A DNA stretch of 64,000 nucleotides from Ardenticatena maritima (GTDB taxonomy: Bacteria > Chloroflexota > Anaerolineae > Ardenticatenales > Ardenticatenaceae). The notes beneath the pieces were generated by a model, which was not told the origin of the DNA, made no database searches, and was given only the letters and a program-made list of their open reading frames with translations. Position numbers and translations under genes: made by a program. Where the stretch lies: NCBI RefSeq assembly GCF_001306175.1, contig NZ_LGKN01000005.1, forward strand, positions 620,001 to 684,000, written 5' to 3'. Below are positions 1-64,000 of this stretch, piece by piece (positions within the stretch are counted from its first letter, which is position 1; each line of letters opens with the position of its first letter).

Positions 1-2179
1 CGGAAAGCCCAACGCTTTTGCCGGGCAGCCATTCGAGCGTGCCATGTTTGCCCATGTGGACGATGGCGTGGGCGCGCCACTCATCGCGCAACCAGCGGTA
101 GAGCGCGTAGTAGTAGTGGGGCGGCGGCAGGTCGGGGCGGTGGTAGATGGCGTCGGGGTCCATGCCGTAGCCGCGCGGCGGTTGCAGAACCACCAGGGCG
201 TTGCCCAAATCGAGGGCGGGCAGGCAGATGTGCCCCTCGTGGACGTAGGCGTCGCCGGGCGGTTCGCCCCATTGGCGCACGATTTCCTCGCGCTGGGCGG
301 CGGGCAGGTCGTCGAACCAGCGGCGGTACTGCTCAGCGGGAATGCGGATGACGGCGTGCGCGAGTTGCGTTTCGGTGAGGAAGGTCTCGTCGTATGAGCC
401 GCGTTCCAGCAGAGTGTGGATGAGCGTATCGCCGTCGGGGGGCAGGTTGTGCAGGGTGTAGCCGGCTTCGCGCATGGCGGCGAACAGGCGCATGAGCGAG
501 GCGGGCGAATCCAGCCCAACGGCGTTCCCCACTTTGGCGGCTTTGCCCGACGAGTTGGTCAGCACGAAGGCGATGCGCTTGTGAGCGTTCGGGGTGCGGC
601 GCAATTCAGCCAGGCGCAGCGCCAGCCCCACCACACGCGCGATGCGGTCGGGTTCGGGGGCGTAGATGGTCACGTCGAACGTGGCGGCGTCGGCACAGCA
701 ACCGCCGTCGCAAGCGGGGCGTTTTTCTTTGAACGAGATGGGCACGCCGATGATACGCCCGTCAAATTCGGGCAGGGCGACGTGCATGGCGGTATCGAGC
801 GGGTTCAAGCCGCGCGGCGCAATTTCCCATTGCCATTTGCTCACGCCGGCGGGGATGGCTTGCACCACGGGCACGTCCAGCAGGGCAAGCGCTTCCGCCG
901 ACCAATCGAGGTCGTCGGCGGCGGGTGTGGCGCTGCTCATGGCGAACGCCAGCGTGCTCAACAGCACGTCCACACGGGCGCGTCCCCATTCATCGCGCAG
1001 GAAGGTGAACGCGGCGGGAAAGCCCTCGTCATCTTGCTCGCGGAGCGAGGCGGTGAAGACGGGCAGGGCGTTCGCGCCGTGCGCTTCGATGGCGTGCACC
1101 AGGGCGTCCACAAAGTCGAGGTTGCCGCTGAGCCAGTGGGCGCGGTAGAAGAGCACGCCCACGGTGGGGCGGGCGGGGTCGAGCCAGGTGGGGGTGGGGG
1201 TGCTTTCGGGCGCGTGGGTGGGATGGTAGCACCCATGGGCGGGCAGGTCGCGCGGCGGTTCGTAGTCGTAGGTGGTCAGCAAAAAGTGGTCGGCGAGGAA
1301 GCGGAGCAGGTTCAGCATGTTTTGGCGTCCCCCGGCGTGGAGATAGGCGGCGGCGCTTTCCAGCAAGGCGGGGTCAACGGTTGAAAGGGCGGCGAGTTCG
1401 GGGTCGGGCGCGCCGGCGCCGCTCAGCAAGAGGAGCGCGGTGTCGTGGGCGCGGGCGTGTTCAACCAGCAGGGGCATGCCGGGCACACCGCCGAGGCGTC
1501 CGAGCAGGCGCACGATGATGACGCGCGCGCCGTGCAGGCGTTCGGCAATCAGCCGCTGCATGTGCGCTTCTTGCTTGATGCTGTTCAGGCTGACGGCGTC
1601 CACGCTGGGGAAATCGTCGGGCAGGAGCGGGCGCGCGGCGGCGAGCGTGAGCAGGTCGGTGTCGGCGTGGCTCAGCAGGACGATGTCGGCGGCGGGGTGG
1701 TGGGATGGGCGCGCCGAGGCGGCGGGTGTGGCGGCGGGGGTGGTTTCGCCCGTGAGCAAACGCCCGTCGTGCGTCCAGGTGTAGTAGTCGAAAACGAAAT
1801 CGGCGAGGTCGGGGGGCGGCGGCAGGTAGCCGTCGGCGGCGAGCATGGCTTCGATGTAATCGAAAATGGCGAGGATTTGCTCGCGGCTATTGACCGAGTG
1901 AAACCAGATGGGACGCCCGTCGAAGATGAGCAAAACCACGTTTGCCAGCGGGCAGGGTCCCAGACAACCGCCTTGGGTCAGGTGGACTTTGTTGCGCAGT
2001 TTGCGGCGTTCCCATTCGGTATGGTAGAGGTCGGTCGGCACGGGCGCATGCCCGCGTTCGGTATGTCCACAGCAACAGCCTGTGGCGCAGACCATGAGAT
2101 GCCCGCGGTGGTGCACGACGTTGATGAGTTTTCCATCGGGACGCAGAACGCGCGAGCGGATATAGCGTGACGGCGGCAT
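1..2179 (-). CDS. cobN: Cobaltochelatase CobN with N-terminal [2Fe-2S] ferredoxin-like domain (3' end outside window)
   Basis: Large subunit of the ATP-dependent cobaltochelatase, which inserts cobalt into the corrin ring in the aerobic-type B12 pathway; CobS/CobT or ChlI/ChlD-type partners are not in the window. The frame is open for 726 codons from the ATG and runs off the left edge. Residues about 1-110 resemble thioredoxin-like ferredoxins, with cysteines in CATGCCCGH and GGCLGPCPLA. CobN features follow: ADTDLLTLAAA near residue 145, NMLNLLRFLAD, and HMGKHGTLEWLPGKSVGL at the edge. The start has GAGGAA five bases upstream. It is the last visible gene of the B12 operon, 24 bases after cobO. 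The N-terminal ferredoxin is not part of standard CobN; it may bring an electron-transfer or metal-binding function. A magnesium-chelatase H subunit is the main alternative, but the cobO/cobC/cbiB context favours CobN. Confidence 0.9.
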   Translation of the reverse strand, partial: MPPSRYIRSRVLRPDGKLINVVHHRGHLMVCATGCCCGHTERGHAPVPTDLYHTEWERRKLRNKVHLTQGGCLGPCPLANVVLLIFDGRPIWFHSVNSREQILAIFDYIEAMLAADGYLPPPPDLADFVFDYYTWTHDGRLLTGETTPAATPAASARPSHHPAADIVLLSHADTDLLTLAAARPLLPDDFPSVDAVSLNSIKQEAHMQRLIAERLHGARVIIVRLLGRLGGVPGMPLLVEHARAHDTALLLLSGAGAPDPELAALSTVDPALLESAAAYLHAGGRQNMLNLLRFLADHFLLTTYDYEPPRDLPAHGCYHPTHAPESTPTPTWLDPARPTVGVLFYRAHWLSGNLDFVDALVHAIEAHGANALPVFTASLREQDDEGFPAAFTFLRDEWGRARVDVLLSTLAFAMSSATPAADDLDWSAEALALLDVPVVQAIPAGVSKWQWEIAPRGLNPLDTAMHVALPEFDGRIIGVPISFKEKRPACDGGCCADAATFDVTIYAPEPDRIARVVGLALRLAELRRTPNAHKRIAFVLTNSSGKAAKVGNAVGLDSPASLMRLFAAMREAGYTLHNLPPDGDTLIHTLLERGSYDETFLTETQLAHAVIRIPAEQYRRWFDDLPAAQREEIVRQWGEPPGDAYVHEGHICLPALDLGNALVVLQPPRGYGMDPDAIYHRPDLPPPHYYYALYRWLRDEWRAHAIVHMGKHGTLEWLPGKSVGLS

Positions 2180-2203
2180 GGCATTCCTCGCTGGGTTGGT
2201 TGT

Positions 2204-2767
2204 CTAAAATTCGATGCCCGGCTGGGCGCGAATCTGTTGTTCCTTGAACGGGTGTTTCACAAGCCGCATTTCGGTCACGAGGTCGGCGAATTCGATGAGC
2301 GCATCGGGGGCGTAGCGCCCTGTGATGACGAGGTGCAGCATGGGCGGTTTGTGCTCACGCAGCCAGGCGATGACGTCCTGAGTGTCGAGCCAGCCGTAGT
2401 GCAGGGGGTAGGTGAATTCGTCGAGAATGACGATGTCGTATTCGCCAGAGGTGATTTTTTGCTGGGCGAGTTGCCAGCCGTGCAGGGCGCGCGCGACGGT
2501 TTCATCCATGTCGCGGCTGGTCCAGGTGAAGCCGTCGCCCGTGGGCACGATTTCGATGCCGAGTTTGCGCGCGGCTTTGTTTTCGCCGAATGAGGCGTTT
2601 TCATGTTTGAGGAATTGCAGCATGCAGACGCGCATACCGCGCCCCCATGCACGAAAGAGGATGCCGAGCGCGGCGGTGGTTTTGCCTTTTCCGTTGCCTG
2701 TGTTCACGATGACAAGCCCTTTTTTCTTCTTGGCGGCACGGGCGGCTTGGCGTTCTGCTTCTCCCAT
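2204..2767 (-). CDS. cobO: Cob(I)yrinic acid a,c-diamide adenosyltransferase
   Basis: CobO/BtuR-type ATP:corrinoid adenosyltransferase, a cytoplasmic enzyme that transfers the 5'-deoxyadenosyl group from ATP to cob(I)yrinate or cobinamide. The 187 residues match the family length. The P-loop is the family-typical [12 protein letters not shown] near residue 24, preceded by a Lys-rich stretch (AKKKKG). The motifs [13 protein letters not shown] and VITGRYAP, also typical of CobO, are present. The gene lies 17 bases after cobC and 24 before cobN and belongs to the same riboswitch-led minus-strand operon. Nothing in the sequence suggests damage. The PduO and EutT types are unrelated folds and are excluded by the P-loop. 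Confidence 0.95.
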
Positions 2768-2784
2768 ACGATGCTCCTTTCGTT

Positions 2785-3873
2785 TCAGGTGGTTGTGGGT
2801 GGTGAACCAAGGTGCGCGAGCAAGCGGTCGTTTTCCTCAGGACGCCGCACAGCGATGCGGATGCAGTGGGGCAAGCCGAATGAGGCGGCGTCGCGGACGA
2901 GAAGCCCATGCGCCAGGAGACGTTGGCGCATACGGGCGCCGTTGCCGACGGGCAAGAGCAGGAAGTTGGTCGTGGTGGGGTAGGGGCTCCAGCCGACGGC
3001 GTGCAGATGGGCTTCTACGCGGCGGCGTTCGACAAGCAGGTCGGCGATGGTGTGCGCCCGCCAGTCGAGGGCGTCCAGGGCGAGCAGGGCGGCGTGTTGC
3101 GCCAGGGCGTTCACGTTCCAGGGGGGCTGGGCGGCGTAGAGCCGCGCCGCGATGTCGGGCGAGGCGAGCAGGTAGCCGAGGCGCAAGCCGGCGAGGGCGA
3201 AATCTTTGGTGAGCGAGTGCAGGACGATGGTTTGCGCGCTGGGGGCGGCTGGCTGGGAGAGGCTATCGCAAAAGGCTTCGTAGGCGGCGTCGAGCAGCCA
3301 GAGCGCATGGGGGACGGCTTGGCGCAGGTGGGCGAGCGCGGCGGGCGGCAGGTAGTCGCCCGTGGGGTTGTTGGGGTTGCAGAGCACAACGATGTCGGGC
3401 GCGAGCGCCGCCAGCCGTTTGGCGCAGGCGTCCACTCCCTCGTCCGGGGCTGGGGTGAAGGTAGCGTTGGTTGTCATGCGCCAGCCGGGGCGGGGCACTA
3501 CGTGGACGGTTGCGCCCGCCAGCGCGGCGGCGTGGGCGTATTCGCCAAAGGTGGGGGCAAGCACCGCCACGCGCTTCCCACGCGCCAGCACCTGCATGAG
3601 CAAGGCAATCAAATCGGCGGAACCGTTGCCCACGAGCACGTGCGCGGGGCTGACGCCGTGGAGCGCCGCCAACCGTCGGCGCACCGCCAGGCATTCGCGG
3701 TCGGGGTAGCGCGCCAGCAGGGGGGCGCTGAGCGCCTCGCGCAAGGCGGCGACCAGCGCGGGCGGGGGACCGAACGGGTTGATGTTCGACGAGAAGTCGA
3801 GCACGTCGTCGGGCGTCAGCCCCAGGCGGGCGAGTTCACCGTAATCGAGCGCGCCGTGTGCTACTGTGGACAT
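2785..3873 (-). CDS. cobC: Threonine-phosphate decarboxylase-like PLP enzyme of cobalamin synthesis
   Basis: Fold-type I PLP aminotransferase-family protein of the CobC/Salmonella-CobD group, which makes (R)-1-amino-2-propanol phosphate, the nucleotide-loop arm of cobalamin, from L-threonine phosphate. It has 362 residues. Visible motifs are [11 protein letters not shown] near the N-terminus, NPNNPTG (cofactor/substrate contact), LLDAAYE, and the Schiff-base lysine in [16 protein letters not shown]. Histidinol-phosphate aminotransferase (HisC) is the close alternative; the B12 neighbours (cbiB upstream, cobO and cobN downstream) decide for CobC. The ATG lies 4 bases after the stop of the vapC remnant, so the decayed toxin-antitoxin locus sits directly in front of this gene in the operon. 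Confidence 0.88.
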
Positions 3874-3876
3874 GGG

Positions 3877-3965
3877 TCATGCCTGTGGGAGGTCGGTTTG
3901 CGCGAAGTCGTTGCCGACGCAGAGCAGCGGAAAAATGGGAACAAGGTGGGTGTGTTGAGAATCAT
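3877..3965 (-). pseudogene. vapC: Remnant of a VapC PIN-domain toxin, middle deleted
   Basis: Only about 89 bases remain. An ATG overlaps the vapB stop (ATGA), as is usual in vapBC pairs, and opens with MILNT, similar to the usual MILDT start of VapC. In another frame the segment ends with PLLCVGNDFAQTDLPQA and a stop; this closely resembles the usual VapC C-terminus (PLLFVGDDFxxTDI-type). The start and the C-terminal tail therefore survive, but roughly 110 codons of the PIN domain, including the acidic catalytic residues, are gone and the join is out of frame. No active toxin can be made. The reading of the tail is strong; the MILNT head is short and less certain. Confidence 0.75.
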
Positions 3966-4234
3966 GCGCCCTCCTCGCCGTATCCCAGAATGGCTTCCCG
4001 TTCGGCTTTGCTTGGAGCACGCCCCTGTTGTTCTTGAGGGATGTGCGGCCAGATTTCATCTTCCAAAAAAGCATACCAAAGTGCGAGGCGCTGTTGGGAG
4101 GGGATGCGTGTTGAGTGATGAGCCAGATAGAGTTGCAAAGCGTCCCGCATGATTTCAGTTTTCTTGCGTCCGCTCCGTTGTGCTGCTGCATTGAGAAGCG
4201 TTTCAACCTCCAGATTTTCAATAATGATTGGCAT
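3962..4234 (-). CDS. vapB: VapB-type antitoxin (Rv0623-like), toxin partner destroyed
   Basis: A 90-residue protein starting MPIIIENLEVETLLNAAA, the N-terminal pattern of Rv0623-type VapB antitoxins: a DNA-binding region followed by a toxin-wrapping tail. The family normally binds its own promoter and neutralises a VapC ribonuclease; here VapC is a stub, so the gene is an orphan. It has a good ribosome site (GGGAGG shortly before the ATG). It lies 42 bases after cbiB and 88 before cobC, co-directional with the B12 operon, so it is probably transcribed from the riboswitch promoter or its own. It might persist as a guard against related toxins elsewhere, or simply be decaying more slowly than the toxin. 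Confidence 0.82.
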   Translation of the reverse strand: MPIIIENLEVETLLNAAAQRSGRKKTEIMRDALQLYLAHHSTRIPSQQRLALWYAFLEDEIWPHIPQEQQGRAPSKAEREAILGYGEEGA

Positions 4235-4276
4235 AGTTCCTCCCGTTTTGCTTGCATTTATGCTTATTGTGGGGTG

Positions 4277-5257
4277 CTAGCCACCATTTTTCAGCCTTTT
4301 CACCACTACGCTGAGCAGAATCAACACCATTGCCGCGCCTCTCACACGCCCCGCCAGCATGCGCGCACGCCGTATGTGCCCCGTATCGCACGGAGTATCG
4401 CCGCCGTGCAGGGTGTACGCGCCCCGCTTGCTCAGCGTGGTGCGCAGAGCGCCCGCCATGGCCGCCATGGGATGCCCCGCGTTGGGGCTGGGGGTGTGGC
4501 GGGCTTCACGCCGCCAGGTGCGCCAGGTGTGGCGTGGACGCCCTGAGACAAGCACGAGCAGCAGGGCGGTGAGGCGCGAGGGCAAGAGGTTCAGCAGGTC
4601 GTCCAGGCGGGCGGCGGGTTTGCCGAACCATTCGTAGCGCGGGGTGCGGTAGCCCCACATGGCGTCGGCGGTGTTGGCGGCGCGATAGCCCCAGGCGGCG
4701 GGCAAGCCACCGAGCAGATACCACGTCAGCGGGGCGAGCACGCCGTCGCTCAGGTTTTCCGCCAGGCTTTCCACCGTCGCCATGGCGACTTCGGTGGCGG
4801 TGAGCGTGTCGGTCTCGCGGCTGACGAGGTGCCAGCCGAGCAGATGGCGGGCGCGGGGCAAATCGTCATCAAGAAGCGCGTTTTCGACAGCGGCGACGGC
4901 TTGGTCGAGAGCGCGGGCGGCGAGGGCTTGTTTGAGCGCTGCTATTTCGGCGATGGTGCGCAGAGGGGGCGGCAGGCGTTCGATGCCGCGCGCCGCGCCG
5001 ACGGAGACGCCCAGCACGCCCAACAGGGCGACTGCGCCGGCGGCGATGTCGCCCACGGGTGAGGAGGGCAGGCGGGCGCGCAGGCGGGTTTCCAGGGTGT
5101 GGGCAAAACGCCCCAGCCAGGCCACCGGATGCAGACGGTTGGGAAGTTCGCCCAGCAACTGGTCGAGCAGGAGCGCCGCCAGGGCAACAGCGGCGCGCTG
5201 GTTGTGTGGCAACAAAAAACCCGCCCAAGGGCGGGAAATGCGCGAATTGGTCTTCAC
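4277..5257 (-). CDS. cbiB: Adenosylcobinamide-phosphate synthase CbiB
   Basis: Polytopic inner-membrane enzyme (CbiB in Salmonella, CobD in Pseudomonas) that attaches the aminopropanol arm to adenosylcobyric acid. The family signature LLLDQLLGELPNRLHPVAWLG-type N-terminus, the WHLVSRETDTLTATEVA stretch and LSDGVLAPLTWYLLGGLPAA are visible, as is the MWGYRTPRYEWFGKPAARLDD segment. A longer open frame reaches 5527, but it runs through the B12 riboswitch. GTG at 5257 is chosen because AAGGGGGG lies a few bases upstream, giving 326 residues, near the family norm. TTG codons at 5215 or 5212, after the intrinsic terminator, are alternatives without an obvious ribosome site. First gene of the B12 operon. 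Confidence 0.88.
   Translation of the reverse strand: MKTNSRISRPWAGFLLPHNQRAAVALAALLLDQLLGELPNRLHPVAWLGRFAHTLETRLRARLPSSPVGDIAAGAVALLGVLGVSVGAARGIERLPPPLRTIAEIAALKQALAARALDQAVAAVENALLDDDLPRARHLLGWHLVSRETDTLTATEVAMATVESLAENLSDGVLAPLTWYLLGGLPAAWGYRAANTADAMWGYRTPRYEWFGKPAARLDDLLNLLPSRLTALLLVLVSGRPRHTWRTWRREARHTPSPNAGHPMAAMAGALRTTLSKRGAYTLHGGDTPCDTGHIRRARMLAGRVRGAAMVLILLSVVVKRLKNGG
5214..5235 (-). terminator. Intrinsic terminator downstream of B12 riboswitch
   Basis: On the minus strand, CCCGCCC-TT-GGGCGGG is followed immediately by six T residues. It lies 60 bases past the aptamer and is probably its expression platform, ending transcription when cobalamin is bound. With the GTG start preferred for cbiB, the hairpin falls inside the first 15 codons. 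Confidence 0.8.
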
Positions 5258-5294
5258 GCTCGCCCCCCTTTCCGCGAAGGTGGTACACGAGCAC

Positions 5295-5416
5295 GGTACA
5301 GGCGGAGTATCGGGCTTCACGCTCGCGGGCGTGTTACCGTTGCGGGACAGCGCCGGACTTTCACCGGTCTTCCTCCATTGTGCGCCGCGCATCCGGGCGA
5401 CTGGCGCACCTGTACC
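5295..5416 (-). promoter_or_regulatory. Cobalamin (AdoCbl) riboswitch
   Basis: The closing stem pairs GGTACAGG (5409-5416 on the plus map) with CCTGTACC (5295-5302). Between them, read on the minus strand, is the diagnostic B12 box region AGTCCGGCGCTGTCCCGCAA, preceded by GACCGGTGAAAG and followed by GTGAAGCCCGATACTCCGCC. These match the conserved core of class I cobalamin aptamers. The next gene is cbiB and the operon is cobalamin synthesis, so this is a feedback switch that acts in cis to turn the operon off when B12 is plentiful. A typical intrinsic terminator follows. Confidence 0.95.
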
Positions 5417-5447
5417 GGGCGGTGTGTGGTTGTCAAAGGTGAGGGGC

Positions 5448-5475
5448 ATTGTAGGAAAGTGCGCCCAAGAGGCAA
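5448..5475 (-). promoter_or_regulatory. Sigma-70-type promoter of the B12 operon
   Basis: Minus strand: TTGCCT (5470-5475), a 16-base spacer, then TACAAT (5448-5453). It lies about 30 bases before the riboswitch aptamer, the expected place. Confidence 0.6.
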
Positions 5476-5496
5476 ATAGGGCGTTTTGCCGTATGC

Positions 5497-5524
5497 TTGC
5501 TTTGCCCCCTAAGTGGGATACAAT
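5497..5524 (+). promoter_or_regulatory. Sigma-70-type promoter before amaP
   Basis: Plus strand: TTGCTT (5497-5502), a 16-base spacer, then TACAAT (5519-5524), about 40 bases before the ATG at 5566. It is back-to-back with the B12 operon promoter and probably drives the four co-directional genes to 10602. Confidence 0.55.
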
Positions 5525-5565
5525 CAAAACATGAACTTCAATGAACGCCAGGAGGCGTACCGGTT

Positions 5566-6132
5566 ATGAATGCGCTCAATCGTTTTTTGGCTGTGCTGGC
5601 TTTGCTCAGTTTTATCATTTGCGCGCTGGCGATGGCGCTGGGCGTGTGGGCTTTGCAGATTGGACCCGTCGCCGATTTTGTGCGCCAATGGGTGAGTGAT
5701 TTCATTCTCTTGCTGGCGCAACTCCCAACGTCGCAGCGGGCGACGGTGAGCGGCTTTTTCCTCCTGTTAGGGTTGGTGGCGTTTGTCCTCCTCGTGCTCG
5801 ATTTGCGCCCCGCGCCGTCGAAAGAGGTGCTCTTGCCCGTGCGTTCCAGCGAAGGGGGCGAAACGGTTGTGTCCGCCAGTGCGGTGACTCGCCGCTTGAA
5901 GTTTGCCATTGACCAACTGGATGATGTGGTGGATGTGGACGCCGTGCTGAAGCCCAAGGGCGACGGCGTGGAAGCCTATCTCATTGTGCGCACGCGCCCC
6001 AACATTGACGTTCCCATGAAAGACGCCGAAATCAAGCAGGTGGCGCGCCAAGTGCTGGAAGAGCAGGTTGGCGTGAAGGTGAAGAAACTGGTGGTGAACA
6101 TTGACCACTCGCCGTTTGAAGAAGAAGCCTGA
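5566..6132 (+). CDS. Alkaline-shock membrane anchor AmaP-like protein
   Basis: A 188-residue membrane protein with two predicted transmembrane helices (about residues 7-29 and 58-80) and a C-terminal soluble domain of about 100 residues resembling the Asp23/DUF322-AmaP family ([20 protein letters not shown], then [13 protein letters not shown] and VKKLVVNID). In Firmicutes AmaP holds Asp23 at the membrane and is linked to cell-envelope stress; here no Asp23 gene is adjacent, so the role is inferred. GGAGG lies just before the ATG. It is first in a four-gene run, 14 bases before the cyclophilin gene. Confidence 0.75.
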
Positions 6133-6146
6133 AATGGAGCCTGGGC

Positions 6147-6644
6147 ATGAAACAGTATCGCCGCTATCCCGACATGGTGATTGACCCCACGAAACAGTAC
6201 GAAGCGGTTATCCGCACCAACAAAGGGGCGTTCCGCATTCGGCTCTTTGCCGACGCCGCCCCCAAAACCGTCAACAACTTCGTCTTTCTGGCGCGTGACG
6301 GCTTTTACAATGGGGTTACGTTTCACCGTGTCATCCCCAACTTTGTCGCGCAAGGGGGCGACCCGACCGGTACCGGTCGGGGAGGACCTGGTTATCGGTT
6401 CGAGGACGAAGTGCGCGGCAACCCGCACCGCCACGAACGAGGGGCGGTCAGCATGGCCAACGCGGGACCGAATACGAACGGCTCGCAGTTTTTCATCGTG
6501 TACACACCCCAGCCGCACCTCGATGGACGCCATACGGTCTTTGGGAAGGTCATCGAGGGGATGGATGTTGTGGATAGGCTGGAAGTTGGGGATGTGATGG
6601 AAGAAGTGCTCATTGAAGAATGCGACCCCGCGCCCAACGCCTGA
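6147..6644 (+). CDS. Cyclophilin-type peptidyl-prolyl cis-trans isomerase
   Basis: A 165-residue cyclophilin that catalyses proline isomerisation during protein folding. Without a signal peptide it is likely cytoplasmic. The core motifs are intact: [19 protein letters not shown] (catalytic Arg and Gln), [34 protein letters not shown]. The length is the minimal bacterial PpiB type with a 20-residue N-terminal extension. Its 3' end overlaps the start of the next gene by 25 bases, suggesting translational coupling. Confidence 0.95.
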
Positions 6645-8869
6645 GCCTCAACGGGCGTGCCTGGCGATTTGGTGAAGCGCCGCCCCAGCCGCTCGCTTTC
6701 ACCGACGACGACCGGGCGCATGTCGCCGTCTGGCGCACGGCGCAGGTGCCCGGTCATGTGCAGGCTGATTTGCTTGACCACCACCTGCTCCCCGACCCCG
6801 ACGTTGCCGATGGCGCACACCGCGCCGCCTGGGTGGAAACCCGCGATTGGTGGTACACGTGCGCCATTGACCTCGCCCTCGAACCGCACCAGCGTGCCTT
6901 TGTGCGCTTCGATGGGCTGGATTACATAGCCGATGTTTGGTGGAACACGCACCGCGTGACGCGCCACATTGGGCAGTTTGTGCCCGCGCATCTCGAACTC
7001 ACGCCCTTTCTCCCCCGCGATGGACGCTCCCACACCCACACGCTCGCCGTGCGTTTCTGGGGACCCCACGCCTGGCCTGAACCGCGCTGGTCGTGGCTCG
7101 ACCGCCTTTGGAAGCCGATAGCGCGGCGATTGCACCGTCCCCCCGAAAGCCTGTGCGCCTACCATCCGCGCTTGGGGCATGTGCGTTGCCAGATGAGTTA
7201 CGGCTGGGATTTCGCCCCGCGCCTGCTTGCTTTCGGGCTTTGGGATGATGTCCACCTCATCACTACCGGCAGCGTGCACCTGCGCAACGTCTGGGTGGAC
7301 GGCAACCCCAACGCCCCATGCGCCTGGCTCGAACTGGACGCCGCCCGCCCGGAGCGTGTGCGGCTGGAACTGCGCTGGCAGGTGGTGGGCGAACCGCAGA
7401 CGCTGGAAGGCGTGACCGCCGTGGTCAACCTGCATCCGGGGCGGCAGCGCGTGCCCGTGCGGTTGCCTATCACCCAACCGCGCCTCTGGTCTCCGTGGGA
7501 CATTGGGACGCCCACACGCTACGCCCTGCATGTGCGTGTTTTCGACGGCGACGGCGAAAGCGACGCCCGGCATACAACGTTTGGCTTGCGCCGGCTGGTG
7601 TGGGATGGGTGGCGTTTGCAGGTCAACGGGACGCCGTTTTTTATGCGCGGCGTCAATTGGGTGCCCGCCGACCTGCTTTACGGGCGGCTTACCCGCGCCG
7701 ACTACGAACCGCTGGTGCGCGGTATCCGCGACGCCAACGCCAACATCGTGCGCGTGTGGGGGGGCGGTCTGCGTGAAAAACGCGCCTTCTATGATGTGTG
7801 CGATGAACTGGGCTTGCTCGTCTGGCAGGATTTGCCGTTCGCCTGCGCCTTCCTCGACCGCTTTCCGCGCGACCGCGCGTTTCTTGACCTTGCCGAAACC
7901 AGCGCCGCCGCCATTGTGCGGGCGGTGCGTGGGCATCCCTCGGTCGCGCTCTATTGCGCCGGCAACGAATACGGTCCGCGCCGCAACGCGCCGCTGGTGA
8001 AGCGTTTGCGGCGCGCTGTTCAGCGGGAAGACCCCACCCGTCCCTTCAAACCGCCCTCGCCGTCCGCCGGCGAATCGCACCAGTGGCTGGTTTGGCATGG
8101 GTTTGCGCCCCTCACCACCTACACCACCGACAACGCCCAAATCATCAGCGAAGCCGGCTTGCAAGCCTTGCCGTCGCTTGACACCTGGCGGCGCGCCGAA
8201 CCCGACGCCCCCATTTGGCCCCCCAATCCCGCCTGGGTGCGCCGCTACGGCGAATGGAACAAAGCCGAGCGGTACGTGCGCGCCTGGCTAGGGGGGCGCA
8301 TGCCCCGCTCCGCCGAAGAGGCGGTGCTGGCGAGCCAGCAGGCGCAGGCGTGGGGGGTGCAACTGGTGGTGGAACATCAGCGCCGCCGCAAAGCGGAAGC
8401 CGCAGGCGTTCTCATCTGGCAGTACAATGAACCGTGGCCGGCTATCTCGTGGGCGCTCCTTGACCATGACGGGCGCCCCAAAGCCGCCCTCAAACGTCTG
8501 GCGCGGCTCTACGCTCCCGTTGCCCCCGCGCTCGATGTGCCGCCCGCTGCCTACGCGCGCGGCGACACCTTGCGCGGCACGGTCTGGGTGGTGAACGATA
8601 CCCCACACCCGCTGGATAACCTGCGCGTGCGTATTCTGGAAGGGGGGCGCGTGCGTCACGAAACCACATGCACCGCCTTGCCGTCGGCAGCGACACCGGC
8701 GTGGCGGTTCACCCTCACCCTGGACGAACCGGTCTGGCGCATCGAACTTTGGCGGGGCGAACAGGTGCTCACGTGGGAAATGTACGACCTGCGGCGTGTG
8801 GACATGGGGGCGGTGCCGCCGGCTTATCGCTTGCGCCGTTTCGTGGCAAAATTGGTCATGCGCTTCTGA
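6620..8869 (+). CDS. Glycoside hydrolase family 2, beta-mannosidase-like
   Basis: A 749-residue GH2 enzyme with the usual order: N-terminal jelly-roll (to about 190), Ig-like domain (about 200-310), TIM barrel (about 320-600) and a C-terminal beta domain. In the barrel, [16 protein letters not shown] and [20 protein letters not shown] are typical of the beta-mannosidase/exo-glucosaminidase branch. The acid/base Glu is in CAGNEYG and the likely nucleophile in [11 protein letters not shown]. No signal peptide is seen, so the substrate is probably an imported mannoside or glycoside. The ATG overlaps the cyclophilin gene by 25 bases. Substrate choice between mannoside and other beta-glycosides cannot be fixed from sequence. 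Confidence 0.88.
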
Positions 8870-8892
8870 ACCCGACGCCTGAGAACCAGACC

Positions 8893-10602
8893 ATGCTCAA
8901 AGATTTGCGCGAATCACTTGAACAACATCCGGTGCCCTTGCTGCGCGCCATTGCCGCCGGCTACAACCTGGACGTCAGCCGCGTGCCGCGCAGTGAATTG
9001 CCGCGCGTGCTCGCCGAGCACATCGCCCATCCCGAAACCGTGGCGTGGGTGCTGGACGTGCTCACGCCGGAAGAGCGCGCCGTGCTCGACCGCCTGATTG
9101 CCGAAGGGGGCGCTTTCCCCGCGCACCGCATCATGCGCGAATACGGCGACATCCGCGAATTGGGGGCGGGACGTTTGGAGCGCGAGCGCCCATGGGAGCA
9201 TCCCATCTCACCGACGGAGCGGCTCTGGTACTTGGGGCTGATTCACATCACGTTTGGCGTGGTGGGCGAATTTCGCGGGCGCATTTGCTACATTCCATCC
9301 GATTTGTTGCCGCTGTTGCCGCCGGTGGAAACGCCGCCCGTGCAGTTTTCGGTCGAAGCGGTTGCCGAACCGCCGCATGTGCGCGCCGCCGGCTTGGCGT
9401 TTGTGGAAGACGCGTTTGTGGTACTCAGCGAATTGCAGCAAAACCCCGCCCCGCCGGTGGATGGACGCTATGTGCCGCCCGAAGTGCTGGCGCGTATCAA
9501 CGAACGCCTGCGCTACCCCGAACCGCACATTGGGCACGAACGCGAAACCCGCCGCCTGGGGTTGCTGTTGCACCTGTTGCGTGCGTTGCATCTCATCGAA
9601 ACCGACCGCCGCGGATTGCTGCGTCCGGCTTTGCCGCGCGTGCGCCGCTGGCTCGAAGCACCGCGCGTGCGCCGTCTCTTTTCATTGCAACGGGCGTGGG
9701 CGGCTGACCAGACATGGAACGAACTGTGGCGTGTGCCCGAACTGCGCTTTGAACGCACCGGCTGGCGCAACGACCCCTTTCAGACGCGCCGCCGTCTCCT
9801 GCACTGGTTGGCACAGGTGCCGTTGGATACGTGGGTGAGCGTGGATTCGTTTGTCGCCGCCGTCAAGCGGGTGGACCCCGATTTTCAGCGCCCGACCGGC
9901 GACTATGAATCCTGGTACATTCGAGACGCGCGCACAGGGCGCTTTTTGCGCGGCTGGGAGTCGTGGGATGAGGTGGAAGGGCGCTTGTTGCGCTATTTTT
10001 TGCGTGGCCCTCTGCAATGGCTGAACATCGTCGAAGTCGGCTACGATGATTCGCCAACCCCGCAGGCTATTGCGTTCCGCATCACGCGCGAAGGGGCGGC
10101 TTTCCTGGGGCACGACGTCGCGTTGCCTGCCCCGCCCCCCCGTCGCCCGGTGCGCATCGAACCGGACGGCGCCATTTTTGTGCCCGAAGGGGCGGACGAT
10201 TGGGAGCGCCTGCACCTGGAACGCTTGAGCGTGCCGATAGAACCGCCGCACCGCTACCGCCTGGACCGTGAGCGCATCATCAACGTCTTGCTGGAAGGGA
10301 GCCACCCCGACCGGATTATCGCCTTCTTGCGGCACACCGCCGACAACGCCCTGCCGCCCGAAGTGGAAGAACAATTTTGGGCGTGGGTCGCCGGCTTCGG
10401 GCGTATGCGTGTGCGCCGCGTTGTTCTGCTGGAAGTGGATAGCCCGGAGTTGTTGGAAGAGGTGCGCCGATTGCCGCATCTGCGCCCCTTCATCCGCGAA
10501 GTGCTCAACCGCCGCACGGTGGTGGTGGATGAAGACCGCGTGGACGACCTGATTGCGGCTTTGCGCCGTGCGGGCTACTTGCCGCGGGTCGAAGAGTGGT
10601 GA
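8893..10602 (+). CDS. Helicase-associated protein with XPB/Ssl2-type C-terminal domain
   Basis: A 569-residue protein of the helicase_C_3 (XPB/Ssl2 C-terminal-like) group seen in Actinobacteria and Chloroflexota. The start region (MLKDLRESLEQHPVPLLRAIA) and following helical winged-helix-like segments resemble the family. The last 100 residues (DRIIAFLRHTADNALPPEVE to LRRAGYLPRV) fit the C-terminal domain. No Walker A or DEAD motif is present, so it is not a helicase itself; members are often DNA-repair or chromatin-type accessory factors of unknown role. The open frame extends upstream to 8668, but that part overlaps the GH2 gene; ATG 8893 follows its stop by 23 bases. Confidence 0.7.
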   Translation: MLKDLRESLEQHPVPLLRAIAAGYNLDVSRVPRSELPRVLAEHIAHPETVAWVLDVLTPEERAVLDRLIAEGGAFPAHRIMREYGDIRELGAGRLERERPWEHPISPTERLWYLGLIHITFGVVGEFRGRICYIPSDLLPLLPPVETPPVQFSVEAVAEPPHVRAAGLAFVEDAFVVLSELQQNPAPPVDGRYVPPEVLARINERLRYPEPHIGHERETRRLGLLLHLLRALHLIETDRRGLLRPALPRVRRWLEAPRVRRLFSLQRAWAADQTWNELWRVPELRFERTGWRNDPFQTRRRLLHWLAQVPLDTWVSVDSFVAAVKRVDPDFQRPTGDYESWYIRDARTGRFLRGWESWDEVEGRLLRYFLRGPLQWLNIVEVGYDDSPTPQAIAFRITREGAAFLGHDVALPAPPPRRPVRIEPDGAIFVPEGADDWERLHLERLSVPIEPPHRYRLDRERIINVLLEGSHPDRIIAFLRHTADNALPPEVEEQFWAWVAGFGRMRVRRVVLLEVDSPELLEEVRRLPHLRPFIREVLNRRTVVVDEDRVDDLIAALRRAGYLPRVEEW

Positions 10603-10608
10603 AACAAA

Positions 10609-10630
10609 ACAGCCCCGCGCGGGGGCTGTT
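10609..10630. terminator. Bidirectional intrinsic terminator
   Basis: ACAGCCCC-GCGCG-GGGGCTGT between convergent genes. The minus-strand read has the better T tract (TTTTGTTT) for the tyrA-like gene; the plus read ends TTTGTGG for the helicase-associated gene. Confidence 0.8.
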
Positions 10631-10662
10631 TGTGGTGCTTTGCGTGTTCCTCAGCGGGGGCG

Positions 10663-11652
10663 TCAATCTTTGCGGCGGCGACGGAAGAACCGCCCGTACA
10701 AGAGTTGTTCCAGGCTGGTGATTTCTTTCGCTTGCCGCATAGCCGTGTCAAACCGCTCGACTTCCTCTTGTTCAACCCCTGTATCCCATTGCTCTTGTTG
10801 TTCCAGAAGTGTAGCAATCATCTGCCGCAGGCGCTCGTGTTGCTCTTGTTCCTCAACGGGGTCGCTTTCAAGGAAGGCTTGCAACAGGCTCAACGTGTCT
10901 TGCAAGGCGTTCACCCAATGGCGCAGGGCGGCGCGGTTGGAGAAGAGCAGCGTGTACAGTTCTTCCACATCGTTGGTCGGCAATGCCGTGAACGCCGCAA
11001 ACGTTTGGTCCACCATCTCGCGCATTTCGCGCCAAGTGGGGGAAGTAAAGATCCGGTGCCCATATGCCACTTTGAGCATGAGCGGGATTTGGCGCATCGC
11101 CGCGACCATCGAATCGTTTTCCTCGGCGCTGATGAAGAGCGGTTCAGCCCCGATGACCTGCACAACGTTTGTGACCAAGTCAAGGGCGGCGCTCTTGGCG
11201 TTGGCCGACGGCACAAGGGCAATGCGTTTGCCTGTGAAAAGTGTCGCCGAGGCGCCGGCCGGACCACGAGAAGGCACGGACACCAGCGGGTTCGTGCTGA
11301 TGAAGTGCACCGTATCGGGCAAAAATTCCGTCGCCCACGCCAGCACCGGCTTTTTCAACTCGGCAACATCCATCACCACCGCGTCGGGGCGCAGGTCTTC
11401 GGCAATGTGCAACAGTGTTTCGCGGATTGCCGACAACGGCGTTGCCAGAATGACGAGGTCGGCGCCTTCAACGGCTTTGGGCAAGTTCCAGTGGGTATGG
11501 TCAAGCGCCCCCATTTTGAGCGCCTGACCGGCGTGTTCGTGTTCAAGGTCGTGTCCGGTGATTTCGACCGACGCCTGGCTGTTTTTCAGCGCCAACCCCA
11601 AAGAGGTGCCAATGGTTCCCGTTCCGATGATACTCACTTTCAATTGACTCAT
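10663..11652 (-). CDS. Prephenate dehydrogenase-like (TyrA-family) NAD(P)-binding protein
   Basis: A 329-residue protein with an N-terminal Rossmann fold (IIGTGTIGTSLGLALK), DVAELKKPVL and the all-helical TyrA C-terminal domain. TyrA enzymes normally carry a catalytic histidine in an HPMAG-type segment; here the equivalent reads STNPLVSVPSRGPAG, with Asn in place of His, so prephenate or arogenate dehydrogenase activity is doubtful. The C-terminus adds about 80 residues rich in Glu and Gln, likely coiled coil. ATG 11652 is chosen (AAAGGAG upstream) over a TTG at 11679. It follows the HD-domain gene by 23 bases. No other aromatic-pathway gene is near. Confidence 0.75.
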   Translation of the reverse strand: MSQLKVSIIGTGTIGTSLGLALKNSQASVEITGHDLEHEHAGQALKMGALDHTHWNLPKAVEGADLVILATPLSAIRETLLHIAEDLRPDAVVMDVAELKKPVLAWATEFLPDTVHFISTNPLVSVPSRGPAGASATLFTGKRIALVPSANAKSAALDLVTNVVQVIGAEPLFISAEENDSMVAAMRQIPLMLKVAYGHRIFTSPTWREMREMVDQTFAAFTALPTNDVEELYTLLFSNRAALRHWVNALQDTLSLLQAFLESDPVEEQEQHERLRQMIATLLEQQEQWDTGVEQEEVERFDTAMRQAKEITSLEQLLYGRFFRRRRKD

Positions 11653-11675
11653 GCGCCTTTGCTCCTTTCGCACAT

Positions 11676-12200
11676 TCAATTCGCGTCATCTACCGCTTGC
11701 AAAGCGGCAAGGTGTTCGTGCAAGTGTGGCGGGCACTCGCGCCCGTCCTGGTGGGCGCGGATGAGCGCGACCACATCGGCGTGAGCGCCGGCGTGCGCCG
11801 CCATCTCGGCGCCGATTGCCGGGTGGTGGGCTAATCGTACCAGCGGTTGCCGCCAGCGCGCAACCGGCGCCGTGCGGTCTGCCAGCGTTTCCAGCAGGCG
11901 GGGGGCGAACCGTTTCAGCAAGACGTAGAGCACACGGTAGACAATCGGCACGCCCCCGGCTTTGCCGACATCGTGCAGCAAGGCGGCTTGCAGAAGAATG
12001 GGGTCATCGTAGCCTTGTCGCATCAACGCCCGACAGACGCGCGCGGCGTGCGCCTGGTCGCTGGGCGACATGCCCCGAAACAGCGCCATGAGCGGCGGCG
12101 GCAGCAGGGCGGCTGCCAGGGCGTCATCGTCCGCCGCTGGGCGATCGAGCAGGTGGCGAACCACTTGCTGAATGCGATAGAGCCAGCGCGCCCGGTTCAT
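11676..12200 (-). CDS. Small HD-domain phosphohydrolase-like protein
   Basis: A 174-residue protein with a central HD motif (LLQAALLHDVGKAGG) and further conserved His residues (RLAHHPAIG, IRAHQDG), as in metal-dependent phosphohydrolases that act on nucleotides or lipid phosphates. The substrate cannot be told. The gene begins 3 bases after the M50 protease gene and is followed closely by the TyrA-like gene, so the three form a short operon. Confidence 0.75.
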   Translation of the reverse strand: MNRARWLYRIQQVVRHLLDRPAADDDALAAALLPPPLMALFRGMSPSDQAHAARVCRALMRQGYDDPILLQAALLHDVGKAGGVPIVYRVLYVLLKRFAPRLLETLADRTAPVARWRQPLVRLAHHPAIGAEMAAHAGAHADVVALIRAHQDGRECPPHLHEHLAALQAVDDAN

Positions 12201-12203
12201 AGG

Positions 12204-12842
12204 CTACCCAAGCAACAGGGTGAGAATGAGACGAATGGGCGGGCTGATGAGCATGCCAAGAATGTCCAGCCCAATGAAACGGGGCAGGAAAATCAACACC
12301 AACAGCAACAATGGCCCCATCTCCTGAATGCGCTGGTACTGGAGCATCCACGCCGGCGGGATGAAAAAAGCCAACACCTTCGAGCCGTCAAGCGGCGCAA
12401 GCGGAATGAGGTTGAAAACCGCCAGCACCACGTTGAGTAAAATCACGTTCCAGTATATCAAGCCAAGGCTGGGAATGAGACGCCCCCCTTGCGTGGCGAG
12501 GTCAACCACGCCCAGGCGCAAGGGAAGAGCGAACAGAATCGCCAGCACGATATTCGAGAGCGGTCCCGCCGCCGCCACCAGTGCCAGCCCACGCACGCCC
12601 CCCGGCAAGTAGCGCGGGTTGCTGTTGACGGGTTTCCCCCAGCCAAAGCCGGCGATGAAGAACAAAAGCGTGCCCAGCGGGTCGAGGTGAGCACGCGGAT
12701 TGAGCGTGACGCGCCCTTCGCGGCGTGGTGTGGGGTCGCCCATCTGGTCGGCAACCCACGCATGGGCAAATTCGTGCACCGTAATCGCAAGCACAACCGC
12801 GATGGCAACAGCGATGAATTCGGCAACGGAATTGACAAACAA
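12204..12842 (-). CDS. M50-family site-2 protease-like zinc metalloprotease
   Basis: A membrane protein of 212 residues related to the YwhC/Rip3-like site-2 protease branch. The zinc site HEFAHAW lies in the first transmembrane helix (about residue 22) and the second metal motif (NLIPLAPLDGSKV) near residue 150. The segment RVTLNPRAHLDPLGTLLFF is typical of this group. It probably cleaves transmembrane substrates. The open frame extends to 12962, but TTG at 12842 is the likely start: AAAGGAG stands eight bases before it and the preceding 40 codons show no family similarity. A TATACT box lies 40 bases upstream. Confidence 0.85.
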   Translation of the reverse strand: MFVNSVAEFIAVAIAVVLAITVHEFAHAWVADQMGDPTPRREGRVTLNPRAHLDPLGTLLFFIAGFGWGKPVNSNPRYLPGGVRGLALVAAAGPLSNIVLAILFALPLRLGVVDLATQGGRLIPSLGLIYWNVILLNVVLAVFNLIPLAPLDGSKVLAFFIPPAWMLQYQRIQEMGPLLLLVLIFLPRFIGLDILGMLISPPIRLILTLLLG

Positions 12843-12881
12843 GGCCGCGCTCCTTTGGCTTCGATTGGGTTTGCGCCTCAA

Positions 12882-12887
12882 AGTATA
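12882..12887 (-). promoter_or_regulatory. Extended -10 promoter of the M50 protease operon
   Basis: Minus strand TGTTATACT: an extended -10 (TG-N-TATACT) about 40 bases before the TTG start. No good -35 is visible, as expected for this type. Confidence 0.5.
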
Positions 12888-12995
12888 ACACACATTGGGA
12901 AAATTCCAGCGCGTGGGGTGTGGGTGAAGCGTGCTTTGGCGTAGGGCACGCCGGGGGGGCAAGCGGTGCGCTTCTGTGCAGAGAGGGGCGTGCGG

Positions 12996-13442
12996 CTACC
13001 AGACGGCGCGCACTGCTTCTTGCAGCGCGGGGGTGAGGAGCACCAGCATGTCATGCACACGTTCCAGCAGCAGACCGACGAAAAACCAAACGGGGGCGTA
13101 ATCGAAGCGAATCAGCCCGTGCAGGTGCCAGCGTGCCCGTTTGCTGTAATCCCAGGGGCATGCGCCGGTCAGGCGGCGCAACAGCCAGCCGCTGGCGTAC
13201 TCCACGGTGAAGAACCCCAGCATGTACGCCAGCCCGCGCACGCCCCAGGGCAAGGGGCGCAGCAGATTGTGCGCCGGCTCGAACAGCGGGGCAATCAAGC
13301 CGTAGATGGGAAACATCCAGAGGTAGGTTGTGCCGCGCAAGTCCCAACGGCGATTGTAGCCGCTGACCTTGTCGTGCAGCGCCGTCCACACAATTTCACC
13401 ACACCATCCCAGCATGCCGTAGATGAAAAAACGCGTCCACAT
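12996..13442 (-). CDS. Small integral membrane protein, putative ABC_trans_CmpB-like
   Basis: A 148-residue protein with about four transmembrane segments. The N-terminus FFIYGMLGWCGEIVWTAL and the WMFPIYGL-LFEP stretch resemble the ABC_trans_CmpB family (PF06541), whose transporter role is unproven. It starts 9 bases after the patatin gene ends and shares its direction. No ATPase partner is adjacent, so transport is not supported by context. Confidence 0.6.
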   Translation of the reverse strand: MWTRFFIYGMLGWCGEIVWTALHDKVSGYNRRWDLRGTTYLWMFPIYGLIAPLFEPAHNLLRPLPWGVRGLAYMLGFFTVEYASGWLLRRLTGACPWDYSKRARWHLHGLIRFDYAPVWFFVGLLLERVHDMLVLLTPALQEAVRAVW

Positions 13443-13451
13443 GGCAACGAA

Positions 13452-14411
13452 TCAGGGGCGTGCGTTGCGCGTCTCCGGCGAAGAAGCCGCGTTGCGCCGC
13501 ATCCAGGCGGTTGTTTTGCGGAACATGCTTGCCGTCTTGACGGAAAGCGTTTCGGCGAGACGGTCGCGCAGGCGTTGCTGAGGTGGGGTGAGTTGGTATG
13601 GGTCGGCTTCGAGTGCGCGGCGGGTGATATTGCGCCCTTCGGCAATCAGGCGCGAGGTTTGGCTGAAATCCCACGGTGCAAGCGTCATTTCCACGCGCAG
13701 GTCAATGGTGCGCAGGCGCACATTGCCCAGCATGGCGGCGTGTTCCAGGTCGGCTTCCACGTGCCGCCAAATCAACACCGAGACGGCGCGGTTCATGATG
13801 CCTACCAGTGAGCGCAGTTGTTCGCCGGGCGTGTGGGGGTTAGCCAGGTTGAGCGCGATAATCTCCGTTGCGCCTCGCTCAATGGCGACGCGCACGGGCA
13901 AGTCGGCCACCGCGCCGCCGTCAATCAAGCGCCGCCCTTCGTACACCCAAGGGGGGTGCAGAGGGGGCAATGCGGTGCTCGCCATGAGCGCGTCCACAAT
14001 GGGGTCGTCCGGGTTGTCGCCAAAGACAACTTGCCGCCCTGTTTCCAGGTCGGTGGCGACGGCGTAGGCGGGGATGCGCAGGTCGCCAAAGCGCTTGGCG
14101 GGTGTGTGCTTCTGCAAGAAGGCGAACCAGTTGGCGTTGGAAAAGAGCCCCTCGCGCCCGCGGATGGTGTTCCAGAGCGCCGTCAGGTGTGTGCCGGGGT
14201 ACAGGTCATCCTTGCGGACGCGCCGCCAGATGTCGGCGAGCCGATACGCGCCGCGAGGAGTGGGGTCTACTGCCAGGAAGGCGGCGTTGACCGCGCCCAC
14301 AGATGTGCCCACAAGCATATCGGGCACGATGCCCGCTTCGAGCAGAATTTGCAGCGCTCCGACTTGCAACGCGCCGCGATTACCTCCGCCACTGAGTACG
14401 AATGCTAACAT
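13452..14411 (-). CDS. Patatin-like phospholipase (RssA/YchK type)
   Basis: A 319-residue patatin-family lipid acyl hydrolase. All elements of the Ser-Asp dyad fold are present: oxyanion loop SGGGNRGALQVG at residue 7, nucleophile elbow GTSVGA near residue 36, and LIDGGAVADLPV carrying the catalytic Asp. No signal peptide is seen, so it is probably cytoplasmic and acts on membrane lipids. AAGGAAGG precedes the ATG. It leads a pair with the membrane protein downstream. Confidence 0.88.
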   Translation of the reverse strand: MLAFVLSGGGNRGALQVGALQILLEAGIVPDMLVGTSVGAVNAAFLAVDPTPRGAYRLADIWRRVRKDDLYPGTHLTALWNTIRGREGLFSNANWFAFLQKHTPAKRFGDLRIPAYAVATDLETGRQVVFGDNPDDPIVDALMASTALPPLHPPWVYEGRRLIDGGAVADLPVRVAIERGATEIIALNLANPHTPGEQLRSLVGIMNRAVSVLIWRHVEADLEHAAMLGNVRLRTIDLRVEMTLAPWDFSQTSRLIAEGRNITRRALEADPYQLTPPQQRLRDRLAETLSVKTASMFRKTTAWMRRNAASSPETRNARP

Positions 14412-14433
14412 GGCAACAACCTTCCTTCTTGGT

Positions 14434-14469
14434 GGCTGGTCAGGGGAAGGCTCATCCCCTTGACCAGCC
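14434..14469. other. Strong stem-loop between isochorismatase and patatin genes
   Basis: GGCTGGTCA-GGGGA pairs with TCCCC-(T)-TGACCAGCC around a 7-base loop. There is no T tract on either strand, so it is more likely an mRNA processing or stability element, or a Rho-assisted end, than an intrinsic terminator. Confidence 0.5.
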
Positions 14470-14510
14470 GATGCCGTTCATGATTGAGATGCGTTGACGC
14501 TTGGGTGTAC

Positions 14511-15131
14511 TTACGTAAACGCAATATCATCCACGCTTTTGGTGACGCTCCCAGTGTAGAGCCAGGAGACTTGCCGCAAGGTGAGCGCCTGGTCAAAGTC
14601 GTTCAGCGCCGAGACGCCGTCAGCAGGCACAACGATGTTGTACCAGCGCAAGCCGGCCGAGGCGGCGGTGTGCAACACGCAGATGCTCGACACCGTGCCC
14701 ACAATGACCACGTTTTCAACGCCCCACACACGCAAGAAGTGGTCGAGCCAGGTGCCGTAGAAGCCATCGTAGCGGTTCTTCTGGCAAATGAGTTCGCCCT
14801 CTTGCGGTTTGAGTTCTTCGATGATTTCCCACCCCCACGTGTTGGCGCGGCAGTGTTCCGGCCAGATTTGCCATTCAGGGTCGCCGTCGAAGTGCGTGTC
14901 TTGCGTAAAGACGACTTTGACGCCGGCGCTACGCGCGCGTTCCAGCAGGCGCTGGATGTTGGGCACCGTTTCAATCGCGGCGGGCACGACCAATGTGCCG
15001 CCTTCTTTCACAAAATCGTTTTGCATATCCACGATGATGAGCGCCGTCTTGTCGGCGGGGAGTTCAACACGTTCTTTGAACGCAATTTCGGGCACAGCGA
15101 CGGTTTCGCCGGGAACAAATTGGATGCTCAT
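14511..15131 (-). CDS. Isochorismatase-family cysteine hydrolase
   Basis: A 206-residue member of the isochorismatase/nicotinamidase superfamily. The catalytic triad is visible: Asp in ALIIVDMQNDFV (near residue 35), Lys in CQKNRYDGFYGT, and Cys in VGTVSSICVLHTA. The family hydrolyses amides or vinyl ethers (nicotinamide, isochorismate, ureidoacrylate); specificity is not readable here. It stands alone, with about 90 bases of intergenic DNA on each side and GGAGG before the ATG. Confidence 0.88.
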   Translation of the reverse strand: MSIQFVPGETVAVPEIAFKERVELPADKTALIIVDMQNDFVKEGGTLVVPAAIETVPNIQRLLERARSAGVKVVFTQDTHFDGDPEWQIWPEHCRANTWGWEIIEELKPQEGELICQKNRYDGFYGTWLDHFLRVWGVENVVIVGTVSSICVLHTAASAGLRWYNIVVPADGVSALNDFDQALTLRQVSWLYTGSVTKSVDDIAFT

Positions 15132-15225
15132 AGCCGCCTCCTCCTTGATTGTCCTGGTCGGGTCGGTACGGCGCTTTTATTGTGGCGACTCTTGCGTATC
15201 CTGTCAAGTAAGTGTGAAAAAGACA

Positions 15226-16077
15226 CTAAGCGTTTTCCGCCAGAATGCGCTCCCAAGCGTCGCGCACGTCGCCTTGCAGGGCTTCGGCGTAAGGCGTGGG
15301 GTCGTAGCCCAGCAAAAGCGCCCGCACGGCGGCGACAAGCGTGGCGATGTCGCTGGCGTTTTGCTCGGCGGCGCTCCGTTGAACGTCGAGCAAAGCGGTT
15401 GCCAGTTGCTGCGCGAGCGTTTCATCGCCGCTGCGGCGCACAAATTGCGTGTTGTGAATCAGGCGGTCCAGCAGGGCTTGCCGCGCGACGGTGTTCATAT
15501 CCTCGCCGACACTCACCAGGTAGAGCACGGTTTGCCAGACTGATGCGTAGGGTTCGGCGGCGGGGGGCGGCAGGGTGCGGGCGTCGGCGCCGCCCAGGAG
15601 CGCGCGCAAGTTTTCAAAGAAGGGCAATGCGTCGGCGCGGGCTGAATCGGGCAGTTGGGTTTCGATGTTGATGATGGTTGCGGCGAGTTTGCGGGCTGGT
15701 TCGGGGTCTTTGTGCTTGGCGGCGGCGACGACGGCGGCCACCAGTTGCGCCAGGGTTTGCTGGCTGATGGGGGCTTCCGGCGCGGGGGCTGGCGCGCCGG
15801 TTTCGCGCAGCATTTGGCGTAGGGCGCGCGCAAAGGGTGTGGGCAGCGCGCGGATGGTCGCGTCGTCGGGGAGTGTACCGCGCAGCCACGCTGCCAGCAC
15901 GCCGAAAAAGTGCGCCACCGTGGGTGATTCGTCGCGGATGTCGGCGCGCAGCGTGTCGAGTTGCTCCGCCAGCGCTTCGCGGCGTGCCGTATCATCGTCG
16001 CGTATGGCTTCGACGGTGGCGCTGCATACGATGTTGAGCAGTTGGGCGAGTTCGTTGGCTTCGTTCATCGTCCTCAT
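15226..16077 (-). CDS. Hypothetical helical protein
   Basis: 283 residues, rich in Ala and Leu, almost wholly helical, with a proline-rich break (APAPAPEAPIS) near residue 98 and another near 170. No recognised domain, signal peptide or transmembrane segment. Codon use matches its neighbours and the frame is well coupled to the ABC permease gene 53 bases upstream, so it is a real gene. ATG 16068, three codons in, is an alternative start. Function unknown. Confidence 0.6.
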   Translation of the reverse strand: MRTMNEANELAQLLNIVCSATVEAIRDDDTARREALAEQLDTLRADIRDESPTVAHFFGVLAAWLRGTLPDDATIRALPTPFARALRQMLRETGAPAPAPEAPISQQTLAQLVAAVVAAAKHKDPEPARKLAATIINIETQLPDSARADALPFFENLRALLGGADARTLPPPAAEPYASVWQTVLYLVSVGEDMNTVARQALLDRLIHNTQFVRRSGDETLAQQLATALLDVQRSAAEQNASDIATLVAAVRALLLGYDPTPYAEALQGDVRDAWERILAENA

Positions 16078-16129
16078 GGTCTGTTCGGCTTCTTTCCTGA
16101 TGTGGGTCGATGCTGAGAATTGTTGGCGT

Positions 16130-16930
16130 TTACGTCCAGCGTGTCAAAATGCGCTCCGTGTCGAACAGGGCGACGTTGATGCCCAACAGCACAATGTCGA
16201 GCACGATTGCGCCGGCAATCGCAAGCAGCATGAGCCACGTATCGAAGATGAGCCAGCCCAGCGCTTGCCCCACGAAGAGCGCCACCACCGGCAACACCAC
16301 CAGCCCCCCGACTTGTTGCGCGGCGCGCACATCGTTTGCCCGTGTGGAGACAATCATGCCGCCGCCCAGCCCAAACAGCGCCACGAAGGGCGCCAGTACA
16401 AAAATCATGAGCAGGCTGGCGGTGTCCAGCAGGTAGGGGCGCAGGCGCGCGTCCAGGAAGAAGGTGATGATGAAAATGTAGAGCACATAGCCCAGCCAGG
16501 TGGTGAGCATGGGAATGACAACAGCCGCTATGCTTTTGCCCAGCAGAAGTTCTTGCGGGCGGATGGGCGTGGTGAGCACAGGTTCCAGGGTGCGGTTGCG
16601 CTTTTCGCCCACAATGGCATAGGTGGCAATGTTGAGCGCCCCAACCACGGGAATGAGCAGGAACATCATGCTGAACATGCGCAACATGACGACCGCGACC
16701 TGCAAATCGGGCGAGAGGGCGGCCAGTTCGGGGATGGCGGCGGTGAAACGGCTCACGAGTTCGACCGTGTCGCGGTCGAGGGCTTCTTCGGCGCCCATAC
16801 TGCGCACGGTGATGATGGGAATCACCATTGTGACGAGCAGGGGGATGAGCATAGCCGACCAGATCATGCGCTGGCGAGCGAGTTCGTGCCATTCTTTGGT
16901 GAGGACGGCGCGGACATAGTGCCATCTCAT
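16130..16930 (-). CDS. ABC-2 type transporter permease
   Basis: A 266-residue membrane permease with six predicted transmembrane helices and the ABC-2 signature region YAIVGEKRNRTLEPVLTTPI, which leads into the coupling helix. It overlaps the end of the ATPase gene by 4 bases. Together they form an exporter of the NatAB/drug-export style; the substrate is unknown. Confidence 0.88.
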   Translation of the reverse strand: MRWHYVRAVLTKEWHELARQRMIWSAMLIPLLVTMVIPIITVRSMGAEEALDRDTVELVSRFTAAIPELAALSPDLQVAVVMLRMFSMMFLLIPVVGALNIATYAIVGEKRNRTLEPVLTTPIRPQELLLGKSIAAVVIPMLTTWLGYVLYIFIITFFLDARLRPYLLDTASLLMIFVLAPFVALFGLGGGMIVSTRANDVRAAQQVGGLVVLPVVALFVGQALGWLIFDTWLMLLAIAGAIVLDIVLLGINVALFDTERILTRWT

Positions 16931-17874
16931 ACCGCTTCCTCCTCTGTATCACCAACCAGTTGCAGATACACGTCTTCAAGGGAGACACGGTCTTCTTCCA
17001 CCCAGCGAATTTTTGCCCCTGCTTGTACCAGCGCTTCGATGAGGGCGGGGTTCTGTTCCTCGGGCGATTCGACTTGCACAAGCAACGTGTTCTCAGATGA
17101 AGCGGCGACATGGCGCACAAAGGGCAACGCTTGCACGATTTCAAGCGCCTGCGGACACGGCGCCGAGCATTCGATACGCACACGCCGCCCGTACAGCCGC
17201 AAGCGCAGCGCCTCGGGCGTGTCTATGACCAGCAAGCGTGTACGCAGGACGGCGATGCGGTCGGCAAGGCGTTCGGCTTCATCCAGGTTGTGCGTGGTGA
17301 GCAGAATGGTGCGCCCTTGCGTTTTCAGGTCGAGCAGGAGTTCGCGGATGCGACGTGTGGCGGCGGGGTCAAGTCCGCTGGTTGGCTCGTCCAGAAAGAG
17401 GATGTCGGGTTCGTGGAGCAGGGCGCGCGCCAATGCCAGCCGCTGGCGCATTCCTTTGGAGAATGTGCCCACGCGCTCATGGCGGCGGTCCCACAATTCC
17501 ACCAGGCGCAAGTAGGTTTCGATGGCGCTCTCGGCGTTGCGCACGTTGTAGAGCGCGGCGAAGAAGCGCAGGTTTTCAAGCGCGCTGAGGGTTTCATAGA
17601 GACCGGGCGTCTCGGTGAGCACCCCCACGCGGGCGCGTGCTTGCTCGGCTTGGCTTCGGCGGCGCATGTCGTAGCCCAATACGTGGACTGTGCCCTCGGT
17701 GGGGGCTAAAAGCCCCAGCAACAGGCGGATGGTGGTTGTTTTCCCCGCTCCGTTGGGTCCGAGCAGCGCCAGCACTTCGCCGCGTTTGACGTGGAGACTC
17801 AGGTCTTCCACGGCGGTGACGCCGTCAAAGCGTTTGGTGAGGTGCGATGTTTCAATCAGAAAGGATACACTCAT
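16927..17874 (-). CDS. ABC transporter ATP-binding protein (ABC-2 export type)
   Basis: A 315-residue ATPase that powers the adjacent permease. Walker A is LGPNGAGKTTTIRL, the signature is FSKGMRQRLALARAL, Walker B is ILFLDEPTSGLDP, and the switch histidine is in ILLTTHNLDEA. A C-terminal regulatory region of about 100 residues follows. The frame is open to 17910, but ATG 17874 is preferred because it has GAGGG upstream and lies just after the HAD gene stop. Confidence 0.92.
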   Translation of the reverse strand: MSVSFLIETSHLTKRFDGVTAVEDLSLHVKRGEVLALLGPNGAGKTTTIRLLLGLLAPTEGTVHVLGYDMRRRSQAEQARARVGVLTETPGLYETLSALENLRFFAALYNVRNAESAIETYLRLVELWDRRHERVGTFSKGMRQRLALARALLHEPDILFLDEPTSGLDPAATRRIRELLLDLKTQGRTILLTTHNLDEAERLADRIAVLRTRLLVIDTPEALRLRLYGRRVRIECSAPCPQALEIVQALPFVRHVAASSENTLLVQVESPEEQNPALIEALVQAGAKIRWVEEDRVSLEDVYLQLVGDTEEEAV

Positions 17875-17885
17875 GGTGGATGCCC

Positions 17886-18599
17886 TCATGCCAGGTGTTG
17901 CGCCAGCCATGCGCGCAGTGCGAACAAATCCCCTTCGCCGTCGGGGGTGAAGGGGGCGTCGCGCACAGGCGCAAGATTCACCAGGAAGGTGCGCATGCCC
18001 ACCGCGTGCGCCGGGACGAGGTCGTTGGTGATGTGGTTGCCCGCCATCACAGCCTCTTCGGGGGTGATGCCCAACACGTCGGCAATCTCGCGGTAGTAGT
18101 GCGGTTGGGGTTTGGTGAAGTGCATGTTTTCGTAGGACGTAATCAAGTCGAAGTCGAGGTCGTCCAGTTCCGCCCAGCGCAAGCGTTCGCGAATCGCCGC
18201 CATGGGGAAAATGGGGTTGGTGGCAATCACGACCGCCAGCCCCTGCTCTTTCGCCCAGGTAATCACCTCGCGCGCGCCTTCAACGGGGCGTGTATCGCCT
18301 TTCAGCGTGGGGAACACCTCGCGGTAGAAGTGTTCGGTGCGTCGGCGCACTTCATCGCGTTGGGAACGCAGTTCGGGGAGCAGATGTTCCCACGCTTCCC
18401 AAAAGACTTCGGCGTTGGTACGGGTGGGGTCGGTATTGGCGATGGTTTGCATGGTGGCGGTGCGCAAGGTGTCGAGAAAGCGTTCCGGCGGTACCAGGTC
18501 GGCAAAGGCGGCGCTCAGGGCGCGGAAGTAGCGGGGTAAAAAGGCGTCCACACTGTTGAGCAAGAGCGTATCGTCCAGGTCGAGCAATAAAGCGCGCAC
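17886..18599 (-). CDS. HAD-superfamily hydrolase
   Basis: A 237-residue HAD phosphatase. Motif I is LLLDLDDTLLL, motif II ATNP, motif III the Lys in FTKPQPHYY. Motif IV reads AGNHITNDLVPAHAVGM: the usual first Asp (GDS-type) is Asn but the second Asp is kept. The cap domain lies between motifs I and II. GTG 18599 is chosen because GAGGAG stands just before it and motif I then sits at the N-terminus. It is 11 bases ahead of the ABC genes and may share their transcript. Substrate unknown. Confidence 0.85.
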   Translation of the reverse strand: MRALLLDLDDTLLLNSVDAFLPRYFRALSAAFADLVPPERFLDTLRTATMQTIANTDPTRTNAEVFWEAWEHLLPELRSQRDEVRRRTEHFYREVFPTLKGDTRPVEGAREVITWAKEQGLAVVIATNPIFPMAAIRERLRWAELDDLDFDLITSYENMHFTKPQPHYYREIADVLGITPEEAVMAGNHITNDLVPAHAVGMRTFLVNLAPVRDAPFTPDGEGDLFALRAWLAQHLA

Positions 18600-18683
18600 A
18601 GCGGTCTCCTCTTGGCGTTGTTGGTTGATTCTTGTTTGGTAGGCCAATCATACGTTTGTTTGGGTATTCGGAGAAATGAAGAA

Positions 18684-18706
18684 GGGCACGGTATGCAACC
18701 GTGCCC
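18684..18706 (-). terminator. Probable intrinsic terminator
   Basis: GGGCACGGT-5 bases-ACCGTGCCC followed on the minus strand by TTCTTCATTT; it lies just past the stop of the small membrane protein gene. Confidence 0.6.
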
Positions 18707-18728
18707 TGATGACGCGTGCGGCGTATGC

Positions 18729-19172
18729 TTACGAGCCAGAGCGGCGGCGCGCAACGAGGCTGCGCACAGTATGCACGAACCAGAGGGACAAGAGCGCGGT
18801 GAGCAGAAGTACCAGCAAGATGGTGGGGCGCGGGCTGAAATTGCGCAGCGCGTCCATGAGTGAGCGGGCTGCGCCGCTGGGGTCGCGTAGCCCCAGTTCG
18901 GCGGCGATGTCGCCCGGCAGGGGCACGCCCACCACGGTGTTCAGCCCGTAGATGAAAAGGAAAATCAGGAAGAACATGAACGCATATTCCATGAGCATGT
19001 GGCTCATGCGTTTGAGGAAGGGGATCAGGCGGGCGCGCGAACGCAACACCGGGAGCACGTAGGTGTACACGTAGTACACCACGAACATGCCCACTACCCA
19101 GAGGGCGATGGCGCCCAGAACTTTGTCAATCGGTCCCAGGTCGTTGAAGAGTGAGTTAGAGAATTCGATCAT
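18729..19172 (-). CDS. Small integral membrane protein
   Basis: 147 residues with three hydrophobic helices (about 15-42, 62-84 and 117-137) and a basic C-terminal tail (VARRRSG). No known family recognised. It begins inside the last codons of the GNAT-ligase gene (17-base overlap), so the two are translationally coupled, and a functional link with the ligase is possible but unproven. Confidence 0.65.
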   Translation of the reverse strand: MIEFSNSLFNDLGPIDKVLGAIALWVVGMFVVYYVYTYVLPVLRSRARLIPFLKRMSHMLMEYAFMFFLIFLFIYGLNTVVGVPLPGDIAAELGLRDPSGAARSLMDALRNFSPRPTILLVLLLTALLSLWFVHTVRSLVARRRSGS

Positions 19173-21351
19173 GGCCTAACCGTACCCGTTCGCGTAACAT
19201 TCGGCGAATCAATTTGCCATCAGGTCCACGAGGAATGGACTCGATGAACGTCAACGAGGTGGGAATTTTGTATTCGGCAAGCCGACCATGCAGGCTTTCC
19301 AAAATAGATTGCGCGAGGGCGTCATCCGCCTGGACGCCGGGCTTGGGCACAACGAAGGCGTGCACGGCTTGCCCCCGAATGGGGTCTGGCAGACCAACGA
19401 CGGCGGCGTCCACCACGGCGGGGTGCTCGCGCAACACCCACTCCACTTCAAGCGGGTCAATGCGGAAGCCGCCGCTCTTGATGAGGTCGTCTTGCCGCGC
19501 GACGTACCAGAAGTACCCATCTTCATCGCGGTAGGCGTAATCGCCGACCACGTTCCACCCGTGCCAGACGCTCTGCTCCTGCGCTTGCGGGTCGTTCCAG
19601 TAGAGCGTGCCGCTGGGACCACGCACCACCAAAAAGCCGATTTCGCCATCGGGCAGTTCGCGGCCATGTTTATCCACAATGCGCACTTCATAGCCGGGGA
19701 CCACGCGCCCCAATGAGCCGGGCTTGGGTTGCATGTTGACCGCGTTGGAAAGGAATTGCCCCAGCATTTCGGTGGTCGCAAAGGCTTCCAAAATGGGGAA
19801 GCCGAACCGTTCGTACCAAGCGCGGTACGTGTGAATGGTCAGCGCCTCGCCTGAAGCAATGCAGAGCCGCAGGCTTGCCACGTCGTCTTCGGTCAGCGTT
19901 TCGAGTTCGAGCAGGCGGCGATAGCCGGTTGGCACCATGTTCAGGATGGTGATGGGGTGTTGGCGAATGGCGTTCGCCAGCGCTTGCCCATCGAGACCGG
20001 GCAACAGGTACGCCGCGGCGCCAAAGCGATAAGGAATGATGCCCCATGTCAGATACCCTTGCCCCAATCCCAAAGGCGCCGGGCTGGCGAGCACGTCGTC
20101 TTCGTTGACATGCCAGAGATGCTTGCCCATGATGTCGGCGACGCTGAGGATTTCTTCAAGCAGGTGTGCCGTCCCCTTGGGGCGTCCATCCTCGCGCGAC
20201 GTGTACAGCAACAGCGCCACTTCTTGCCCACTGCGGCGCACGGGGTCTACTGCGGCACTGCGCGCCACCAGGTGGGCGTAGCGCACGATGCGCGGGCCTT
20301 CGGGGATGTCGTTGCCGCCGCCGACAACAACGATGTGGTGCAATTTTTCAGCGCCACGGGCGCGCAACAGCTCAGGCAGAAGGTCGGCGGTGGTGATAGC
20401 TACCCCCGCCTCGCTATCGCGAATGATGTACCCTACTTCGCGGCGCGAAAGCTGGGGCGGGACGGGCACGCTGATGCCGCCCAAGCGTTGCACGGCAAAA
20501 TTGGCGGTGACGGCTTGCGGAATGTTCGGCAAGTAAATCAGGACCGGGTCGGCTTCCTGAACGCCAAGCGAACGCAAGCCGCCCGCAAGGCGGGTTGTTT
20601 CTTGCAGCAGAAGGTCATACGAGATGGTTTCGGTTTCGGTGATGAGCGCCGGGCGTTCCGCCCATGCGCTTTGTACTACGGCGTCCAGCAAAATTTCGCA
20701 CAGGTTGAGCCGTTCCGGATACCGCTCAGGCGTCATGCCAAAGAAGCGGCGATCCGGCCAGAGCGGCAAGGGCGGCAAATGGTCGGCGTGCGCAATGGGC
20801 GGGCGTTCAGGTTCGGGGGTACGTGTCAGGTCATAACTCAGCACAATCACCTGGTACGTGGGCAAAATCGCCTCACGCTCGAACCCCATGCGCTCGAAGG
20901 CTGTAATCAACCCGCGATGCTCGACATAAAACTCGACGACGATTTTTTCCAGCCCCACCGCACGCGCAATCTGCAAAATTTCGCGCACCAGGGCTTTGCC
21001 AATGCCGCGTTTGCGGTAGCGCGGATGAACGTAGAAGCGGATTTCGCCAATTTTTTCATAAGGCGCGACCCGTTGGCGATGCAAACGAATATCGCCAACA
21101 ATGCGCCCATCCAGTTCAGCAACCAGCGGAATCACTTCATCGAAATTGATGTTTGCCGTCCACGAGGCAATCACGTCTGGATTGGAGACGTCGTCGCGTA
21201 AAACGCGATACTCGGTTTCATCCACATCGGCGAACAGTTGGCGCAACCCTTCGGTATCATCGGCGCGCATTGGGCGGATGACGATATGTTGCCCACGCCG
21301 AATTGGGACGGTCTTCGGATAGCCGCTCAGGAACGTATTTTCGGTTGTCAA
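19156..21351 (-). CDS. GNAT acetyltransferase fused to AMP-forming acyl-CoA ligase
   Basis: A 731-residue two-domain protein. Residues about 20-180 form a GNAT domain (VIRPMRADDTEGLRQLF; acetyl-CoA loop in YRKRGIGKALVREIL). Residues about 205-731 form an ANL acyl-CoA synthetase nearest benzoate-CoA-ligase types, with YGYRR-like TGYRRLLE, FATTEM, GDYAYRDEDGYFWY, RQDDLIKSGGFRID and the catalytic lysine in RGPDGKLIRR. The P-loop is odd: YTSREDGRPKG where TSGTTGxPKG is usual, so adenylation efficiency is uncertain. TTG 21351 is chosen because AAGGAG lies seven bases upstream; GTG 21378 is the alternative. Bacterial acyl-CoA synthetases are often silenced by GNAT acetylation of the A10 lysine, so self-regulation is a plausible inference. 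Confidence 0.85.
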   Translation of the reverse strand: MTTENTFLSGYPKTVPIRRGQHIVIRPMRADDTEGLRQLFADVDETEYRVLRDDVSNPDVIASWTANINFDEVIPLVAELDGRIVGDIRLHRQRVAPYEKIGEIRFYVHPRYRKRGIGKALVREILQIARAVGLEKIVVEFYVEHRGLITAFERMGFEREAILPTYQVIVLSYDLTRTPEPERPPIAHADHLPPLPLWPDRRFFGMTPERYPERLNLCEILLDAVVQSAWAERPALITETETISYDLLLQETTRLAGGLRSLGVQEADPVLIYLPNIPQAVTANFAVQRLGGISVPVPPQLSRREVGYIIRDSEAGVAITTADLLPELLRARGAEKLHHIVVVGGGNDIPEGPRIVRYAHLVARSAAVDPVRRSGQEVALLLYTSREDGRPKGTAHLLEEILSVADIMGKHLWHVNEDDVLASPAPLGLGQGYLTWGIIPYRFGAAAYLLPGLDGQALANAIRQHPITILNMVPTGYRRLLELETLTEDDVASLRLCIASGEALTIHTYRAWYERFGFPILEAFATTEMLGQFLSNAVNMQPKPGSLGRVVPGYEVRIVDKHGRELPDGEIGFLVVRGPSGTLYWNDPQAQEQSVWHGWNVVGDYAYRDEDGYFWYVARQDDLIKSGGFRIDPLEVEWVLREHPAVVDAAVVGLPDPIRGQAVHAFVVPKPGVQADDALAQSILESLHGRLAEYKIPTSLTFIESIPRGPDGKLIRRMLRERVRLGHDRIL

Positions 21352-21494
21352 GGCTCTACTCCTTGTTATCGCTGCCACGCAGCGGGATGAGTCAAAGTAT
21401 CAAATAGAAGTCGGAATGTTTGTTGTCGCATTTTGTATCATAGAACAGAGCGCCTCTTTGGTCAATGCTTTCTCTTTTTTGCCGCCCAACAACG

Positions 21495-21523
21495 TTGACA
21501 AGAGGTCAGCCTACTGGCACAAT
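21495..21523 (+). promoter_or_regulatory. Sigma-70-type promoter of the TPR gene
   Basis: TTGACA (21495-21500), 17-base spacer, CACAAT (21518-21523), 60 bases before the ATG at 21584. The rest of the 232-base divergent gap (21352-21583) shows AT-rich DNA only. Confidence 0.55.
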
Positions 21524-21583
21524 ACAAAAAGCCATACGCATGCAAATGACCGAAAATGAGCAAAAAGACCGGGGGAATTCTGC

Positions 21584-24145
21584 ATGGAGCAACTGCCCCT
21601 TTCGGAGTATGTGCAAAAAGTAGATGAGTTTCTGGAACAAGAAGCCTACGATGAGGCGATTGTTTGGGCGCAACATGTTTTGCAGTTGTTCCCGCGCTAT
21701 CTCCCTGCGTATCGTCTGTTGGCGCAAGCGGCGTTGGAAAAAGGCATGCATGATGACGCCATTGACCTCTTTCGCCGCGTACTCAGCGCCGACCCCGAGG
21801 ATTTTATCGCCTACGCCGGGCTGGGGCTTATCTACGCAGAGCGCAATCTGCTCCACGAAGCCATCTGGCACATGATGCGCGCGTTTGAATTGCAGCCGAA
21901 CAATGTCTATGTGCGCGAACAACTGCGCAATTTGTACGAACAGCATACCGGACGGCGTCCGGGGCGTTTGAAGATGAACCATGCGGCGCTCGGACGCGTC
22001 CATTTGCGCAATCAGCGCTATGAACTCGCCATCCAGGAACTCCGCATTGACCTTGAAGACGACCCCGACCGCGTGGATTTGCGCGTTGCGCTTGCTGAAG
22101 CGTACTGGCATGCGGGCTATCGCAAAGAGGCCGTCCAGCAAGCGGAACAAGTGTTGAACGAACTGCCCAACGCTCTCAAAGCCAATTTGATTGTGGGGCA
22201 GTTTTGGGAAGAAGAGAGCCAGTCGAACCGCGCCGCTCAGTATCTGGAACGCGCGCGTATGCTCGACCCGGAAGGACGCATGGCGCACAGGTTGTTTGGC
22301 GCCAACAGCGTGATTCCCTTGCAAACAATTGTTGTGCCGCTCCCAGGCGCTGAGGAAGAAGAGAAGGAAGCCGCTTCCGAAGAGACCACCGACTGGTTTG
22401 CGACGGTCGGCTTGTTTGATGAAACGCTGGAAGAAGACATCTTTGGCGGTGCGACAGAAACAGTGGCGCCGTCGGAAGATTGGCGTATTGCGTTGCGCCG
22501 CGAGACCGATGCCGTGCTTGCCGCCTGGGAAGCCGAACAAACCGCCCCCTGGGACGAGACGCTGGAAAGCGCCGAAGAGCCGCAAGACCTTTCTTTTTTG
22601 GACGAATTTGAAGCGAGTGAGCAGACCGAAGAAGAAGCGGAGGTCATCTCGCTGGACGACTTGGGAATTGAGTACCCCGAAGAACCCGGCGATGAGGTTG
22701 TCGGTTTTGAGATTGTTGATGAACCGCCGGCAACCGATGAGCAGGACTTGCAAGAGGCCATGCGAGATGCTGTCGCGCGTGCATTTGAAGCCCTGGAACC
22801 GGTTGAACTGCCCGATCTTTCCACCCTGCCGGAATGGTTGATTGCGTTGCGGGCGGAAACAGAGGGAGTGGTTGAAGCGTGGGAAGCAGCGTTGCGGTTG
22901 GCTGAGGCTGAGGCCGAAGCCCCCACACCCGAACCAATTGCGCCGGAAGCGCCCGCTGCGGATTGGCGTGCGGACCTGCGCGAGACGACTGAGGCGCTGT
23001 TGGCGGAAGTCCCCGCGCCGGCGGAACCGACCGCCGACGTTGAAGCGCCGCCTGCGGAAGCCCTCACGCCCACGCCCGAACCGGTTGCGCCGGAAGCGCC
23101 CGCTGCGGATTGGCGTGCGGACCTGCGCGAGACGACCGAGGCGCTGTTGGCGGAAGCCCTCGCGTCGGCGGAACCGACCGCCGACGTCGAAGCGCCGCCT
23201 GCGGAAGCCCCCACGCTCGAACCGGTTGCACCGGAAGCACCCGCCGCGGATTGGCGCGCGGAGTTGCGCGAGACGACCGAGGCGCTGTTGGCGGAAGCCC
23301 CCGCGTCGGCGGAACCGACCGCCGACGTTGAAGCGCCGCCTGCGGAAGCCCCCACGCTCGAACCGGTTGCGCCGGAAGCACCCGTCGCGGATTGGCGCGC
23401 GGAGTTGCGCGAGACGACCGAGGCGCTGTTGGCGGAAGCCCCCGCGCCAGTGGAACCGACCGCCGACGTTGAAGCGCCGCCTGCGGAAGCCCCCACGCCC
23501 ACGCCCGAACCGGTTGTGCCGGAAGCGCCCGCCGCGGATTGGCGTGCGGACCTGCGCGAGGCGACCGAGGCGCTGTTGGCGGAAGCCCCCGCGCCGGCGG
23601 AACCGACCGCCGACGTTGAAGCGCCGCCTGCCGAAGCCCTCACGCCCACGCCCGAACCGGTTGCGCCGGAAGCGCCCGCCGAAGAAGCGGAGACGCCCGC
23701 GGTTGTTGAGGAAGAACCCGGTTTGGAAGACGTGCCGCCCATTGAGGAGGAGCCGGCGGAAGAGCGGGGACACACCGACTGGCTTGGCGATTTGCGCGAG
23801 CCGCCATCTGCGCCGATTGAGGGCGAAGAGGAAAGTGCAACACCCGCCGTGGAAGCCGCAGAAGCCGAAAGCATGACGTGGGCGATTGAAGGCACGTTTA
23901 GCCCTGAACTCATGGAAGCGCTCCATCTCGCGCAACAGGGCAAGGAACGTGAAGCGTTGCGCTTGTTCCAGCGTATTTACCAGGAAGGTGGGCAGGACGA
24001 AGCATTGGCGGAAGCCTTGTTGCTTTGGGTCAACACAGGGAAGACGGGGGCGCAACCGCACCAGTTGTTGGGCGATGTCTATCGACGTTTGGGGCGTTTG
24101 CGTGAAGCCGCCGACCAATACCGCGAGGCGATTCGCAAAATCTAG
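21584..24145 (+). CDS. TPR protein with central acidic tandem-repeat region
   Basis: 853 residues. The first 230 hold TPR-type helical hairpins (YDEAIVWAQHVLQLFPRYLP, DAIDLFRRVLSADPEDFIAY, YRKEAVQQAEQVLNELP). A long acidic, Pro/Ala/Glu-rich middle follows, with five near-identical 47-49-residue repeats each centred on DWRADLRETTEALLAE, plus older diverged copies of the same motif (EDWRIALRRETDAVLAAWEA, LPEWLIALRAETEGV, TDWLGDLREPP). The last 90 residues return to TPR helices (ALRLFQRIYQEGG, DVYRRLGRLREAADQYREA). No signal peptide. It is likely a scaffold whose repeats are docking segments; partners are unknown. A related DWLRDL motif occurs in the tail-anchored protein at 45307-45870. Confidence 0.8.
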   Translation: MEQLPLSEYVQKVDEFLEQEAYDEAIVWAQHVLQLFPRYLPAYRLLAQAALEKGMHDDAIDLFRRVLSADPEDFIAYAGLGLIYAERNLLHEAIWHMMRAFELQPNNVYVREQLRNLYEQHTGRRPGRLKMNHAALGRVHLRNQRYELAIQELRIDLEDDPDRVDLRVALAEAYWHAGYRKEAVQQAEQVLNELPNALKANLIVGQFWEEESQSNRAAQYLERARMLDPEGRMAHRLFGANSVIPLQTIVVPLPGAEEEEKEAASEETTDWFATVGLFDETLEEDIFGGATETVAPSEDWRIALRRETDAVLAAWEAEQTAPWDETLESAEEPQDLSFLDEFEASEQTEEEAEVISLDDLGIEYPEEPGDEVVGFEIVDEPPATDEQDLQEAMRDAVARAFEALEPVELPDLSTLPEWLIALRAETEGVVEAWEAALRLAEAEAEAPTPEPIAPEAPAADWRADLRETTEALLAEVPAPAEPTADVEAPPAEALTPTPEPVAPEAPAADWRADLRETTEALLAEALASAEPTADVEAPPAEAPTLEPVAPEAPAADWRAELRETTEALLAEAPASAEPTADVEAPPAEAPTLEPVAPEAPVADWRAELRETTEALLAEAPAPVEPTADVEAPPAEAPTPTPEPVVPEAPAADWRADLREATEALLAEAPAPAEPTADVEAPPAEALTPTPEPVAPEAPAEEAETPAVVEEEPGLEDVPPIEEEPAEERGHTDWLGDLREPPSAPIEGEEESATPAVEAAEAESMTWAIEGTFSPELMEALHLAQQGKEREALRLFQRIYQEGGQDEALAEALLLWVNTGKTGAQPHQLLGDVYRRLGRLREAADQYREAIRKI
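22919..23680 (+). repeat. Five in-frame tandem repeats of about 144 bases plus a partial sixth
   Basis: Each unit encodes PEAPAADWRA(D/E)LRETTEALL, then a Pro/Ala linker and PTADVEAPPAEA. Units differ by a few bases, so expansion is recent or homogenised. Length varies by multiples of three, keeping the frame. Confidence 0.9.
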
Positions 24146-24174
24146 CGAAGCAACGCCGCAACCGGAGGAAGCAA

Positions 24175-24206
24175 AAAAGCGGTGGTCTGAAAAGACCACC
24201 GCTTTT
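24175..24206. terminator. Bidirectional intrinsic terminator
   Basis: Perfect 14-base stem AAAAGCGGTGGTCT-GAAA-AGACCACCGCTTTT between the convergent TPR and aldolase genes. The A and T ends give a T tract on both strands. Confidence 0.92.
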
Positions 24207-24223
24207 GCGTTGGCATGCATGGC

Positions 24224-25645
24224 TCAGTCGGACAAGTCCGACGCAATTTCCAGGTCGGCTTCGGTTTGGGCGCTGGTGGGCGCCGGGCGGTGCTGCACCA
24301 CCGGTTTGACGACTTGCGCCACCAGGTCGGTCGTGTTCTGCACGTTCAAGCGTTCAAACAGGAAGGCAAACTTTTTCTCCAATGCCTCGCGCATGGTGGC
24401 TTGCACGTCGGCGGGCAATTCCCACCACTGGCGCTTGAGCGGACCAAACGCCTTCTTGCGGGTCTTGTAGAGGAATTGCTCTTCGGTTTGCCCTTCCTTC
24501 CACTCGTTGGCGAAGTTGGCTTTGATGAATTCGTACACCTCGGCGACGAAGTCTTGCGGTGCGAGGTCGTAAAGGATGTTCTGGAAGCCCGTCGCCAGGT
24601 GAATTTCCAGCGTTTCACATTCGGGGAACTTGCCAAAGGCTTCGTCCGGCAGTGTAGAAGCCCCGTGCTGGACAGCCCCGCCAATGCCCCATTTTTCGCG
24701 GGCGCGGCGGCTCAATGTCGCCAGCGTGTCGAAGTCCACCTTGACTTGTGCCAGCGTGCCGTCGGGCAGGACAACGCCGCCGTGGCTCGTGCCGGTTTGC
24801 ACGCTAATTTTGCTGATGCCGGGCATATCGGCGTTGTGGGCGGCGAGTGTGCGCGTGTAGCCTTCCATGAAGGCGTCCAGTTCTTCGGGGGTCGAGTTTT
24901 TGCCGCCGACTTCGCCAATTTCGCCACCCAGCGAAACGGTGACGCCTTCCGGTTCCAGCGAGCGGGTGAAGATCGTCAGCGAGGCGCACAGTTCGTAGTT
25001 GAGGCGTTGTTGCTCGTCCAGAGTAGGTTTGCTCAGGTCCACCAGTGTGGACGTGTCAATGTCAATGTTGTAGAAACCGGCCTGGATGGCTTCTTCAATC
25101 AGTTGCTTGACGGCATTGACTTCACGTTCCGGGTCGTTTTTGTAGCCTTTGGCGCTCACCTGGAAGTGGTCGCCCTGCACGAAGAGCGGACCGCGCCAAC
25201 CTTCCGCCAATGCCGCGGCGATGAGCACGGAAAGGTATTCAGCGGGGCGTTGGTCGGTGTAGCCGATTTCACTGCGGGCAATCTCAAAAATCAGCGCGCC
25301 GACATTCAAACGTGTGGCGGCGCGGAAAGCGGCGCGGGCGGTGTTGAAGGTCATGCCGCGAATGTTCATGGCGGGTACTGTGAAGTTGGTGGGCACTTCG
25401 CCGCGCCCACGCGCCATGTAGAGGTCGTGAATGGAAGCGGGCAAGATGCCGACTGCCAAACCCAGTTCCCAAAGGAGCCAGCGGGTATAATCGCGAACAA
25501 GCCCTTCGCCAAAGACGGCGTTCCAGGCGAGCAATTCGGCTTTTTGCGGCAAAGCGGCTTCATCGAGCACACTCACCTGGTTGCCGTCAACCTGCACGAC
25601 GCCTTCCAACGCTTTGAGCAGTTCGGGCACACTTTGGACGATCAT
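24224..25645 (-). CDS. Class II aldolase family protein (fructose-bisphosphate/tagatose type)
   Basis: A 473-residue TIM-barrel aldolase. The metal-binding signature FVQGDHFQ and the GGEIGEVGGKNS and ISVQTGTSHGGVV stretches correspond to the class II metal and phosphate sites. It is longer than usual class II aldolases (about 300-350), with extra residues at the N-terminus and a C-terminal extension (QWWELPADVQATMREALEKK). Sugar-phosphate specificity is not readable; glycolytic or Calvin-type FBP cleavage is the default guess. A monocistronic gene with its own TATAAT promoter and the terminator at 24175. Confidence 0.78.
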   Translation of the reverse strand: MIVQSVPELLKALEGVVQVDGNQVSVLDEAALPQKAELLAWNAVFGEGLVRDYTRWLLWELGLAVGILPASIHDLYMARGRGEVPTNFTVPAMNIRGMTFNTARAAFRAATRLNVGALIFEIARSEIGYTDQRPAEYLSVLIAAALAEGWRGPLFVQGDHFQVSAKGYKNDPEREVNAVKQLIEEAIQAGFYNIDIDTSTLVDLSKPTLDEQQRLNYELCASLTIFTRSLEPEGVTVSLGGEIGEVGGKNSTPEELDAFMEGYTRTLAAHNADMPGISKISVQTGTSHGGVVLPDGTLAQVKVDFDTLATLSRRAREKWGIGGAVQHGASTLPDEAFGKFPECETLEIHLATGFQNILYDLAPQDFVAEVYEFIKANFANEWKEGQTEEQFLYKTRKKAFGPLKRQWWELPADVQATMREALEKKFAFLFERLNVQNTTDLVAQVVKPVVQHRPAPTSAQTEADLEIASDLSD

Positions 25646-25715
25646 CGTTTCCCTCTCCTTTCTTCTGTGAACACCTCTTTGTGTTCATCTCGATTGTGCC
25701 GGTTCGGCAGTGGCG

Positions 25716-25744
25716 ATTATATTGTGCCTTTGAACGCACGGCAA
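25716..25744 (-). promoter_or_regulatory. Sigma-70 promoter of the aldolase gene
   Basis: Minus strand TTGCCG (25739-25744), 17-base spacer, TATAAT (25716-25721), 71 bases before the start. A small palindrome (GAACAC-CTCTTT-GTGTTC on the plus strand, 25668-25685) lies in the leader. Confidence 0.7.
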
Positions 25745-25885
25745 GCCTTCTTGGGTTTGTTCCTTCAAAAAGATTTCGTGGAACATTCCGCGCAAAAAAA
25801 CGCCAACATTCCGCGTCGTATGCACCAAAAATAAGTATGTCAAATTGGCGAAAAGTCCTCAAAGCATAGCAAAAGTTTTTTCCCA

Positions 25886-25913
25886 TTGAGCCGCGCCTGC
25901 GACGCAGTACACT
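25886..25913 (+). promoter_or_regulatory. Possible promoter of the subtilase gene
   Basis: TTGAGC (25886-25891), 16-base spacer, TACACT (25908-25913), about 50 bases before the ATG at 25963. The rest of the 317-base divergent gap (25646-25962) shows nothing else recognisable. Confidence 0.4.
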
Positions 25914-25962
25914 GCAAGCGATTTGTGTGAAAGCATATGCAGAAACCAAGGGAGGGCAGGCA

Positions 25963-27246
25963 ATGCTATACGGACGTGTTTGGCGCGGCGTGTTGGCGGG
26001 GATTGTGGCGCTGTTGGCGTTCTTGATTGGGCAGAGTGAACACCAGACGCCTCTTGTGCACGCGGGAACGCCCGGCGTGATTCCGAACTCGTTTATCGTC
26101 ATTTTGAATGCGCGCGAGGATGCGGAGCGTGTGGCTGATGAGATGCAGCGGGTGCATGCGCTGCGTGTGGGGCATGTCTATCGCCATGCGGTACGTGGCT
26201 TTGCGGTGACGATGTCCCCCGAGCGCGCCGAAGCCTTGAAACGCGACCCACGGGTGAAGGCGGTGCTGTCCAATCAAACCTTTGTGTTGGAAGGGAAACC
26301 GTGCCGCTTGAACTGCGGCGGTGGTGGGAGCAGTACCGATTCTGGACCGCAGACAGTGCCACCAGGGATTGCCCGCATTGGCGCGACGGTGAGCAGTGTC
26401 GTGGCGGGGGACGGAACGGGCATGGTGGATGTGGATGTGGCGGTGATTGATAGCGGCATTGATGTTGATCATCCCGACTTGAACGTGGTTGGTGGGTATA
26501 ACTGTTTGGGCGGGCCCAAGCGGCAGTTTGACGACGGCTACGGGCATGGGACGCATGTGGCGGGCATTATTGGGGCGCGCGATAACGGCTTTGGTGTTGT
26601 GGGTGTTGCGCCCGGTGCGCGTTTGTGGGCTATCAAGGTGTTCAATGATTTGGGTTATGGGACGAGCGAGAGTTTGCTGTGTGGTGTTGATTGGGTTGCG
26701 GCGCATGCCGGGCGGATAGACGTAGCCAATATGAGCATGAGCGGCATTGGTGAAGAGGGGACGTGTACGGACGCCGGACTGCATGAAGCCATTTGCAATG
26801 CGGTTGCCGCCGGGGTGACGTTTGTGGTGGCAGCCGGCAATTTTGCGGCGGATGCCGGCAATTACATTCCCGCTCGCTACGATGAAGTGATAACTGTTTC
26901 AGCCATCGCAGATTACGATGGGAAGCCGGGCGGATTGGGAACATCTACCGACTGCACAACCCCGGACGATGGATGGGCGGCGTTCAGCGATTATGGCGCT
27001 GATGTTGATTTGACGGCGCCGGGCGTGTGCGTCTATTCGACATACAAGGATGGTGGGTATGCAGTGATGAGCGGGACGTCCATGGCGGCGCCTCATGTCG
27101 CCGGCGCCGCGGCGCTTTACCGCGCCACACATCCGTATGCTTCGCCGGCTGATGTGCAGGCGGCTTTGGTTGCCAGCGGGACGTACGATTGGACAGGCGA
27201 CCCGGACGGTATGCAAGAGCCGCTGGTCAATGTGTCCGGCTATTGA
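25963..27246 (+). CDS. Secreted subtilisin-like serine protease (S8)
   Basis: 427-residue preproprotease. The signal peptide is about residues 1-34 (VLAGIVALLAFLIG core, cleavage near VHA-G). An inhibitor_I9-like propeptide follows (VIPNSFIVILNARED to VKAVLSNQTFV). Catalytic residues: Asp in AVIDSGIDVDHPDL, His in GYGHGTHVAGIIG, oxyanion Asn in VVAAGNFA, Ser in MSGTSMAAPHVAGAAAL. Six Cys residues hint at disulphides, typical of extracellular proteinase-K-like enzymes. ATG 25963 (GGGAGGG upstream) is preferred to the GTG at 25927. Monocistronic, ended by a hairpin at 27293. Confidence 0.93.
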   Translation: MLYGRVWRGVLAGIVALLAFLIGQSEHQTPLVHAGTPGVIPNSFIVILNAREDAERVADEMQRVHALRVGHVYRHAVRGFAVTMSPERAEALKRDPRVKAVLSNQTFVLEGKPCRLNCGGGGSSTDSGPQTVPPGIARIGATVSSVVAGDGTGMVDVDVAVIDSGIDVDHPDLNVVGGYNCLGGPKRQFDDGYGHGTHVAGIIGARDNGFGVVGVAPGARLWAIKVFNDLGYGTSESLLCGVDWVAAHAGRIDVANMSMSGIGEEGTCTDAGLHEAICNAVAAGVTFVVAAGNFAADAGNYIPARYDEVITVSAIADYDGKPGGLGTSTDCTTPDDGWAAFSDYGADVDLTAPGVCVYSTYKDGGYAVMSGTSMAAPHVAGAAALYRATHPYASPADVQAALVASGTYDWTGDPDGMQEPLVNVSGY

Positions 27247-27292
27247 GCTGCGGAGCGCCCCTGTGCGTCGGGGCGTGCTGGTGGAATGCAAA

Positions 27293-27324
27293 ACGCGGCG
27301 CTCATCGAGAGCGCCGCGTGTGCG
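27293..27324. terminator. Intrinsic terminator
   Basis: ACGCGGCGCT-7 bases-AGCGCCGCGT with GTGCGTTTTT after it on the plus strand, downstream of the subtilase gene; convergent with the MBL gene. Confidence 0.8.
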
Positions 27325-27342
27325 TTTTTGCGGAACAACACG

Positions 27343-28236
27343 CTAGGCAGTGGCCTGCTGTTCTTTCAACTCCGTATACATGCGCATCAGATTCGCCTGG
27401 TGCATATACCGCACCAGCCCGTCAAGCGGAATACTGCTGATGCTGCTTTTGCGTTCTTCCGTATCAAATGCGCAATCTTCGGGAATGCTGTCGGTAATGG
27501 CGGCGCGCACGTCCTCAACGTCCAAAAGCGCCTGCGCTTTTTCATGGAGACAATCCAGGTATTGCATCTGGTCTTGGAGGATGTAGGGAATTTCGCCCCG
27601 CAACAGCACGTCGCCATGCCCCTGGACAATCGCTTCCAGGTTCATTTCGCGAATGCGCTGCAAAGTGTGGTAGAGCGTCTGCCAATCCCCCCAGGCATTG
27701 CGCGGCACGTTGGGGTCCCACGTGAAGTAGGGGACAGGCAACACCGCATCACCGGCGATGAGCACACGATTGCCCTCGATGATAACCCCGATGTTGTCGG
27801 GGGTGTGCCCGGGCAAGTGGAGCAGGTAGAGCAGGTGATTGCCCAGGCGAAGGGCGAGTTCGTGGTCGAAAACAATGTTGGGAATCACCAGTTCGACCTC
27901 TTCGAGGGCAGGGTTTTCGGCTTTGGCGGCGTTGAGCGCCTCTTGCCCGAATGTGAGCAGAAACTCGCGGCAACGGCGATGCGCAATCACATGCGCTTCG
28001 GGATAGAGGTACGTGCCGTTGACGTGGTCGGCGTGGAAGTGTGTGTTGATGACATAGCGCACCCCCTCGGGACTTCGCCGGCGCACAAAAGCGGCCATTT
28101 CGCGGCTTTCTTCGGGGAGCGGCAACGTATCAATGAGAATCGCTCCTTCTTCCGTCAGAATCGCAGTTGCCGTCACGTGGGCGTAGATTTCACTTGTAAA
28201 GATGTAAATGTCCTCGGCAATTCGTTCTGTGCGCAT
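27343..28236 (-). CDS. Metallo-beta-lactamase-fold hydrolase
   Basis: A 297-residue MBL-fold protein. Metal motifs are all present: INTHFHADHVNG (HxHxDH), HLPGHTPDNIG, LIAGDAVLP and VQGHGDVL. The layout resembles glyoxalase II and quinolone/lactonase-type enzymes. A C-terminal 60-residue helical tail (KAQALLDVEDVRAAI onward) is extra. No signal peptide. ATG 28236 (GGAG upstream) is preferred to an upstream codon at 28269 in a run of Arg codons. Substrate unknown. Confidence 0.85.
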   Translation of the reverse strand: MRTERIAEDIYIFTSEIYAHVTATAILTEEGAILIDTLPLPEESREMAAFVRRRSPEGVRYVINTHFHADHVNGTYLYPEAHVIAHRRCREFLLTFGQEALNAAKAENPALEEVELVIPNIVFDHELALRLGNHLLYLLHLPGHTPDNIGVIIEGNRVLIAGDAVLPVPYFTWDPNVPRNAWGDWQTLYHTLQRIREMNLEAIVQGHGDVLLRGEIPYILQDQMQYLDCLHEKAQALLDVEDVRAAITDSIPEDCAFDTEERKSSISSIPLDGLVRYMHQANLMRMYTELKEQQATA

Positions 28237-28361
28237 AGAAACTCCGCAACCCCGTCGTCTTCTTCTCAATGCACGCTACAACCATAAAACGAAACAATGG
28301 AAAAGGCAATAGACATTGCACGTGGTGGCGTGGTTTTATGGTGCTCTTGACAAACGAGAAA

Positions 28362-28387
28362 GCCACCGGACGGGTTCCCCCGGTGGC
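28362..28387 (-). terminator. Terminator-like hairpin at the 3' end of the candidate 6S RNA
   Basis: GCCACCGG...CCGGTGGC followed on the minus strand by TTTCTCGTTT. It lies just after the folded RNA region and upstream of the MBL gene. Confidence 0.65.
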
Positions 28388-28395
28388 TCTCAGGC

Positions 28396-28573
28396 GTTTC
28401 TCCACCGGGCCGTGTGGCTGGCGACGTGTGCGAACCCGTGTACACACGGTGGGCGCGTAACCAGCGCATTGCTCGGCCGAAGCCGCTCGCTGCGCTTCTG
28501 CGGAAATCCGCGCCCTTTGAGTAGGTGTTGGCGCAACGTGGCCCAGCACTTCACGTACCCGGTCGGGAAACGC
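28396..28573 (-). ncRNA. ssrS: Candidate 6S RNA (ssrS)
   Basis: No protein fits this stretch, yet it has a strong promoter, a terminator and a long rod-like fold. Outer stem: CCGGG, CGT, GTG and CTGG on the 5' side pair with CCCGG, ACG, CAC and CCAG on the 3' side, followed by ACGT/TGCG with its partners. A large central bubble follows, whose 3' strand carries a small hairpin (CCGTGT-ACACGG). The upper arm is GGGCGCG/CGCGCCC, GCGCA/TGCGC and a CGGC-TTCG-GCCG cap. Length (about 175) and the open central bubble with a side hairpin are the hallmarks of 6S RNA, which binds sigma-70 RNA polymerase in stationary phase. Ends are approximate. RNase P RNA and tmRNA signatures are absent. Confidence 0.68.
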
Positions 28574-28579
28574 AACGTC

Positions 28580-28607
28580 ATTATAGAAGGAGATGGGGAA
28601 GAAGCAA
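28580..28607 (-). promoter_or_regulatory. Promoter of the candidate 6S RNA
   Basis: Minus strand TTGCTT (28602-28607), 16-base spacer, perfect TATAAT (28580-28585). The predicted start near 28573 is just before the outer stem of the RNA. Confidence 0.7.
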
Positions 28608-28619
28608 GCCGCGTTGCCT

Positions 28620-29375
28620 TCAAGTATTGGAGGATTGCCGAGACGCCAACATGGGTGGGCGAAAGAAGAGCCCGCCGAAAAGCAGCGGTTCAAGCAGGAG
28701 ATGGAGCGCCAAAGCCGGCAGGGCGGACCCACTGAGCGCAAAGCCGACTGCGGCAATGAAGAGGCTTTGCACACGAAAAAGGGGGTGCAGGGCAAGGTGT
28801 GGGCGTTGCATGCGCCGCCACCATGCCGGATCAAGCAACCATTCAAGCAGCACGAGCAGAACTCCAACCGCTACGGCGCTGCTCCCGACTCCAAAAACCA
28901 GCCCGATAGCGCGGTAGAACGCCCAATGGGTGTGTACCAGTAGAATATCCGGCCAGAAGAGGAAAAGCCCAAAGGGAGCGCGCCAGGCCAGGCTTTCAGG
29001 GGGCGGTGTGGTGGAGCCCCAGGTAGAGGCGGCGTGGGCAAACACCGCCATGCTGAGAAGCGTCAATCCGGCAAGCGGTGGGAGTGTTTGTCGCCACGCT
29101 TCACGGGACGGCCATACCAAGCCCAGTTCGTGCGGGAACAGAAGCCCGCTGAGGAGCGCGACGTAGGGAATGCCAACATAGACCAACCACCGCAGCGTGG
29201 TGCGGATGCCCGAACGCGCCAGGAACGCACGCCACCGGACGGCGCGGCGGCTACGTCGGGAGGGAGCGCCGCGCAATTCAAGCGACAGCCAGCGCACGCC
29301 GCTTCGGGCGAGGAGTGTGCCCACCAGGAGCACCAACAGCCATATCTGACGCGACCAGCCGGCAAGCAGGCTCAT
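28620..29375 (-). CDS. Integral membrane protein of unknown function
   Basis: 251 residues with about six hydrophobic segments and a basic loop after the first (RGAPSRRSRRAVRWRA). No catalytic motif is recognised. The start overlaps the histidine kinase stop by 4 bases, so they are coupled and may form a signalling pair. The stop lies 13 bases before the -35 of the candidate 6S RNA. Confidence 0.65.
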   Translation of the reverse strand: MSLLAGWSRQIWLLVLLVGTLLARSGVRWLSLELRGAPSRRSRRAVRWRAFLARSGIRTTLRWLVYVGIPYVALLSGLLFPHELGLVWPSREAWRQTLPPLAGLTLLSMAVFAHAASTWGSTTPPPESLAWRAPFGLFLFWPDILLVHTHWAFYRAIGLVFGVGSSAVAVGVLLVLLEWLLDPAWWRRMQRPHLALHPLFRVQSLFIAAVGFALSGSALPALALHLLLEPLLFGGLFFRPPMLASRQSSNT

Positions 29376-31030
29376 AGCGGGACAAAGAGGCTGACGGTTG
29401 TCCCTTGTCCGGGGGCGCTTTCGATGTCGAGAACGCCGTTGATGATTTCGGCGCGTTCGCGCATGTTGACCATGCCCAAACTGGTACGCCGCCCGTATTG
29501 CCCAAGCACTTCTTCAACGTCGAAACCCGGCCCTTCATCTTGCACCTGGACAAGCAAGCCGCGCGCCGTTCGTTCGAGGCGCACGGTGATGGGCGCCCCC
29601 TTGGCGTGCTTTTTCGCGTTGCCCACGGCTTCTTGCACAATGGCGAAGACGGTTTGTTCGAGCGTATCGTCCATTTTGGGGAGTGGGTCGGCGTAGAGCG
29701 TGATGTTCAGGTTGTCTTGTTCACGCAGGCGCTTCACGTACTGTTCAAGCGCGGGAACCAGCCCTTCGGTTTCCAGCACCACCGGGCGGAGCGTGAACAT
29801 GAGTGTGCGCAATTCTTGCGCTGTTTGCAGCGCGTTTTCGCGCAATTGCTGCAACTCTTCGGGCGCGCGGTCGGGCTGGTTGCGCAGCAGCGCCATGATG
29901 AAATCGGCTTGCATAGCGATGGCCGCCACCCGCTGGACGGGACCATCGTGCAAATCACGCGCCATTTTGTGCCGCCAATCCTCTTCGTCCGCCAAAATTT
30001 CTTCACGATTGCGCTGTAATTCGAGCGCCATTTTTTGCGTGTGGAGCGACAAACTCACAAGGTTGGCGAGGGCGCGCACGTAGGTGATGGCGCGGTCTTC
30101 TTCGATATTGGGGCGTTTGCGCAGCCCAAAGACCATGACGCCGTACACGTCGAGCCGCATGTAGAGCGGGACAACCAGCAACCAGTGCTGGCGCAGCATG
30201 GGGAATTCGCGCCCCACTTCGATGTCGGCTTGCACCACCTGGATTTGCCCCGTGTTGAAGGCTTCTTGCAGGGAGGCGAATTGGACGCGCCGCCCAAACC
30301 ACGTGGCTTCGATTTTGTGGGTGGCGACAACCAGCAATTGGTTGACGTCTGTGGGGCTGAAGGTGAATCCGATAGCGCGGACTGTGCCGCCGTAGGCCGA
30401 TTCGAGCACTTTGGCGGCGTTTTGCAAGCCCGCTTCGATAATCGGCCCGACACCTGAGAGCGTGGGCAACTGCTCGGTGAGCGTTGTGACGGCGTTCGCG
30501 CCGATTTCATCATCCACATTGTTGGATGCCGAGAGTTGCCCGATGCCGCCGAGCAGAAGTTCATGCCATGCCAGCACCAGGAAGAGCACCAGCACCCCCA
30601 GCCACCAGACACCGATGCTGACGATGGCTTCATTGCCTTGCGGCAGACGGTTCAATGTGAGGTCAAGCAGGGCGAGCAGCGCGAGGGCGGCAAAGCCGTA
30701 GCGCGCTTCAAAGTGGCGCGCCAGCCAGAACGCCGGCGCGAGCGAGAGCATGACAAGCACATTGGCGAGTGTGCCTTGGGCGACGTGCAACACCAGCAGA
30801 AGCAAAATCCCGTCGGCGAGAAAGGCGAGCTCGCGCCCGCGACGGGCGGGCAAGCGGGGCACAACAAGCGTCAGCAAGGCGATGAGGTGGGCGCCCAACG
30901 CCCCCAAAATCGTCCAGCGCCCGAAGGGAATGGTATCGCGCAGGGGAATGGCGACCAACAGAACAACCATCAGCCAGACGACATGGACCAACCAAGCCGC
31001 TACTTCGGTTTGTTCAACCGGACGTTTCAT
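29372..31030 (-). CDS. NarL-type sensor histidine kinase
   Basis: 552 residues: six predicted transmembrane helices in the first 160, a GAF-like domain (about 190-345), HisKA_3 with the phospho-acceptor in HKMARDLHDGPVQRVAAIAM, then HATPase_c (AVGNAKKHAKGAPITVRLE N-box, DEGPGFDVEEV G1, TSLGMVNMRERAEII G2). This is the LiaS/DegS-like branch that normally phosphorylates a LuxR-type regulator. No response regulator is adjacent, so the partner is elsewhere. The signal is probably membrane-related or a GAF ligand; not readable. The downstream membrane protein gene overlaps by 4 bases. Confidence 0.92.
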   Translation of the reverse strand: MKRPVEQTEVAAWLVHVVWLMVVLLVAIPLRDTIPFGRWTILGALGAHLIALLTLVVPRLPARRGRELAFLADGILLLLVLHVAQGTLANVLVMLSLAPAFWLARHFEARYGFAALALLALLDLTLNRLPQGNEAIVSIGVWWLGVLVLFLVLAWHELLLGGIGQLSASNNVDDEIGANAVTTLTEQLPTLSGVGPIIEAGLQNAAKVLESAYGGTVRAIGFTFSPTDVNQLLVVATHKIEATWFGRRVQFASLQEAFNTGQIQVVQADIEVGREFPMLRQHWLLVVPLYMRLDVYGVMVFGLRKRPNIEEDRAITYVRALANLVSLSLHTQKMALELQRNREEILADEEDWRHKMARDLHDGPVQRVAAIAMQADFIMALLRNQPDRAPEELQQLRENALQTAQELRTLMFTLRPVVLETEGLVPALEQYVKRLREQDNLNITLYADPLPKMDDTLEQTVFAIVQEAVGNAKKHAKGAPITVRLERTARGLLVQVQDEGPGFDVEEVLGQYGRRTSLGMVNMRERAEIINGVLDIESAPGQGTTVSLFVPL

Positions 31031-31135
31031 AGGGTTTCACCTTGTGGTGCTTGTTGTTGGCATGGGTTTCACCGGTACAACCTGCGCCAGATAATAGCAT
31101 GAGCGCGCAAAAATGAAACTTGGCGGCGGTGTGGC

Positions 31136-31960
31136 TTATTGACTGTCCAAGAAACACTTGATGCCGTTGACAATCCCTGTCGCCAGGCGGTCTTGCTCAT
31201 TCGTGAGCATGTCGCGGTCGTGATACAAAAATCCCAATTCGATAATGGCGGCGGGGGTTTGTGGATGAATGCGATAAAACGCATGGTAGCCGGTCATGTT
31301 GTGGGTGATGCTACCGGGGTGGCGGGGTAATCCTGTGGCGCGTTCGTAAGCGTCGTAGAGACACGCCACGAGACGGTCTTCTGTTTCGGGGATGACGCTG
31401 GTGGCGGCGCGCGCTACTTTGAAGCCGGTGGCTCCTTCAAACGTCACGCACGAGTCCACATGCACCGAGACGAGTGCGTCGGCTTGATAGCCGTTCAGCA
31501 GGGGGTCGAATTCGGCGAGCAAATCGGCTTGATAGCCCTCGCTGCGCAGTTGTGCCACAATTTTGCGCGAGACCGCCAGCGTGATATCCACTTCTTGCAA
31601 GCCCGTATCTTCGCAGATGGCGCCGCTGTCGTTTTGCCAATGCCCGGCGATGATGCCAATACGCGGCACGTGGGGCGTCGGTGTAGGGAGAGGGGTCGCG
31701 GTTGGGAGTGGCGTGGGGGGGTATGCCGGGGTCGGGGTGTAGGCGCTGACGATGACCAGCGGCGTTGATGGGGGCGTGGATGCGGAAGAGGAAGCCCCCG
31801 GCCAGACCCAAAAGAAGAGCACAAGCACGAGCAGATTGACGGCCAGGCTAAACGCCAAAAAGCCGTGTGCGATGGCTTCAAGGATGTGGCGGCGCAAACC
31901 GCCACGCGGGCGACGGCGCCGCCGCCCGCGTGGCATAGGTTCAAACCGGTCGTAGGACAT
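31136..31960 (-). CDS. N-acetylmuramoyl-L-alanine amidase (Amidase_3)
   Basis: 274 residues: basic N-terminus, one transmembrane helix (about 33-53) as signal anchor, a Pro/Thr-rich linker (TPTPAYPPTPLPTATPLP) and an Amidase_3 zinc domain. Metal and catalytic residues: His in IIAGHWQND, Glu in GLQEVDITL, His in SVHVDSC, Glu in AIIELGFL. It cleaves the amide between muramic acid and the peptide stem in the cell wall; an extracytoplasmic, membrane-tethered enzyme. The gene follows the antiporter by 11 bases. Confidence 0.9.
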   Translation of the reverse strand: MSYDRFEPMPRGRRRRRPRGGLRRHILEAIAHGFLAFSLAVNLLVLVLFFWVWPGASSSASTPPSTPLVIVSAYTPTPAYPPTPLPTATPLPTPTPHVPRIGIIAGHWQNDSGAICEDTGLQEVDITLAVSRKIVAQLRSEGYQADLLAEFDPLLNGYQADALVSVHVDSCVTFEGATGFKVARAATSVIPETEDRLVACLYDAYERATGLPRHPGSITHNMTGYHAFYRIHPQTPAAIIELGFLYHDRDMLTNEQDRLATGIVNGIKCFLDSQ

Positions 31961-31971
31961 GGTTTACCCGT

Positions 31972-33795
31972 TCATGAAGCCGTTTCGGGCGCGTTGATGC
32001 CGGCGCGGCGGGCTTCTTTTTCCAGCACCAGCGCCACCAGTTTCCACCCAGGTTCAGGTTGGAAGGGTTCATCGGTCGTGGCGACGATGACTTTTTTACC
32101 GCGGAACGCCAGAAGCGGCAAAGCGTAGTCGCCCCATACTTGGCGGTACTCGTCGCAGGTGAATTTTTCGGTTAGCAACGTGGCTTTGATGACACCGCCG
32201 CGTTGCATGAGAGATTCCAATGTCTCGTAGGTCGCGCGTTCATCGAACAGAATGCGCCCCATCAAGCCGCTGGCAAACTCTTGCCCGTTTTCCTCGCGTG
32301 GGGGCAATTGGTACACCTTGCGTGCGCCGAACGTATCGCGCATGTGCACGCAGGCGAGCGCGTTGGCTTCATCGTTGCTGGTGAGCGCCAGGAAATGCCC
32401 CAGCCCACTCAGGCTCAGGTCTTCTTGCACACTTTCCGAGAGCAGATTGCCCTGGTGCGCCTCTAACCCCTCGATACGAGCCGCGCGCACATTGTGGCGG
32501 TTGGTATCAACCAGCAACACATTGAAGCCGTTTTCTTTAAGCAGTTTGGCAAGCGCACGGGCAAACGCTGTCGCGCCCATCATCAAGAAGCCTTGTGGGT
32601 CTGCTTCGGCGACGCCCAGGCGTTGCGCCACCCACTTGGCGGTGCTGCCATGCAGAAAGACCGTGCCGACGATGACCAGGAAGGTGAGGGGGGCGAGGAT
32701 GGCGGCTTCCGCATACCCCAATTCTTCCAGGCGGAACGCAAAGAGCGAGGAAACCGATGCTGCGACGATACCGCGCGGCGCGACCCACGAGAGGAAAAGC
32801 CGCTCATTGCGCGAAAGGTCGCTGTTCAGGGTGCTGACCCAAATGCTGAGTGGGCGCAGGATGAAGAGCACAACACCCAGCAAGAGCAAACTGTTCACCC
32901 CCAGCAGGCTCAATTGCTCGAAGCTGACATTTGCCGCAAGGATGATGAACAATGTGGAGATGAGCAGGATGCTGATGCGCTCCTTGAAATGCCACATGTC
33001 ATGCAGCTGGTGCAAACCGCTGTTGGCCAGCACCACCCCCATCACGGTGACGGCGAGCAACCCCGATTCCGATTGCAAAACGTCGGAAAGGGCAAAGACG
33101 CCGATCACCATCGCCAGCGCAAAGAGTTCGTTCAAGTAGTCGGGCACCCAGTAGCGTTTGATGAGAAAGGCGGTGATGTAGCCGCTCAACAAGCCCAAAA
33201 CCAGCCCGATGATCATGATGCGGGCGAAGGTGCTGATGGCAATGAGCGACGGGTTGCCGAGGGGACCTTCGGCAATGATGATGTCGAAGATGATGACGGC
33301 GAGCAGGGCGCCGATGGGGTCAATGAGGATGCCTTCCCACTTCAAAATTGAGGCGACGCGCTGTGTTGGGCGGATGTTGCGCAGCAGCGGACCGATGACG
33401 GTGGGGCCGGTTACGACGATGAGCGCCCCGAACAAGAAGGAAATCAGCCAGGGAAGCCCAATCAACAGCCGGGCGGCGAGTGCACCCCCAACCAGCGTGA
33501 CCAGCGCGCCGACAGTGATCAGGTTGCGCACAACGCCCCGTAAACGGCGAATTTCGCGGAATTCGAGCGTGAGCGCCCCTTCAAACAGGATGATGGCGAC
33601 GGAGAGCGAGATGGAAGGAAAGAAAAGTTCTCCCAGCAATTCGCGGGGGTGCAGCCAGTCGAAGACCGGACCAACAAGGAAGCCGGTAATGAGTAGTGGC
33701 AAAATAGCGGGGATTTTCAGCCGCCAGGCAAGCCATTGGCACCCAATCCCCAGCACAACGATACCAGCAAGAACCAAAATGGTGTGGTGTTCCAT
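31972..33795 (-). CDS. CPA1-type Na+/H+ antiporter with C-terminal TrkA_N-like domain
   Basis: 607 residues. Residues 1-400 form 12-13 transmembrane helices of the NhaP/CPA1 family, with the ion-binding region GILIDPIGALLAVI (ND/D-type motif) and LFGALIVVTGPTVIGPLL. Residues about 410-530 form a Rossmann-like TrkA_N domain (MMGATAFARALAKLLKENGF, VDTNRHNVRAARIEGLEAHQGNL) that may sense nucleotides, and a further C-terminal regulatory segment ends the chain. It exports Na+ or K+ against protons. The gene precedes the amidase by 11 bases; no functional link is obvious. Confidence 0.9.
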   Translation of the reverse strand: MEHHTILVLAGIVVLGIGCQWLAWRLKIPAILPLLITGFLVGPVFDWLHPRELLGELFFPSISLSVAIILFEGALTLEFREIRRLRGVVRNLITVGALVTLVGGALAARLLIGLPWLISFLFGALIVVTGPTVIGPLLRNIRPTQRVASILKWEGILIDPIGALLAVIIFDIIIAEGPLGNPSLIAISTFARIMIIGLVLGLLSGYITAFLIKRYWVPDYLNELFALAMVIGVFALSDVLQSESGLLAVTVMGVVLANSGLHQLHDMWHFKERISILLISTLFIILAANVSFEQLSLLGVNSLLLLGVVLFILRPLSIWVSTLNSDLSRNERLFLSWVAPRGIVAASVSSLFAFRLEELGYAEAAILAPLTFLVIVGTVFLHGSTAKWVAQRLGVAEADPQGFLMMGATAFARALAKLLKENGFNVLLVDTNRHNVRAARIEGLEAHQGNLLSESVQEDLSLSGLGHFLALTSNDEANALACVHMRDTFGARKVYQLPPREENGQEFASGLMGRILFDERATYETLESLMQRGGVIKATLLTEKFTCDEYRQVWGDYALPLLAFRGKKVIVATTDEPFQPEPGWKLVALVLEKEARRAGINAPETAS

Positions 33796-33869
33796 GTACG
33801 TGCGTACTCCTCTGTTTTTTCTTGGTGTCAGACACGCTCAATCGTAGCATGAAGTGATAGGCAAGAAAA

Positions 33870-33891
33870 GAGGGCGCCTCAAAGCGCCCTC
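33870..33891 (-). terminator. Intrinsic terminator of the 33.9-45.9 kb operon
   Basis: GAGGGCGC-6 bases-GCGCCCTC followed on the minus strand by TTTTCTTG, 22 bases past the stop of the 1602-codon gene. Confidence 0.85.
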
Positions 33892-33913
33892 GTGTGAGAT
33901 GGGCTGGTTTGGG

Positions 33914-36900
33914 TTATATGGCGGGTTGGCGCTCCACAATAATCCAATTGATGTCCCACGGGACGGATGCTTGCGCTGTCTGGCGAATGGTAATGAAGCG
34001 GGCGACTTCGGGTTGGGCGAACGCCAGACTGATGGGACCGGTGTTGTTCGGTTGCTCGGCGGCTTGTTTCCAATCTTTCCCGTTCGCCGAGAGGAGAATT
34101 TCAAAGCCGCGTGGGTGGTGCGGTTTATCGCCGTTGAAGATGTGCAGCGCATTGATGGCGAAGAGGTCGCCCAAATCGAGCATGAACCACATGCCGGGGG
34201 TTTGCGGCGCATTACTGCTCCACTGCGTCAGCCAGCGGTTATCTATCGCCAGAGGAGCGGCGTCGGGGTTGTGGCTGGCTTTGGCTTGCCAGGGGGCGGC
34301 TTCGCGCGTGCGAATCTCGCTGATGCGCCAGTGCCGCCCGTCGGGGGCGGCGGCGGTTTGTTCAATGCGAATAAACCGCACCTCAATCGGCGCGAATTGC
34401 ACAAAGAGGTCTTTCCAGTTCTGACGGCGTTCTTGAATGGTCAACCAGGTTTCGCCGTCGCGCGAGAGCCGCACGCGATACCCCAGCGGGAAGGTGTTTT
34501 CGTGGCTGAGCACTTCCACCGTGTCAATGCGCCGAATTTTCCCCATATCCACCTGGAACCACATTCCCGGCGTTTGTGGGGCTTCACTGCTCCAAAACGT
34601 TTTGGGGTTATGGTCAATCGCCAGGTGAGCGTCGTCGGGGTTGTGGCTGGCGCGCGCCGTCCAGGCGGGGGCTTCGCGGAGTTCGATTTCGCTGATGCGC
34701 CAGGTGGCGTCCCATGTGGGGCTGCCGGTTTGCTCGATACGGATGAAGCGCACCGGGCGCACGTCGAAGGGAACGTACACATCTTTCCAATTGAAAGAGC
34801 GTTCGCCAACGATTGCCCATGTTTGCCCGTCGGCGCTCACCTTGACGCGATACCCCGTGGGATACCCACGCCCCGGACTGAGGAAGGTGACCGCGTCGAG
34901 CAAGCGCGGTTCACCCAAATCCACCTCGAACCACATGCCCGGTGCTTGGCGTGCGCCGCTGTCCCAGAAGGTGGCGGGGTTGCCGTCCAGCACGAGGGGG
35001 GCGTCGTCGGGGTTGTGGCTGGCGCGTACCGTCCAGGTGGGGCGTGTGGTCGCTTCAATCGTCACCGGAACGCGCAGGGGGGTGCCGCCTTTCTCTTTGA
35101 ACCAGGCGACGCCTTCCTGCACGAGGTCCCATTCGAGCGTGTAGGTGCCGGGTTGCGGCGGTGTAGCGAGCGCCGCCCGCAAACTCACTTCGCCGCCGGG
35201 TGGAATCTCATCGGGGAGTGTGGTGCGCAGGTCTTTGATAGCGGGCACCGGGTTGCCCGCTTCATCATACCAGTGGTAGCCGATGTGGACCGGGTGTGCG
35301 CCGCGTGGGGGCCACGGCTGGCGGCCTGTGTTGCGCAGGCGCAAGCCCACCCGCGTTTCGACGCCGGCGGTCAGGCGAGAAGGCGTTTCGTGCGCGAGCC
35401 ATTCCACCGCCCAGTCGGGGCGCTGGCTTTCCTTGACGGTCAGGGGCACGATGAGCGGTTCGTTCCCTTTCTGGCTGAACCAGAAGCGCCCTTCGAGCAC
35501 CAGGTCCCAGCGCACGTGGTATCGCCCCGGTTCATCCGGCGCCTGGATGGTTGCCTGCACCGTGATACGATCGTCGGGGGCGACGGTGTGCGGGAGCGTG
35601 ATGCGGAAATTGTCCCACCAGCCGGCGACATGCCCGTCCTCGGCGAGCCAGTAGTGCGCGAGGTGTACCGCTTCTGCACCGTCGGCCTGCCAGGGGCGTT
35701 CGCCCGTGTTGCGCAGCGTCAGCGAGATGTCGGCGGTTTCGCCGGCTTCAAGATGCGTGGGGAGCGTGTGCGCTTCAAACACAACGCCCCACGGTGTCTT
35801 GGTGGATGCGGCGGGGAGCACTTGCACCGTGAGCAAGCCCGGCGGTTCGGGCTTTTTGGGGAACCAGGCGACGCCCTCTTTGACGAGATTGAGCGCGAGC
35901 AGATAAGTGCCCGGTTGCGGCGGTGCGCCGATTTCGATGTCGAGGGCGACGCTGTTGCCGGGCGGTACGTCGTTGGGCAACATGGCGCGGATGTCAGGCC
36001 AGCCATGCACGGGTTGCTTTTCGGTGGTGTACCAGTGGTAGCCGAGCCGCACCATGCCGCGCCCGTCGGGTGTGCGGGCGCGCCAGGTTTCGCTGCCGGT
36101 GTTTTGCACCACCACACGCCCGCGCACGGTTTGCCCCGCGCGCATTTGGCGCGGCAATTGCACATTGAGCCAGCGGTAATCGAGTTGTGGGCTGCTGGTG
36201 CTGACACCTTCAACGCGCACCGTGCGGTCGAGGGGTTGACCGCCCACTTCATGGAACCAGGCGATGCGCTCGGCGACCATATCGAGCCGCAGGGTGTACG
36301 CGCCGGGCGTGGCGGGGGCGCGCACGTCCATGGCAATGGTGGCGGTGCCGCCGGGGGGCACGTCGGACGGCAAGCGACCCCGTTCAGCCCCTTCTTGCAC
36401 CACACCATCGGCGGTGAGCCAGCGATACCCAAGATGCACGATGCCTTGCGGTGGCTCGCCGCCGGCGCGCCATGTGGCGCTGCCTGTGTTCTTCACGCTG
36501 ACGGTGATGCGTGCGCTCCCCTGGGTGGGAATGCTGGCGGGGAGCGTGGCGCTCACCCATTCCACGCGGAACGGCGGGGCGGGCGGCGGCTGAATGCGCA
36601 CGCTGACTGTGTGGGGGCGGCTGTCCACCTGACGGAACCAGGCAACCTGTTCGGCGACCATGTCAAGCCGCAAGGTGTAGGCGCCGGGGGTTTCAGGTGT
36701 GAGAATTTCGACGTTTTCGAGCGTGACTGTTTCGCCCGGTGCAACGTCGCGGGGGAGCACGCCGCGCGTTTTGCCTTCGATTTCGCGCCCGTCGGCGGTA
36801 ATCCAGTGGTAGCCCAGGTGCACCACGCCCTTGGCGGGCTCGCCGCCGGCGCGCCAGGTTGCCGTGCCCACATTGCGCACCGTCGCGGTGATGGGCACGC

Positions 36901-38722
36901 GCTGTCCCGGCTGCATTTCGCCGGGCACCGTGGCGCTCACCCATTCCACACGCAGGGGCGGGGCGGCGCTGGCGGGTTCAACCGTGATGGTGTAGTGCAG
37001 GTGGCGCGCGCCGTGTTGCGTCAGCCATTTTTTGTTGCCCTTGTCGTACAGGTCGTATCGCAACAGGTAGGTGCCGGGTGTGGCGGGGGCGGTCAGTGTG
37101 AGTTGGATAGTGGCTTGCTCCGATGGCGCAAAGTCATGCGGGAGTTGAAGGTACTGCGGTGTGCCCACAACCTGGAAGCCCGGCGTGAGCCAGCGTTGAA
37201 TCAGGATGATGGCGGTATCGCCTTTGGCAATCCAGGGACGCCGACCGCTGTTGATGAGTGTGCCCGTCACGCGCTTGCGTTCGCCCGGCTGCAAACGTGT
37301 GCCTGGGTTGAAGCCCTGCCAGGCGGCGCCCCATTCGGGCGGCAACGGTGGGCGGGGCACTTTTGTGCCAACCGCCTCGGCAATCGGGTAGAGATTGCCA
37401 TGTTCATCTGCCCAGGTGAAGCCGTCGCGCGCCCATTGGGGGTCGGGCGAGGTGGCGATAAACGCATGCGCCGAGCCGAGGTAGGGGTATTTTTGAATTT
37501 CGGTGAGCCACCAGACGTACTGCTGGGCAAACGCCTCATGCGAGACGGGCAACCCACTTTGTCCGTTGGAATTGCCGAACTCGGTGATTTCGATGAGTTT
37601 GTGCGGAAACTTGTTGTGGTACAACTTGAACCGCAAGCCCCAGAATTCTTGTTTGTAGGTGTCGGGCTGGTCGGGGGGCGTTTGCCAGTAGACGTGGCAC
37701 CCCAGCCAGTCGCTCATTTCGATGCTGTCGCGGCACCAGTCAAGCCATTCCAAATCGTTGTGCGGCACGGCAAGCCCCGGAAAGCCCAGCAACGCGAAGG
37801 GGTGGCGTGCTTTGAGAATGGCAAACACTTCTTGATACCACTGGTTGAATGCGATGGCGTCCTCGCGTGTTTGTCCCCAGCCTTCCAACCCGGTGAGATG
37901 GTTCGGCTCGTTGTGCACTTCAAACTTGGTGACGCCGAACTTCTCAAACAGGCGGTTGATGACGTCGCGGAATTCATCAGCGAATTGTTGGGGTGAAGGC
38001 ACATTGCCGCGCGGCATGTGCTTGTAGAGCCGCACGATGAATTCCATGTTGGGGTTGATTTCGCGGCAACGGCGATACACGTCTTCTTTGAGAAAACTGA
38101 GCGTTTTCAGCGATTCAATCCGCGCCCGACGGATGATTTCGTAGTCGGCGGGGGTGAAGTCGGTGTCGTTGCGGGCGTGAAGCCCAATGCGTGGACGGTT
38201 GCGCGTGAACGTCGGCGGGGCTTGTCCTTCGTACACGCGGTTGAGCAGGGCGTCCACGTCCAGCCCGGCGGGGTCGCTTTTGCGCCCGGCGGGGACGGCG
38301 ATGGCTTTGTGCGTGACGATGTTTTGGCGCGGAATGTTGTAGCGCGCCACGATGTCTTTCAGCAGGCGCACCAGGGCGTCAATCTGTGCGGGTGGGTAGG
38401 GGTCGTGCCCGGTGTTCGCGTTTTCGATTTCAATGCCAATCGAAAACCAGTTGACGCCTTCGCGGTTGTCCGGCGGCGGCATTTTCGATGCGCCGGCATG
38501 CCACGCCATGTCCTGCTCTTCGACGAGTTGGTAGAGTGTGCCATCCTTGCCCAGCAGGTAGTGCGCTGAAACGCCGCTGTTGGGGTTGGTCAGCCAGTTG
38601 AGAGACGGTTCCAGCGGGCCGGCTGTGGCGTGCAAGACAATGGTATCAATTTTGACGTTATTGCGCGGGTTTTTGTTGGGTGATGGTTTCCAGATTGCCC
38701 AGGCCACATCTGGTTGTGCCAT
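33914..38722 (-). CDS. Giant amidase/glycosidase-like protein with six Ig-type and three discoidin-type domains, no signal peptide
   Basis: 1602 residues. (a) About 20-165: Amidase_2/AmpD-like domain with zinc ligands H31 (VLHATAG), H138 (VTHKAI) and D150 (GRKSDPAG). (b) About 175-455: clan GH-A-like barrel with acid/base E272 (EVHNEPNH) and likely nucleophile E381 (EITEFGNSNG). (c) About 463-1235: six Ig-type repeats of about 125 residues with NTGxxxW and PGTYxLxxDLVxEGxxWF features, like NBR1/FW or CARDB sandwiches. (d) About 1235-1602: three F5/8-type C (discoidin) repeats, each with ASHNPDxAxL and PGMWFxxDLG. These parts suit wall or polysaccharide binding, but the N-terminus (MAQPDVAWAIWKPSPNKN) has no signal or anchor. 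It is the last gene of the operon, 44 bases after the 244-residue protein. AAGGGG precedes the ATG. Confidence 0.82.
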   Translation of the reverse strand: MAQPDVAWAIWKPSPNKNPRNNVKIDTIVLHATAGPLEPSLNWLTNPNSGVSAHYLLGKDGTLYQLVEEQDMAWHAGASKMPPPDNREGVNWFSIGIEIENANTGHDPYPPAQIDALVRLLKDIVARYNIPRQNIVTHKAIAVPAGRKSDPAGLDVDALLNRVYEGQAPPTFTRNRPRIGLHARNDTDFTPADYEIIRRARIESLKTLSFLKEDVYRRCREINPNMEFIVRLYKHMPRGNVPSPQQFADEFRDVINRLFEKFGVTKFEVHNEPNHLTGLEGWGQTREDAIAFNQWYQEVFAILKARHPFALLGFPGLAVPHNDLEWLDWCRDSIEMSDWLGCHVYWQTPPDQPDTYKQEFWGLRFKLYHNKFPHKLIEITEFGNSNGQSGLPVSHEAFAQQYVWWLTEIQKYPYLGSAHAFIATSPDPQWARDGFTWADEHGNLYPIAEAVGTKVPRPPLPPEWGAAWQGFNPGTRLQPGERKRVTGTLINSGRRPWIAKGDTAIILIQRWLTPGFQVVGTPQYLQLPHDFAPSEQATIQLTLTAPATPGTYLLRYDLYDKGNKKWLTQHGARHLHYTITVEPASAAPPLRVEWVSATVPGEMQPGQRVPITATVRNVGTATWRAGGEPAKGVVHLGYHWITADGREIEGKTRGVLPRDVAPGETVTLENVEILTPETPGAYTLRLDMVAEQVAWFRQVDSRPHTVSVRIQPPPAPPFRVEWVSATLPASIPTQGSARITVSVKNTGSATWRAGGEPPQGIVHLGYRWLTADGVVQEGAERGRLPSDVPPGGTATIAMDVRAPATPGAYTLRLDMVAERIAWFHEVGGQPLDRTVRVEGVSTSSPQLDYRWLNVQLPRQMRAGQTVRGRVVVQNTGSETWRARTPDGRGMVRLGYHWYTTEKQPVHGWPDIRAMLPNDVPPGNSVALDIEIGAPPQPGTYLLALNLVKEGVAWFPKKPEPPGLLTVQVLPAASTKTPWGVVFEAHTLPTHLEAGETADISLTLRNTGERPWQADGAEAVHLAHYWLAEDGHVAGWWDNFRITLPHTVAPDDRITVQATIQAPDEPGRYHVRWDLVLEGRFWFSQKGNEPLIVPLTVKESQRPDWAVEWLAHETPSRLTAGVETRVGLRLRNTGRQPWPPRGAHPVHIGYHWYDEAGNPVPAIKDLRTTLPDEIPPGGEVSLRAALATPPQPGTYTLEWDLVQEGVAWFKEKGGTPLRVPVTIEATTRPTWTVRASHNPDDAPLVLDGNPATFWDSGARQAPGMWFEVDLGEPRLLDAVTFLSPGRGYPTGYRVKVSADGQTWAIVGERSFNWKDVYVPFDVRPVRFIRIEQTGSPTWDATWRISEIELREAPAWTARASHNPDDAHLAIDHNPKTFWSSEAPQTPGMWFQVDMGKIRRIDTVEVLSHENTFPLGYRVRLSRDGETWLTIQERRQNWKDLFVQFAPIEVRFIRIEQTAAAPDGRHWRISEIRTREAAPWQAKASHNPDAAPLAIDNRWLTQWSSNAPQTPGMWFMLDLGDLFAINALHIFNGDKPHHPRGFEILLSANGKDWKQAAEQPNNTGPISLAFAQPEVARFITIRQTAQASVPWDINWIIVERQPAI

Positions 38723-38766
38723 TGGTTTCCCCTTCGCCGGTCTTGTGGTTGGTTGCGTACTGGTGT

Positions 38767-39501
38767 TTATGGTGCATGGACAAATTGTTCAAGCACGGTG
38801 CGAATGTCGCGCCAGGATGTGAGCGCCGCGCGCACAACGTCGCAGCCGGCTGCGCGCAAGCGGGCTTCGATGTCGCCGCTGACGGCGTGGGTGTCGCCCA
38901 GAATGAGCACCCGTTGCGCGGCGGCGGCTTCGTCGGGCGAAAAGCCGAAAACAACGTGCTTGGGTTGTGTGGCAAGCCATTCGTCCAGCAGGTGCAGCAC
39001 GGTGGCGGTGCGGCGGTCGTCTGGCGAGCCGAAAAGGACGTAGCGGGGCAAAGGGTGCGTTTGTGAGATGGCGGGTTGGCGGGTGCGTTGAAACACCACG
39101 TAAAAACTGTGGCGGAAGCGGTCGTTGCCGTCGCCTTCGCCGATGTGGTTGGTGTGAATGCTCACCACGCGGTCGCTTGGCAAGGGGGCGTCGGGCGGTT
39201 CGAGAACGTCCACGGTGTAGATGTTCCCGCGATAGAGCGGCATGTTGCCGCCGGGTTCGTCGGCGGGTTTTTCAATGCGGATTTCACCTTCCCCGCCTGC
39301 CCAGCGCACGCGCACCCGACTGCCCATGAGCCGTTTCCCCTGTTCGTCGCGCACGTCAACCCAGAGGTGGTTGCGCCCGCGGTTTTCTTGCGGGGTGAGG
39401 TGGTGCACATGCACGGCTTTCCAAAACCACTCGCCCGGCGCAACGTCTGCCGGTTCGATGCGCACGCCGAGGGGCTCGGCGTCGTTGTATCGCTCGCTCA
39501 C
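38767..39501 (-). CDS. Beta-sandwich plus small alpha/beta C-terminal module, unknown
   Basis: 244 residues. The first 140 look like a beta-sandwich (WFWKAVHVHHLTPQENRGRN, LWVDVRDEQGKRL). Residues 153-240 form an alpha/beta module (YVLFGSP, VVFGFSPDEAAAAQRVLILG, DTHAVSGDIEARLRAAGCDV). That module aligns with the C-terminus of the 962-residue neighbour and faintly resembles cell-wall-binding repeat 2. No signal peptide. It starts with GTG, which overlaps the neighbour's stop (GTGA), so it is translationally coupled to it. Function unknown; an accessory or targeting protein of the same system is the best guess. Confidence 0.6.
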   Translation of the reverse strand: MSERYNDAEPLGVRIEPADVAPGEWFWKAVHVHHLTPQENRGRNHLWVDVRDEQGKRLMGSRVRVRWAGGEGEIRIEKPADEPGGNMPLYRGNIYTVDVLEPPDAPLPSDRVVSIHTNHIGEGDGNDRFRHSFYVVFQRTRQPAISQTHPLPRYVLFGSPDDRRTATVLHLLDEWLATQPKHVVFGFSPDEAAAAQRVLILGDTHAVSGDIEARLRAAGCDVVRAALTSWRDIRTVLEQFVHAP

Positions 39502-42386
39502 AGCGTTTCCTCCAATGCCGCAACTCGCTCGGCAAGGGTCAGCATATCGTCGGCAATGGCGCGCGCCGCAATGGTCATGCCTTCCGTGGACGGCGGCGCG
39601 TGCGTGCCAATCACGACCACACGGCGCGCCAGCCGCGCCGCTTCGGCGTCGAAACCGAACGCCCAGCCATGACGCTGAATCAGCGGCAATGCAAGTGTGT
39701 ACACGTCGCCGGCTCTGGCGGCGTCCGCCAGCAGCCAGACGTAGGTGTCCAGCGCCTTGGTGGTGGTGGGCGGAACCGGAATGCGAATCTGCACCTCGTT
39801 GCGCCCGTCCAGCGTGAGCGGCTTGGTGAGGATGTTCAGGTCGGGAAGCGCAATGCGATACGCACCGGGGGGCAATTCTTCAAAAACAAAATGCCCTTGA
39901 GCGTCGCTCGCCGTCTCGGCAACGTTTACGCCGTCACGTTGCAGGATGAGCCGCACGGAGGGTGTGGGGGCGTTTTCCACCTGCCCGCGTATGCGTGAGA
40001 GGGCGGGTGGTGGCGCAGTCAACTCAACGTCGTGCACCTCAGGAGCCTGCTCATGGTCAATCCGAATGGGGGCGGAACGTTGCTCGATGGCAGGCACGAA
40101 AATGGTGTATTCGCCGTCAGCCAGTTCTTCAAAGAGAAAGTTGCCTTGGGGGTCGGTCATGGTTTCGGCGACAACGCGCCCCGCTTGTTCGAGAAGCACA
40201 GGGATAGGATGTGTGGCGACGTTGCGCACACGCCCGCTGATGCGCCCTGTGGGCAGGGTCGGCACGGTGAGGGTCGTCTCGGCGTCCCAGGGGGCGTCGC
40301 CGCCGATGGTAATTTCTTCCGAGCGCAGGTCGAACAGGGGCAGATGAACCGTGTAGCGCCCGGCGGGCAAGGCGTCAAAGGCGAATGCGCCGCTCTCATC
40401 GGTGTGGGTTTCGGCGATGACGTCGCTGTTGTCGCGCAGGAGAAGCACGCGCACCGGCGTGTGGGGCGCGCCCACCACGCGCCCGCGAATGTGCCCTTGT
40501 TCGACAATCGGTTCGACCAGTACTTCGCGCACGTGAATGTGGGCGGTGCTCACGCCGTCGAGGGTGAACACAATATCGCCGGGAATGTCTGCGATGTGCA
40601 AGCGATATGTCGCGGCGGGGAGATTTTCAATCACGGCGGCGTCGGGGTCAATGTCGGGTTTGTTGCCGACGGGTACGGTAATCAGCGCCCAGGGGGCTTC
40701 CAGCGAAACGCGCCGACCACGCAAGCCGGGCGTATGCACGATGATGCGGGAACGGCGCTCGGCTGTCGGCGCGCCGCTGGGGTTCTCGATGTCCAGTTGC
40801 CATTCCACCTGGGGAACCACCAACCGCACGCGGCGGCGTTCGCGCCCGTCCAGGGTGATGGGACCGGCGTGCACGTGCGGGTTTTGTTCCAGCACCAGCC
40901 GGTAGGTGCCCGCCCACAGGCGCTCGAAAGCGAAGGTGGCGGTGGTGATGCGCATGCGGCGTTCCACACGTTCAAAGCCTTCATCCTGGACAAAGAGCGT
41001 CAAATCGGCGATGGGCGGCGCGTTGACCAGTTCGCCCTCGATGGCGCTCAGACGCGGGGGCACAGTGAGCGGGGGCGGTGGGTCGCCGGGCACGGTCAGC
41101 GGCTCGGTCTGCACTCGCGTGCCGACAACTTCGGCGGTGTAGGTGCCATGCGCCACATGCTCAAAGTGGGCGCGTTCATCGGCGCCGATGACGGTTTCGC
41201 TCACATAGTCGCCGGAAGGACGGCGCAGCACGACAACTTGCCCTTCCCCATTGTGTACGGTGAGCGTCAGCGTATCCGTCGGCGTCGTCCGTGGGAGACG
41301 CACAGGCCAGGGGGCGCGTTCTTTCACGGCTTGCACGATGGGCAATTGTCCGTTGGGCCAGCGGGGCGAGTACCAGGCGCTTTCTTCCCAGTGCGGGTTG
41401 TTGTGGTGCATTTCGGCGTTCGCAATGAGCCAGGGGCAGTTGCAAAAATAGTAGTCGGGTGCGTCCGCCATGTGCGTGAAGCCAAACAAGTTGCAGGCGG
41501 TATGCAGGGTTTCATCCACGATGGGATAGCGCGGGTCCTGGGCGCGCCCCATGACCATGCCCCCTTCGGTGGTCAGAATGGGGACCTCGAAGCCAAAATA
41601 CTCAACAAAAATATCGCGGTAGATGCGGTATTTCAGAAATCCGTTGCTATCGCCGCGCAAGGTGCGCCCTGGCGCACGCCCACGCAGGCGGTGGCGGTTG
41701 ACTTCTTCGATTGCAATCGCAAAGCGATGTTGGGCGGCTTCTTCGGGTGAAACGGGCACGCCAAACTGGTTGACGGGGTCGTAGGGGTAGTCGTGCGGGT
41801 GGTTCAAAAAATAGTTGTGGACGGGAAGCCAGCCGCCCTGTTCAAACAGGTCGGCGCGCCCTTTTTCGGCGAGATAGCGCAAACTGCGATGCAAGAAATC
41901 AATGTCGTCCCAATGTCCGCCGGGGGTGAGCGCCGGATAGGCGGGCAAGCCTCCCAGTTCCAGCACGGTTTCGGCGTCGGCAATCCATGCTTCGGTGACA
42001 AGGATGGGCAGGTGTTCGCCGGCTTTTTGCCATTCGCCCGGTTGCCATTCTTCCACCAGGTTGGGCTCATTGTTGACTTCAAAATAGCGCACCCCAATCG
42101 CGATGAAGCGTTTGAGCCGATCGATGAGGTCTGCACTGAGCCGCCCTGGGTTGGGTTGGAAGCGATAGAGCCGCACAATGGGCATGATGTCGTGGGCGAG
42201 CAAGAGTTCGCACAGGTCTTCGGCGCCGTCGTGCAGCACTTTCACCCACTTGATGTTCATGGCTTGAAGTTCGGGAAGCCAGCGGGTGCGCACTTCTTGC
42301 AGAGGCACAGCCCCCGCTGGTCCAGCCGACCAGTGGATGCCCAAACCGGTATCGTTTTTGGGGCGCGGATAGTCAGCGAGTTGCAT
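39498..42386 (-). CDS. Clan GH-A glycosidase-like protein with carboxypeptidase-regulatory-type repeats, no signal peptide
   Basis: 962 residues. Residues 1-400 form a TIM-barrel glycosidase-like domain: strand pattern IKWVKVLHDG, IMPIVRLYRF, acid/base E107 in YFEVNNEPNLVEE and likely nucleophile E274 in PILTTEGGMVMG. Residues about 400-870 are a string of small beta-sandwiches, several with the carboxypeptidase-regulatory-like pattern (GRVVGAPHTPVRVLLLRD, DESGAFAFDALPAGRYTVHL, DAQGHFVFEELPPGAYRIAL). Residues 874-962 form the alpha/beta module shared with the next protein (AFGFDAEAARLARRVVVIGT). No signal peptide. It is 57 bases after the KOW-protein gene. The substrate is not readable; a surface polysaccharide is a reasonable guess. 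Confidence 0.75.
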   Translation of the reverse strand: MQLADYPRPKNDTGLGIHWSAGPAGAVPLQEVRTRWLPELQAMNIKWVKVLHDGAEDLCELLLAHDIMPIVRLYRFQPNPGRLSADLIDRLKRFIAIGVRYFEVNNEPNLVEEWQPGEWQKAGEHLPILVTEAWIADAETVLELGGLPAYPALTPGGHWDDIDFLHRSLRYLAEKGRADLFEQGGWLPVHNYFLNHPHDYPYDPVNQFGVPVSPEEAAQHRFAIAIEEVNRHRLRGRAPGRTLRGDSNGFLKYRIYRDIFVEYFGFEVPILTTEGGMVMGRAQDPRYPIVDETLHTACNLFGFTHMADAPDYYFCNCPWLIANAEMHHNNPHWEESAWYSPRWPNGQLPIVQAVKERAPWPVRLPRTTPTDTLTLTVHNGEGQVVVLRRPSGDYVSETVIGADERAHFEHVAHGTYTAEVVGTRVQTEPLTVPGDPPPPLTVPPRLSAIEGELVNAPPIADLTLFVQDEGFERVERRMRITTATFAFERLWAGTYRLVLEQNPHVHAGPITLDGRERRRVRLVVPQVEWQLDIENPSGAPTAERRSRIIVHTPGLRGRRVSLEAPWALITVPVGNKPDIDPDAAVIENLPAATYRLHIADIPGDIVFTLDGVSTAHIHVREVLVEPIVEQGHIRGRVVGAPHTPVRVLLLRDNSDVIAETHTDESGAFAFDALPAGRYTVHLPLFDLRSEEITIGGDAPWDAETTLTVPTLPTGRISGRVRNVATHPIPVLLEQAGRVVAETMTDPQGNFLFEELADGEYTIFVPAIEQRSAPIRIDHEQAPEVHDVELTAPPPALSRIRGQVENAPTPSVRLILQRDGVNVAETASDAQGHFVFEELPPGAYRIALPDLNILTKPLTLDGRNEVQIRIPVPPTTTKALDTYVWLLADAARAGDVYTLALPLIQRHGWAFGFDAEAARLARRVVVIGTHAPPSTEGMTIAARAIADDMLTLAERVAALEETL

Positions 42387-42443
42387 GCAGCACCTTCGCC
42401 GTGGCTGTTCTCAGGTTGAACAGCGTCAAGAGCGCTGACCGCC

Positions 42444-43556
42444 TCACTCGAGCGAGAGGGTACAGCCGGTCAAACGTTCCAGGTTGGTGTATGGGAAAAT
42501 CATTTCGGTGCCTTTCCCAAAAGAGATACGGCACCCTGGTAATTCCAAACCTGTTTCAGATGGCCCTTCGTCCACGTCCAGTTCCGTGATGACGCCGATA
42601 CGCCCCATCATGGGCGGCGTGAGCACGCGCACCACGTCGCCGACATTGAAGGGACGCCCGGGTTGAAGCGGGGTGGCTTCGCTGCGTGCGTCGGCGCGCA
42701 TGGAGGGGATAAAGATTTCGGGATATTTGCGTTCGGCGGGATTGGGCTCAGTGGCGTTGATGATGACTTCGTGCCCATCGTGGGCGTTGAAGATGTCGAA
42801 CGCCGGCTGCGCCATTGGCTCGCGATGGAAGCCGCCCAGCACCACGACGGAGTAGGGCATGCGGGTGGCGATTTCCAGCAAATCGGGGCGCAGGGTTTCC
42901 ACAATCAAGCCGCGGATGCCAACCTGGGCGGCGGTTTCAAAGAAGGCGGGTTCCACTGTGCGCCCGGCAACCACAATCATGCCGCGCAGGCCAATCCCCA
43001 AGCGGCTGGATGGCATGATTTCGTGGGGGCGTTTGACGCCCATGCGGAGCACGCCGATATTGGTGTGCCCGTTGCCCCACCAGCCTTGCACGAGAGCGCC
43101 AATGGCTTCGATCACCACGCCATAGCGCGGCAGCAAGCCGATGACGGTGCCGCGGTATCCAGCGCGCAGGTTTTCTTCTTCGCCGATGGTTTCCAGCAGA
43201 ATGCGCCCGTGGGGGTCAATGTGCAAGATGCGACCGCGCATAGGGGCGCGCACGCGCTTCCGCCGAATGACGCTTCCCGCTTCGGCGAGAATGTCGCCTT
43301 CTTCGACGAGTTGGTCGGGTTGCACACGCAGGGCTTTTTGGACGGCGGAGCGTTTTTTCAACCCCAGCAGTTCGCCAATGTCGAACATGTGCAGGATACG
43401 CCGTCCGGGCATTTGGGCGACGACGTCGTTGGCTTGCACGGTGCGCCCTTGTTGCACCAGGACGAGACCGGGGGCGCTGAGCAGGCGCTCGCGCTGGATG
43501 CGTACCAATGGTGCGACGATGAGTTCTTGGGGAGTAAAGCGTTCAGCTGCCCACAT
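42444..43556 (-). CDS. Barrel-sandwich/KOW-motif protein of the MutL cassette
   Basis: 370 residues. The N-terminal third holds lipoyl/HlyD-like barrel segments (VVAQMPGRRILHMFDIGELL, VRAPMRGRILHIDPHGRILL). The middle has a repeating GIGLRGMIVVAGRTVEPAFF and VVVLGGFHREPMAQ. The C-terminus ends with a KOW-like turn (FNVGDVVRVLTPPMMGRIGVI). ATG 43556 lies 14 bases inside the MutL-like gene and is chosen over an upstream in-frame codon at 43637. Chloroflexota genomes appear to pair such a protein with a MutL-like gene; its biochemical role is unknown. Confidence 0.7.
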   Translation of the reverse strand: MWAAERFTPQELIVAPLVRIQRERLLSAPGLVLVQQGRTVQANDVVAQMPGRRILHMFDIGELLGLKKRSAVQKALRVQPDQLVEEGDILAEAGSVIRRKRVRAPMRGRILHIDPHGRILLETIGEEENLRAGYRGTVIGLLPRYGVVIEAIGALVQGWWGNGHTNIGVLRMGVKRPHEIMPSSRLGIGLRGMIVVAGRTVEPAFFETAAQVGIRGLIVETLRPDLLEIATRMPYSVVVLGGFHREPMAQPAFDIFNAHDGHEVIINATEPNPAERKYPEIFIPSMRADARSEATPLQPGRPFNVGDVVRVLTPPMMGRIGVITELDVDEGPSETGLELPGCRISFGKGTEMIFPYTNLERLTGCTLSLE

Positions 43557-45300
43557 AGAGCATCCAATCCTGAACCAGTTTGCGTTGGGTGACGAGTGTT
43601 TCTGTTTGTGGAAGCGGACGCCCACGCGCGTCCACAATCAAGCCGACGGCGCCGCCGTGAATGGTGATGGTGCGTTTGCGCCCGCTGCCTTCGCCAATGT
43701 CAATGCCGCGCGCCGGTTTGAGTTCCAGCGAGAAGTGTGTGCCGGGGGGCACGTATTCGCGGTAGAGCTGCCCCGCTTCGACTTCGACGGTGTACGAACC
43801 GCCGCCGGGCATGGGCATGGTAAATTCAAGCACGGGTTTGCCGGGGCTCATTTCGCCAAAGGGCACGATGAGTGTGCCCAGCGATTCAAACATGTCAAAC
43901 CGGAGCAGGTCGGCGATGAGGGTTTGTTCTTCTTCGGCAAGGTAGCCGACCAGCGGCAACAATCCCAGCCGCTCGCGCATGAGGCGCACGACGCCCACGG
44001 GCTGGACAGCGTCCACCAGAATCATGGCGGCTTGTGCTGGGCGCGGCGCCATTTGAATGGCGGGACCCGACCCGATGAGGAAGGTGGGGTTGGGGAAGCC
44101 GGTTTCGTGGCGGTAGGTGGCTGGGAGCGCCCGTATGGTTTTGTTGAGCAAGACCCGCGCGGCGGCGTGTTCCAGCCAGAGCAAATCTTCGATGGTGGGG
44201 CGAATGTGTGGGCGCAGGCTGCGTTGCCAGAGGAGGGCGAGCAGGTCGCGCTCCGGCGTCATGCCTGGGGTCCACCGCAGGACTTGTTCCAGGGTTTCGT
44301 CTTGTTGCAGCAGTTTGGCCATGCTATAGCCCGTGCCCCAATCCACATCAACAAACGAGCGGTATGAGAGTTCGTCGGCGGCGATGACTTGCGTGGCTTC
44401 GGAGCCAATGTGGGCGTAGAGAATTGAGCCAGGCGTTTGGCGGCTGAGTTGGCGAATGCTCAGCGTGCGCATGGCAAGGGCTGAGCGGATGGTGAAGTTC
44501 GACCAGCTCTGAATAGCGCCAAAGCCGGGCAAGCGGGCGATGCGTGTTTCCTGATAGTAGGTTTCCAGCAATTCGAGTGTTTCTTCGGCGACGGCGTATT
44601 CGTCGGGCTGGTCTTCCAACAACACCGCTTCAAGGGTGCTGTTTTTGTGCAACAGGGGGTAGAGCGTGTCTTGAACGGCTTTTGTGCCAATGACAATGAC
44701 CAGCGCCCGGTCGCGTGGTTCGAGCATGTCTTGCAAGAGGGCGATGCTTTGCCCAAGTTCTTCCAGGCTGGGCGGAATCTCTTGCAGGGATGCCGCACTG
44801 ACGAGGATGACATCGGGCGGGGTTTGGCTGAGTGTTGCGATGGCGTTGAGCAAATCGCCTCCCCACGAGAGCGTTTTGGGCGCGGCAACAAGTCGAAATG
44901 TGACGCGGGTGGGGAGACTGCCGGCGGCAACCATGGCAATGGGCAGGTCAATCTCTTCGTCAAACGCGAAGATGGCGACGTTCATGGGTTTCACCAGGCT
45001 GACGGTGGCGAGGAACATGTCCACGCCTTGCCCTTCCGCGTTTTCGGGTGTAATGACCGCCAGGCTGCTGCCAACGCCTTGCGCCAGAATATGCCGCCCG
45101 GTGGTTTCTTCAATTTCGCGCACTGCGAAGTTCAAGCCATTGATCAGATTGGGAGAAGGGGGCGCAATTGTTGTGGCGGCAATCCCATTGGCGACAAAAC
45201 GGTAATGCCCCGCCACCTGGTCAATGAGTGCGGCGACCGTGCGCAGGTTGTCAATATCGGCATACAAGAGCGATTCGAGGATGCGTGCGTAGGTGTTCAT
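43543..45300 (-). CDS. Glutamate-mutase MutL-like ASKHA-fold protein
   Basis: 585 residues resembling the MutL family found beside clostridial glutamate mutase, an actin/Hsp70-like (ASKHA) ATPase fold: AVITPENAEGQGVDMFLATV, FVDVDWGTGYSMAKLL and ILVDAVQPVGVVRLMRERLG. No B12 mutase subunits (GlmE/GlmS) are present, so a mutase-reactivation role is unlikely here. The setting between a tail-anchored acidic protein and a barrel/KOW protein suggests a separate, perhaps envelope-related, function. The C-terminal 130 residues are beta-rich (MPMPGGGSYTVEVEAGQLY, RTITIHGGAVGLIVDARGRP). It starts 6 bases after the upstream gene. Confidence 0.72.
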   Translation of the reverse strand: MNTYARILESLLYADIDNLRTVAALIDQVAGHYRFVANGIAATTIAPPSPNLINGLNFAVREIEETTGRHILAQGVGSSLAVITPENAEGQGVDMFLATVSLVKPMNVAIFAFDEEIDLPIAMVAAGSLPTRVTFRLVAAPKTLSWGGDLLNAIATLSQTPPDVILVSAASLQEIPPSLEELGQSIALLQDMLEPRDRALVIVIGTKAVQDTLYPLLHKNSTLEAVLLEDQPDEYAVAEETLELLETYYQETRIARLPGFGAIQSWSNFTIRSALAMRTLSIRQLSRQTPGSILYAHIGSEATQVIAADELSYRSFVDVDWGTGYSMAKLLQQDETLEQVLRWTPGMTPERDLLALLWQRSLRPHIRPTIEDLLWLEHAAARVLLNKTIRALPATYRHETGFPNPTFLIGSGPAIQMAPRPAQAAMILVDAVQPVGVVRLMRERLGLLPLVGYLAEEEQTLIADLLRFDMFESLGTLIVPFGEMSPGKPVLEFTMPMPGGGSYTVEVEAGQLYREYVPPGTHFSLELKPARGIDIGEGSGRKRTITIHGGAVGLIVDARGRPLPQTETLVTQRKLVQDWMLYVGS

Positions 45301-45306
45301 AGTGTT

Positions 45307-45870
45307 TTACAGAACAAATCCGTTGATGATGAGAATGACGAGCAACAGGATCGCCAGCAACAAGAGGATAAGGCGCAATGTGCGCTGGGCGCGGGTTGGT
45401 TCTTTGGGCGGCGGCATGCGTCGCCGTGGGCGTGAGGTGCGCCGCGCCGGTTCTTGTCTCACAAGTGCTTGTTGCGCGCTGTCCGCCATATCGAGTGAAA
45501 GGGGAACTGTTTCCGATGGTTCGGCGAGTGTGCTGGATGGGAACGGCGGCACTTTGTGCGGCAGGACGATAATCGGTTCGATCGGGATGGGGTTGGGAAC
45601 GCCCGCCAGCAAGCCGCTTCCTTCGACGATTTCCGCGGGGTCTTGTGGTTTGCGCGTAATGAAGACGCTTTCGCTGCTACCAACTGCCGGGACTTGTTCG
45701 GCTTCCTCTTCTTCGACAAGCCATTCCGGGAGTTCGCTAAAATCAATATCATCCGTCCAGGCGGCTTGTGCAGCCTCGCTTTGCTCCTTGGCAAGGTCGC
45801 GCAGCCAATCGGGCAAGTTTGCCATTTCATCATCAGATGGTATTCCGCCGCGCTTTTTTTCATCACTCAT
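45307..45870 (-). CDS. Tail-anchored acidic protein with DWL motifs
   Basis: 187 residues: an acidic N-terminal half with NLPDWLRDLAKEQ and FSELPEWLVEEEEAE, a Pro-rich linker, a basic stretch (RRTSRPRRRMPPPKEPTRAQ) and one C-terminal transmembrane helix (LRLILLLLAILLLVILIING), so it is a tail-anchored membrane protein facing the cytoplasm. The DWL motif matches segments in the TPR protein at 21584-24145, suggesting a common partner. ATG 45870 (GGGGAG upstream) is preferred; the frame is open to 46008 but the extra part overlaps the promoter. First gene of the operon. Confidence 0.7.
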   Translation of the reverse strand: MSDEKKRGGIPSDDEMANLPDWLRDLAKEQSEAAQAAWTDDIDFSELPEWLVEEEEAEQVPAVGSSESVFITRKPQDPAEIVEGSGLLAGVPNPIPIEPIIVLPHKVPPFPSSTLAEPSETVPLSLDMADSAQQALVRQEPARRTSRPRRRMPPPKEPTRAQRTLRLILLLLAILLLVILIINGFVL

Positions 45871-45919
45871 GGCGATTTCTCCCCTTCTCTCTGACAAGAC
45901 ACAGGGCTTGGCTCCTTTC

Positions 45920-45949
45920 AGTATAACACCAGATGCTTGTGGGGAGCAA
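45920..45949 (-). promoter_or_regulatory. Promoter of the MutL/GH operon
   Basis: Minus strand TTGCTC (45944-45949), 18-base spacer, TATACT (45920-45925), about 50 bases before the ATG at 45870. Confidence 0.5.
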
Positions 45950-45999
45950 GCGCTTTTCTTGAAGTTGCAAAGCATGGTTGAAGATACCGGTTGACCCTT

Positions 46000-46027
46000 T
46001 TGACACAACGCTTCAACAGACTACAAT
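46000..46027 (+). promoter_or_regulatory. Promoter of SRP RNA
   Basis: Perfect TTGACA (46000-46005), 16-base spacer, TACAAT (46022-46027), placing the start near 46033, the first base of the folded RNA. Confidence 0.85.
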
Positions 46028-46032
46028 ACAGC

Positions 46033-46306
46033 GGTGGTCGTGCTAAGCGGGGGGGTGGCGGTCCCCTGAACCCGAAATCCGCCAAAGCGGGGCTGAAATC
46101 CCCCCTTGAGGCTGCAAGTGGCCGGAACTGCCGCAGTCAGCGGTGTTGAGGGCTGGGTCCTGAGCGGCGAGAGCCCGTGAACGGGTCAGGCCCGGAAGGG
46201 AGCAGCCATAAGCGGTCACTCTCGGGTGCCTCAGGGGAGCCTGGCCTGAGCCGTCTGACTGTGTGTAAGCCGGTGCGCTGCAGTCGAGAGGGGGGTGCAC
46301 GACCAC
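46033..46306 (+). ncRNA. ffs: Signal recognition particle RNA, large bacterial type
   Basis: The conserved SRP helix 8 core GTCAGGCCCGGAAGGGAGCA is at 46187-46206, with the GGAA tetraloop region and the asymmetric-loop AGCAGCC. The 5' end (GGTGGTCGTGC) pairs with the 3' end (GCACGACCAC), closing a rod of about 274 nucleotides, the Bacillus-like form with an Alu domain. The RNA binds Ffh and targets nascent membrane proteins. A run of seven T residues follows at 46307-46313 as terminator. Confidence 0.95.
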
Positions 46307-46456
46307 TTTTTTTATGCCTGCGCGCGGCTGTTTTCTTCGCTGGTGTTGCGTTTTTCTCCATTTGCCAATCTTTCTCGCTCTCGCATATACTCCCCCTGGT
46401 TGCGGGCGCAACCAGCCGCTGTGGGGTAGGGGCGGCGCAACATGCGAGGTGGTTGT

Positions 46457-47059
46457 ATGGCAAATCGCTGGTCATTGTGGCGCGCCATGCTCGTCGTGCT
46501 CCTGCTTTCCACAGGCGTCAATGGATGGTTGCTCTGGTGGACAACCCGCACGTCTGGTGAACCGCTCAGCCTGATTGAACCCACACCTGCACCAACACCC
46601 ACGCTTGCCCCGTTGACCGTCTATGTCAGTGGGGCGGTGCATGCTCCCGGTCTGTACACTGTTCCTCCCAATAGCCGTATTGCCGACGCCATTGCCGCTG
46701 CCGGGGATTTTTCGTCGGACGCCGTGCCCGAAGCGATCAATCTGGCGCTGCCGCTGGCGGACGGCATGCACATTCACGTGCCCGCGCAAGGTGAAGCGGA
46801 CGCGCCGCCTGTGGTGAGTAGCGGAAGTGGTGCGCCGTCGGGACAAGCGTCTGCGGCGTCGGGGTTGGTCAATATCAACACTGCAACCGTCGCCGAACTG
46901 GATACCTTGCCGGGCATTGGACCCTCTATTGCCCAGCGTATCATTGACTACCGCGAGCAGAACGGCGCTTTTCAGACCGTGGACGAGTTGAAGAACGTGA
47001 AGGGGATTGGGGACAAGACCTTTGCCGAGATTGCGCCCCTGGTTACCGTGGGACCGTGA
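46457..47059 (+). CDS. comEA: ComEA-like DNA-binding protein (SLBB plus helix-hairpin-helix)
   Basis: 200 residues: N-terminal membrane anchor (AMLVVLLLSTGVNGWLLWW), a Pro/Thr linker, an SLBB domain (VYVSGAVHAPGLYTVPPNSR) and two helix-hairpin-helix motifs (LVNINTATVAELDTLPGIGP, IDYREQNGAFQTVDELKNV, GIGDKTFAEI). It is the periplasmic or surface DNA receptor of natural transformation in ComEA systems. ATG 46457 (GAGGTGG upstream) is preferred to ATG 46442. No comEC is adjacent in this window. It ends 2 bases before the convergent selA stop. Confidence 0.92.
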   Translation: MANRWSLWRAMLVVLLLSTGVNGWLLWWTTRTSGEPLSLIEPTPAPTPTLAPLTVYVSGAVHAPGLYTVPPNSRIADAIAAAGDFSSDAVPEAINLALPLADGMHIHVPAQGEADAPPVVSSGSGAPSGQASAASGLVNINTATVAELDTLPGIGPSIAQRIIDYREQNGAFQTVDELKNVKGIGDKTFAEIAPLVTVGP

Positions 47060-47061
47060 GG

Positions 47062-48441
47062 TTAGGGCTCGAGGGTTGCGGCAACGACGCGCACAAGTGT
47101 TTGTTCTTCTTCAGGGCGTACAGTGCGTGGGTCGAAGAGTAGGCTGTCATCTTCGATGCGCGCCACAATTGGGGGTGTAGCGTGGCGTAGCGCTGCCGCC
47201 TCTTGTTGCGGGTGAGCCGATGGCAGGCGTACAACCCAGGTCGGGAGTGTTTGCCCCGGAAGTGAGCCGCCCCCAATCGCCGACTGGCTTGGCACCACAT
47301 CCGCTTGACGCCCTTTTTGCCGCCAGACGCCCGCCCAGGCTTCAGCCCGTTGGCGCAACACGTCGGTTGGCGTGGCAATCATCTGCCAGATGGGAATTTC
47401 CTCCACCGCGGTGCCGCGCTGATAGGCGCGCAATGTGGCGTCGAGTGCGGCGAGTGTGGTTTTGTCCACACGGAACGCGCGCATGAGCGGGTGGCGCTTG
47501 ATGGCGTCAATCACCTCACGCCGCCCGACGATACAACCCGCCTGAGGACCGCCAAGCAGTTTATCCCCGCTAAAGCAGACCACATCTGCCCCGTCGGCAA
47601 TACTCTCTTGCGGGCGTGGTTCGGGCGCTAGCCCAAATTGCGTCGTATCGAGCAGAGCGCCGCTCCCCAAATCATCGCCCACCAACAGCCCATACCGCCG
47701 TGCCAGCGCGACCAATTCTTTGAGCGTCGGTTGGTGGACAAAGCCTTCGATGCGAAAATTGCTGGTGTGGACGCGCAAAATCATGGCGCATTGCTCAGGC
47801 GTGATGGCCGCTTCGTAATCGCGAATGTAGGTGCGGTTGGTCGTGCCGACTTCACGCAGGCGCGCGCCGCTTTGCGCCATAATGTCGGGAATGCGAAAAC
47901 CGCCGCCAATTTCGACCAGATGCGCCCGCGAGATGAGGATATCGTGCCCCGCGGCATGGGTGGCGAGGATGAGCACGAGCGCCGCCGCGTTATTGTTGGC
48001 AACAAGCCCCGCTTCCGCCCCCGTGAGTTCTGCCAGCAACTCGCCCACGTGTGTGTAGCGCGAACCGCGCCGCCCGCTTTCAAGGTCGTATTCGAGGTTG
48101 CTGTAGCCTGCGCCCACGGTGCGAATGGCTTCAAGCGCCGCTTGGCTGAGCGGCGCACGCCCCAGGTTCGTGTGGATGATGACGCCCGTGGCGTTGATGA
48201 TGGGGCGAAGCGTGGGGAACACGCGCCGGTGCAAGTGTGCGATGATGCGTGTTGTCAGCGCTTCAGGTGTCAGGTCGGGCATGCGCCCCGCGGCAATCTC
48301 ATCACGCACAGCGTCGAGCGTTTCGCGCACAGCCGCCACCACGGGGGCGCGCCCGAACGCCTGCATGGCCTCTTGCAGGGCTGGCGTTTGCAAGAGGCGG
48401 TTGACCGATGGAATGCGGCGCAGGTGTTCGTGTGTCGGCAT
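47062..48441 (-). CDS. selA: L-seryl-tRNA(Sec) selenium transferase
   Basis: 459 residues, the usual SelA length. The PLP fold has the Schiff-base lysine in CFSGDKLLGGPQAG and the family motifs IINATGVIIHTNLGRAPLS, GYSNLEYDLESGRRGSRY and IGGGSLPGQTLPTW. It converts Ser-tRNA(Sec) to Sec-tRNA(Sec) with selenophosphate. The organism should therefore also have selB, selC and selD and at least one selenoprotein; none is in the window. It starts 18 bases after the FecR-domain gene. Confidence 0.95.
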   Translation of the reverse strand: MPTHEHLRRIPSVNRLLQTPALQEAMQAFGRAPVVAAVRETLDAVRDEIAAGRMPDLTPEALTTRIIAHLHRRVFPTLRPIINATGVIIHTNLGRAPLSQAALEAIRTVGAGYSNLEYDLESGRRGSRYTHVGELLAELTGAEAGLVANNNAAALVLILATHAAGHDILISRAHLVEIGGGFRIPDIMAQSGARLREVGTTNRTYIRDYEAAITPEQCAMILRVHTSNFRIEGFVHQPTLKELVALARRYGLLVGDDLGSGALLDTTQFGLAPEPRPQESIADGADVVCFSGDKLLGGPQAGCIVGRREVIDAIKRHPLMRAFRVDKTTLAALDATLRAYQRGTAVEEIPIWQMIATPTDVLRQRAEAWAGVWRQKGRQADVVPSQSAIGGGSLPGQTLPTWVVRLPSAHPQQEAAALRHATPPIVARIEDDSLLFDPRTVRPEEEQTLVRVVAATLEP

Positions 48442-48459
48442 GGGTTCCTGTCTCCGGGG

Positions 48460-49737
48460 TTAGCGTGCCAGCAATTCCACCTGACTGACGTAGGATTCGT
48501 AATCCCACCCGCTGGCGTAGATGCTGATGGTGGTGATGGATGCCGCGTTTTGCAATTCGTCCTGCAAATTCTCAAATACAATCGGCACCCAGGTATCGCG
48601 CGGAATGCGTTGCCCAAACTCGTTGACGTAAAACCCGGCTTCATTCTGGTAGTAGAAGCCGCGCACCCAGTGGTTATCGTTGCCGTACACGTCTTTGTAG
48701 TCAATGCGCACCATCAGCGGAAACTCGGAGCTGAGTTGCCCCCCGCCGCTTAGCGATTGGTGAATGAGTTTGACATCGAACGCGAGATGCAGGGATTCGT
48801 ACAAGCCCAGATAGCGGTTGAGCGTTTGGCGGATGCCGGTTTCTCCGTGGTTATTGCCGCTGTTGGTACGTTTGAACTGTACCACGCGCCGCCCGTCCAG
48901 CAACATCACGGCTGCTGTGCCGTCAACACTGCCGCCGTCGCCCCCCTGGTCGTTGTACACCACCCAGCCTTCGGCGAGCACGCCCTGAGTGATAGGCGTG
49001 GCGGTTGTGGGGTTGGCAAAATCACCATTGACGATGAGGTTGCGCTCGGCGGGCAACGGCGGCGTGGCAATGCCGCTCAGCCCCACGCTTGTGCGTTCGC
49101 CCGCTTCGATGCGGACGGCTTCGCCGGCGCTCCCTTGCACATAGGCGACGCCACTGCGGGCGATCACGGTGGTTTCGTCGGTGGATACCTCGATGCTATA
49201 ACTCCCCGCTTCCAGCGTGGCGAGCGCGTGGGGCGTTTTCACCTGCACATCGGTTTTGCGCAACAGCGGCGGCGCCAGGTTCAGGCGGATTTGCCCCCGC
49301 GAAACCTGCAACACCACCTCATTGGGATTGGGGCTGCGTTCAAACCGGGGTTTGCGCATGCGCTCAATGGTCACTTCGCTGTAGGGGAAGACGAGCAAGG
49401 TGCTGCCGTCAAAAAAGTTGATTTCGGCGATATCGTCGCGGTCGGTCAAGATGCGCGCGCCTTCCTGCACGCCGTCACGCCGCTCACCTTCCGGCACGGC
49501 GACCGTGGTGTTCATATTCACTTCCTGGACAACGGGTTTCCCCGCACTGCCCTTGACGACGGCTAATTGGGGGCGTGTCGCGGTGTGCACATACCAGCGA
49601 ACGCTCAACGGAATTCCCACCGCCAGCGCGCAGAAAATGGCGAACGCCGTGAGCAGGATAATCCACGCCAATTGCTCACGGTTCATGGCGGGTTGTGGTT
49701 TGTCGAGTGATGGATACAACGGGCTTTCCTGGTTCAT
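48460..49737 (-). CDS. FecR-domain membrane-anchored protein
   Basis: 425 residues. One transmembrane helix near the N-terminus (IILLTAFAIFCALAVGIPLS), then a FecR domain (ILTDRDDIAEINFFDGSTLL and VSRGQIRLNLAPP) and a C-terminal beta-rich region of about 180 residues (NLIVNGDFANPTTATPITQG onward) that resembles a carbohydrate-binding sandwich. FecR domains usually serve in envelope signalling or scaffolds; no ECF sigma gene is adjacent. ATG 49737 follows GGAGG. The promoter is an extended -10 TGCTATAAT (minus strand; TATAAT is the reverse of 49761-49766). Confidence 0.75.
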   Translation of the reverse strand: MNQESPLYPSLDKPQPAMNREQLAWIILLTAFAIFCALAVGIPLSVRWYVHTATRPQLAVVKGSAGKPVVQEVNMNTTVAVPEGERRDGVQEGARILTDRDDIAEINFFDGSTLLVFPYSEVTIERMRKPRFERSPNPNEVVLQVSRGQIRLNLAPPLLRKTDVQVKTPHALATLEAGSYSIEVSTDETTVIARSGVAYVQGSAGEAVRIEAGERTSVGLSGIATPPLPAERNLIVNGDFANPTTATPITQGVLAEGWVVYNDQGGDGGSVDGTAAVMLLDGRRVVQFKRTNSGNNHGETGIRQTLNRYLGLYESLHLAFDVKLIHQSLSGGGQLSSEFPLMVRIDYKDVYGNDNHWVRGFYYQNEAGFYVNEFGQRIPRDTWVPIVFENLQDELQNAASITTISIYASGWDYESYVSQVELLAR

Positions 49738-49767
49738 CGTTCTGACCTCCAACAGCGGTGATTATAG

Positions 49768-49796
49768 CACGAGGTCGAACAAGAGGAGAACGCGAC
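49768..49796. repeat. 29-base direct repeat, copy A
   Basis: CAC-G-AGGTCGAACAAGAGGA continuing to GCGAC at 49796. It matches copy B at 50127-50155 with one mismatch. It lies in the upstream region of the FecR-domain gene and together with copy B brackets the antitoxin/Doc-stub locus. Confidence 0.9.
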
Positions 49797-49824
49797 AAAT
49801 TTTGTGCGGAGCAAGAAGCATAGG

Positions 49825-49869
49825 TTAGCGTGGGTGGTGATCTAACGTGAGATAACGTGGGCGACTCAT
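49825..49869 (-). pseudogene. Doc-type toxin stub (14 codons)
   Basis: Starts 3 bases after the antitoxin stop with MSRPRYLTLDHHPR and a stop. PRYLTLD is the characteristic start of Doc/Fic death-on-curing toxins, but the Fic domain and its HxFx(D/N)xNKR motif are missing. The gene has been lost beyond codon 10. Confidence 0.68.
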
Positions 49870-49872
49870 TGA

Positions 49873-50070
49873 TTACGCTAGACGGCGATATAATTCTTCG
49901 TTCTTTGAGAGAACGTACTTCAACGTTTTTTCAAACTCAGGCTCAGTTTGCGCCAGAAAATGTTCGAGACTGAGGCGCAATAATTCTTCGGGTGCAATTC
50001 CGAAACGTGCTGCAATTTCTTGAAGCCGTTTCCATTGTGGCTCTGGCAATGTGATTGTGATTATGGACAT
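49873..50070 (-). CDS. Small antitoxin of a Doc-type locus
   Basis: 65 residues: a short beta strand (MSIITITLPEPQWKRLQEI), a helix and the C-terminal KYVLSKNEELYRRLA. This ending is typical of antitoxins encoded upstream of Doc/Fic toxins and is the part that blocks the toxin. The N-terminal half is ribbon-helix-helix-like and likely binds its own promoter. The frame is open to 50280, but ATG 50070 (GAGGG upstream) is chosen. The toxin gene is now a stub, so the antitoxin is an orphan. Confidence 0.78.
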   Translation of the reverse strand: MSIITITLPEPQWKRLQEIAARFGIAPEELLRLSLEHFLAQTEPEFEKTLKYVLSKNEELYRRLA

Positions 50071-50112
50071 AAGTATTCCCTCATTTCGTTGAGCGGTTTC
50101 CGATTTCTGAGG

Positions 50113-50141
50113 AGTATAGGCAATCACACAAGGTCGAACAA
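50113..50141 (-). promoter_or_regulatory. Promoter of the antitoxin gene
   Basis: Minus strand TTGTTC (50136-50141), 17-base spacer, TATACT (50113-50118). The -35 lies inside direct repeat copy B. Confidence 0.6.
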
Positions 50142-50155
50142 GAGGAGAACGCGAC
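50127..50155. repeat. 29-base direct repeat, copy B
   Basis: CAC-A-AGGTCGAACAAGAGGA continuing to GCGAC at 50155. One mismatch to copy A, 359 bases away. Confidence 0.9.
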
Positions 50156-50200
50156 GAGGGAGAAGAGAAGCAAAAAGCCCCCGTGATGGGGGCTGCCTGT

Positions 50201-51115
50201 TCAGACCTGTGTTGCCAGATACCGCCAAATGCTGATGGCGGCTTTGATTCCTTCGCCCAGCGCAATAGGCACTTGTTCAATGTAGGTATCCGTCACATCA
50301 CCCGCGGCAAAGACGCCCGGCACGCTCGCGCGCCCTTGTTTATCCACGATGATATGACCATTCTCGTCGCACTCCACCAAGTCGCGCACCATATCGCTGT
50401 TGGGGCGTACACCGAGAATGATAAACACCCCTTCCACATCAAGATGGCGTGCCGCGCCAAGGTTGTTTGCCAGTTCAATCCCTGTGACGAATTGGTCGCC
50501 CACAATCCGCTCGACCGTCCAGTGGGTGAAGATGGTGACGTTGGGCAATTTTTGCACGACCGCCGCCAGAGGGTGTTGCGACCATGTGTCATTGCTGGCG
50601 ATGAGATACACCTTGTGCGCCAGGTGGGCGAGCTCGATGGCGGCGTAGAGCGCCCGCTCGCCCTGCCCCACGACGGCGACATCGCGCCCATGGAAGAAGG
50701 GGGCATGGCTAATCGCCGAATACGAAACGCCGCGTCCCCAAAACTCATCTTCGCCGGGCACAAACAGTTTTTGCGGGCTTGCCCCTGTGGCGACCAACAC
50801 CGCCCGCGCTGTGACCGGCTCGCCTTCGCTGAGGTGCAAGCGAAAGATGGGCGGTACATGTTCCACGCGCTCAACAAAGCGCGGGTCGGAGCGCCCAAGG
50901 TGGGCGTTCACATAGGCTTGAAACTGGTGCACCAGTTCAGCCCCCCAGACCGTTTCAACATGCGGGATACCACGCAGTGCAAAACGGTACGAGAGCTTGC
51001 CTCCGCTTTCAGGCGCAAACAGCGCCACATTGAAACGCGCGTTGAGCAAGTAAGTGGCGGCGGCTACCCCTGCCGGTCCGCCGCCGATAATCGCGACATC
51101 GTGTTGTGCGTTCAA
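50201..51115 (-). CDS. Thioredoxin-reductase-like flavoprotein lacking the CxxC pair
   Basis: 304 residues with the two-nucleotide fold: FAD GxGxxG in VAIIGGGPAGVAAATYL, ATGASPQKLFVPGEDEFW, NADPH-domain VVGQGERALYAAIELA, and FAD-binding FAAGDVTDTY. In true thioredoxin reductases the redox pair sits in GRGVSYCATCDG; here it reads GRGVSYSAISHAPFF, so both cysteines are Ser. It cannot reduce thioredoxin by the standard route. Relatives without this pair act as ferredoxin/flavodoxin NADP+ reductases or as unknown oxidoreductases. TTG 51115 is chosen because GGAGG lies just before it; the frame is open to 51175. It follows the uspA gene by 31 bases. Confidence 0.85.
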   Translation of the reverse strand: MNAQHDVAIIGGGPAGVAAATYLLNARFNVALFAPESGGKLSYRFALRGIPHVETVWGAELVHQFQAYVNAHLGRSDPRFVERVEHVPPIFRLHLSEGEPVTARAVLVATGASPQKLFVPGEDEFWGRGVSYSAISHAPFFHGRDVAVVGQGERALYAAIELAHLAHKVYLIASNDTWSQHPLAAVVQKLPNVTIFTHWTVERIVGDQFVTGIELANNLGAARHLDVEGVFIILGVRPNSDMVRDLVECDENGHIIVDKQGRASVPGVFAAGDVTDTYIEQVPIALGEGIKAAISIWRYLATQV

Positions 51116-51146
51116 CGAACCCTCCGTTTGTGCAATCGGTTGGTGC

Positions 51147-51581
51147 TTATGCTTCGCCCGTGCCGTGTTTGACAATCAGCACCGGTACAGGCGATTGTTG
51201 AATGAGCTTGTGCCCCACACTGCCCAACGCCAATGCCGCCAGTTCGCCAAGCCCGCGGCTCCCAATCACAATCAAATCGGCTTTGTGCGCTTCCGCGGCG
51301 CTCAAGAGGGCATTCGCCGCCGGGCCTTCCAGCAAGTCGGTTTCGGCGACAATCCCTTCGGGAAGGGCTTTGACGGTTTCTTCTAAAATTTTCTCGCCAT
51401 AGGTCAACGCCTTTTCCACAGCATTCTCAAACATCTCGTTGCCAAGGTAGCGCGGCACAGGCTCATAGGCGTGTACCAGCACCAAATCGGCGCCGTATTT
51501 TTGCGCAATGTCTGCGGCCACTTTGGCGGCATAGCGGCTGCGGTCACTTTCATCTACGCCGACGATGATTGTTTTGAACAT
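51147..51581 (-). CDS. Universal stress protein, UspA family
   Basis: 144 residues, single Usp domain, ATP-binding type: IIVGVDESDRSRYA at the N-terminus and the nucleotide motif GSRGLGELAALALGSVGHKL (G-2x-G-9x-G-S/T type). Usually a stress-survival or energy-sensing protein. It is first in a pair with the flavoprotein and has a CRP/FNR-type site in its promoter. Confidence 0.92.
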   Translation of the reverse strand: MFKTIIVGVDESDRSRYAAKVAADIAQKYGADLVLVHAYEPVPRYLGNEMFENAVEKALTYGEKILEETVKALPEGIVAETDLLEGPAANALLSAAEAHKADLIVIGSRGLGELAALALGSVGHKLIQQSPVPVLIVKHGTGEA

Positions 51582-51647
51582 GGTCAGCCTCCTTTGGCGT
51601 ATCCGGTTGTGTCAAGCGGGCAGATTGTTGGTTTCATCCTGTTTCCA

Positions 51648-51690
51648 GCATACAGGAGAACGGAAGAGTTGAAAAGTGAAATTTGTCACA
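51648..51690 (-). promoter_or_regulatory. CRP/FNR-family operator and promoter of uspA
   Basis: Minus strand TGTGA-CAAATT-TCACT (51675-51690) matches the CRP consensus TGTGA-N6-TCACA in nine of ten bases. A TATGCT -10 box (51648-51653) places the start near 51641, so the site centre is at about -41.5, the class II activator position. The regulator is unknown. Confidence 0.6.
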
Positions 51691-51822
51691 AACACGCTTA
51701 TGCTTGCAGTCGTCCACGTGCCGCTTCATTGTATTGTAGAGCACCAAATTCTTCAAGGGCATTGGCGAAGCGGCGTGTGGCGCTCTATCTCCCGTGTTTC
51801 CTCTGCACAGTATTCCACTTCT

Positions 51823-51850
51823 TTGACGCGCATCACGCCCCTTGTATAAT
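51823..51850 (+). promoter_or_regulatory. Promoter of the purine operon
   Basis: TTGACG (51823-51828), 16-base spacer, perfect TATAAT (51845-51850). The start is expected near 51857, giving a leader of about 100 bases. The rest of the 374-base divergent gap (51582-51955) holds the uspA promoter and no gene. Confidence 0.82.
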
Positions 51851-51885
51851 CTGGGCGCACTGACAAGACAGAACGCCCGTCGAAG

Positions 51886-51919
51886 AAGACGCCGAGGACT
51901 GTTCTCTGCGTCTTTTTTT
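51886..51919 (+). terminator. Leader terminator (possible attenuator) before purL
   Basis: AAGACGC-C-GAG, 7-base loop, CTC-T-GCGTCTT followed by T residues to 51919. It starts about 30 bases into the transcript and ends 37 bases before the purL ATG. An upstream AGAAC (51870-51874) can pair with GTTCT (51901-51905) within the hairpin, a possible antiterminator. No known purine aptamer is recognised. Confidence 0.7.
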
Positions 51920-51955
51920 GTTTGTGAACGAGCGCGAACGAGGAGTTGAAGAAGC

Positions 51956-54900
51956 ATGAGCACGAGCGAGCAGCCGCATTCTCTCAGGGGCGTCGCCCAA
52001 GCGCTTGCCCCGACCTATCGGATTGAGGTCGTCTTACGATGTCCACCCGACCACATGGGGGCGCGCATTCTTCGCACCGCACAGGCCGCCGGCTTTCCCC
52101 ACCTCACCCGTTGCGATGTGCGCCGCCTCTTTTTCATACGAGGGCGATTGCGTCCCGAAGATTTGCACCGTATCGCCCGCCGATTGTTGACCGACCCCGT
52201 GACCGAGACGTACCACATTCATCAGCAGTCCGACACCTTCCCCCCACCCGCACCCGAGACCGACCACCCCGACGCGATCATTGATGTGACTTGGCTCCCC
52301 GGCGTGACCGACCCTGTGGCTGAAAACCTGCTCCGCGCCGCACGGCTCATTGGTGTTGAGCAGATTGAAGCCGCCGCGACCGGGACCTCTTTCCACGTGT
52401 GGGGGCTCACGGGGGAAGAAGAAGCCGCCCGCCTTGCCGAAACCGTCCTCTGCAACACCGTTGTCCAACGCTACAGCATTAATGTTCCCATTGCGCCCGC
52501 CTTTATCACCGCCCAAAACGCTGATGACACTGTTGAAACCATCCCCATCCGCGACGCCGACGACGCCCAATTGGAAGCCATCAGCCGCGAACGCCGCCTG
52601 GCGCTCAACCTGGACGAAATGCGCGCGATTCGCGCCTACTTCCGCCGTGAAGGGCGCGACCCCACCGACGCGGAACTGGAAATGTTGGCGCAGACGTGGA
52701 GCGAGCATTGCGTGCATAAGACGTTCAAGGCGCGTATCCTGTACGAAGGACCACCGCATGGCGCGCCGCCCAACGCTGAACCGGTTCGGCAAGAGATCAA
52801 CGGCTTGCTGCGCACCTACTTGCGCGCCGCAACAGAGCAGGTTGCGCGTGAGTGGGTGCATTCCGCTTTTGTGGACAACGCCGGCATTATCGCGTTTGAC
52901 GAGCGCTTTGATGTGGCGTTCAAGGTGGAAACCCACAACCACCCCTCCGCCATCGAACCGTTTGGCGGGGCGAATACGGGCGTGGGGGGCGTAGTGCGCG
53001 ACATTCTGGGCGTCAGCGCCCGCCCCATCGCCAACACCGACGTGCTCTGTTTTGGTCCGACCGATTTGCCCGACGACGCTGTGCCGCCGGGGGCGCTGCA
53101 CCCCCGCCGTATCGAAGCCGGTGTTGTGCACGGTATCGAAGATTACGGCAACAAAATGGGCATTCCCACCGTCAACGGCGCGGTCTTCTACCATCCCGGC
53201 TATACCGCCAACCCGCTGGTGTACTGTGGCTGTGTGGGCGTGTTGCCGCGTGGGGCGCACCCCTCGAACGTCCAGCCCGGCGACTTGATTGTGGTCATGG
53301 GGGGGCGCACAGGGCGCGACGGCTTGCGCGGCGCGACGTTTTCCAGCATGGAAATGGACGCCGAGACCGGCGAGATTGCCGGGAGCGCCGTGCAAATCGG
53401 CCACCCCATCAACGAAAAACAGGTGCAAGAAGTCGTCATCCAGGCGCGTGATGAAGGCTTGTACCACGCTATCACCGATTGCGGCGCGGGCGGGCTTTCG
53501 TCCGCGGTGGGGGAAATGGGCGCGGAGATTGGCGCGACCGTTCACCTTGAACGTGTACCGCTCAAATACGCCGGCTTGCGTCCCTGGGAAATCTGGTTGA
53601 GCGAGGCGCAGGAGCGCATGGTGCTCGCCGTCCCGCCGGACGCCTGGCCGCGCTTGCGTGAGGTGTGCGACTTGCACGGCGTCGAGGCGGTTGTCATTGG
53701 CACGTTTGAACCGACCGGTCGGCTCAAACTCTTCTACGGCGACCGTGTGGTGGGCGACCTGGATATGCACTTCTTGCATGAAGGCTTGCCCCAACGCACC
53801 ATGCACGCCGTCTGGCGTCCGCCGGTGGTGCAGGCTGTTCCCCCGGCTGAAAGCCTTTCGCCCACCCAAGCCTTGCAGCGCTTGCTGGCGCACCCCAACA
53901 TTCGCTCGCGCGAGCGCATTATCCGCCGCTACGACCACGAAGTGCAAGGCGGCACCACAGTCAAGCCGCTGGCGGGGGTTGCCGATCATGGTCCGTCGGA
54001 CGGGGCGGTGATTGTGCCGCTGGGCACCTACACGCCGCTGCAAGCCGCCGATGAAACGCGCCCGTTGCGCGGCGTGGCGCTGTCGGTCGGCATTTGCCCG
54101 CAGTACGGCGAACTTGACCCCTACGCCATGGCGTGGGCGGCGGTGGACGAAGCCGTGCGCAACGCGGTGGCGGTCGGCGCCGACCCCGACCACCTCGCCA
54201 TTTTGGACAACTTCTGCTGGGGCAACCCCAACCTGCCCGACCGTCTGGGAAGCCTGGTGCGGTGCGCGCAAGGATGCTACGACGCCGCGGTCGCCTATGG
54301 CACCCCCTACATCTCCGGCAAGGATAGCCTCAACAACGAATACACCACCGCCGACGGCGAACGCCACGCCATTCCCGGCACGTTGCTCATCTCCGCGATT
54401 GGCCTGGTGCCCGACGTGCGCCGCACCGCCACGCTGGACTTGAAAGCGCCGGGCAACCTGCTCTACATCCTCGGCGATACCCGCGCTGAATTGGGCGGAA
54501 GCCACTACGCCGAAGTGGTGGGCATGCGCGACGCCCATGTGCCCCAACCCGTGCCCGACGCCATTCAACGGGCGCGCGCCCTGCACCGCGCCATGCGTGA
54601 CGGGTTGGTGCAGGCGTGCCATGACTGCTCCGAAGGCGGGGTGGCGGTGGCGCTGGCGGAAATGGCGCTCGCCGGGCGGCTCGGAGCGGAAGTCAACCTG
54701 GGGGCGTTGCCAGGGGCGGACCAAGTCGAAAACGACACACACCTGCTCTTTGCCGAATCGCTGGCGCGCTGGGTGGTGGAAGTGCGTCCCGAAGACGCCG
54801 CCGCCTTTGAAAACGCCCTGCACGGGCTGCCCTACGCCCGCATTGGGCGCGTGCACGCTGAACCGGTTTTGCGCATTCTGGGGCGCAATGGCGAGCCGCT

Positions 54901-55780
54901 TGTGCACGCCGCCGTCGCCGACCTGGAACGCGCCTGGCGTGGGGTGACTTCGCCGGCACACACCTCGCCGCAACAGTCCTACCCCGCCGCGCCTGCCGTC
55001 AAGCGTGCGCCGCGCGTTCTCATTCTGCATGCCCGCGGCACCAACCGCGACCGCGAAGCCGCCCTTGCCGCCGAACTGGCGGGGGGCGCGCCCGAAATCG
55101 TGCTGATGCAGCAACTCCTGAACGGCGAGCGCAACCTGCTGGACTACCACATGATTGTGGTGCCGGGGGGCTTTTCGTATGGCGACGACCTGGGCGCGGG
55201 AGCGCTTTGGGCGCTTGACCTGCAAGAGCAACTGGGCGAACCACTGCGTCGCTTTGTGGCGGAAGGTCGCCCGGTGTTGGGCATTTGCAACGGTTTCCAG
55301 GCGCTCATCAAGGCGGGGCTGCTGCCCGGCATGGAGTGGGCGCCCGCCCAAGGAGAGCGGGTGGTGACCCTCGCGCCGAACGCCTCGGCAAAATTCGAGT
55401 GCCGCTGGGTCTGGCTGGAACCCAACCCCCACAGCCCTTCACTCTTCACACAAGGGCTGGATGCGCCGATTCACTGCCCGGTGGCGCATGGTGAAGGGCG
55501 CTTCGTTGCCCGTGACGTCGACATTCTGGCGGCGTTGCAACGGGATAACCTGGTGGCGCTCACCTACACAACACCCGACGGCAGCGAAGTGCGCTACCCC
55601 TACAACCCCAACGGGTCGGACGCGCACATTGCGGGCATTTGCAACCCGGCGGGGAACGTGTTGGGGCTGATGCCGCACCCCGAAGACCACATTTTCCCCT
55701 GGCAACATCCACGCCATCATCGCGGCGAACGGGGGTTGGACGGGTTGCGGCTCTTCATCAACGGTATTCGTGCCTGCTGA
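51956..55780 (+). CDS. purL: Phosphoribosylformylglycinamidine synthase, PurS-PurL-PurQ fusion
   Basis: 1274 residues, converting FGAR and glutamine to FGAM. The first 190 residues look like two PurS-type units (YRIEVVLRCPPDHMGARILR, then IIDVTWLPGVTDPVAENLLR). The PurL core follows with QTWSEHCVHKTFKA, THNHPSAIEPFGGANTGVGG and a second AIRS-type lobe (GISGKDS-like PYISGKDSLNNEY). The last 270 residues are a class I glutamine amidotransferase: PGGFSYGDDLGAGALW, nucleophile Cys in GICNGFQALIKAG and His in LMPHPEDH. One chain thus replaces the three subunits used in Bacillus. First gene of the pur operon, after a leader terminator. Confidence 0.95.
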   Translation: MSTSEQPHSLRGVAQALAPTYRIEVVLRCPPDHMGARILRTAQAAGFPHLTRCDVRRLFFIRGRLRPEDLHRIARRLLTDPVTETYHIHQQSDTFPPPAPETDHPDAIIDVTWLPGVTDPVAENLLRAARLIGVEQIEAAATGTSFHVWGLTGEEEAARLAETVLCNTVVQRYSINVPIAPAFITAQNADDTVETIPIRDADDAQLEAISRERRLALNLDEMRAIRAYFRREGRDPTDAELEMLAQTWSEHCVHKTFKARILYEGPPHGAPPNAEPVRQEINGLLRTYLRAATEQVAREWVHSAFVDNAGIIAFDERFDVAFKVETHNHPSAIEPFGGANTGVGGVVRDILGVSARPIANTDVLCFGPTDLPDDAVPPGALHPRRIEAGVVHGIEDYGNKMGIPTVNGAVFYHPGYTANPLVYCGCVGVLPRGAHPSNVQPGDLIVVMGGRTGRDGLRGATFSSMEMDAETGEIAGSAVQIGHPINEKQVQEVVIQARDEGLYHAITDCGAGGLSSAVGEMGAEIGATVHLERVPLKYAGLRPWEIWLSEAQERMVLAVPPDAWPRLREVCDLHGVEAVVIGTFEPTGRLKLFYGDRVVGDLDMHFLHEGLPQRTMHAVWRPPVVQAVPPAESLSPTQALQRLLAHPNIRSRERIIRRYDHEVQGGTTVKPLAGVADHGPSDGAVIVPLGTYTPLQAADETRPLRGVALSVGICPQYGELDPYAMAWAAVDEAVRNAVAVGADPDHLAILDNFCWGNPNLPDRLGSLVRCAQGCYDAAVAYGTPYISGKDSLNNEYTTADGERHAIPGTLLISAIGLVPDVRRTATLDLKAPGNLLYILGDTRAELGGSHYAEVVGMRDAHVPQPVPDAIQRARALHRAMRDGLVQACHDCSEGGVAVALAEMALAGRLGAEVNLGALPGADQVENDTHLLFAESLARWVVEVRPEDAAAFENALHGLPYARIGRVHAEPVLRILGRNGEPLVHAAVADLERAWRGVTSPAHTSPQQSYPAAPAVKRAPRVLILHARGTNRDREAALAAELAGGAPEIVLMQQLLNGERNLLDYHMIVVPGGFSYGDDLGAGALWALDLQEQLGEPLRRFVAEGRPVLGICNGFQALIKAGLLPGMEWAPAQGERVVTLAPNASAKFECRWVWLEPNPHSPSLFTQGLDAPIHCPVAHGEGRFVARDVDILAALQRDNLVALTYTTPDGSEVRYPYNPNGSDAHIAGICNPAGNVLGLMPHPEDHIFPWQHPRHHRGERGLDGLRLFINGIRAC

Positions 55781-55806
55781 AGATGAGAGGGTGCGGGAGA
55801 ATGGGG

Positions 55807-55827
55807 GGGGGTATCCAGGCATACCCC
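55807..55827. other. Stem-loop between purL and purC
   Basis: GGGGTAT-CCAGGC-ATACCCC, extended by GGAGA/TCTCC outside. No T tract; likely an intra-operon processing or stability element. GAGGAGG and the purC ATG follow. Confidence 0.45.
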
Positions 55828-55871
55828 ATCCCCACTCTCCATGTACCAACTGAAATGAGGAGGTTTTTTGT

Positions 55872-56837
55872 ATGCTTTCACACGAAGCGCTGTTAGCCGC
55901 CATTCCACACGCCATTGACACAGTGGACATCCCCGGCCTTGGCGACAAGGTGCAGGGGAAAGTGCGCGACATGTACCGCGTGGATGGGCGTCGCGTGCTC
56001 ATCACCACCGACCGCGTGTCGGCGTTCGACCGTGTGTTGGGGCTGATTCCCTACAAGGGGCAAGTGCTCAACCAACTGAGCGCCTGGTGGTTCGAGCAGT
56101 TGCGCGACATTGTGGGCAACCATGTGCTCAGCGTTCCCGACCCCAACGTGATGATTGTGCGCGAAGCCGAACCCCTGCCCGTTGAAGTCATCGTGCGCGG
56201 CTACATCACCGGCGTCACCAAAACATCGCTCTGGTATCTCTACTCGCAGGGTGAACGCCGCCCCTACGGCATCGAACTGCCCGAAGGCTTGCAGAAGAAC
56301 GACCCACTGCCCGAACCCATCATCACCCCCACCACCAAAGCCACCGACGGCGGCCACGATGAACGCCTCACACGCGATGAAATTATCGAGCGCGGTATCG
56401 TTCCGCCGGCGTTGTGGGAAGAAATCGAGCGCGTGGCGATTGCCATCTTCAAGCGTGGGCAAGAAGTGGCGCGCCAGGCGGGGCTGATTTTGGTGGATAC
56501 GAAGTACGAGTTCGGGCTGATTGATGGGCGGCTGGCGCTCATTGACGAAGTCCACACGCCCGATTCCAGCCGCTATTGGATTGCCGAGACCTACCAGCGC
56601 GGCACCGAACCGGAAAACTTCGACAAAGAATTCCTGCGCAAATGGTTCGCCGCCCAGGGCTACCGCGGCGACGGCGAGCCGCCCGCCATGCCCGACGACT
56701 TCATCGCCCAAGTCGCCGCCCGCTACATCGCCGCCTACGAAAAGTTGACCGGACAACCGTTTGAGCCGGGCGAATTGCCCGCCAAAGAGCGCATTGTGCG
56801 CAACGTTCAGGCGGCACTGGAAACTGAAACCTTGTAA
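55872..56837 (+). CDS. purC: SAICAR synthase
   Basis: Phosphoribosylaminoimidazole-succinocarboxamide synthase: CAIR plus aspartate and ATP give SAICAR. 321 residues, the longer form as in yeast. Motifs: KVRDMYRVDGRRVLITTDRV, SAFDRVLGLIPYKGQVLNQL, EVIVRGYITG, VDTKYEFGLIDGRLALIDEV and SRYWIAETY. Strong GAGGAGG before the ATG. Second in the operon. Confidence 0.97.
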   Translation: MLSHEALLAAIPHAIDTVDIPGLGDKVQGKVRDMYRVDGRRVLITTDRVSAFDRVLGLIPYKGQVLNQLSAWWFEQLRDIVGNHVLSVPDPNVMIVREAEPLPVEVIVRGYITGVTKTSLWYLYSQGERRPYGIELPEGLQKNDPLPEPIITPTTKATDGGHDERLTRDEIIERGIVPPALWEEIERVAIAIFKRGQEVARQAGLILVDTKYEFGLIDGRLALIDEVHTPDSSRYWIAETYQRGTEPENFDKEFLRKWFAAQGYRGDGEPPAMPDDFIAQVAARYIAAYEKLTGQPFEPGELPAKERIVRNVQAALETETL

Positions 56838-56877
56838 ACCAACACATCTGCTGAATATGACAGGGAGAGGAATTGCT

Positions 56878-57372
56878 ATGAACGTGATTGTACCGATTTT
56901 CATGGGCTCGAAGTCCGACTTGAAGCACGCCCAAGCCATTGCCGATGTGCTTGCCTCGTTCGGCATTCCCTACGAAATGCGTATCGCGTCCGCCCACAAG
57001 ACCCCCGCGCGCTTGCTCGAAATTCTTGCCGAATACGAAGCCGACCCACGCGCCAAGGTCTTCATCACCATCGCCGGGCGCTCGAACGCGCTCAGCGGCA
57101 TGGCTGACGCCGCCGTGACCGCGCCGGTGATTGCCTGCCCGCCGCGTTCGGACGCCTTTGGCGGGGCGGACATCTTCTCATCGCTGCGTATGCCCAGCGG
57201 TGTCGCGCCGGCGGTGGTGCTGGAAGCGGAAGCCGCGGCTTTGCTCGCCGCCAAAATCCTGGCGCTTGCCGAACCCGCTTTGCGCGAGAAGGTGCGCGCC
57301 TACCAGCAGGCGCACGCGGAGCGCCTTGCCCAAGCGGACGCCGAAGTACGTGAAATACGCGCCACTGTGTAA
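56878..57372 (+). CDS. purE: Class II AIR carboxylase PurE
   Basis: 164 residues. MGSKSDLKHAQAIADVL and ASAHKTPARLLEIL show the PurE fold. The later motifs AGRSNALSGMADAAVTAPVI, ACPPRSDAFGGADIFSSLRM and PSGVAPAVVLEAEAAALLAA match class II PurE (direct CO2 addition to AIR, as in animals), not the class I N5-CAIR mutase. No purK is in the operon, in agreement. ATG 56878 follows GGGAGAGG; the longer frame from 56761 overlaps purC. Confidence 0.92.
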   Translation: MNVIVPIFMGSKSDLKHAQAIADVLASFGIPYEMRIASAHKTPARLLEILAEYEADPRAKVFITIAGRSNALSGMADAAVTAPVIACPPRSDAFGGADIFSSLRMPSGVAPAVVLEAEAAALLAAKILALAEPALREKVRAYQQAHAERLAQADAEVREIRATV

Positions 57373-57390
57373 AATATCTTTACCCAACGG

Positions 57391-57414
57391 GGGGCAGGCT
57401 TTCGAGCCTGCCCC
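57391..57414. other. Stem-loop with TTCG loop between purE and purF
   Basis: GGGGCAGGCT-TTCG-AGCCTGCCCC, a perfect 10-base stem without T tract, in the 83-base gap. Likely an mRNA stability or processing hairpin that sets different levels for the two halves of the operon. Confidence 0.6.
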
Positions 57415-57455
57415 TCACATCTGGAACAGGGGAGAGTGTGAGAAGGGGGTTTGGT

Positions 57456-58922
57456 ATGTTGGTTCCAACCGGTTTGCATGAAGCCTGTGGCGTGATTGGC
57501 GTTTACGCGCCGGGGCGTGACGTGGCGCGGCTCGCTTTTTTTGGGCTGTATGCCTTACAGCACCGTGGGCAGGAAAGCGCGGGTATCGCAACGACCGATG
57601 GGCGTGCAGCCTATCTGCACAAAGGCATGGGCTTGGTGTCGCAGGTGTTCAACGAGGAGAACCTGCGCCCACTGCGCGGGCACATTGCCATTGGGCACAA
57701 CCGCTACTCCACCACGGGGGGCTCGCATGTGCGCAACGCCCAGCCGTATCTCATCGAAACCATTCATGGCCCTTTGGGCGTCGCGCACAATGGCAACCTC
57801 ACGAATGCGTTGCACCTGCGCCGCATGCTCATGAAGCGCGGCGTGGGGTTGACTTCGTCCAGCGATAGCGAAGCCATTGTGCAAATTCTCGCGGCGTCGC
57901 CCGATGTCTGGCCGCACATTCCGCCTGTTGACGATGAAGGCGATTTGTGGATCGGACGCATTCGGGCGTTGATGCAGTTGGCGGAGGGGGCGTATGCGCT
58001 CACCATTCTCACCCGCCACGCGCTCTACGCCGTGCGCGACCCGCGCGGCTTGCGCCCGCTCTGCCTGGGCGAACTCGATGAGGGCTACGTGATTGCGTCC
58101 GAATCGTGCGCGTTGCAGACCATCGGGGCGCGGTATGTGCGCGAAATTGAGCCGGGCGAAATTGTGCGCATTGATGCGTCGGGGCTTTCGTCGTTGCAGG
58201 GGGCGCCTTGCCGGCGGCGGGCGTTGTGTATTTTCGAGTATGTCTATTTTTCGCGTCCCGACAGTCTGATGGAAGGGCAAGTCATTCACACGGTGCGGCA
58301 GGAAATGGGGCGGCAGTTGGCGCGCGAAGCCCCCGCCGATGCCGACGTCGTGGTTGGTGTGCCCGACTCGGCGACACCGCACGCCATTGGGTACAGCCTG
58401 GAAAGCGGCATTCCCTACACGGAAGGGCTGATCAAGAACCGCTACATTGGGCGCACGTTCATTCAGCCGGATGACAAACTGCGCCGCGAAGGGGTGCGAT
58501 TGAAGTACAACCCCTTGCCCGCCAATCTCGAAGGGAAGCGCGTGGTATTGGTGGATGATTCGATTGTGCGCGGCAACACCGCCGGGCCGCTTGTGCAACT
58601 GCTCCGTGACGCCGGCGCGCGTGAAGTCCATGTGCGTGTGGCGTCGCCGCCTGTGCGCCATCCCTGTTTCATGGGGGTTGACATGGCGACTTACGGCGAA
58701 CTGATTGCCCACCGCTACGATATTGAGGAAATTCGCCGCCATATCGGGGCGGACAGTCTCGCGTATCTGAGTCTGCCCGGCTTGTTGCAGGCAGTGTACT
58801 GCGGCATGGGCGAACCGACCGAGCCGCGCCACTGCACCGCTTGCTTCTCCGGCGACTATCCGCTGGACGTGCCGGAATGGTTGTTTGCCGAGGATCGGAG
58901 TAAAGTGCTCTTTGAGAACTAG
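57456..58922 (+). CDS. purF: Amidophosphoribosyltransferase
   Basis: 488 residues, first committed step of purine synthesis (PRPP plus glutamine to phosphoribosylamine). A propeptide of about 10 residues (MLVPTGLHEA) precedes the nucleophile Cys in CGVIGVYAPG. The PRPP motif is VVLVDDSIVRGNTAG. Cysteines in RRALCIFEYVYF, RHPCFMGVDM and RHCTACFSGDYP match the ligands of the [4Fe-4S] cluster in Bacillus-type PurF, so the enzyme is likely oxygen-sensitive. ATG 57456 (AGAAGGGGG upstream) is preferred to GTG 57438. Confidence 0.96.
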   Translation: MLVPTGLHEACGVIGVYAPGRDVARLAFFGLYALQHRGQESAGIATTDGRAAYLHKGMGLVSQVFNEENLRPLRGHIAIGHNRYSTTGGSHVRNAQPYLIETIHGPLGVAHNGNLTNALHLRRMLMKRGVGLTSSSDSEAIVQILAASPDVWPHIPPVDDEGDLWIGRIRALMQLAEGAYALTILTRHALYAVRDPRGLRPLCLGELDEGYVIASESCALQTIGARYVREIEPGEIVRIDASGLSSLQGAPCRRRALCIFEYVYFSRPDSLMEGQVIHTVRQEMGRQLAREAPADADVVVGVPDSATPHAIGYSLESGIPYTEGLIKNRYIGRTFIQPDDKLRREGVRLKYNPLPANLEGKRVVLVDDSIVRGNTAGPLVQLLRDAGAREVHVRVASPPVRHPCFMGVDMATYGELIAHRYDIEEIRRHIGADSLAYLSLPGLLQAVYCGMGEPTEPRHCTACFSGDYPLDVPEWLFAEDRSKVLFEN

Positions 58923-58932
58923 GAGGAAGACG

Positions 58933-60252
58933 ATGCGCAACATCCTTGTCATTGGCGGCGGCGGTCGTGAGCACGCTTTGGCGTGGGCGCTGGCGCGTTC
59001 CCCCCGTGTGCGGCACGTGTACGTCGCGCCGGGCAACGCCGGCACGGAATGGCCCGCCAACCCCAACGCCACGGGCTTGGCGCCTCGTGCAAGCGCCAGC
59101 CGCGTGCCCATCGCGCCGGATGATTTCGATGCGTTGATTGCCTTTGCCCGCGAACACGATGTGTACATGGCGGTTGTGGGTCCCGAAGCGCCGCTGGCGG
59201 CTGGTATTGTGGATGCCTTCCAGCAAGCCGGCGTGCCGATTTTCGGTCCCTCGCAAGCCGCGGCGCAAATCGAAGCCTCGAAAGCGTTTGCCAAAGCCTT
59301 CATGGAGCAAACGGGCATTCCCACAGCGGCGCACGCCGCCTTCACCGATTACGACGCGGCACGCGCCTACCTGCGACAACATCCCGCGCCTGTGGTGGTC
59401 AAAGCCAGCGGCCTGGCGGCTGGGAAGGGCGTTATCGTGTGTGAAACGCAGGAAGAAGCCGAAGCCGCGTTGCGCATGATAATGGTGGACCGGGCGTTTG
59501 GCGCGGCGGGCGATGTGGTGGTCATCGAGGAATTTTTGCAAGGTCCCGAAGTCTCGGTGCTGGCGTTCAGCGATGGGCGTACCGTGAAACGCATGCCCCC
59601 CGCCCGCGACCACAAGCGCATTTACGAGGGCGACCGTGGTCCGAACACCGGTGGCATGGGGGCGTTTGCGCCCCCGCCCGACGTAGACGAAGCGTTGCTG
59701 GATGAAATCGAAGCCACCATCTTGCGCCCGGCTGTCCAGGGCATGCTGGAACGTGGAACGCCCTACGTGGGCGTGCTCTACGCCGGCTTGATGCTCACGC
59801 AGGATGGCCCCAAAGTGCTGGAATTCAACTGCCGCTTTGGCGACCCGGAAACGCAAGCCATCTTGCTTCTGCTGGAAAGCGACCTGCTGGACGTCTTCGA
59901 GGCGTGTCTGGCGGGGCGTCTGGATGAAACCAACGTGCAATGGCGCGACGGCGCGGCGGCGACGATTGTGCTGGCGTCGCCGGGCTATCCGGGGGCGTAC
60001 CCCAAGGGCTTGCCGATTGAAGGCGTCGAGCGGGCGGCGGCGCACGAAAATGTGGTCGTGTTTCACGCCGGCACCGCGCGTGATGAAGCGGGGCGGCTTG
60101 TGACCGCCGGCGGGCGTGTGCTCAACATCAGCGCCTACGACGCTGATTTGGAACGCGCCTTGCAGCGTGCATACGCAGCGGTCGAAGAGATTGCGTTTGA
60201 AGGTATGCAATACCGGCGCGATATTGGCAAAACGGTTGTTGAAGAGCAATGA
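58933..60252 (+). CDS. purD: Phosphoribosylamine-glycine ligase
   Basis: GAR synthetase, 439 residues with the ATP-grasp fold: ILVIGGGGREHALAWAL, VVGPEAPLAAGIVDAFQ, VVKASGLAAGKGVIVC, EFLQGPEVSVLAFSDG and LEFNCRFGDPETQ. ATG 58933 follows AGGAGGAAG, so the upstream in-frame GTG at 58885 is rejected. It is 10 bases after purF and 15 before purM. Confidence 0.97.
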   Translation: MRNILVIGGGGREHALAWALARSPRVRHVYVAPGNAGTEWPANPNATGLAPRASASRVPIAPDDFDALIAFAREHDVYMAVVGPEAPLAAGIVDAFQQAGVPIFGPSQAAAQIEASKAFAKAFMEQTGIPTAAHAAFTDYDAARAYLRQHPAPVVVKASGLAAGKGVIVCETQEEAEAALRMIMVDRAFGAAGDVVVIEEFLQGPEVSVLAFSDGRTVKRMPPARDHKRIYEGDRGPNTGGMGAFAPPPDVDEALLDEIEATILRPAVQGMLERGTPYVGVLYAGLMLTQDGPKVLEFNCRFGDPETQAILLLLESDLLDVFEACLAGRLDETNVQWRDGAAATIVLASPGYPGAYPKGLPIEGVERAAAHENVVVFHAGTARDEAGRLVTAGGRVLNISAYDADLERALQRAYAAVEEIAFEGMQYRRDIGKTVVEEQ

Positions 60253-60267
60253 GCAAGGGAGCATGAG

Positions 60268-61299
60268 ATGACGCCGGAATCCAAAGCGTATCGCGAAGCG
60301 GGTGTGGACATTGAAGCCGGTAAACGCGCCACTGACCTGATGGCGGAGGCGGTCAAGTCTACCTACACGCCGGAGGTGTTGGCGGGCTTGGGGGCGTTTG
60401 GTGGCCTGTTCGACGCGGCGCGGCTCAAAGCCATGCAGGCGCCGGTGTTGGTGGCTTCCACCGATGGCGTGGGCACGAAAACGCTGGTCGCGGCGCGGCT
60501 CAATCGCTGGGAAACCATTGGGCAAGACCTGGTGAATCACTGTGTGAACGATATTCTGGTGCAGGGCGCTGAACCGCTTTTCTTCCTGGATTATGTTGCC
60601 AGCGCCCGCCTTGCGCCCGAACAGGTGGCGACGGTTGTGCAGGGAATGGCGCTGGCGTGCCGTGAGGCGGGGTGCGCCTTGTTGGGGGGCGAAACCGCCG
60701 AAATGCCGGGCGTCTATCATGAAGGTGCGGTGGACGTGGTCGGCACGATTGTGGGGGCGCTCGACCGCGCCCATCTGATTGACGGGTCGCGCATTCAAGC
60801 GGGCGATGTGGTGCTGGCGTTCCCGTCCAGCGGGTTGCACACCAACGGCTACACGTTGGCGCGGCGCGTGCTTGACGATGAAGATTGGACCACGCCGCAC
60901 CCCTTGCTCGACGGGCGCACGATTGGCGAGGCGCTTCTGGCGGTGCACCGTTCGTATTTGCCGCATGTGCGCGCGCTGCGTGCCGCCGGTGTGGACATTC
61001 GCGGATTGGCGCACATCACCGGCGGGGGCGTGTTCGACAATGTGCCGCGCATTTTGCCGGAAGGGCTGGGTGTGCGTGTGCGCTTGGGCACCTGGCCTGT
61101 GCCGCCCATCTTCACACTCATTCAGCACAAGGGGCATGTGGCGCGTGAAGAAATGTTCCATGTTTTCAACATGGGGCTGGGCATGCTCGCCGTCGTCCCC
61201 GAAGCGGAGGCGGAACGGGCGGTGCAGGTGCTGGGTGTTGAAGAATGTTTCATCGTCGGGCGTGTGGTGGCGGAGCCCGGCGTTCAACTCGTCAATTGA
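60268..61299 (+). CDS. purM: Phosphoribosylformylglycinamidine cyclo-ligase (AIR synthetase)
   Basis: 343 residues, converting FGAM to AIR with ATP. Motifs: YREAGVDIEAGKRATDLM, STDGVGTKTLVA, NHCVNDILVQGAEPLFFLDY, LLGGETAEMPGVYHEG and AHITGGGVFDNVPRILPEG. Standard length. It sits between purD and purN, 11 bases before purN. Confidence 0.97.
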   Translation: MTPESKAYREAGVDIEAGKRATDLMAEAVKSTYTPEVLAGLGAFGGLFDAARLKAMQAPVLVASTDGVGTKTLVAARLNRWETIGQDLVNHCVNDILVQGAEPLFFLDYVASARLAPEQVATVVQGMALACREAGCALLGGETAEMPGVYHEGAVDVVGTIVGALDRAHLIDGSRIQAGDVVLAFPSSGLHTNGYTLARRVLDDEDWTTPHPLLDGRTIGEALLAVHRSYLPHVRALRAAGVDIRGLAHITGGGVFDNVPRILPEGLGVRVRLGTWPVPPIFTLIQHKGHVAREEMFHVFNMGLGMLAVVPEAEAERAVQVLGVEECFIVGRVVAEPGVQLVN

Positions 61300-61310
61300 G
61301 GGGCTGGCAT

Positions 61311-61919
61311 ATGGAGACGAAACGTCGGCTGGTCGTCATGATTTCGGGGTCGGGGACAAATTTGCAAGCCATTCTGGATGCTTGCGCAGAGGGGCGCTTG
61401 CCCGCCGAAGTGGTGCTGGTTGTCTCCAATCGCAAACAGGCGTTTGGCTTGCAACGGGCGGCGCGCGCCGGCGTCCCCACGCTCTACTTTCCGCTGAAAC
61501 CGTACAAAGAGGCTGGGCGCTCACGCGAAGAATACGACCGCGACCTTGCCGAGCAGGTGGCGCAGTGGTCGCCCGACCTGATTGTGCTGGCGGGCTGGAT
61601 GCACATCCTCAGCCCCGCCTTTCTGGACCGCTTCCCGAACCGTGTCATCAATCTTCATCCGGCGTTGCCGGGCATGTTTCCGGGAACGCATGCGATTCAA
61701 CGCGCGTTCGAGGCATACCAGCGCGGCGAAATTGAGGCGAGCGGGTGCATGGTGCATTACGTCATTCCCGAAGTGGACGCTGGTCCTGTGATTGCGACGG
61801 CGCGCGTGCCGATTTTTCCCGAAGATACGCTGGAAACGTTCGAGCAGCGCATGCACGAAACCGAGCATCGCTTGATTGTGGAAGCCACACACAAAGCGTT
61901 GGAAGCCTTGCCTGTCTGA
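61311..61919 (+). CDS. purN: Phosphoribosylglycinamide formyltransferase
   Basis: 202 residues, N10-formyl-THF-dependent formylation of GAR. Motifs: VMISGSGTNLQAILDAC, VINLHPALPGMFPGTHAIQR with the catalytic Asn-His, and HYVIPEVDAGPVIATARV with the Asp. ATG 61311 (GAGGGG upstream) follows the purM stop by 11 bases; the longer frame from 61245 overlaps purM. Last gene of the operon before a terminator. Confidence 0.96.
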   Translation: METKRRLVVMISGSGTNLQAILDACAEGRLPAEVVLVVSNRKQAFGLQRAARAGVPTLYFPLKPYKEAGRSREEYDRDLAEQVAQWSPDLIVLAGWMHILSPAFLDRFPNRVINLHPALPGMFPGTHAIQRAFEAYQRGEIEASGCMVHYVIPEVDAGPVIATARVPIFPEDTLETFEQRMHETEHRLIVEATHKALEALPV

Positions 61920-61940
61920 CATCTGGGAGAGAAACCAGCA

Positions 61941-61979
61941 AGACCCGTCGGGGTGCACCAGCCTGGCGGGTCTTTTTTT
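61941..61979 (+). terminator. Intrinsic terminator of the purine operon
   Basis: AGACCCG, 19-base loop, CGGGTCT followed by seven T residues, 22 bases after the purN stop. Confidence 0.9.
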
Positions 61980-61985
61980 CTTGGG

Positions 61986-62573
61986 CTATGCGTTGCGGTG
62001 CGCGAGAAGTGTTTCCAGAAGCGCGCGTAGCGACTCGTCTTCAACAACGCCCGCGGCTGATTGGTAGAACTCGTGCAGGTCGAGGTGGAGCAAACGCTCG
62101 TACACAAAGGCTTGCAGCGCCATTTCGAGGCGGTCGAGTTGGCGCACGAACTGCGCTTCGGGCGTGTCGTTGCGCTCGTAGCGTTCCCACATATCGAGAA
62201 GCGCCGCGCCGTTGGGCAGGTTGCGCACAATGGCGCGCACGCCGTCCGCTTCGCGGTGGTGTTTGTCGTCGGGGTGGATGGCGTCTTCGGGGGTGAAATC
62301 GCCGGCAATGGCTTCGCCCAAATCGTGAATGAGCGCCATGGAAAGGACGGTTTGCGCGTCCAGGTGGGGGAACTGCGGGAGCAGAAACAGCGCCAGCAGC
62401 GCCACGCCGAACGTATGCTCGGCGACGCTTTCTGCCAAGTTGGGGGGCACATCCCGCCGCAGCCACCCCTGGCGGTACAACTGCTTCAACTGAGCGGCTT
62501 GTACGTAGGCACGCACCAGGGGCGGCAGGTCTCTCATGTCGGCTGCATTGAGCGGTGGGTGTTTGCGCTGCAT
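61986..62573 (-). CDS. HD-domain hydrolase, YfbR/HDDC2-like
   Basis: 195 residues. HD-fold motifs: SVAEHTFGVALLALFL (first His), MALIHDLGEAIAGDFTPED (HD pair) and VRQLDRLEMALQAFVY (final Asp). This is the pattern of YfbR-type 5'-deoxynucleotidases and HDDC2. It probably dephosphorylates deoxynucleoside monophosphates. The start is 4 bases after the FKBP gene stop, so the two are co-transcribed, convergent to the purine operon. Confidence 0.88.
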   Translation of the reverse strand: MQRKHPPLNAADMRDLPPLVRAYVQAAQLKQLYRQGWLRRDVPPNLAESVAEHTFGVALLALFLLPQFPHLDAQTVLSMALIHDLGEAIAGDFTPEDAIHPDDKHHREADGVRAIVRNLPNGAALLDMWERYERNDTPEAQFVRQLDRLEMALQAFVYERLLHLDLHEFYQSAAGVVEDESLRALLETLLAHRNA

Positions 62574-62577
62574 GGGG

Positions 62578-63015
62578 TTAGGATGGGCGAATAATCTCGA
62601 CGACTTCGATATCGAACGTCAAATCCTTCCCTGCGAGTGGGTGGTTGGCGTCCAGCGTCACGGTTTCATCGTCGAACGCTGTCACCGTCACGACGAAACT
62701 TTGCCCGGTTGGTTCGCGCACCTGCAACTGCATGCCAATTTCCGGCTCGATGTCGGGGGGCAATTGGTTGCGCGGAATGACCACCACCAAATCCTCGCGA
62801 TGTTCGCCGTAGGCTTCACTGGCGGGAATGGTGACGCTGCGCGTTTCGCCTTCTTCCATTCCTTCAACGGCTTGCTCGAAGCCCGGGATCACCTGTTCGG
62901 CGCCCACCGTAAATTCGAGCGGCTCACGACCTTCGGAACTGTCGAAAACCGTGCCGTCGTCGAGTTTGCCGGTGTAGTGGACGCGGACGGTATCACCTTT
63001 TTGTACCTTGGACAT
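62578..63015 (-). CDS. FKBP-type peptidyl-prolyl isomerase (SlyD-like)
   Basis: 145 residues: FKBP core ([40 protein letters not shown]) with an inserted flap of about 50 residues ([20 protein letters not shown]) as in SlyD, but without the His-rich metal-binding tail. A cytoplasmic chaperone-isomerase. ATG 63015 (AAAGGAG upstream) is preferred to an upstream in-frame codon at 63054. Confidence 0.92.
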
Positions 63016-63200
63016 AAGGAACTCCTTTCGTTTGTGGAACAACCAACGGTACAAGTGTATCTTAGCCGTAAATGCGGTTTTTGAATAATCGGCATGTGGA
63101 AGGAAAGTGTCTCGCAGTTGCTCAAATGTTCAAACGTGTTTACCATGCTCAATCCCTCTTTTGGCAAAATGGTGATAGAGTGAGATTGAGGAGGCTGACG

Positions 63201-63989
63201 ATGACGTCCGTACGCAAACCGACCATTCTGGTCACGAACGATGACGGTATTTCTTCGGCAGGTATCCGCGTGTTGTGGCAGGCGCTCAAACGCTTTGCCG
63301 ATGTGGTGGTAGTCGCGCCCGACCACAACTGGTCGGCGGCGGGACACGCCAAAACCATTCACAAGCCGCTGCGCGCCGAACAAGTCACCCTCGACCCCGA
63401 CATTGAGATGTGGACGAGCACGGGCGCGCCAAGCGACTGCGTGGCGTTGGCGCTCAACGGGTTGATTGAACGCCCGATTGACCTTGTGGTGAGCGGCGTC
63501 AACCAGGGGCCTAACCTGGGGCAGGACATTACCTACAGCGGCACACTGGCGGCGGCGTTCGAGGCGCTGATTTCGGGCGTGCCGGCGGTGGCTGTGTCCA
63601 GCATGAACTTCAAGGACGATGAAGACTTGATGCGCCCGGCGGCTGAATTCGCCGCGCGGCTGGTGGAATACGTCTGGACGAACCAACTGCTCAATGGCGT
63701 CGTGCTCAACGTGAACTACCCCAACAACGGCGGTCCGCGGGGCGTGCAAGTGACGCGCTTGGGGCGGCGCTCGTATCGCGATAAAATGGTGAAGCGCATT
63801 GACCCGCGCGGACGCCCCTATTACTGGCTGGGCGGCGATTTGCTGAGCGGCGACAACGCTGAACCTGGTACCGATATCCGCGCTATCCGCGACGGGTACG
63901 TCTCCATCACGCCTATCCACCTGGACATGACGAACTACACGTTCTTGGAAAAGATGCAATCGTGGCCGTTGGAGACGTTGCTTGCCTGA
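63201..63989 (+). CDS. surE: 5'/3'-nucleotidase SurE
   Basis: 262 residues. The acidic metal site is in ILVTNDDGISSAGI (NDDG), with the substrate motifs VVAPDHNWSAAGHA and VVSGVNQGPNLGQDITYSGT. SurE dephosphorylates nucleoside 5'- and 3'-monophosphates in survival and stress. ATG 63201 follows GAGGAGG; the frame open from 63072 is not coding. The final 11 bases of the window hold nothing. Confidence 0.95.
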   Translation: MTSVRKPTILVTNDDGISSAGIRVLWQALKRFADVVVVAPDHNWSAAGHAKTIHKPLRAEQVTLDPDIEMWTSTGAPSDCVALALNGLIERPIDLVVSGVNQGPNLGQDITYSGTLAAAFEALISGVPAVAVSSMNFKDDEDLMRPAAEFAARLVEYVWTNQLLNGVVLNVNYPNNGGPRGVQVTRLGRRSYRDKMVKRIDPRGRPYYWLGGDLLSGDNAEPGTDIRAIRDGYVSITPIHLDMTNYTFLEKMQSWPLETLLA

Positions 63990-64000
63990 CCGAACCGACC

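Follow-up and report, generated by a model that had tools for sequence, protein, structure and literature searches.

The described systems closest to the locus studied here are the MutL/GlmL proteins, accessory proteins of B12-dependent mutases; the PilM/FtsA-type membrane-recruited proteins; the hydrolases of clan GH-A, of which NEP and TE residues are typical; and the phage endolysins, phage-type lysins lacking signal peptides. We compared these with a six-gene unit in a 64,000-nt stretch of Ardenticatena maritima DNA (GCF_001306175.1, contig NZ_LGKN01000005.1, positions 620,001 to 684,000 of the forward strand), hereafter the window. Six co-directional ORFs, termed g1 to g6 and grouped below as module A (g1 to g3) and module B (g4 to g6), run from 45870 to 33914 on the minus strand between one promoter and one terminator, with the following features:

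46038..46302, plus strand: large SRP RNA gene (RF01854), divergent neighbor and upstream boundary of the operon
45920..45949, minus strand: promoter (TTGCTC, 18-nt spacer, TATACT; extended −10 TGn)
45307..45870, minus strand: g1, 187 aa, acidic LPDWL-motif protein with one C-terminal TM segment
43543..45300, minus strand: g2, 585 aa, MutL/GlmL-type ASKHA protein with an extra C-terminal beta domain
42444..43556, minus strand: g3, 370 aa, barrel-sandwich, alpha/beta, and KOW (NusG/Spt5-like) domains; the longest ORF reaches 43637
42387..42443, minus strand: g3–g4 junction between the modules, 57 bp, diverged in the sister genome G001
39498..42386, minus strand: g4, 962 aa, leaderless; glycosidase-like domain (clan GH-A-like NEP/TEGG) at residues 1 to 372, then CarboxypepD_reg repeats
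38767..39501, minus strand: g5, 244 aa, leaderless; homologues of g4 have a C-terminal domain matching residues ~146 to 240
33914..38722, minus strand: g6, 1602 aa, leaderless; Amidase_2, glycosidase-like, five NBR1-type Ig, and three F5/8 type C domains
33870..33891, minus strand: intrinsic terminator (9-bp stem and T tract)

A first-pass annotation had described one tightly spaced transcription unit with a single promoter, a single terminator, and two overlaps, and comparison with the one other congeneric genome in the set, G001, bears this out. Gaps of 6 bp (g1/g2), 57 bp (g3/g4), and 44 bp (g5/g6) separate the genes; the overlaps are those of g4/g5 (4 bp) and of g2/g3, the latter measuring 14 bp if ATG 43556 is taken as the g3 start, which G001 keeps. 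The promoter was missed by a consensus scan, its −35 element being too weak, and was read from the sequence; about 40 nt around the site are almost identical in G001, where the extended −10 is TGTTATACT. The terminator (33891 to 33870) is the top match of the terminator scan, and its stem has undergone compensatory changes, from GAGGGCGC/GCGCCCTC in the window to GGGGGCGC/GCGCCCCC in G001. The spacer between g3 and g4, singled out earlier as the place where a second promoter would separate the two halves, shows no promoter in either the window or G001, and no terminator was found in it. Purifying selection acts on each of the six genes (dN/dS of 0.05 to 0.11), most strongly on g2 (0.048). The operon is flanked by the SRP RNA gene and comEA on one side and by a Na+/H+ antiporter gene on the other; the SRP RNA gene has a strong promoter-like site of its own at 46000 to 46027 on the plus strand and is followed by comEA at 46442. 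Elsewhere in the window, a cobalamin riboswitch (RF00174) lies at 5284 to 5428 on the minus strand.

The g2 sequence of the window matches no Pfam model at E ≤ 0.1 and no NCBIfam model, and a PF13941 search of its own genome gives only a weak match elsewhere in that genome; 35 of 36 aligned members of its family, by comparison, match PF13941 MutL (best E of 3e-131) and the GlmL models (NF040745, NF040744, and TIGR01319). The AF2 model of g2 (pLDDT of 88.5) has ASKHA proteins as its top Foldseek matches (E of 4e-9) and resembles acetone carboxylase beta subunits, FtsA, Hsp70, and diol dehydratase reactivase; because g2 and g3 both give low TM-scores, probably an effect of domain arrangement, we claim the fold class only. 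The initial description of g2 as a MutL-like actin-fold protein thus stands, with the window copy itself below Pfam detection. What sets the g2 family apart from MutL/GlmL is an extra C-terminal beta domain bearing GGxVGLIIDARGRPL, the mark of this subfamily, and an operon of membrane proteins in place of mutase genes. The window copy differs further in its nucleotide motifs, as the DxG loops of phosphate-1 and phosphate-2 are not intact (DID and HIG): phosphate-1 reads DIDN, with Asp in place of Gly17 (Gly in 35/35 relatives), and phosphate-2 reads HIGSEAT, with His in place of Asp297 (Asp in 31/35). Since these motifs are degenerate and dN/dS is low, the data suggest a functional protein whose use of ATP is weakened or lost, with the proviso that ASKHA proteins with variant loops can still bind nucleotide. 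Having an ASKHA fold and membrane proteins encoded in its operon, the g2 family recalls the PilM/FtsA-type proteins by analogy only, as it is not a sequence member of that group and no PilN/O or FtsZ partners were seen.

The neighboring g3 was initially called a barrel/KOW protein, and both elements are found. Its model (pLDDT of 91.2) has a barrel-sandwich at the N terminus, an alpha/beta domain in the middle, and a KOW domain at the C terminus, and profile and fold searches return piecemeal matches to NusG/Spt5, NqrA, glycine cleavage H protein, and related folds. It therefore combines the fold kinds of NusG/Spt5 KOW proteins and of NqrA/RnfC barrel-sandwich domains, but its domain order and central domain are unlike those of any of them, and by membership it is not a transcription factor.

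Neighbor clustering of 27 loci from class relatives yields a recurrent gene order, C7, DUF6754, C6, C2, C3, MutL-like, barrel/KOW, whose last two adjacent genes are present in the window. C7 is a small protein, DUF6754 corresponds to PF20539, C6 and C3 are polytopic membrane proteins, and C2 is a larger membrane protein with a double zinc ribbon, LPDWL repeats, a TM segment, an external domain, and a second TM segment; the C2 to C7 HMMs, built by iteration, may drift, most of all that of the short C7, and gene calls outside the window come from a simple longest-ORF caller. Earlier annotated as a tail-anchored acidic protein, g1 does end in its one hydrophobic segment (KD of 3.26 at residue 168) and has 30 D+E versus 19 K+R. 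It aligns to the middle of C2, sharing a GLLAGVxxPIPxEPII segment and the first TM segment, and then stops, so that the LPDWL/PIPxEPII region and one TM segment are kept and the zinc ribbon and external domain are missing. On this alignment g1 is a truncated orthologue of C2, the zinc-ribbon/LPDWL membrane protein of the ancestral operon. DUF6754 is absent from the A. maritima genome, from G001, and from the family members G002, G004, and G005; it is retained in the family member G003, where it lies at the edge of a contig. Judged from gene order and homology, g1-g2-g3 is evidently a reduced form of a broadly conserved membrane operon.

Full or partial forms of this operon also occur outside Chloroflexota and are common within it, the g3 family being found in 177 of 301 sampled Chloroflexota genomes (about 60%). 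A search of a species-representative genome collection returned at least 542 relatives of g2, and the 80 best loci come from Chloroflexota, Bacillota, Armatimonadota, Poribacteria, TA06, and anammox Planctomycetota. The Bacillota loci (Symbiobacterium and Peptococcaceae) mostly display C7-G2-G3, the anammox Planctomycetota Scalindua and Brocadiaceae have C7-G2-G3-C5-C6-C2-C3 together, and in several Armatimonadota loci G2 alone was recognized. Searches of the openly licensed literature for the DUF6754-MutL-KOW operon, DUF6754, MutL in Chloroflexi, and GlmL reactivation turned up no relevant paper. By eye, a large secreted beta-propeller-like protein precedes the MutL-KOW operon in Brocadiaceae/Scalindua (L187, 5503 to 9627, and L185), as does a SpoIVB-like protein in L187. 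In the Bacillota locus L163, ORFs resembling alanine racemase, an EndoA-like toxin-antitoxin pair, cysteine desulfhydrase, and peptidase C26 were likewise noticed by eye before C7-MutL-KOW, and ORFs similar in length and order stand in the same place in L153 and L155.

The proteins of module B begin directly at their domains, with no signal peptide apparent as judged by hydropathy and by eye rather than by a dedicated predictor; domain matches and hydropathy agree with the earlier reading of g4 to g6 as leaderless proteins with glycosidase-like, amidase, Ig-type, and discoidin domains. Paralogues of the g4 domain encoded in the same genome include one with a signal peptide (L196:8688-10424), one with a lipoprotein-type leader (L198:5864-7189), and one that is leaderless (L197:6126-7529); because two of these are of exported type, g4 does differ from them in lacking a leader. 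In the glycosidase-like domains, NEP and TE(G/F)G motifs resembling those of clan GH-A are conserved and would be the acid/base-like and nucleophile-like elements, respectively. N106-E107-P108 and T273-E274 are invariant or nearly so among homologues of the g4 N-terminal domain, and a related domain at residues ~165 to 475 of g6 (profile similarity to g4 with a probability of 80% and E of 1.4e-5) has NEP at 271 and ITEFG at 379. The likeness to clan GH-A extends to sequence motifs only, and the g4 domain differs from the clan in having no Pfam or PDB match, even in profile searches; it likely represents an undescribed, putative glycoside hydrolase family. In g6, residues 23 to 152 match Amidase_2 (E of 3e-37), and this amidase matches phage lysis families (PHROG endolysin) as well as host AmpD-type amidases.

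The g4 domain is also found in five viral contigs of IMG/VR, which are computational predictions. It follows a Sipho_Gp37/minor tail gene in two (L204 and L207), precedes an Amidase_2 gene in L206, and is fused to Amidase_2 in L207 and L208; the viral contigs (L204 to L208) possibly encode a new bipartite type of endolysin. Viral matches to the g4 domain are confined to IMG/VR, with none among GenBank phages, and a search of viral contigs with g6 returned no match. Recent phage origin of the whole locus was rejected, given that no phage genes lie nearby and that the g4 domain is unmatched in GenBank phages. The endolysin-type amidase match of g6, the leaderless starts of all three proteins, and the company that the g4 domain keeps with siphophage tail genes and Amidase_2 liken module B to phage endolysins. 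Ancestry from, or relationship to, phage lysins would explain both the domain pairing and the missing leaders of g4 to g6, and as relatives of phage lysis enzymes these proteins would have a simpler explanation for their lack of signal peptides, although relatedness to phage lysins does not prove a present role in the cell. They differ from endolysins in being chromosomal and much larger, in carrying NBR1-Ig, discoidin, and CarboxypepD_reg modules, and in that no holin was seen adjoining the operon.

In an alternative reading, g4 to g6 are not lysins now but ordinary extracellular enzymes of wall remodeling or adhesion (e.g., in filament separation) that leave the cell by an unknown leaderless route. 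With five Ig and three discoidin domains, g6 has a richness in such modules that lysins seldom show and that is commoner among surface proteins; the gene neighbors of homologues look chromosomal rather than prophage-derived, and purifying selection has been long term. Against it stand the phage-contig context of the g4 domain and the endolysin-type match of the g6 amidase, and we regard this alternative as unlikely, though one to be taken seriously.

How modules A and B relate to each other was examined in 41 genomes (A. maritima and 40 relatives, many of them fragmented MAGs) by association tests that ignore phylogeny. Within module A the linkage is tight: g2 is present in 27 of 41 genomes and g3 in 26 of these 27 (Fisher p = 4e-10), the two being adjacent in nearly all genomes that have both. 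Between the modules, no positive association was detected across the 41 genomes, as g4 (cut-off of E < 1e-60) occurs in 18, and only nine have both g4 and g3, which is below chance expectation (odds ratio of 0.35, p = 0.19). The two halves are joined only in the two congeneric genomes, A. maritima (G000) and G001; in other genomes with both, they lie on different contigs. The family members G002, G004, and G005 have the g2-g3 pair without the downstream enzymes, with g1 detected in G004 and G005, and in G004 the g4 and g6 homologues adjoin each other on another contig (L104). The usual partner of g4 is g5, and these two form a pair of their own elsewhere (L101, L103, and L107). Given the lack of positive association and the separate loci elsewhere, the operon joins, at the level of the genus, two modules that evolve separately in other lineages. 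In L104 and in L105 (from G006), g4 homologues are divergent from sensor-kinase-like genes (by eye in L104), and a response-regulator-like gene is also present in L105; these neighbors suggest regulated expression.

The same survey bears on the proposal, made in the first-pass annotation, that g1 to g3 serve as a non-Sec device for the export, assembly, or regulation of the leaderless g4 to g6. In its favor are the single transcription unit conserved in two genomes, strong selection on every gene, and the fact that the leaderless starts are real. The co-occurrence check suggested there speaks against a functional link: module A and g4 are not positively associated and sit on different contigs elsewhere, leaderless g4 homologues exist in four genomes without g3 (G020, G024, G029, and G034), and module A is conserved in other phyla, where no such enzymes were seen adjoining it. 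We consider this proposal improbable, with the caveat that, only two genomes having the joined operon, co-transcription could reflect a real functional link within the genus. Still less probable is that g4 to g6 are cargo of a contractile injection system, an apparatus that the same annotation had named as a possible route of release to be tested. A sheath-containing cluster does exist at about 579 to 585 kb of G000:C3 (L199), with two sheath proteins and tube/baseplate-like ORFs, and may be phage-tail-like or a contractile-injection cluster; it lies on another contig, and sheath presence does not track g4 across the 41 genomes (9/18 versus 8/23, p = 0.36), so that a role as injection cargo was rejected. 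Finally, there is very little chance that g2 serves a B12-dependent aminomutase as its GlmL-type reactivating chaperone, a role that the MutL/GlmL matches of its relatives might imply, because the glutamate mutase E subunit (PF06368) is absent from its genome and has one match above cut-off in the 41 genomes, its constant neighbors are membrane proteins with no mutase noticed among them, and its nucleotide motifs are degenerate.

The reading that we favor, with a probability of roughly 0.55, is a genus-specific joining in which module A would be a cut-down membrane complex with a likely non-hydrolyzing g2 scaffold and module B a host-encoded, phage-lysin-type set of wall-degrading enzymes. Membrane-anchored, acidic g1 would recruit the actin-fold g2, together with the barrel/KOW adaptor g3, to the membrane's inner face. 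Where the operon is complete, the ASKHA protein may act through an ATP-dependent cycle on partners that are polytopic and exposed on the outside; since the Ardenticatena lineage has lost these partners along with key nucleotide-binding residues of g2, its g2 is most likely a non-hydrolyzing scaffold. For module B, glycosidase-like and amidase activities would reside on proteins rich in binding domains; made without signal peptides, these proteins would get to the wall once the cell lyses or its membrane is permeabilized and not via Sec.

For the families concerned, these findings would place MutL/GlmL, known only as a mutase accessory family, in a fixed membrane-protein setting across phyla, and would make of this lineage a natural experiment in which membrane partners and nucleotide motifs have been shed and the core three proteins are still under strong selection. 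The enzyme half defines a glycosidase-like domain outside Pfam that is common to siphophages and Chloroflexota chromosomes, and the relationship to lysins would give a plain reason why large wall enzymes lack signal peptides. More tentatively, there may exist an undescribed, multi-phylum, ATP-driven envelope machine composed of ASKHA, KOW, and DUF6754 proteins with two to three further membrane proteins, a stripped version of which is coupled here to leaderless lysin-like enzymes.
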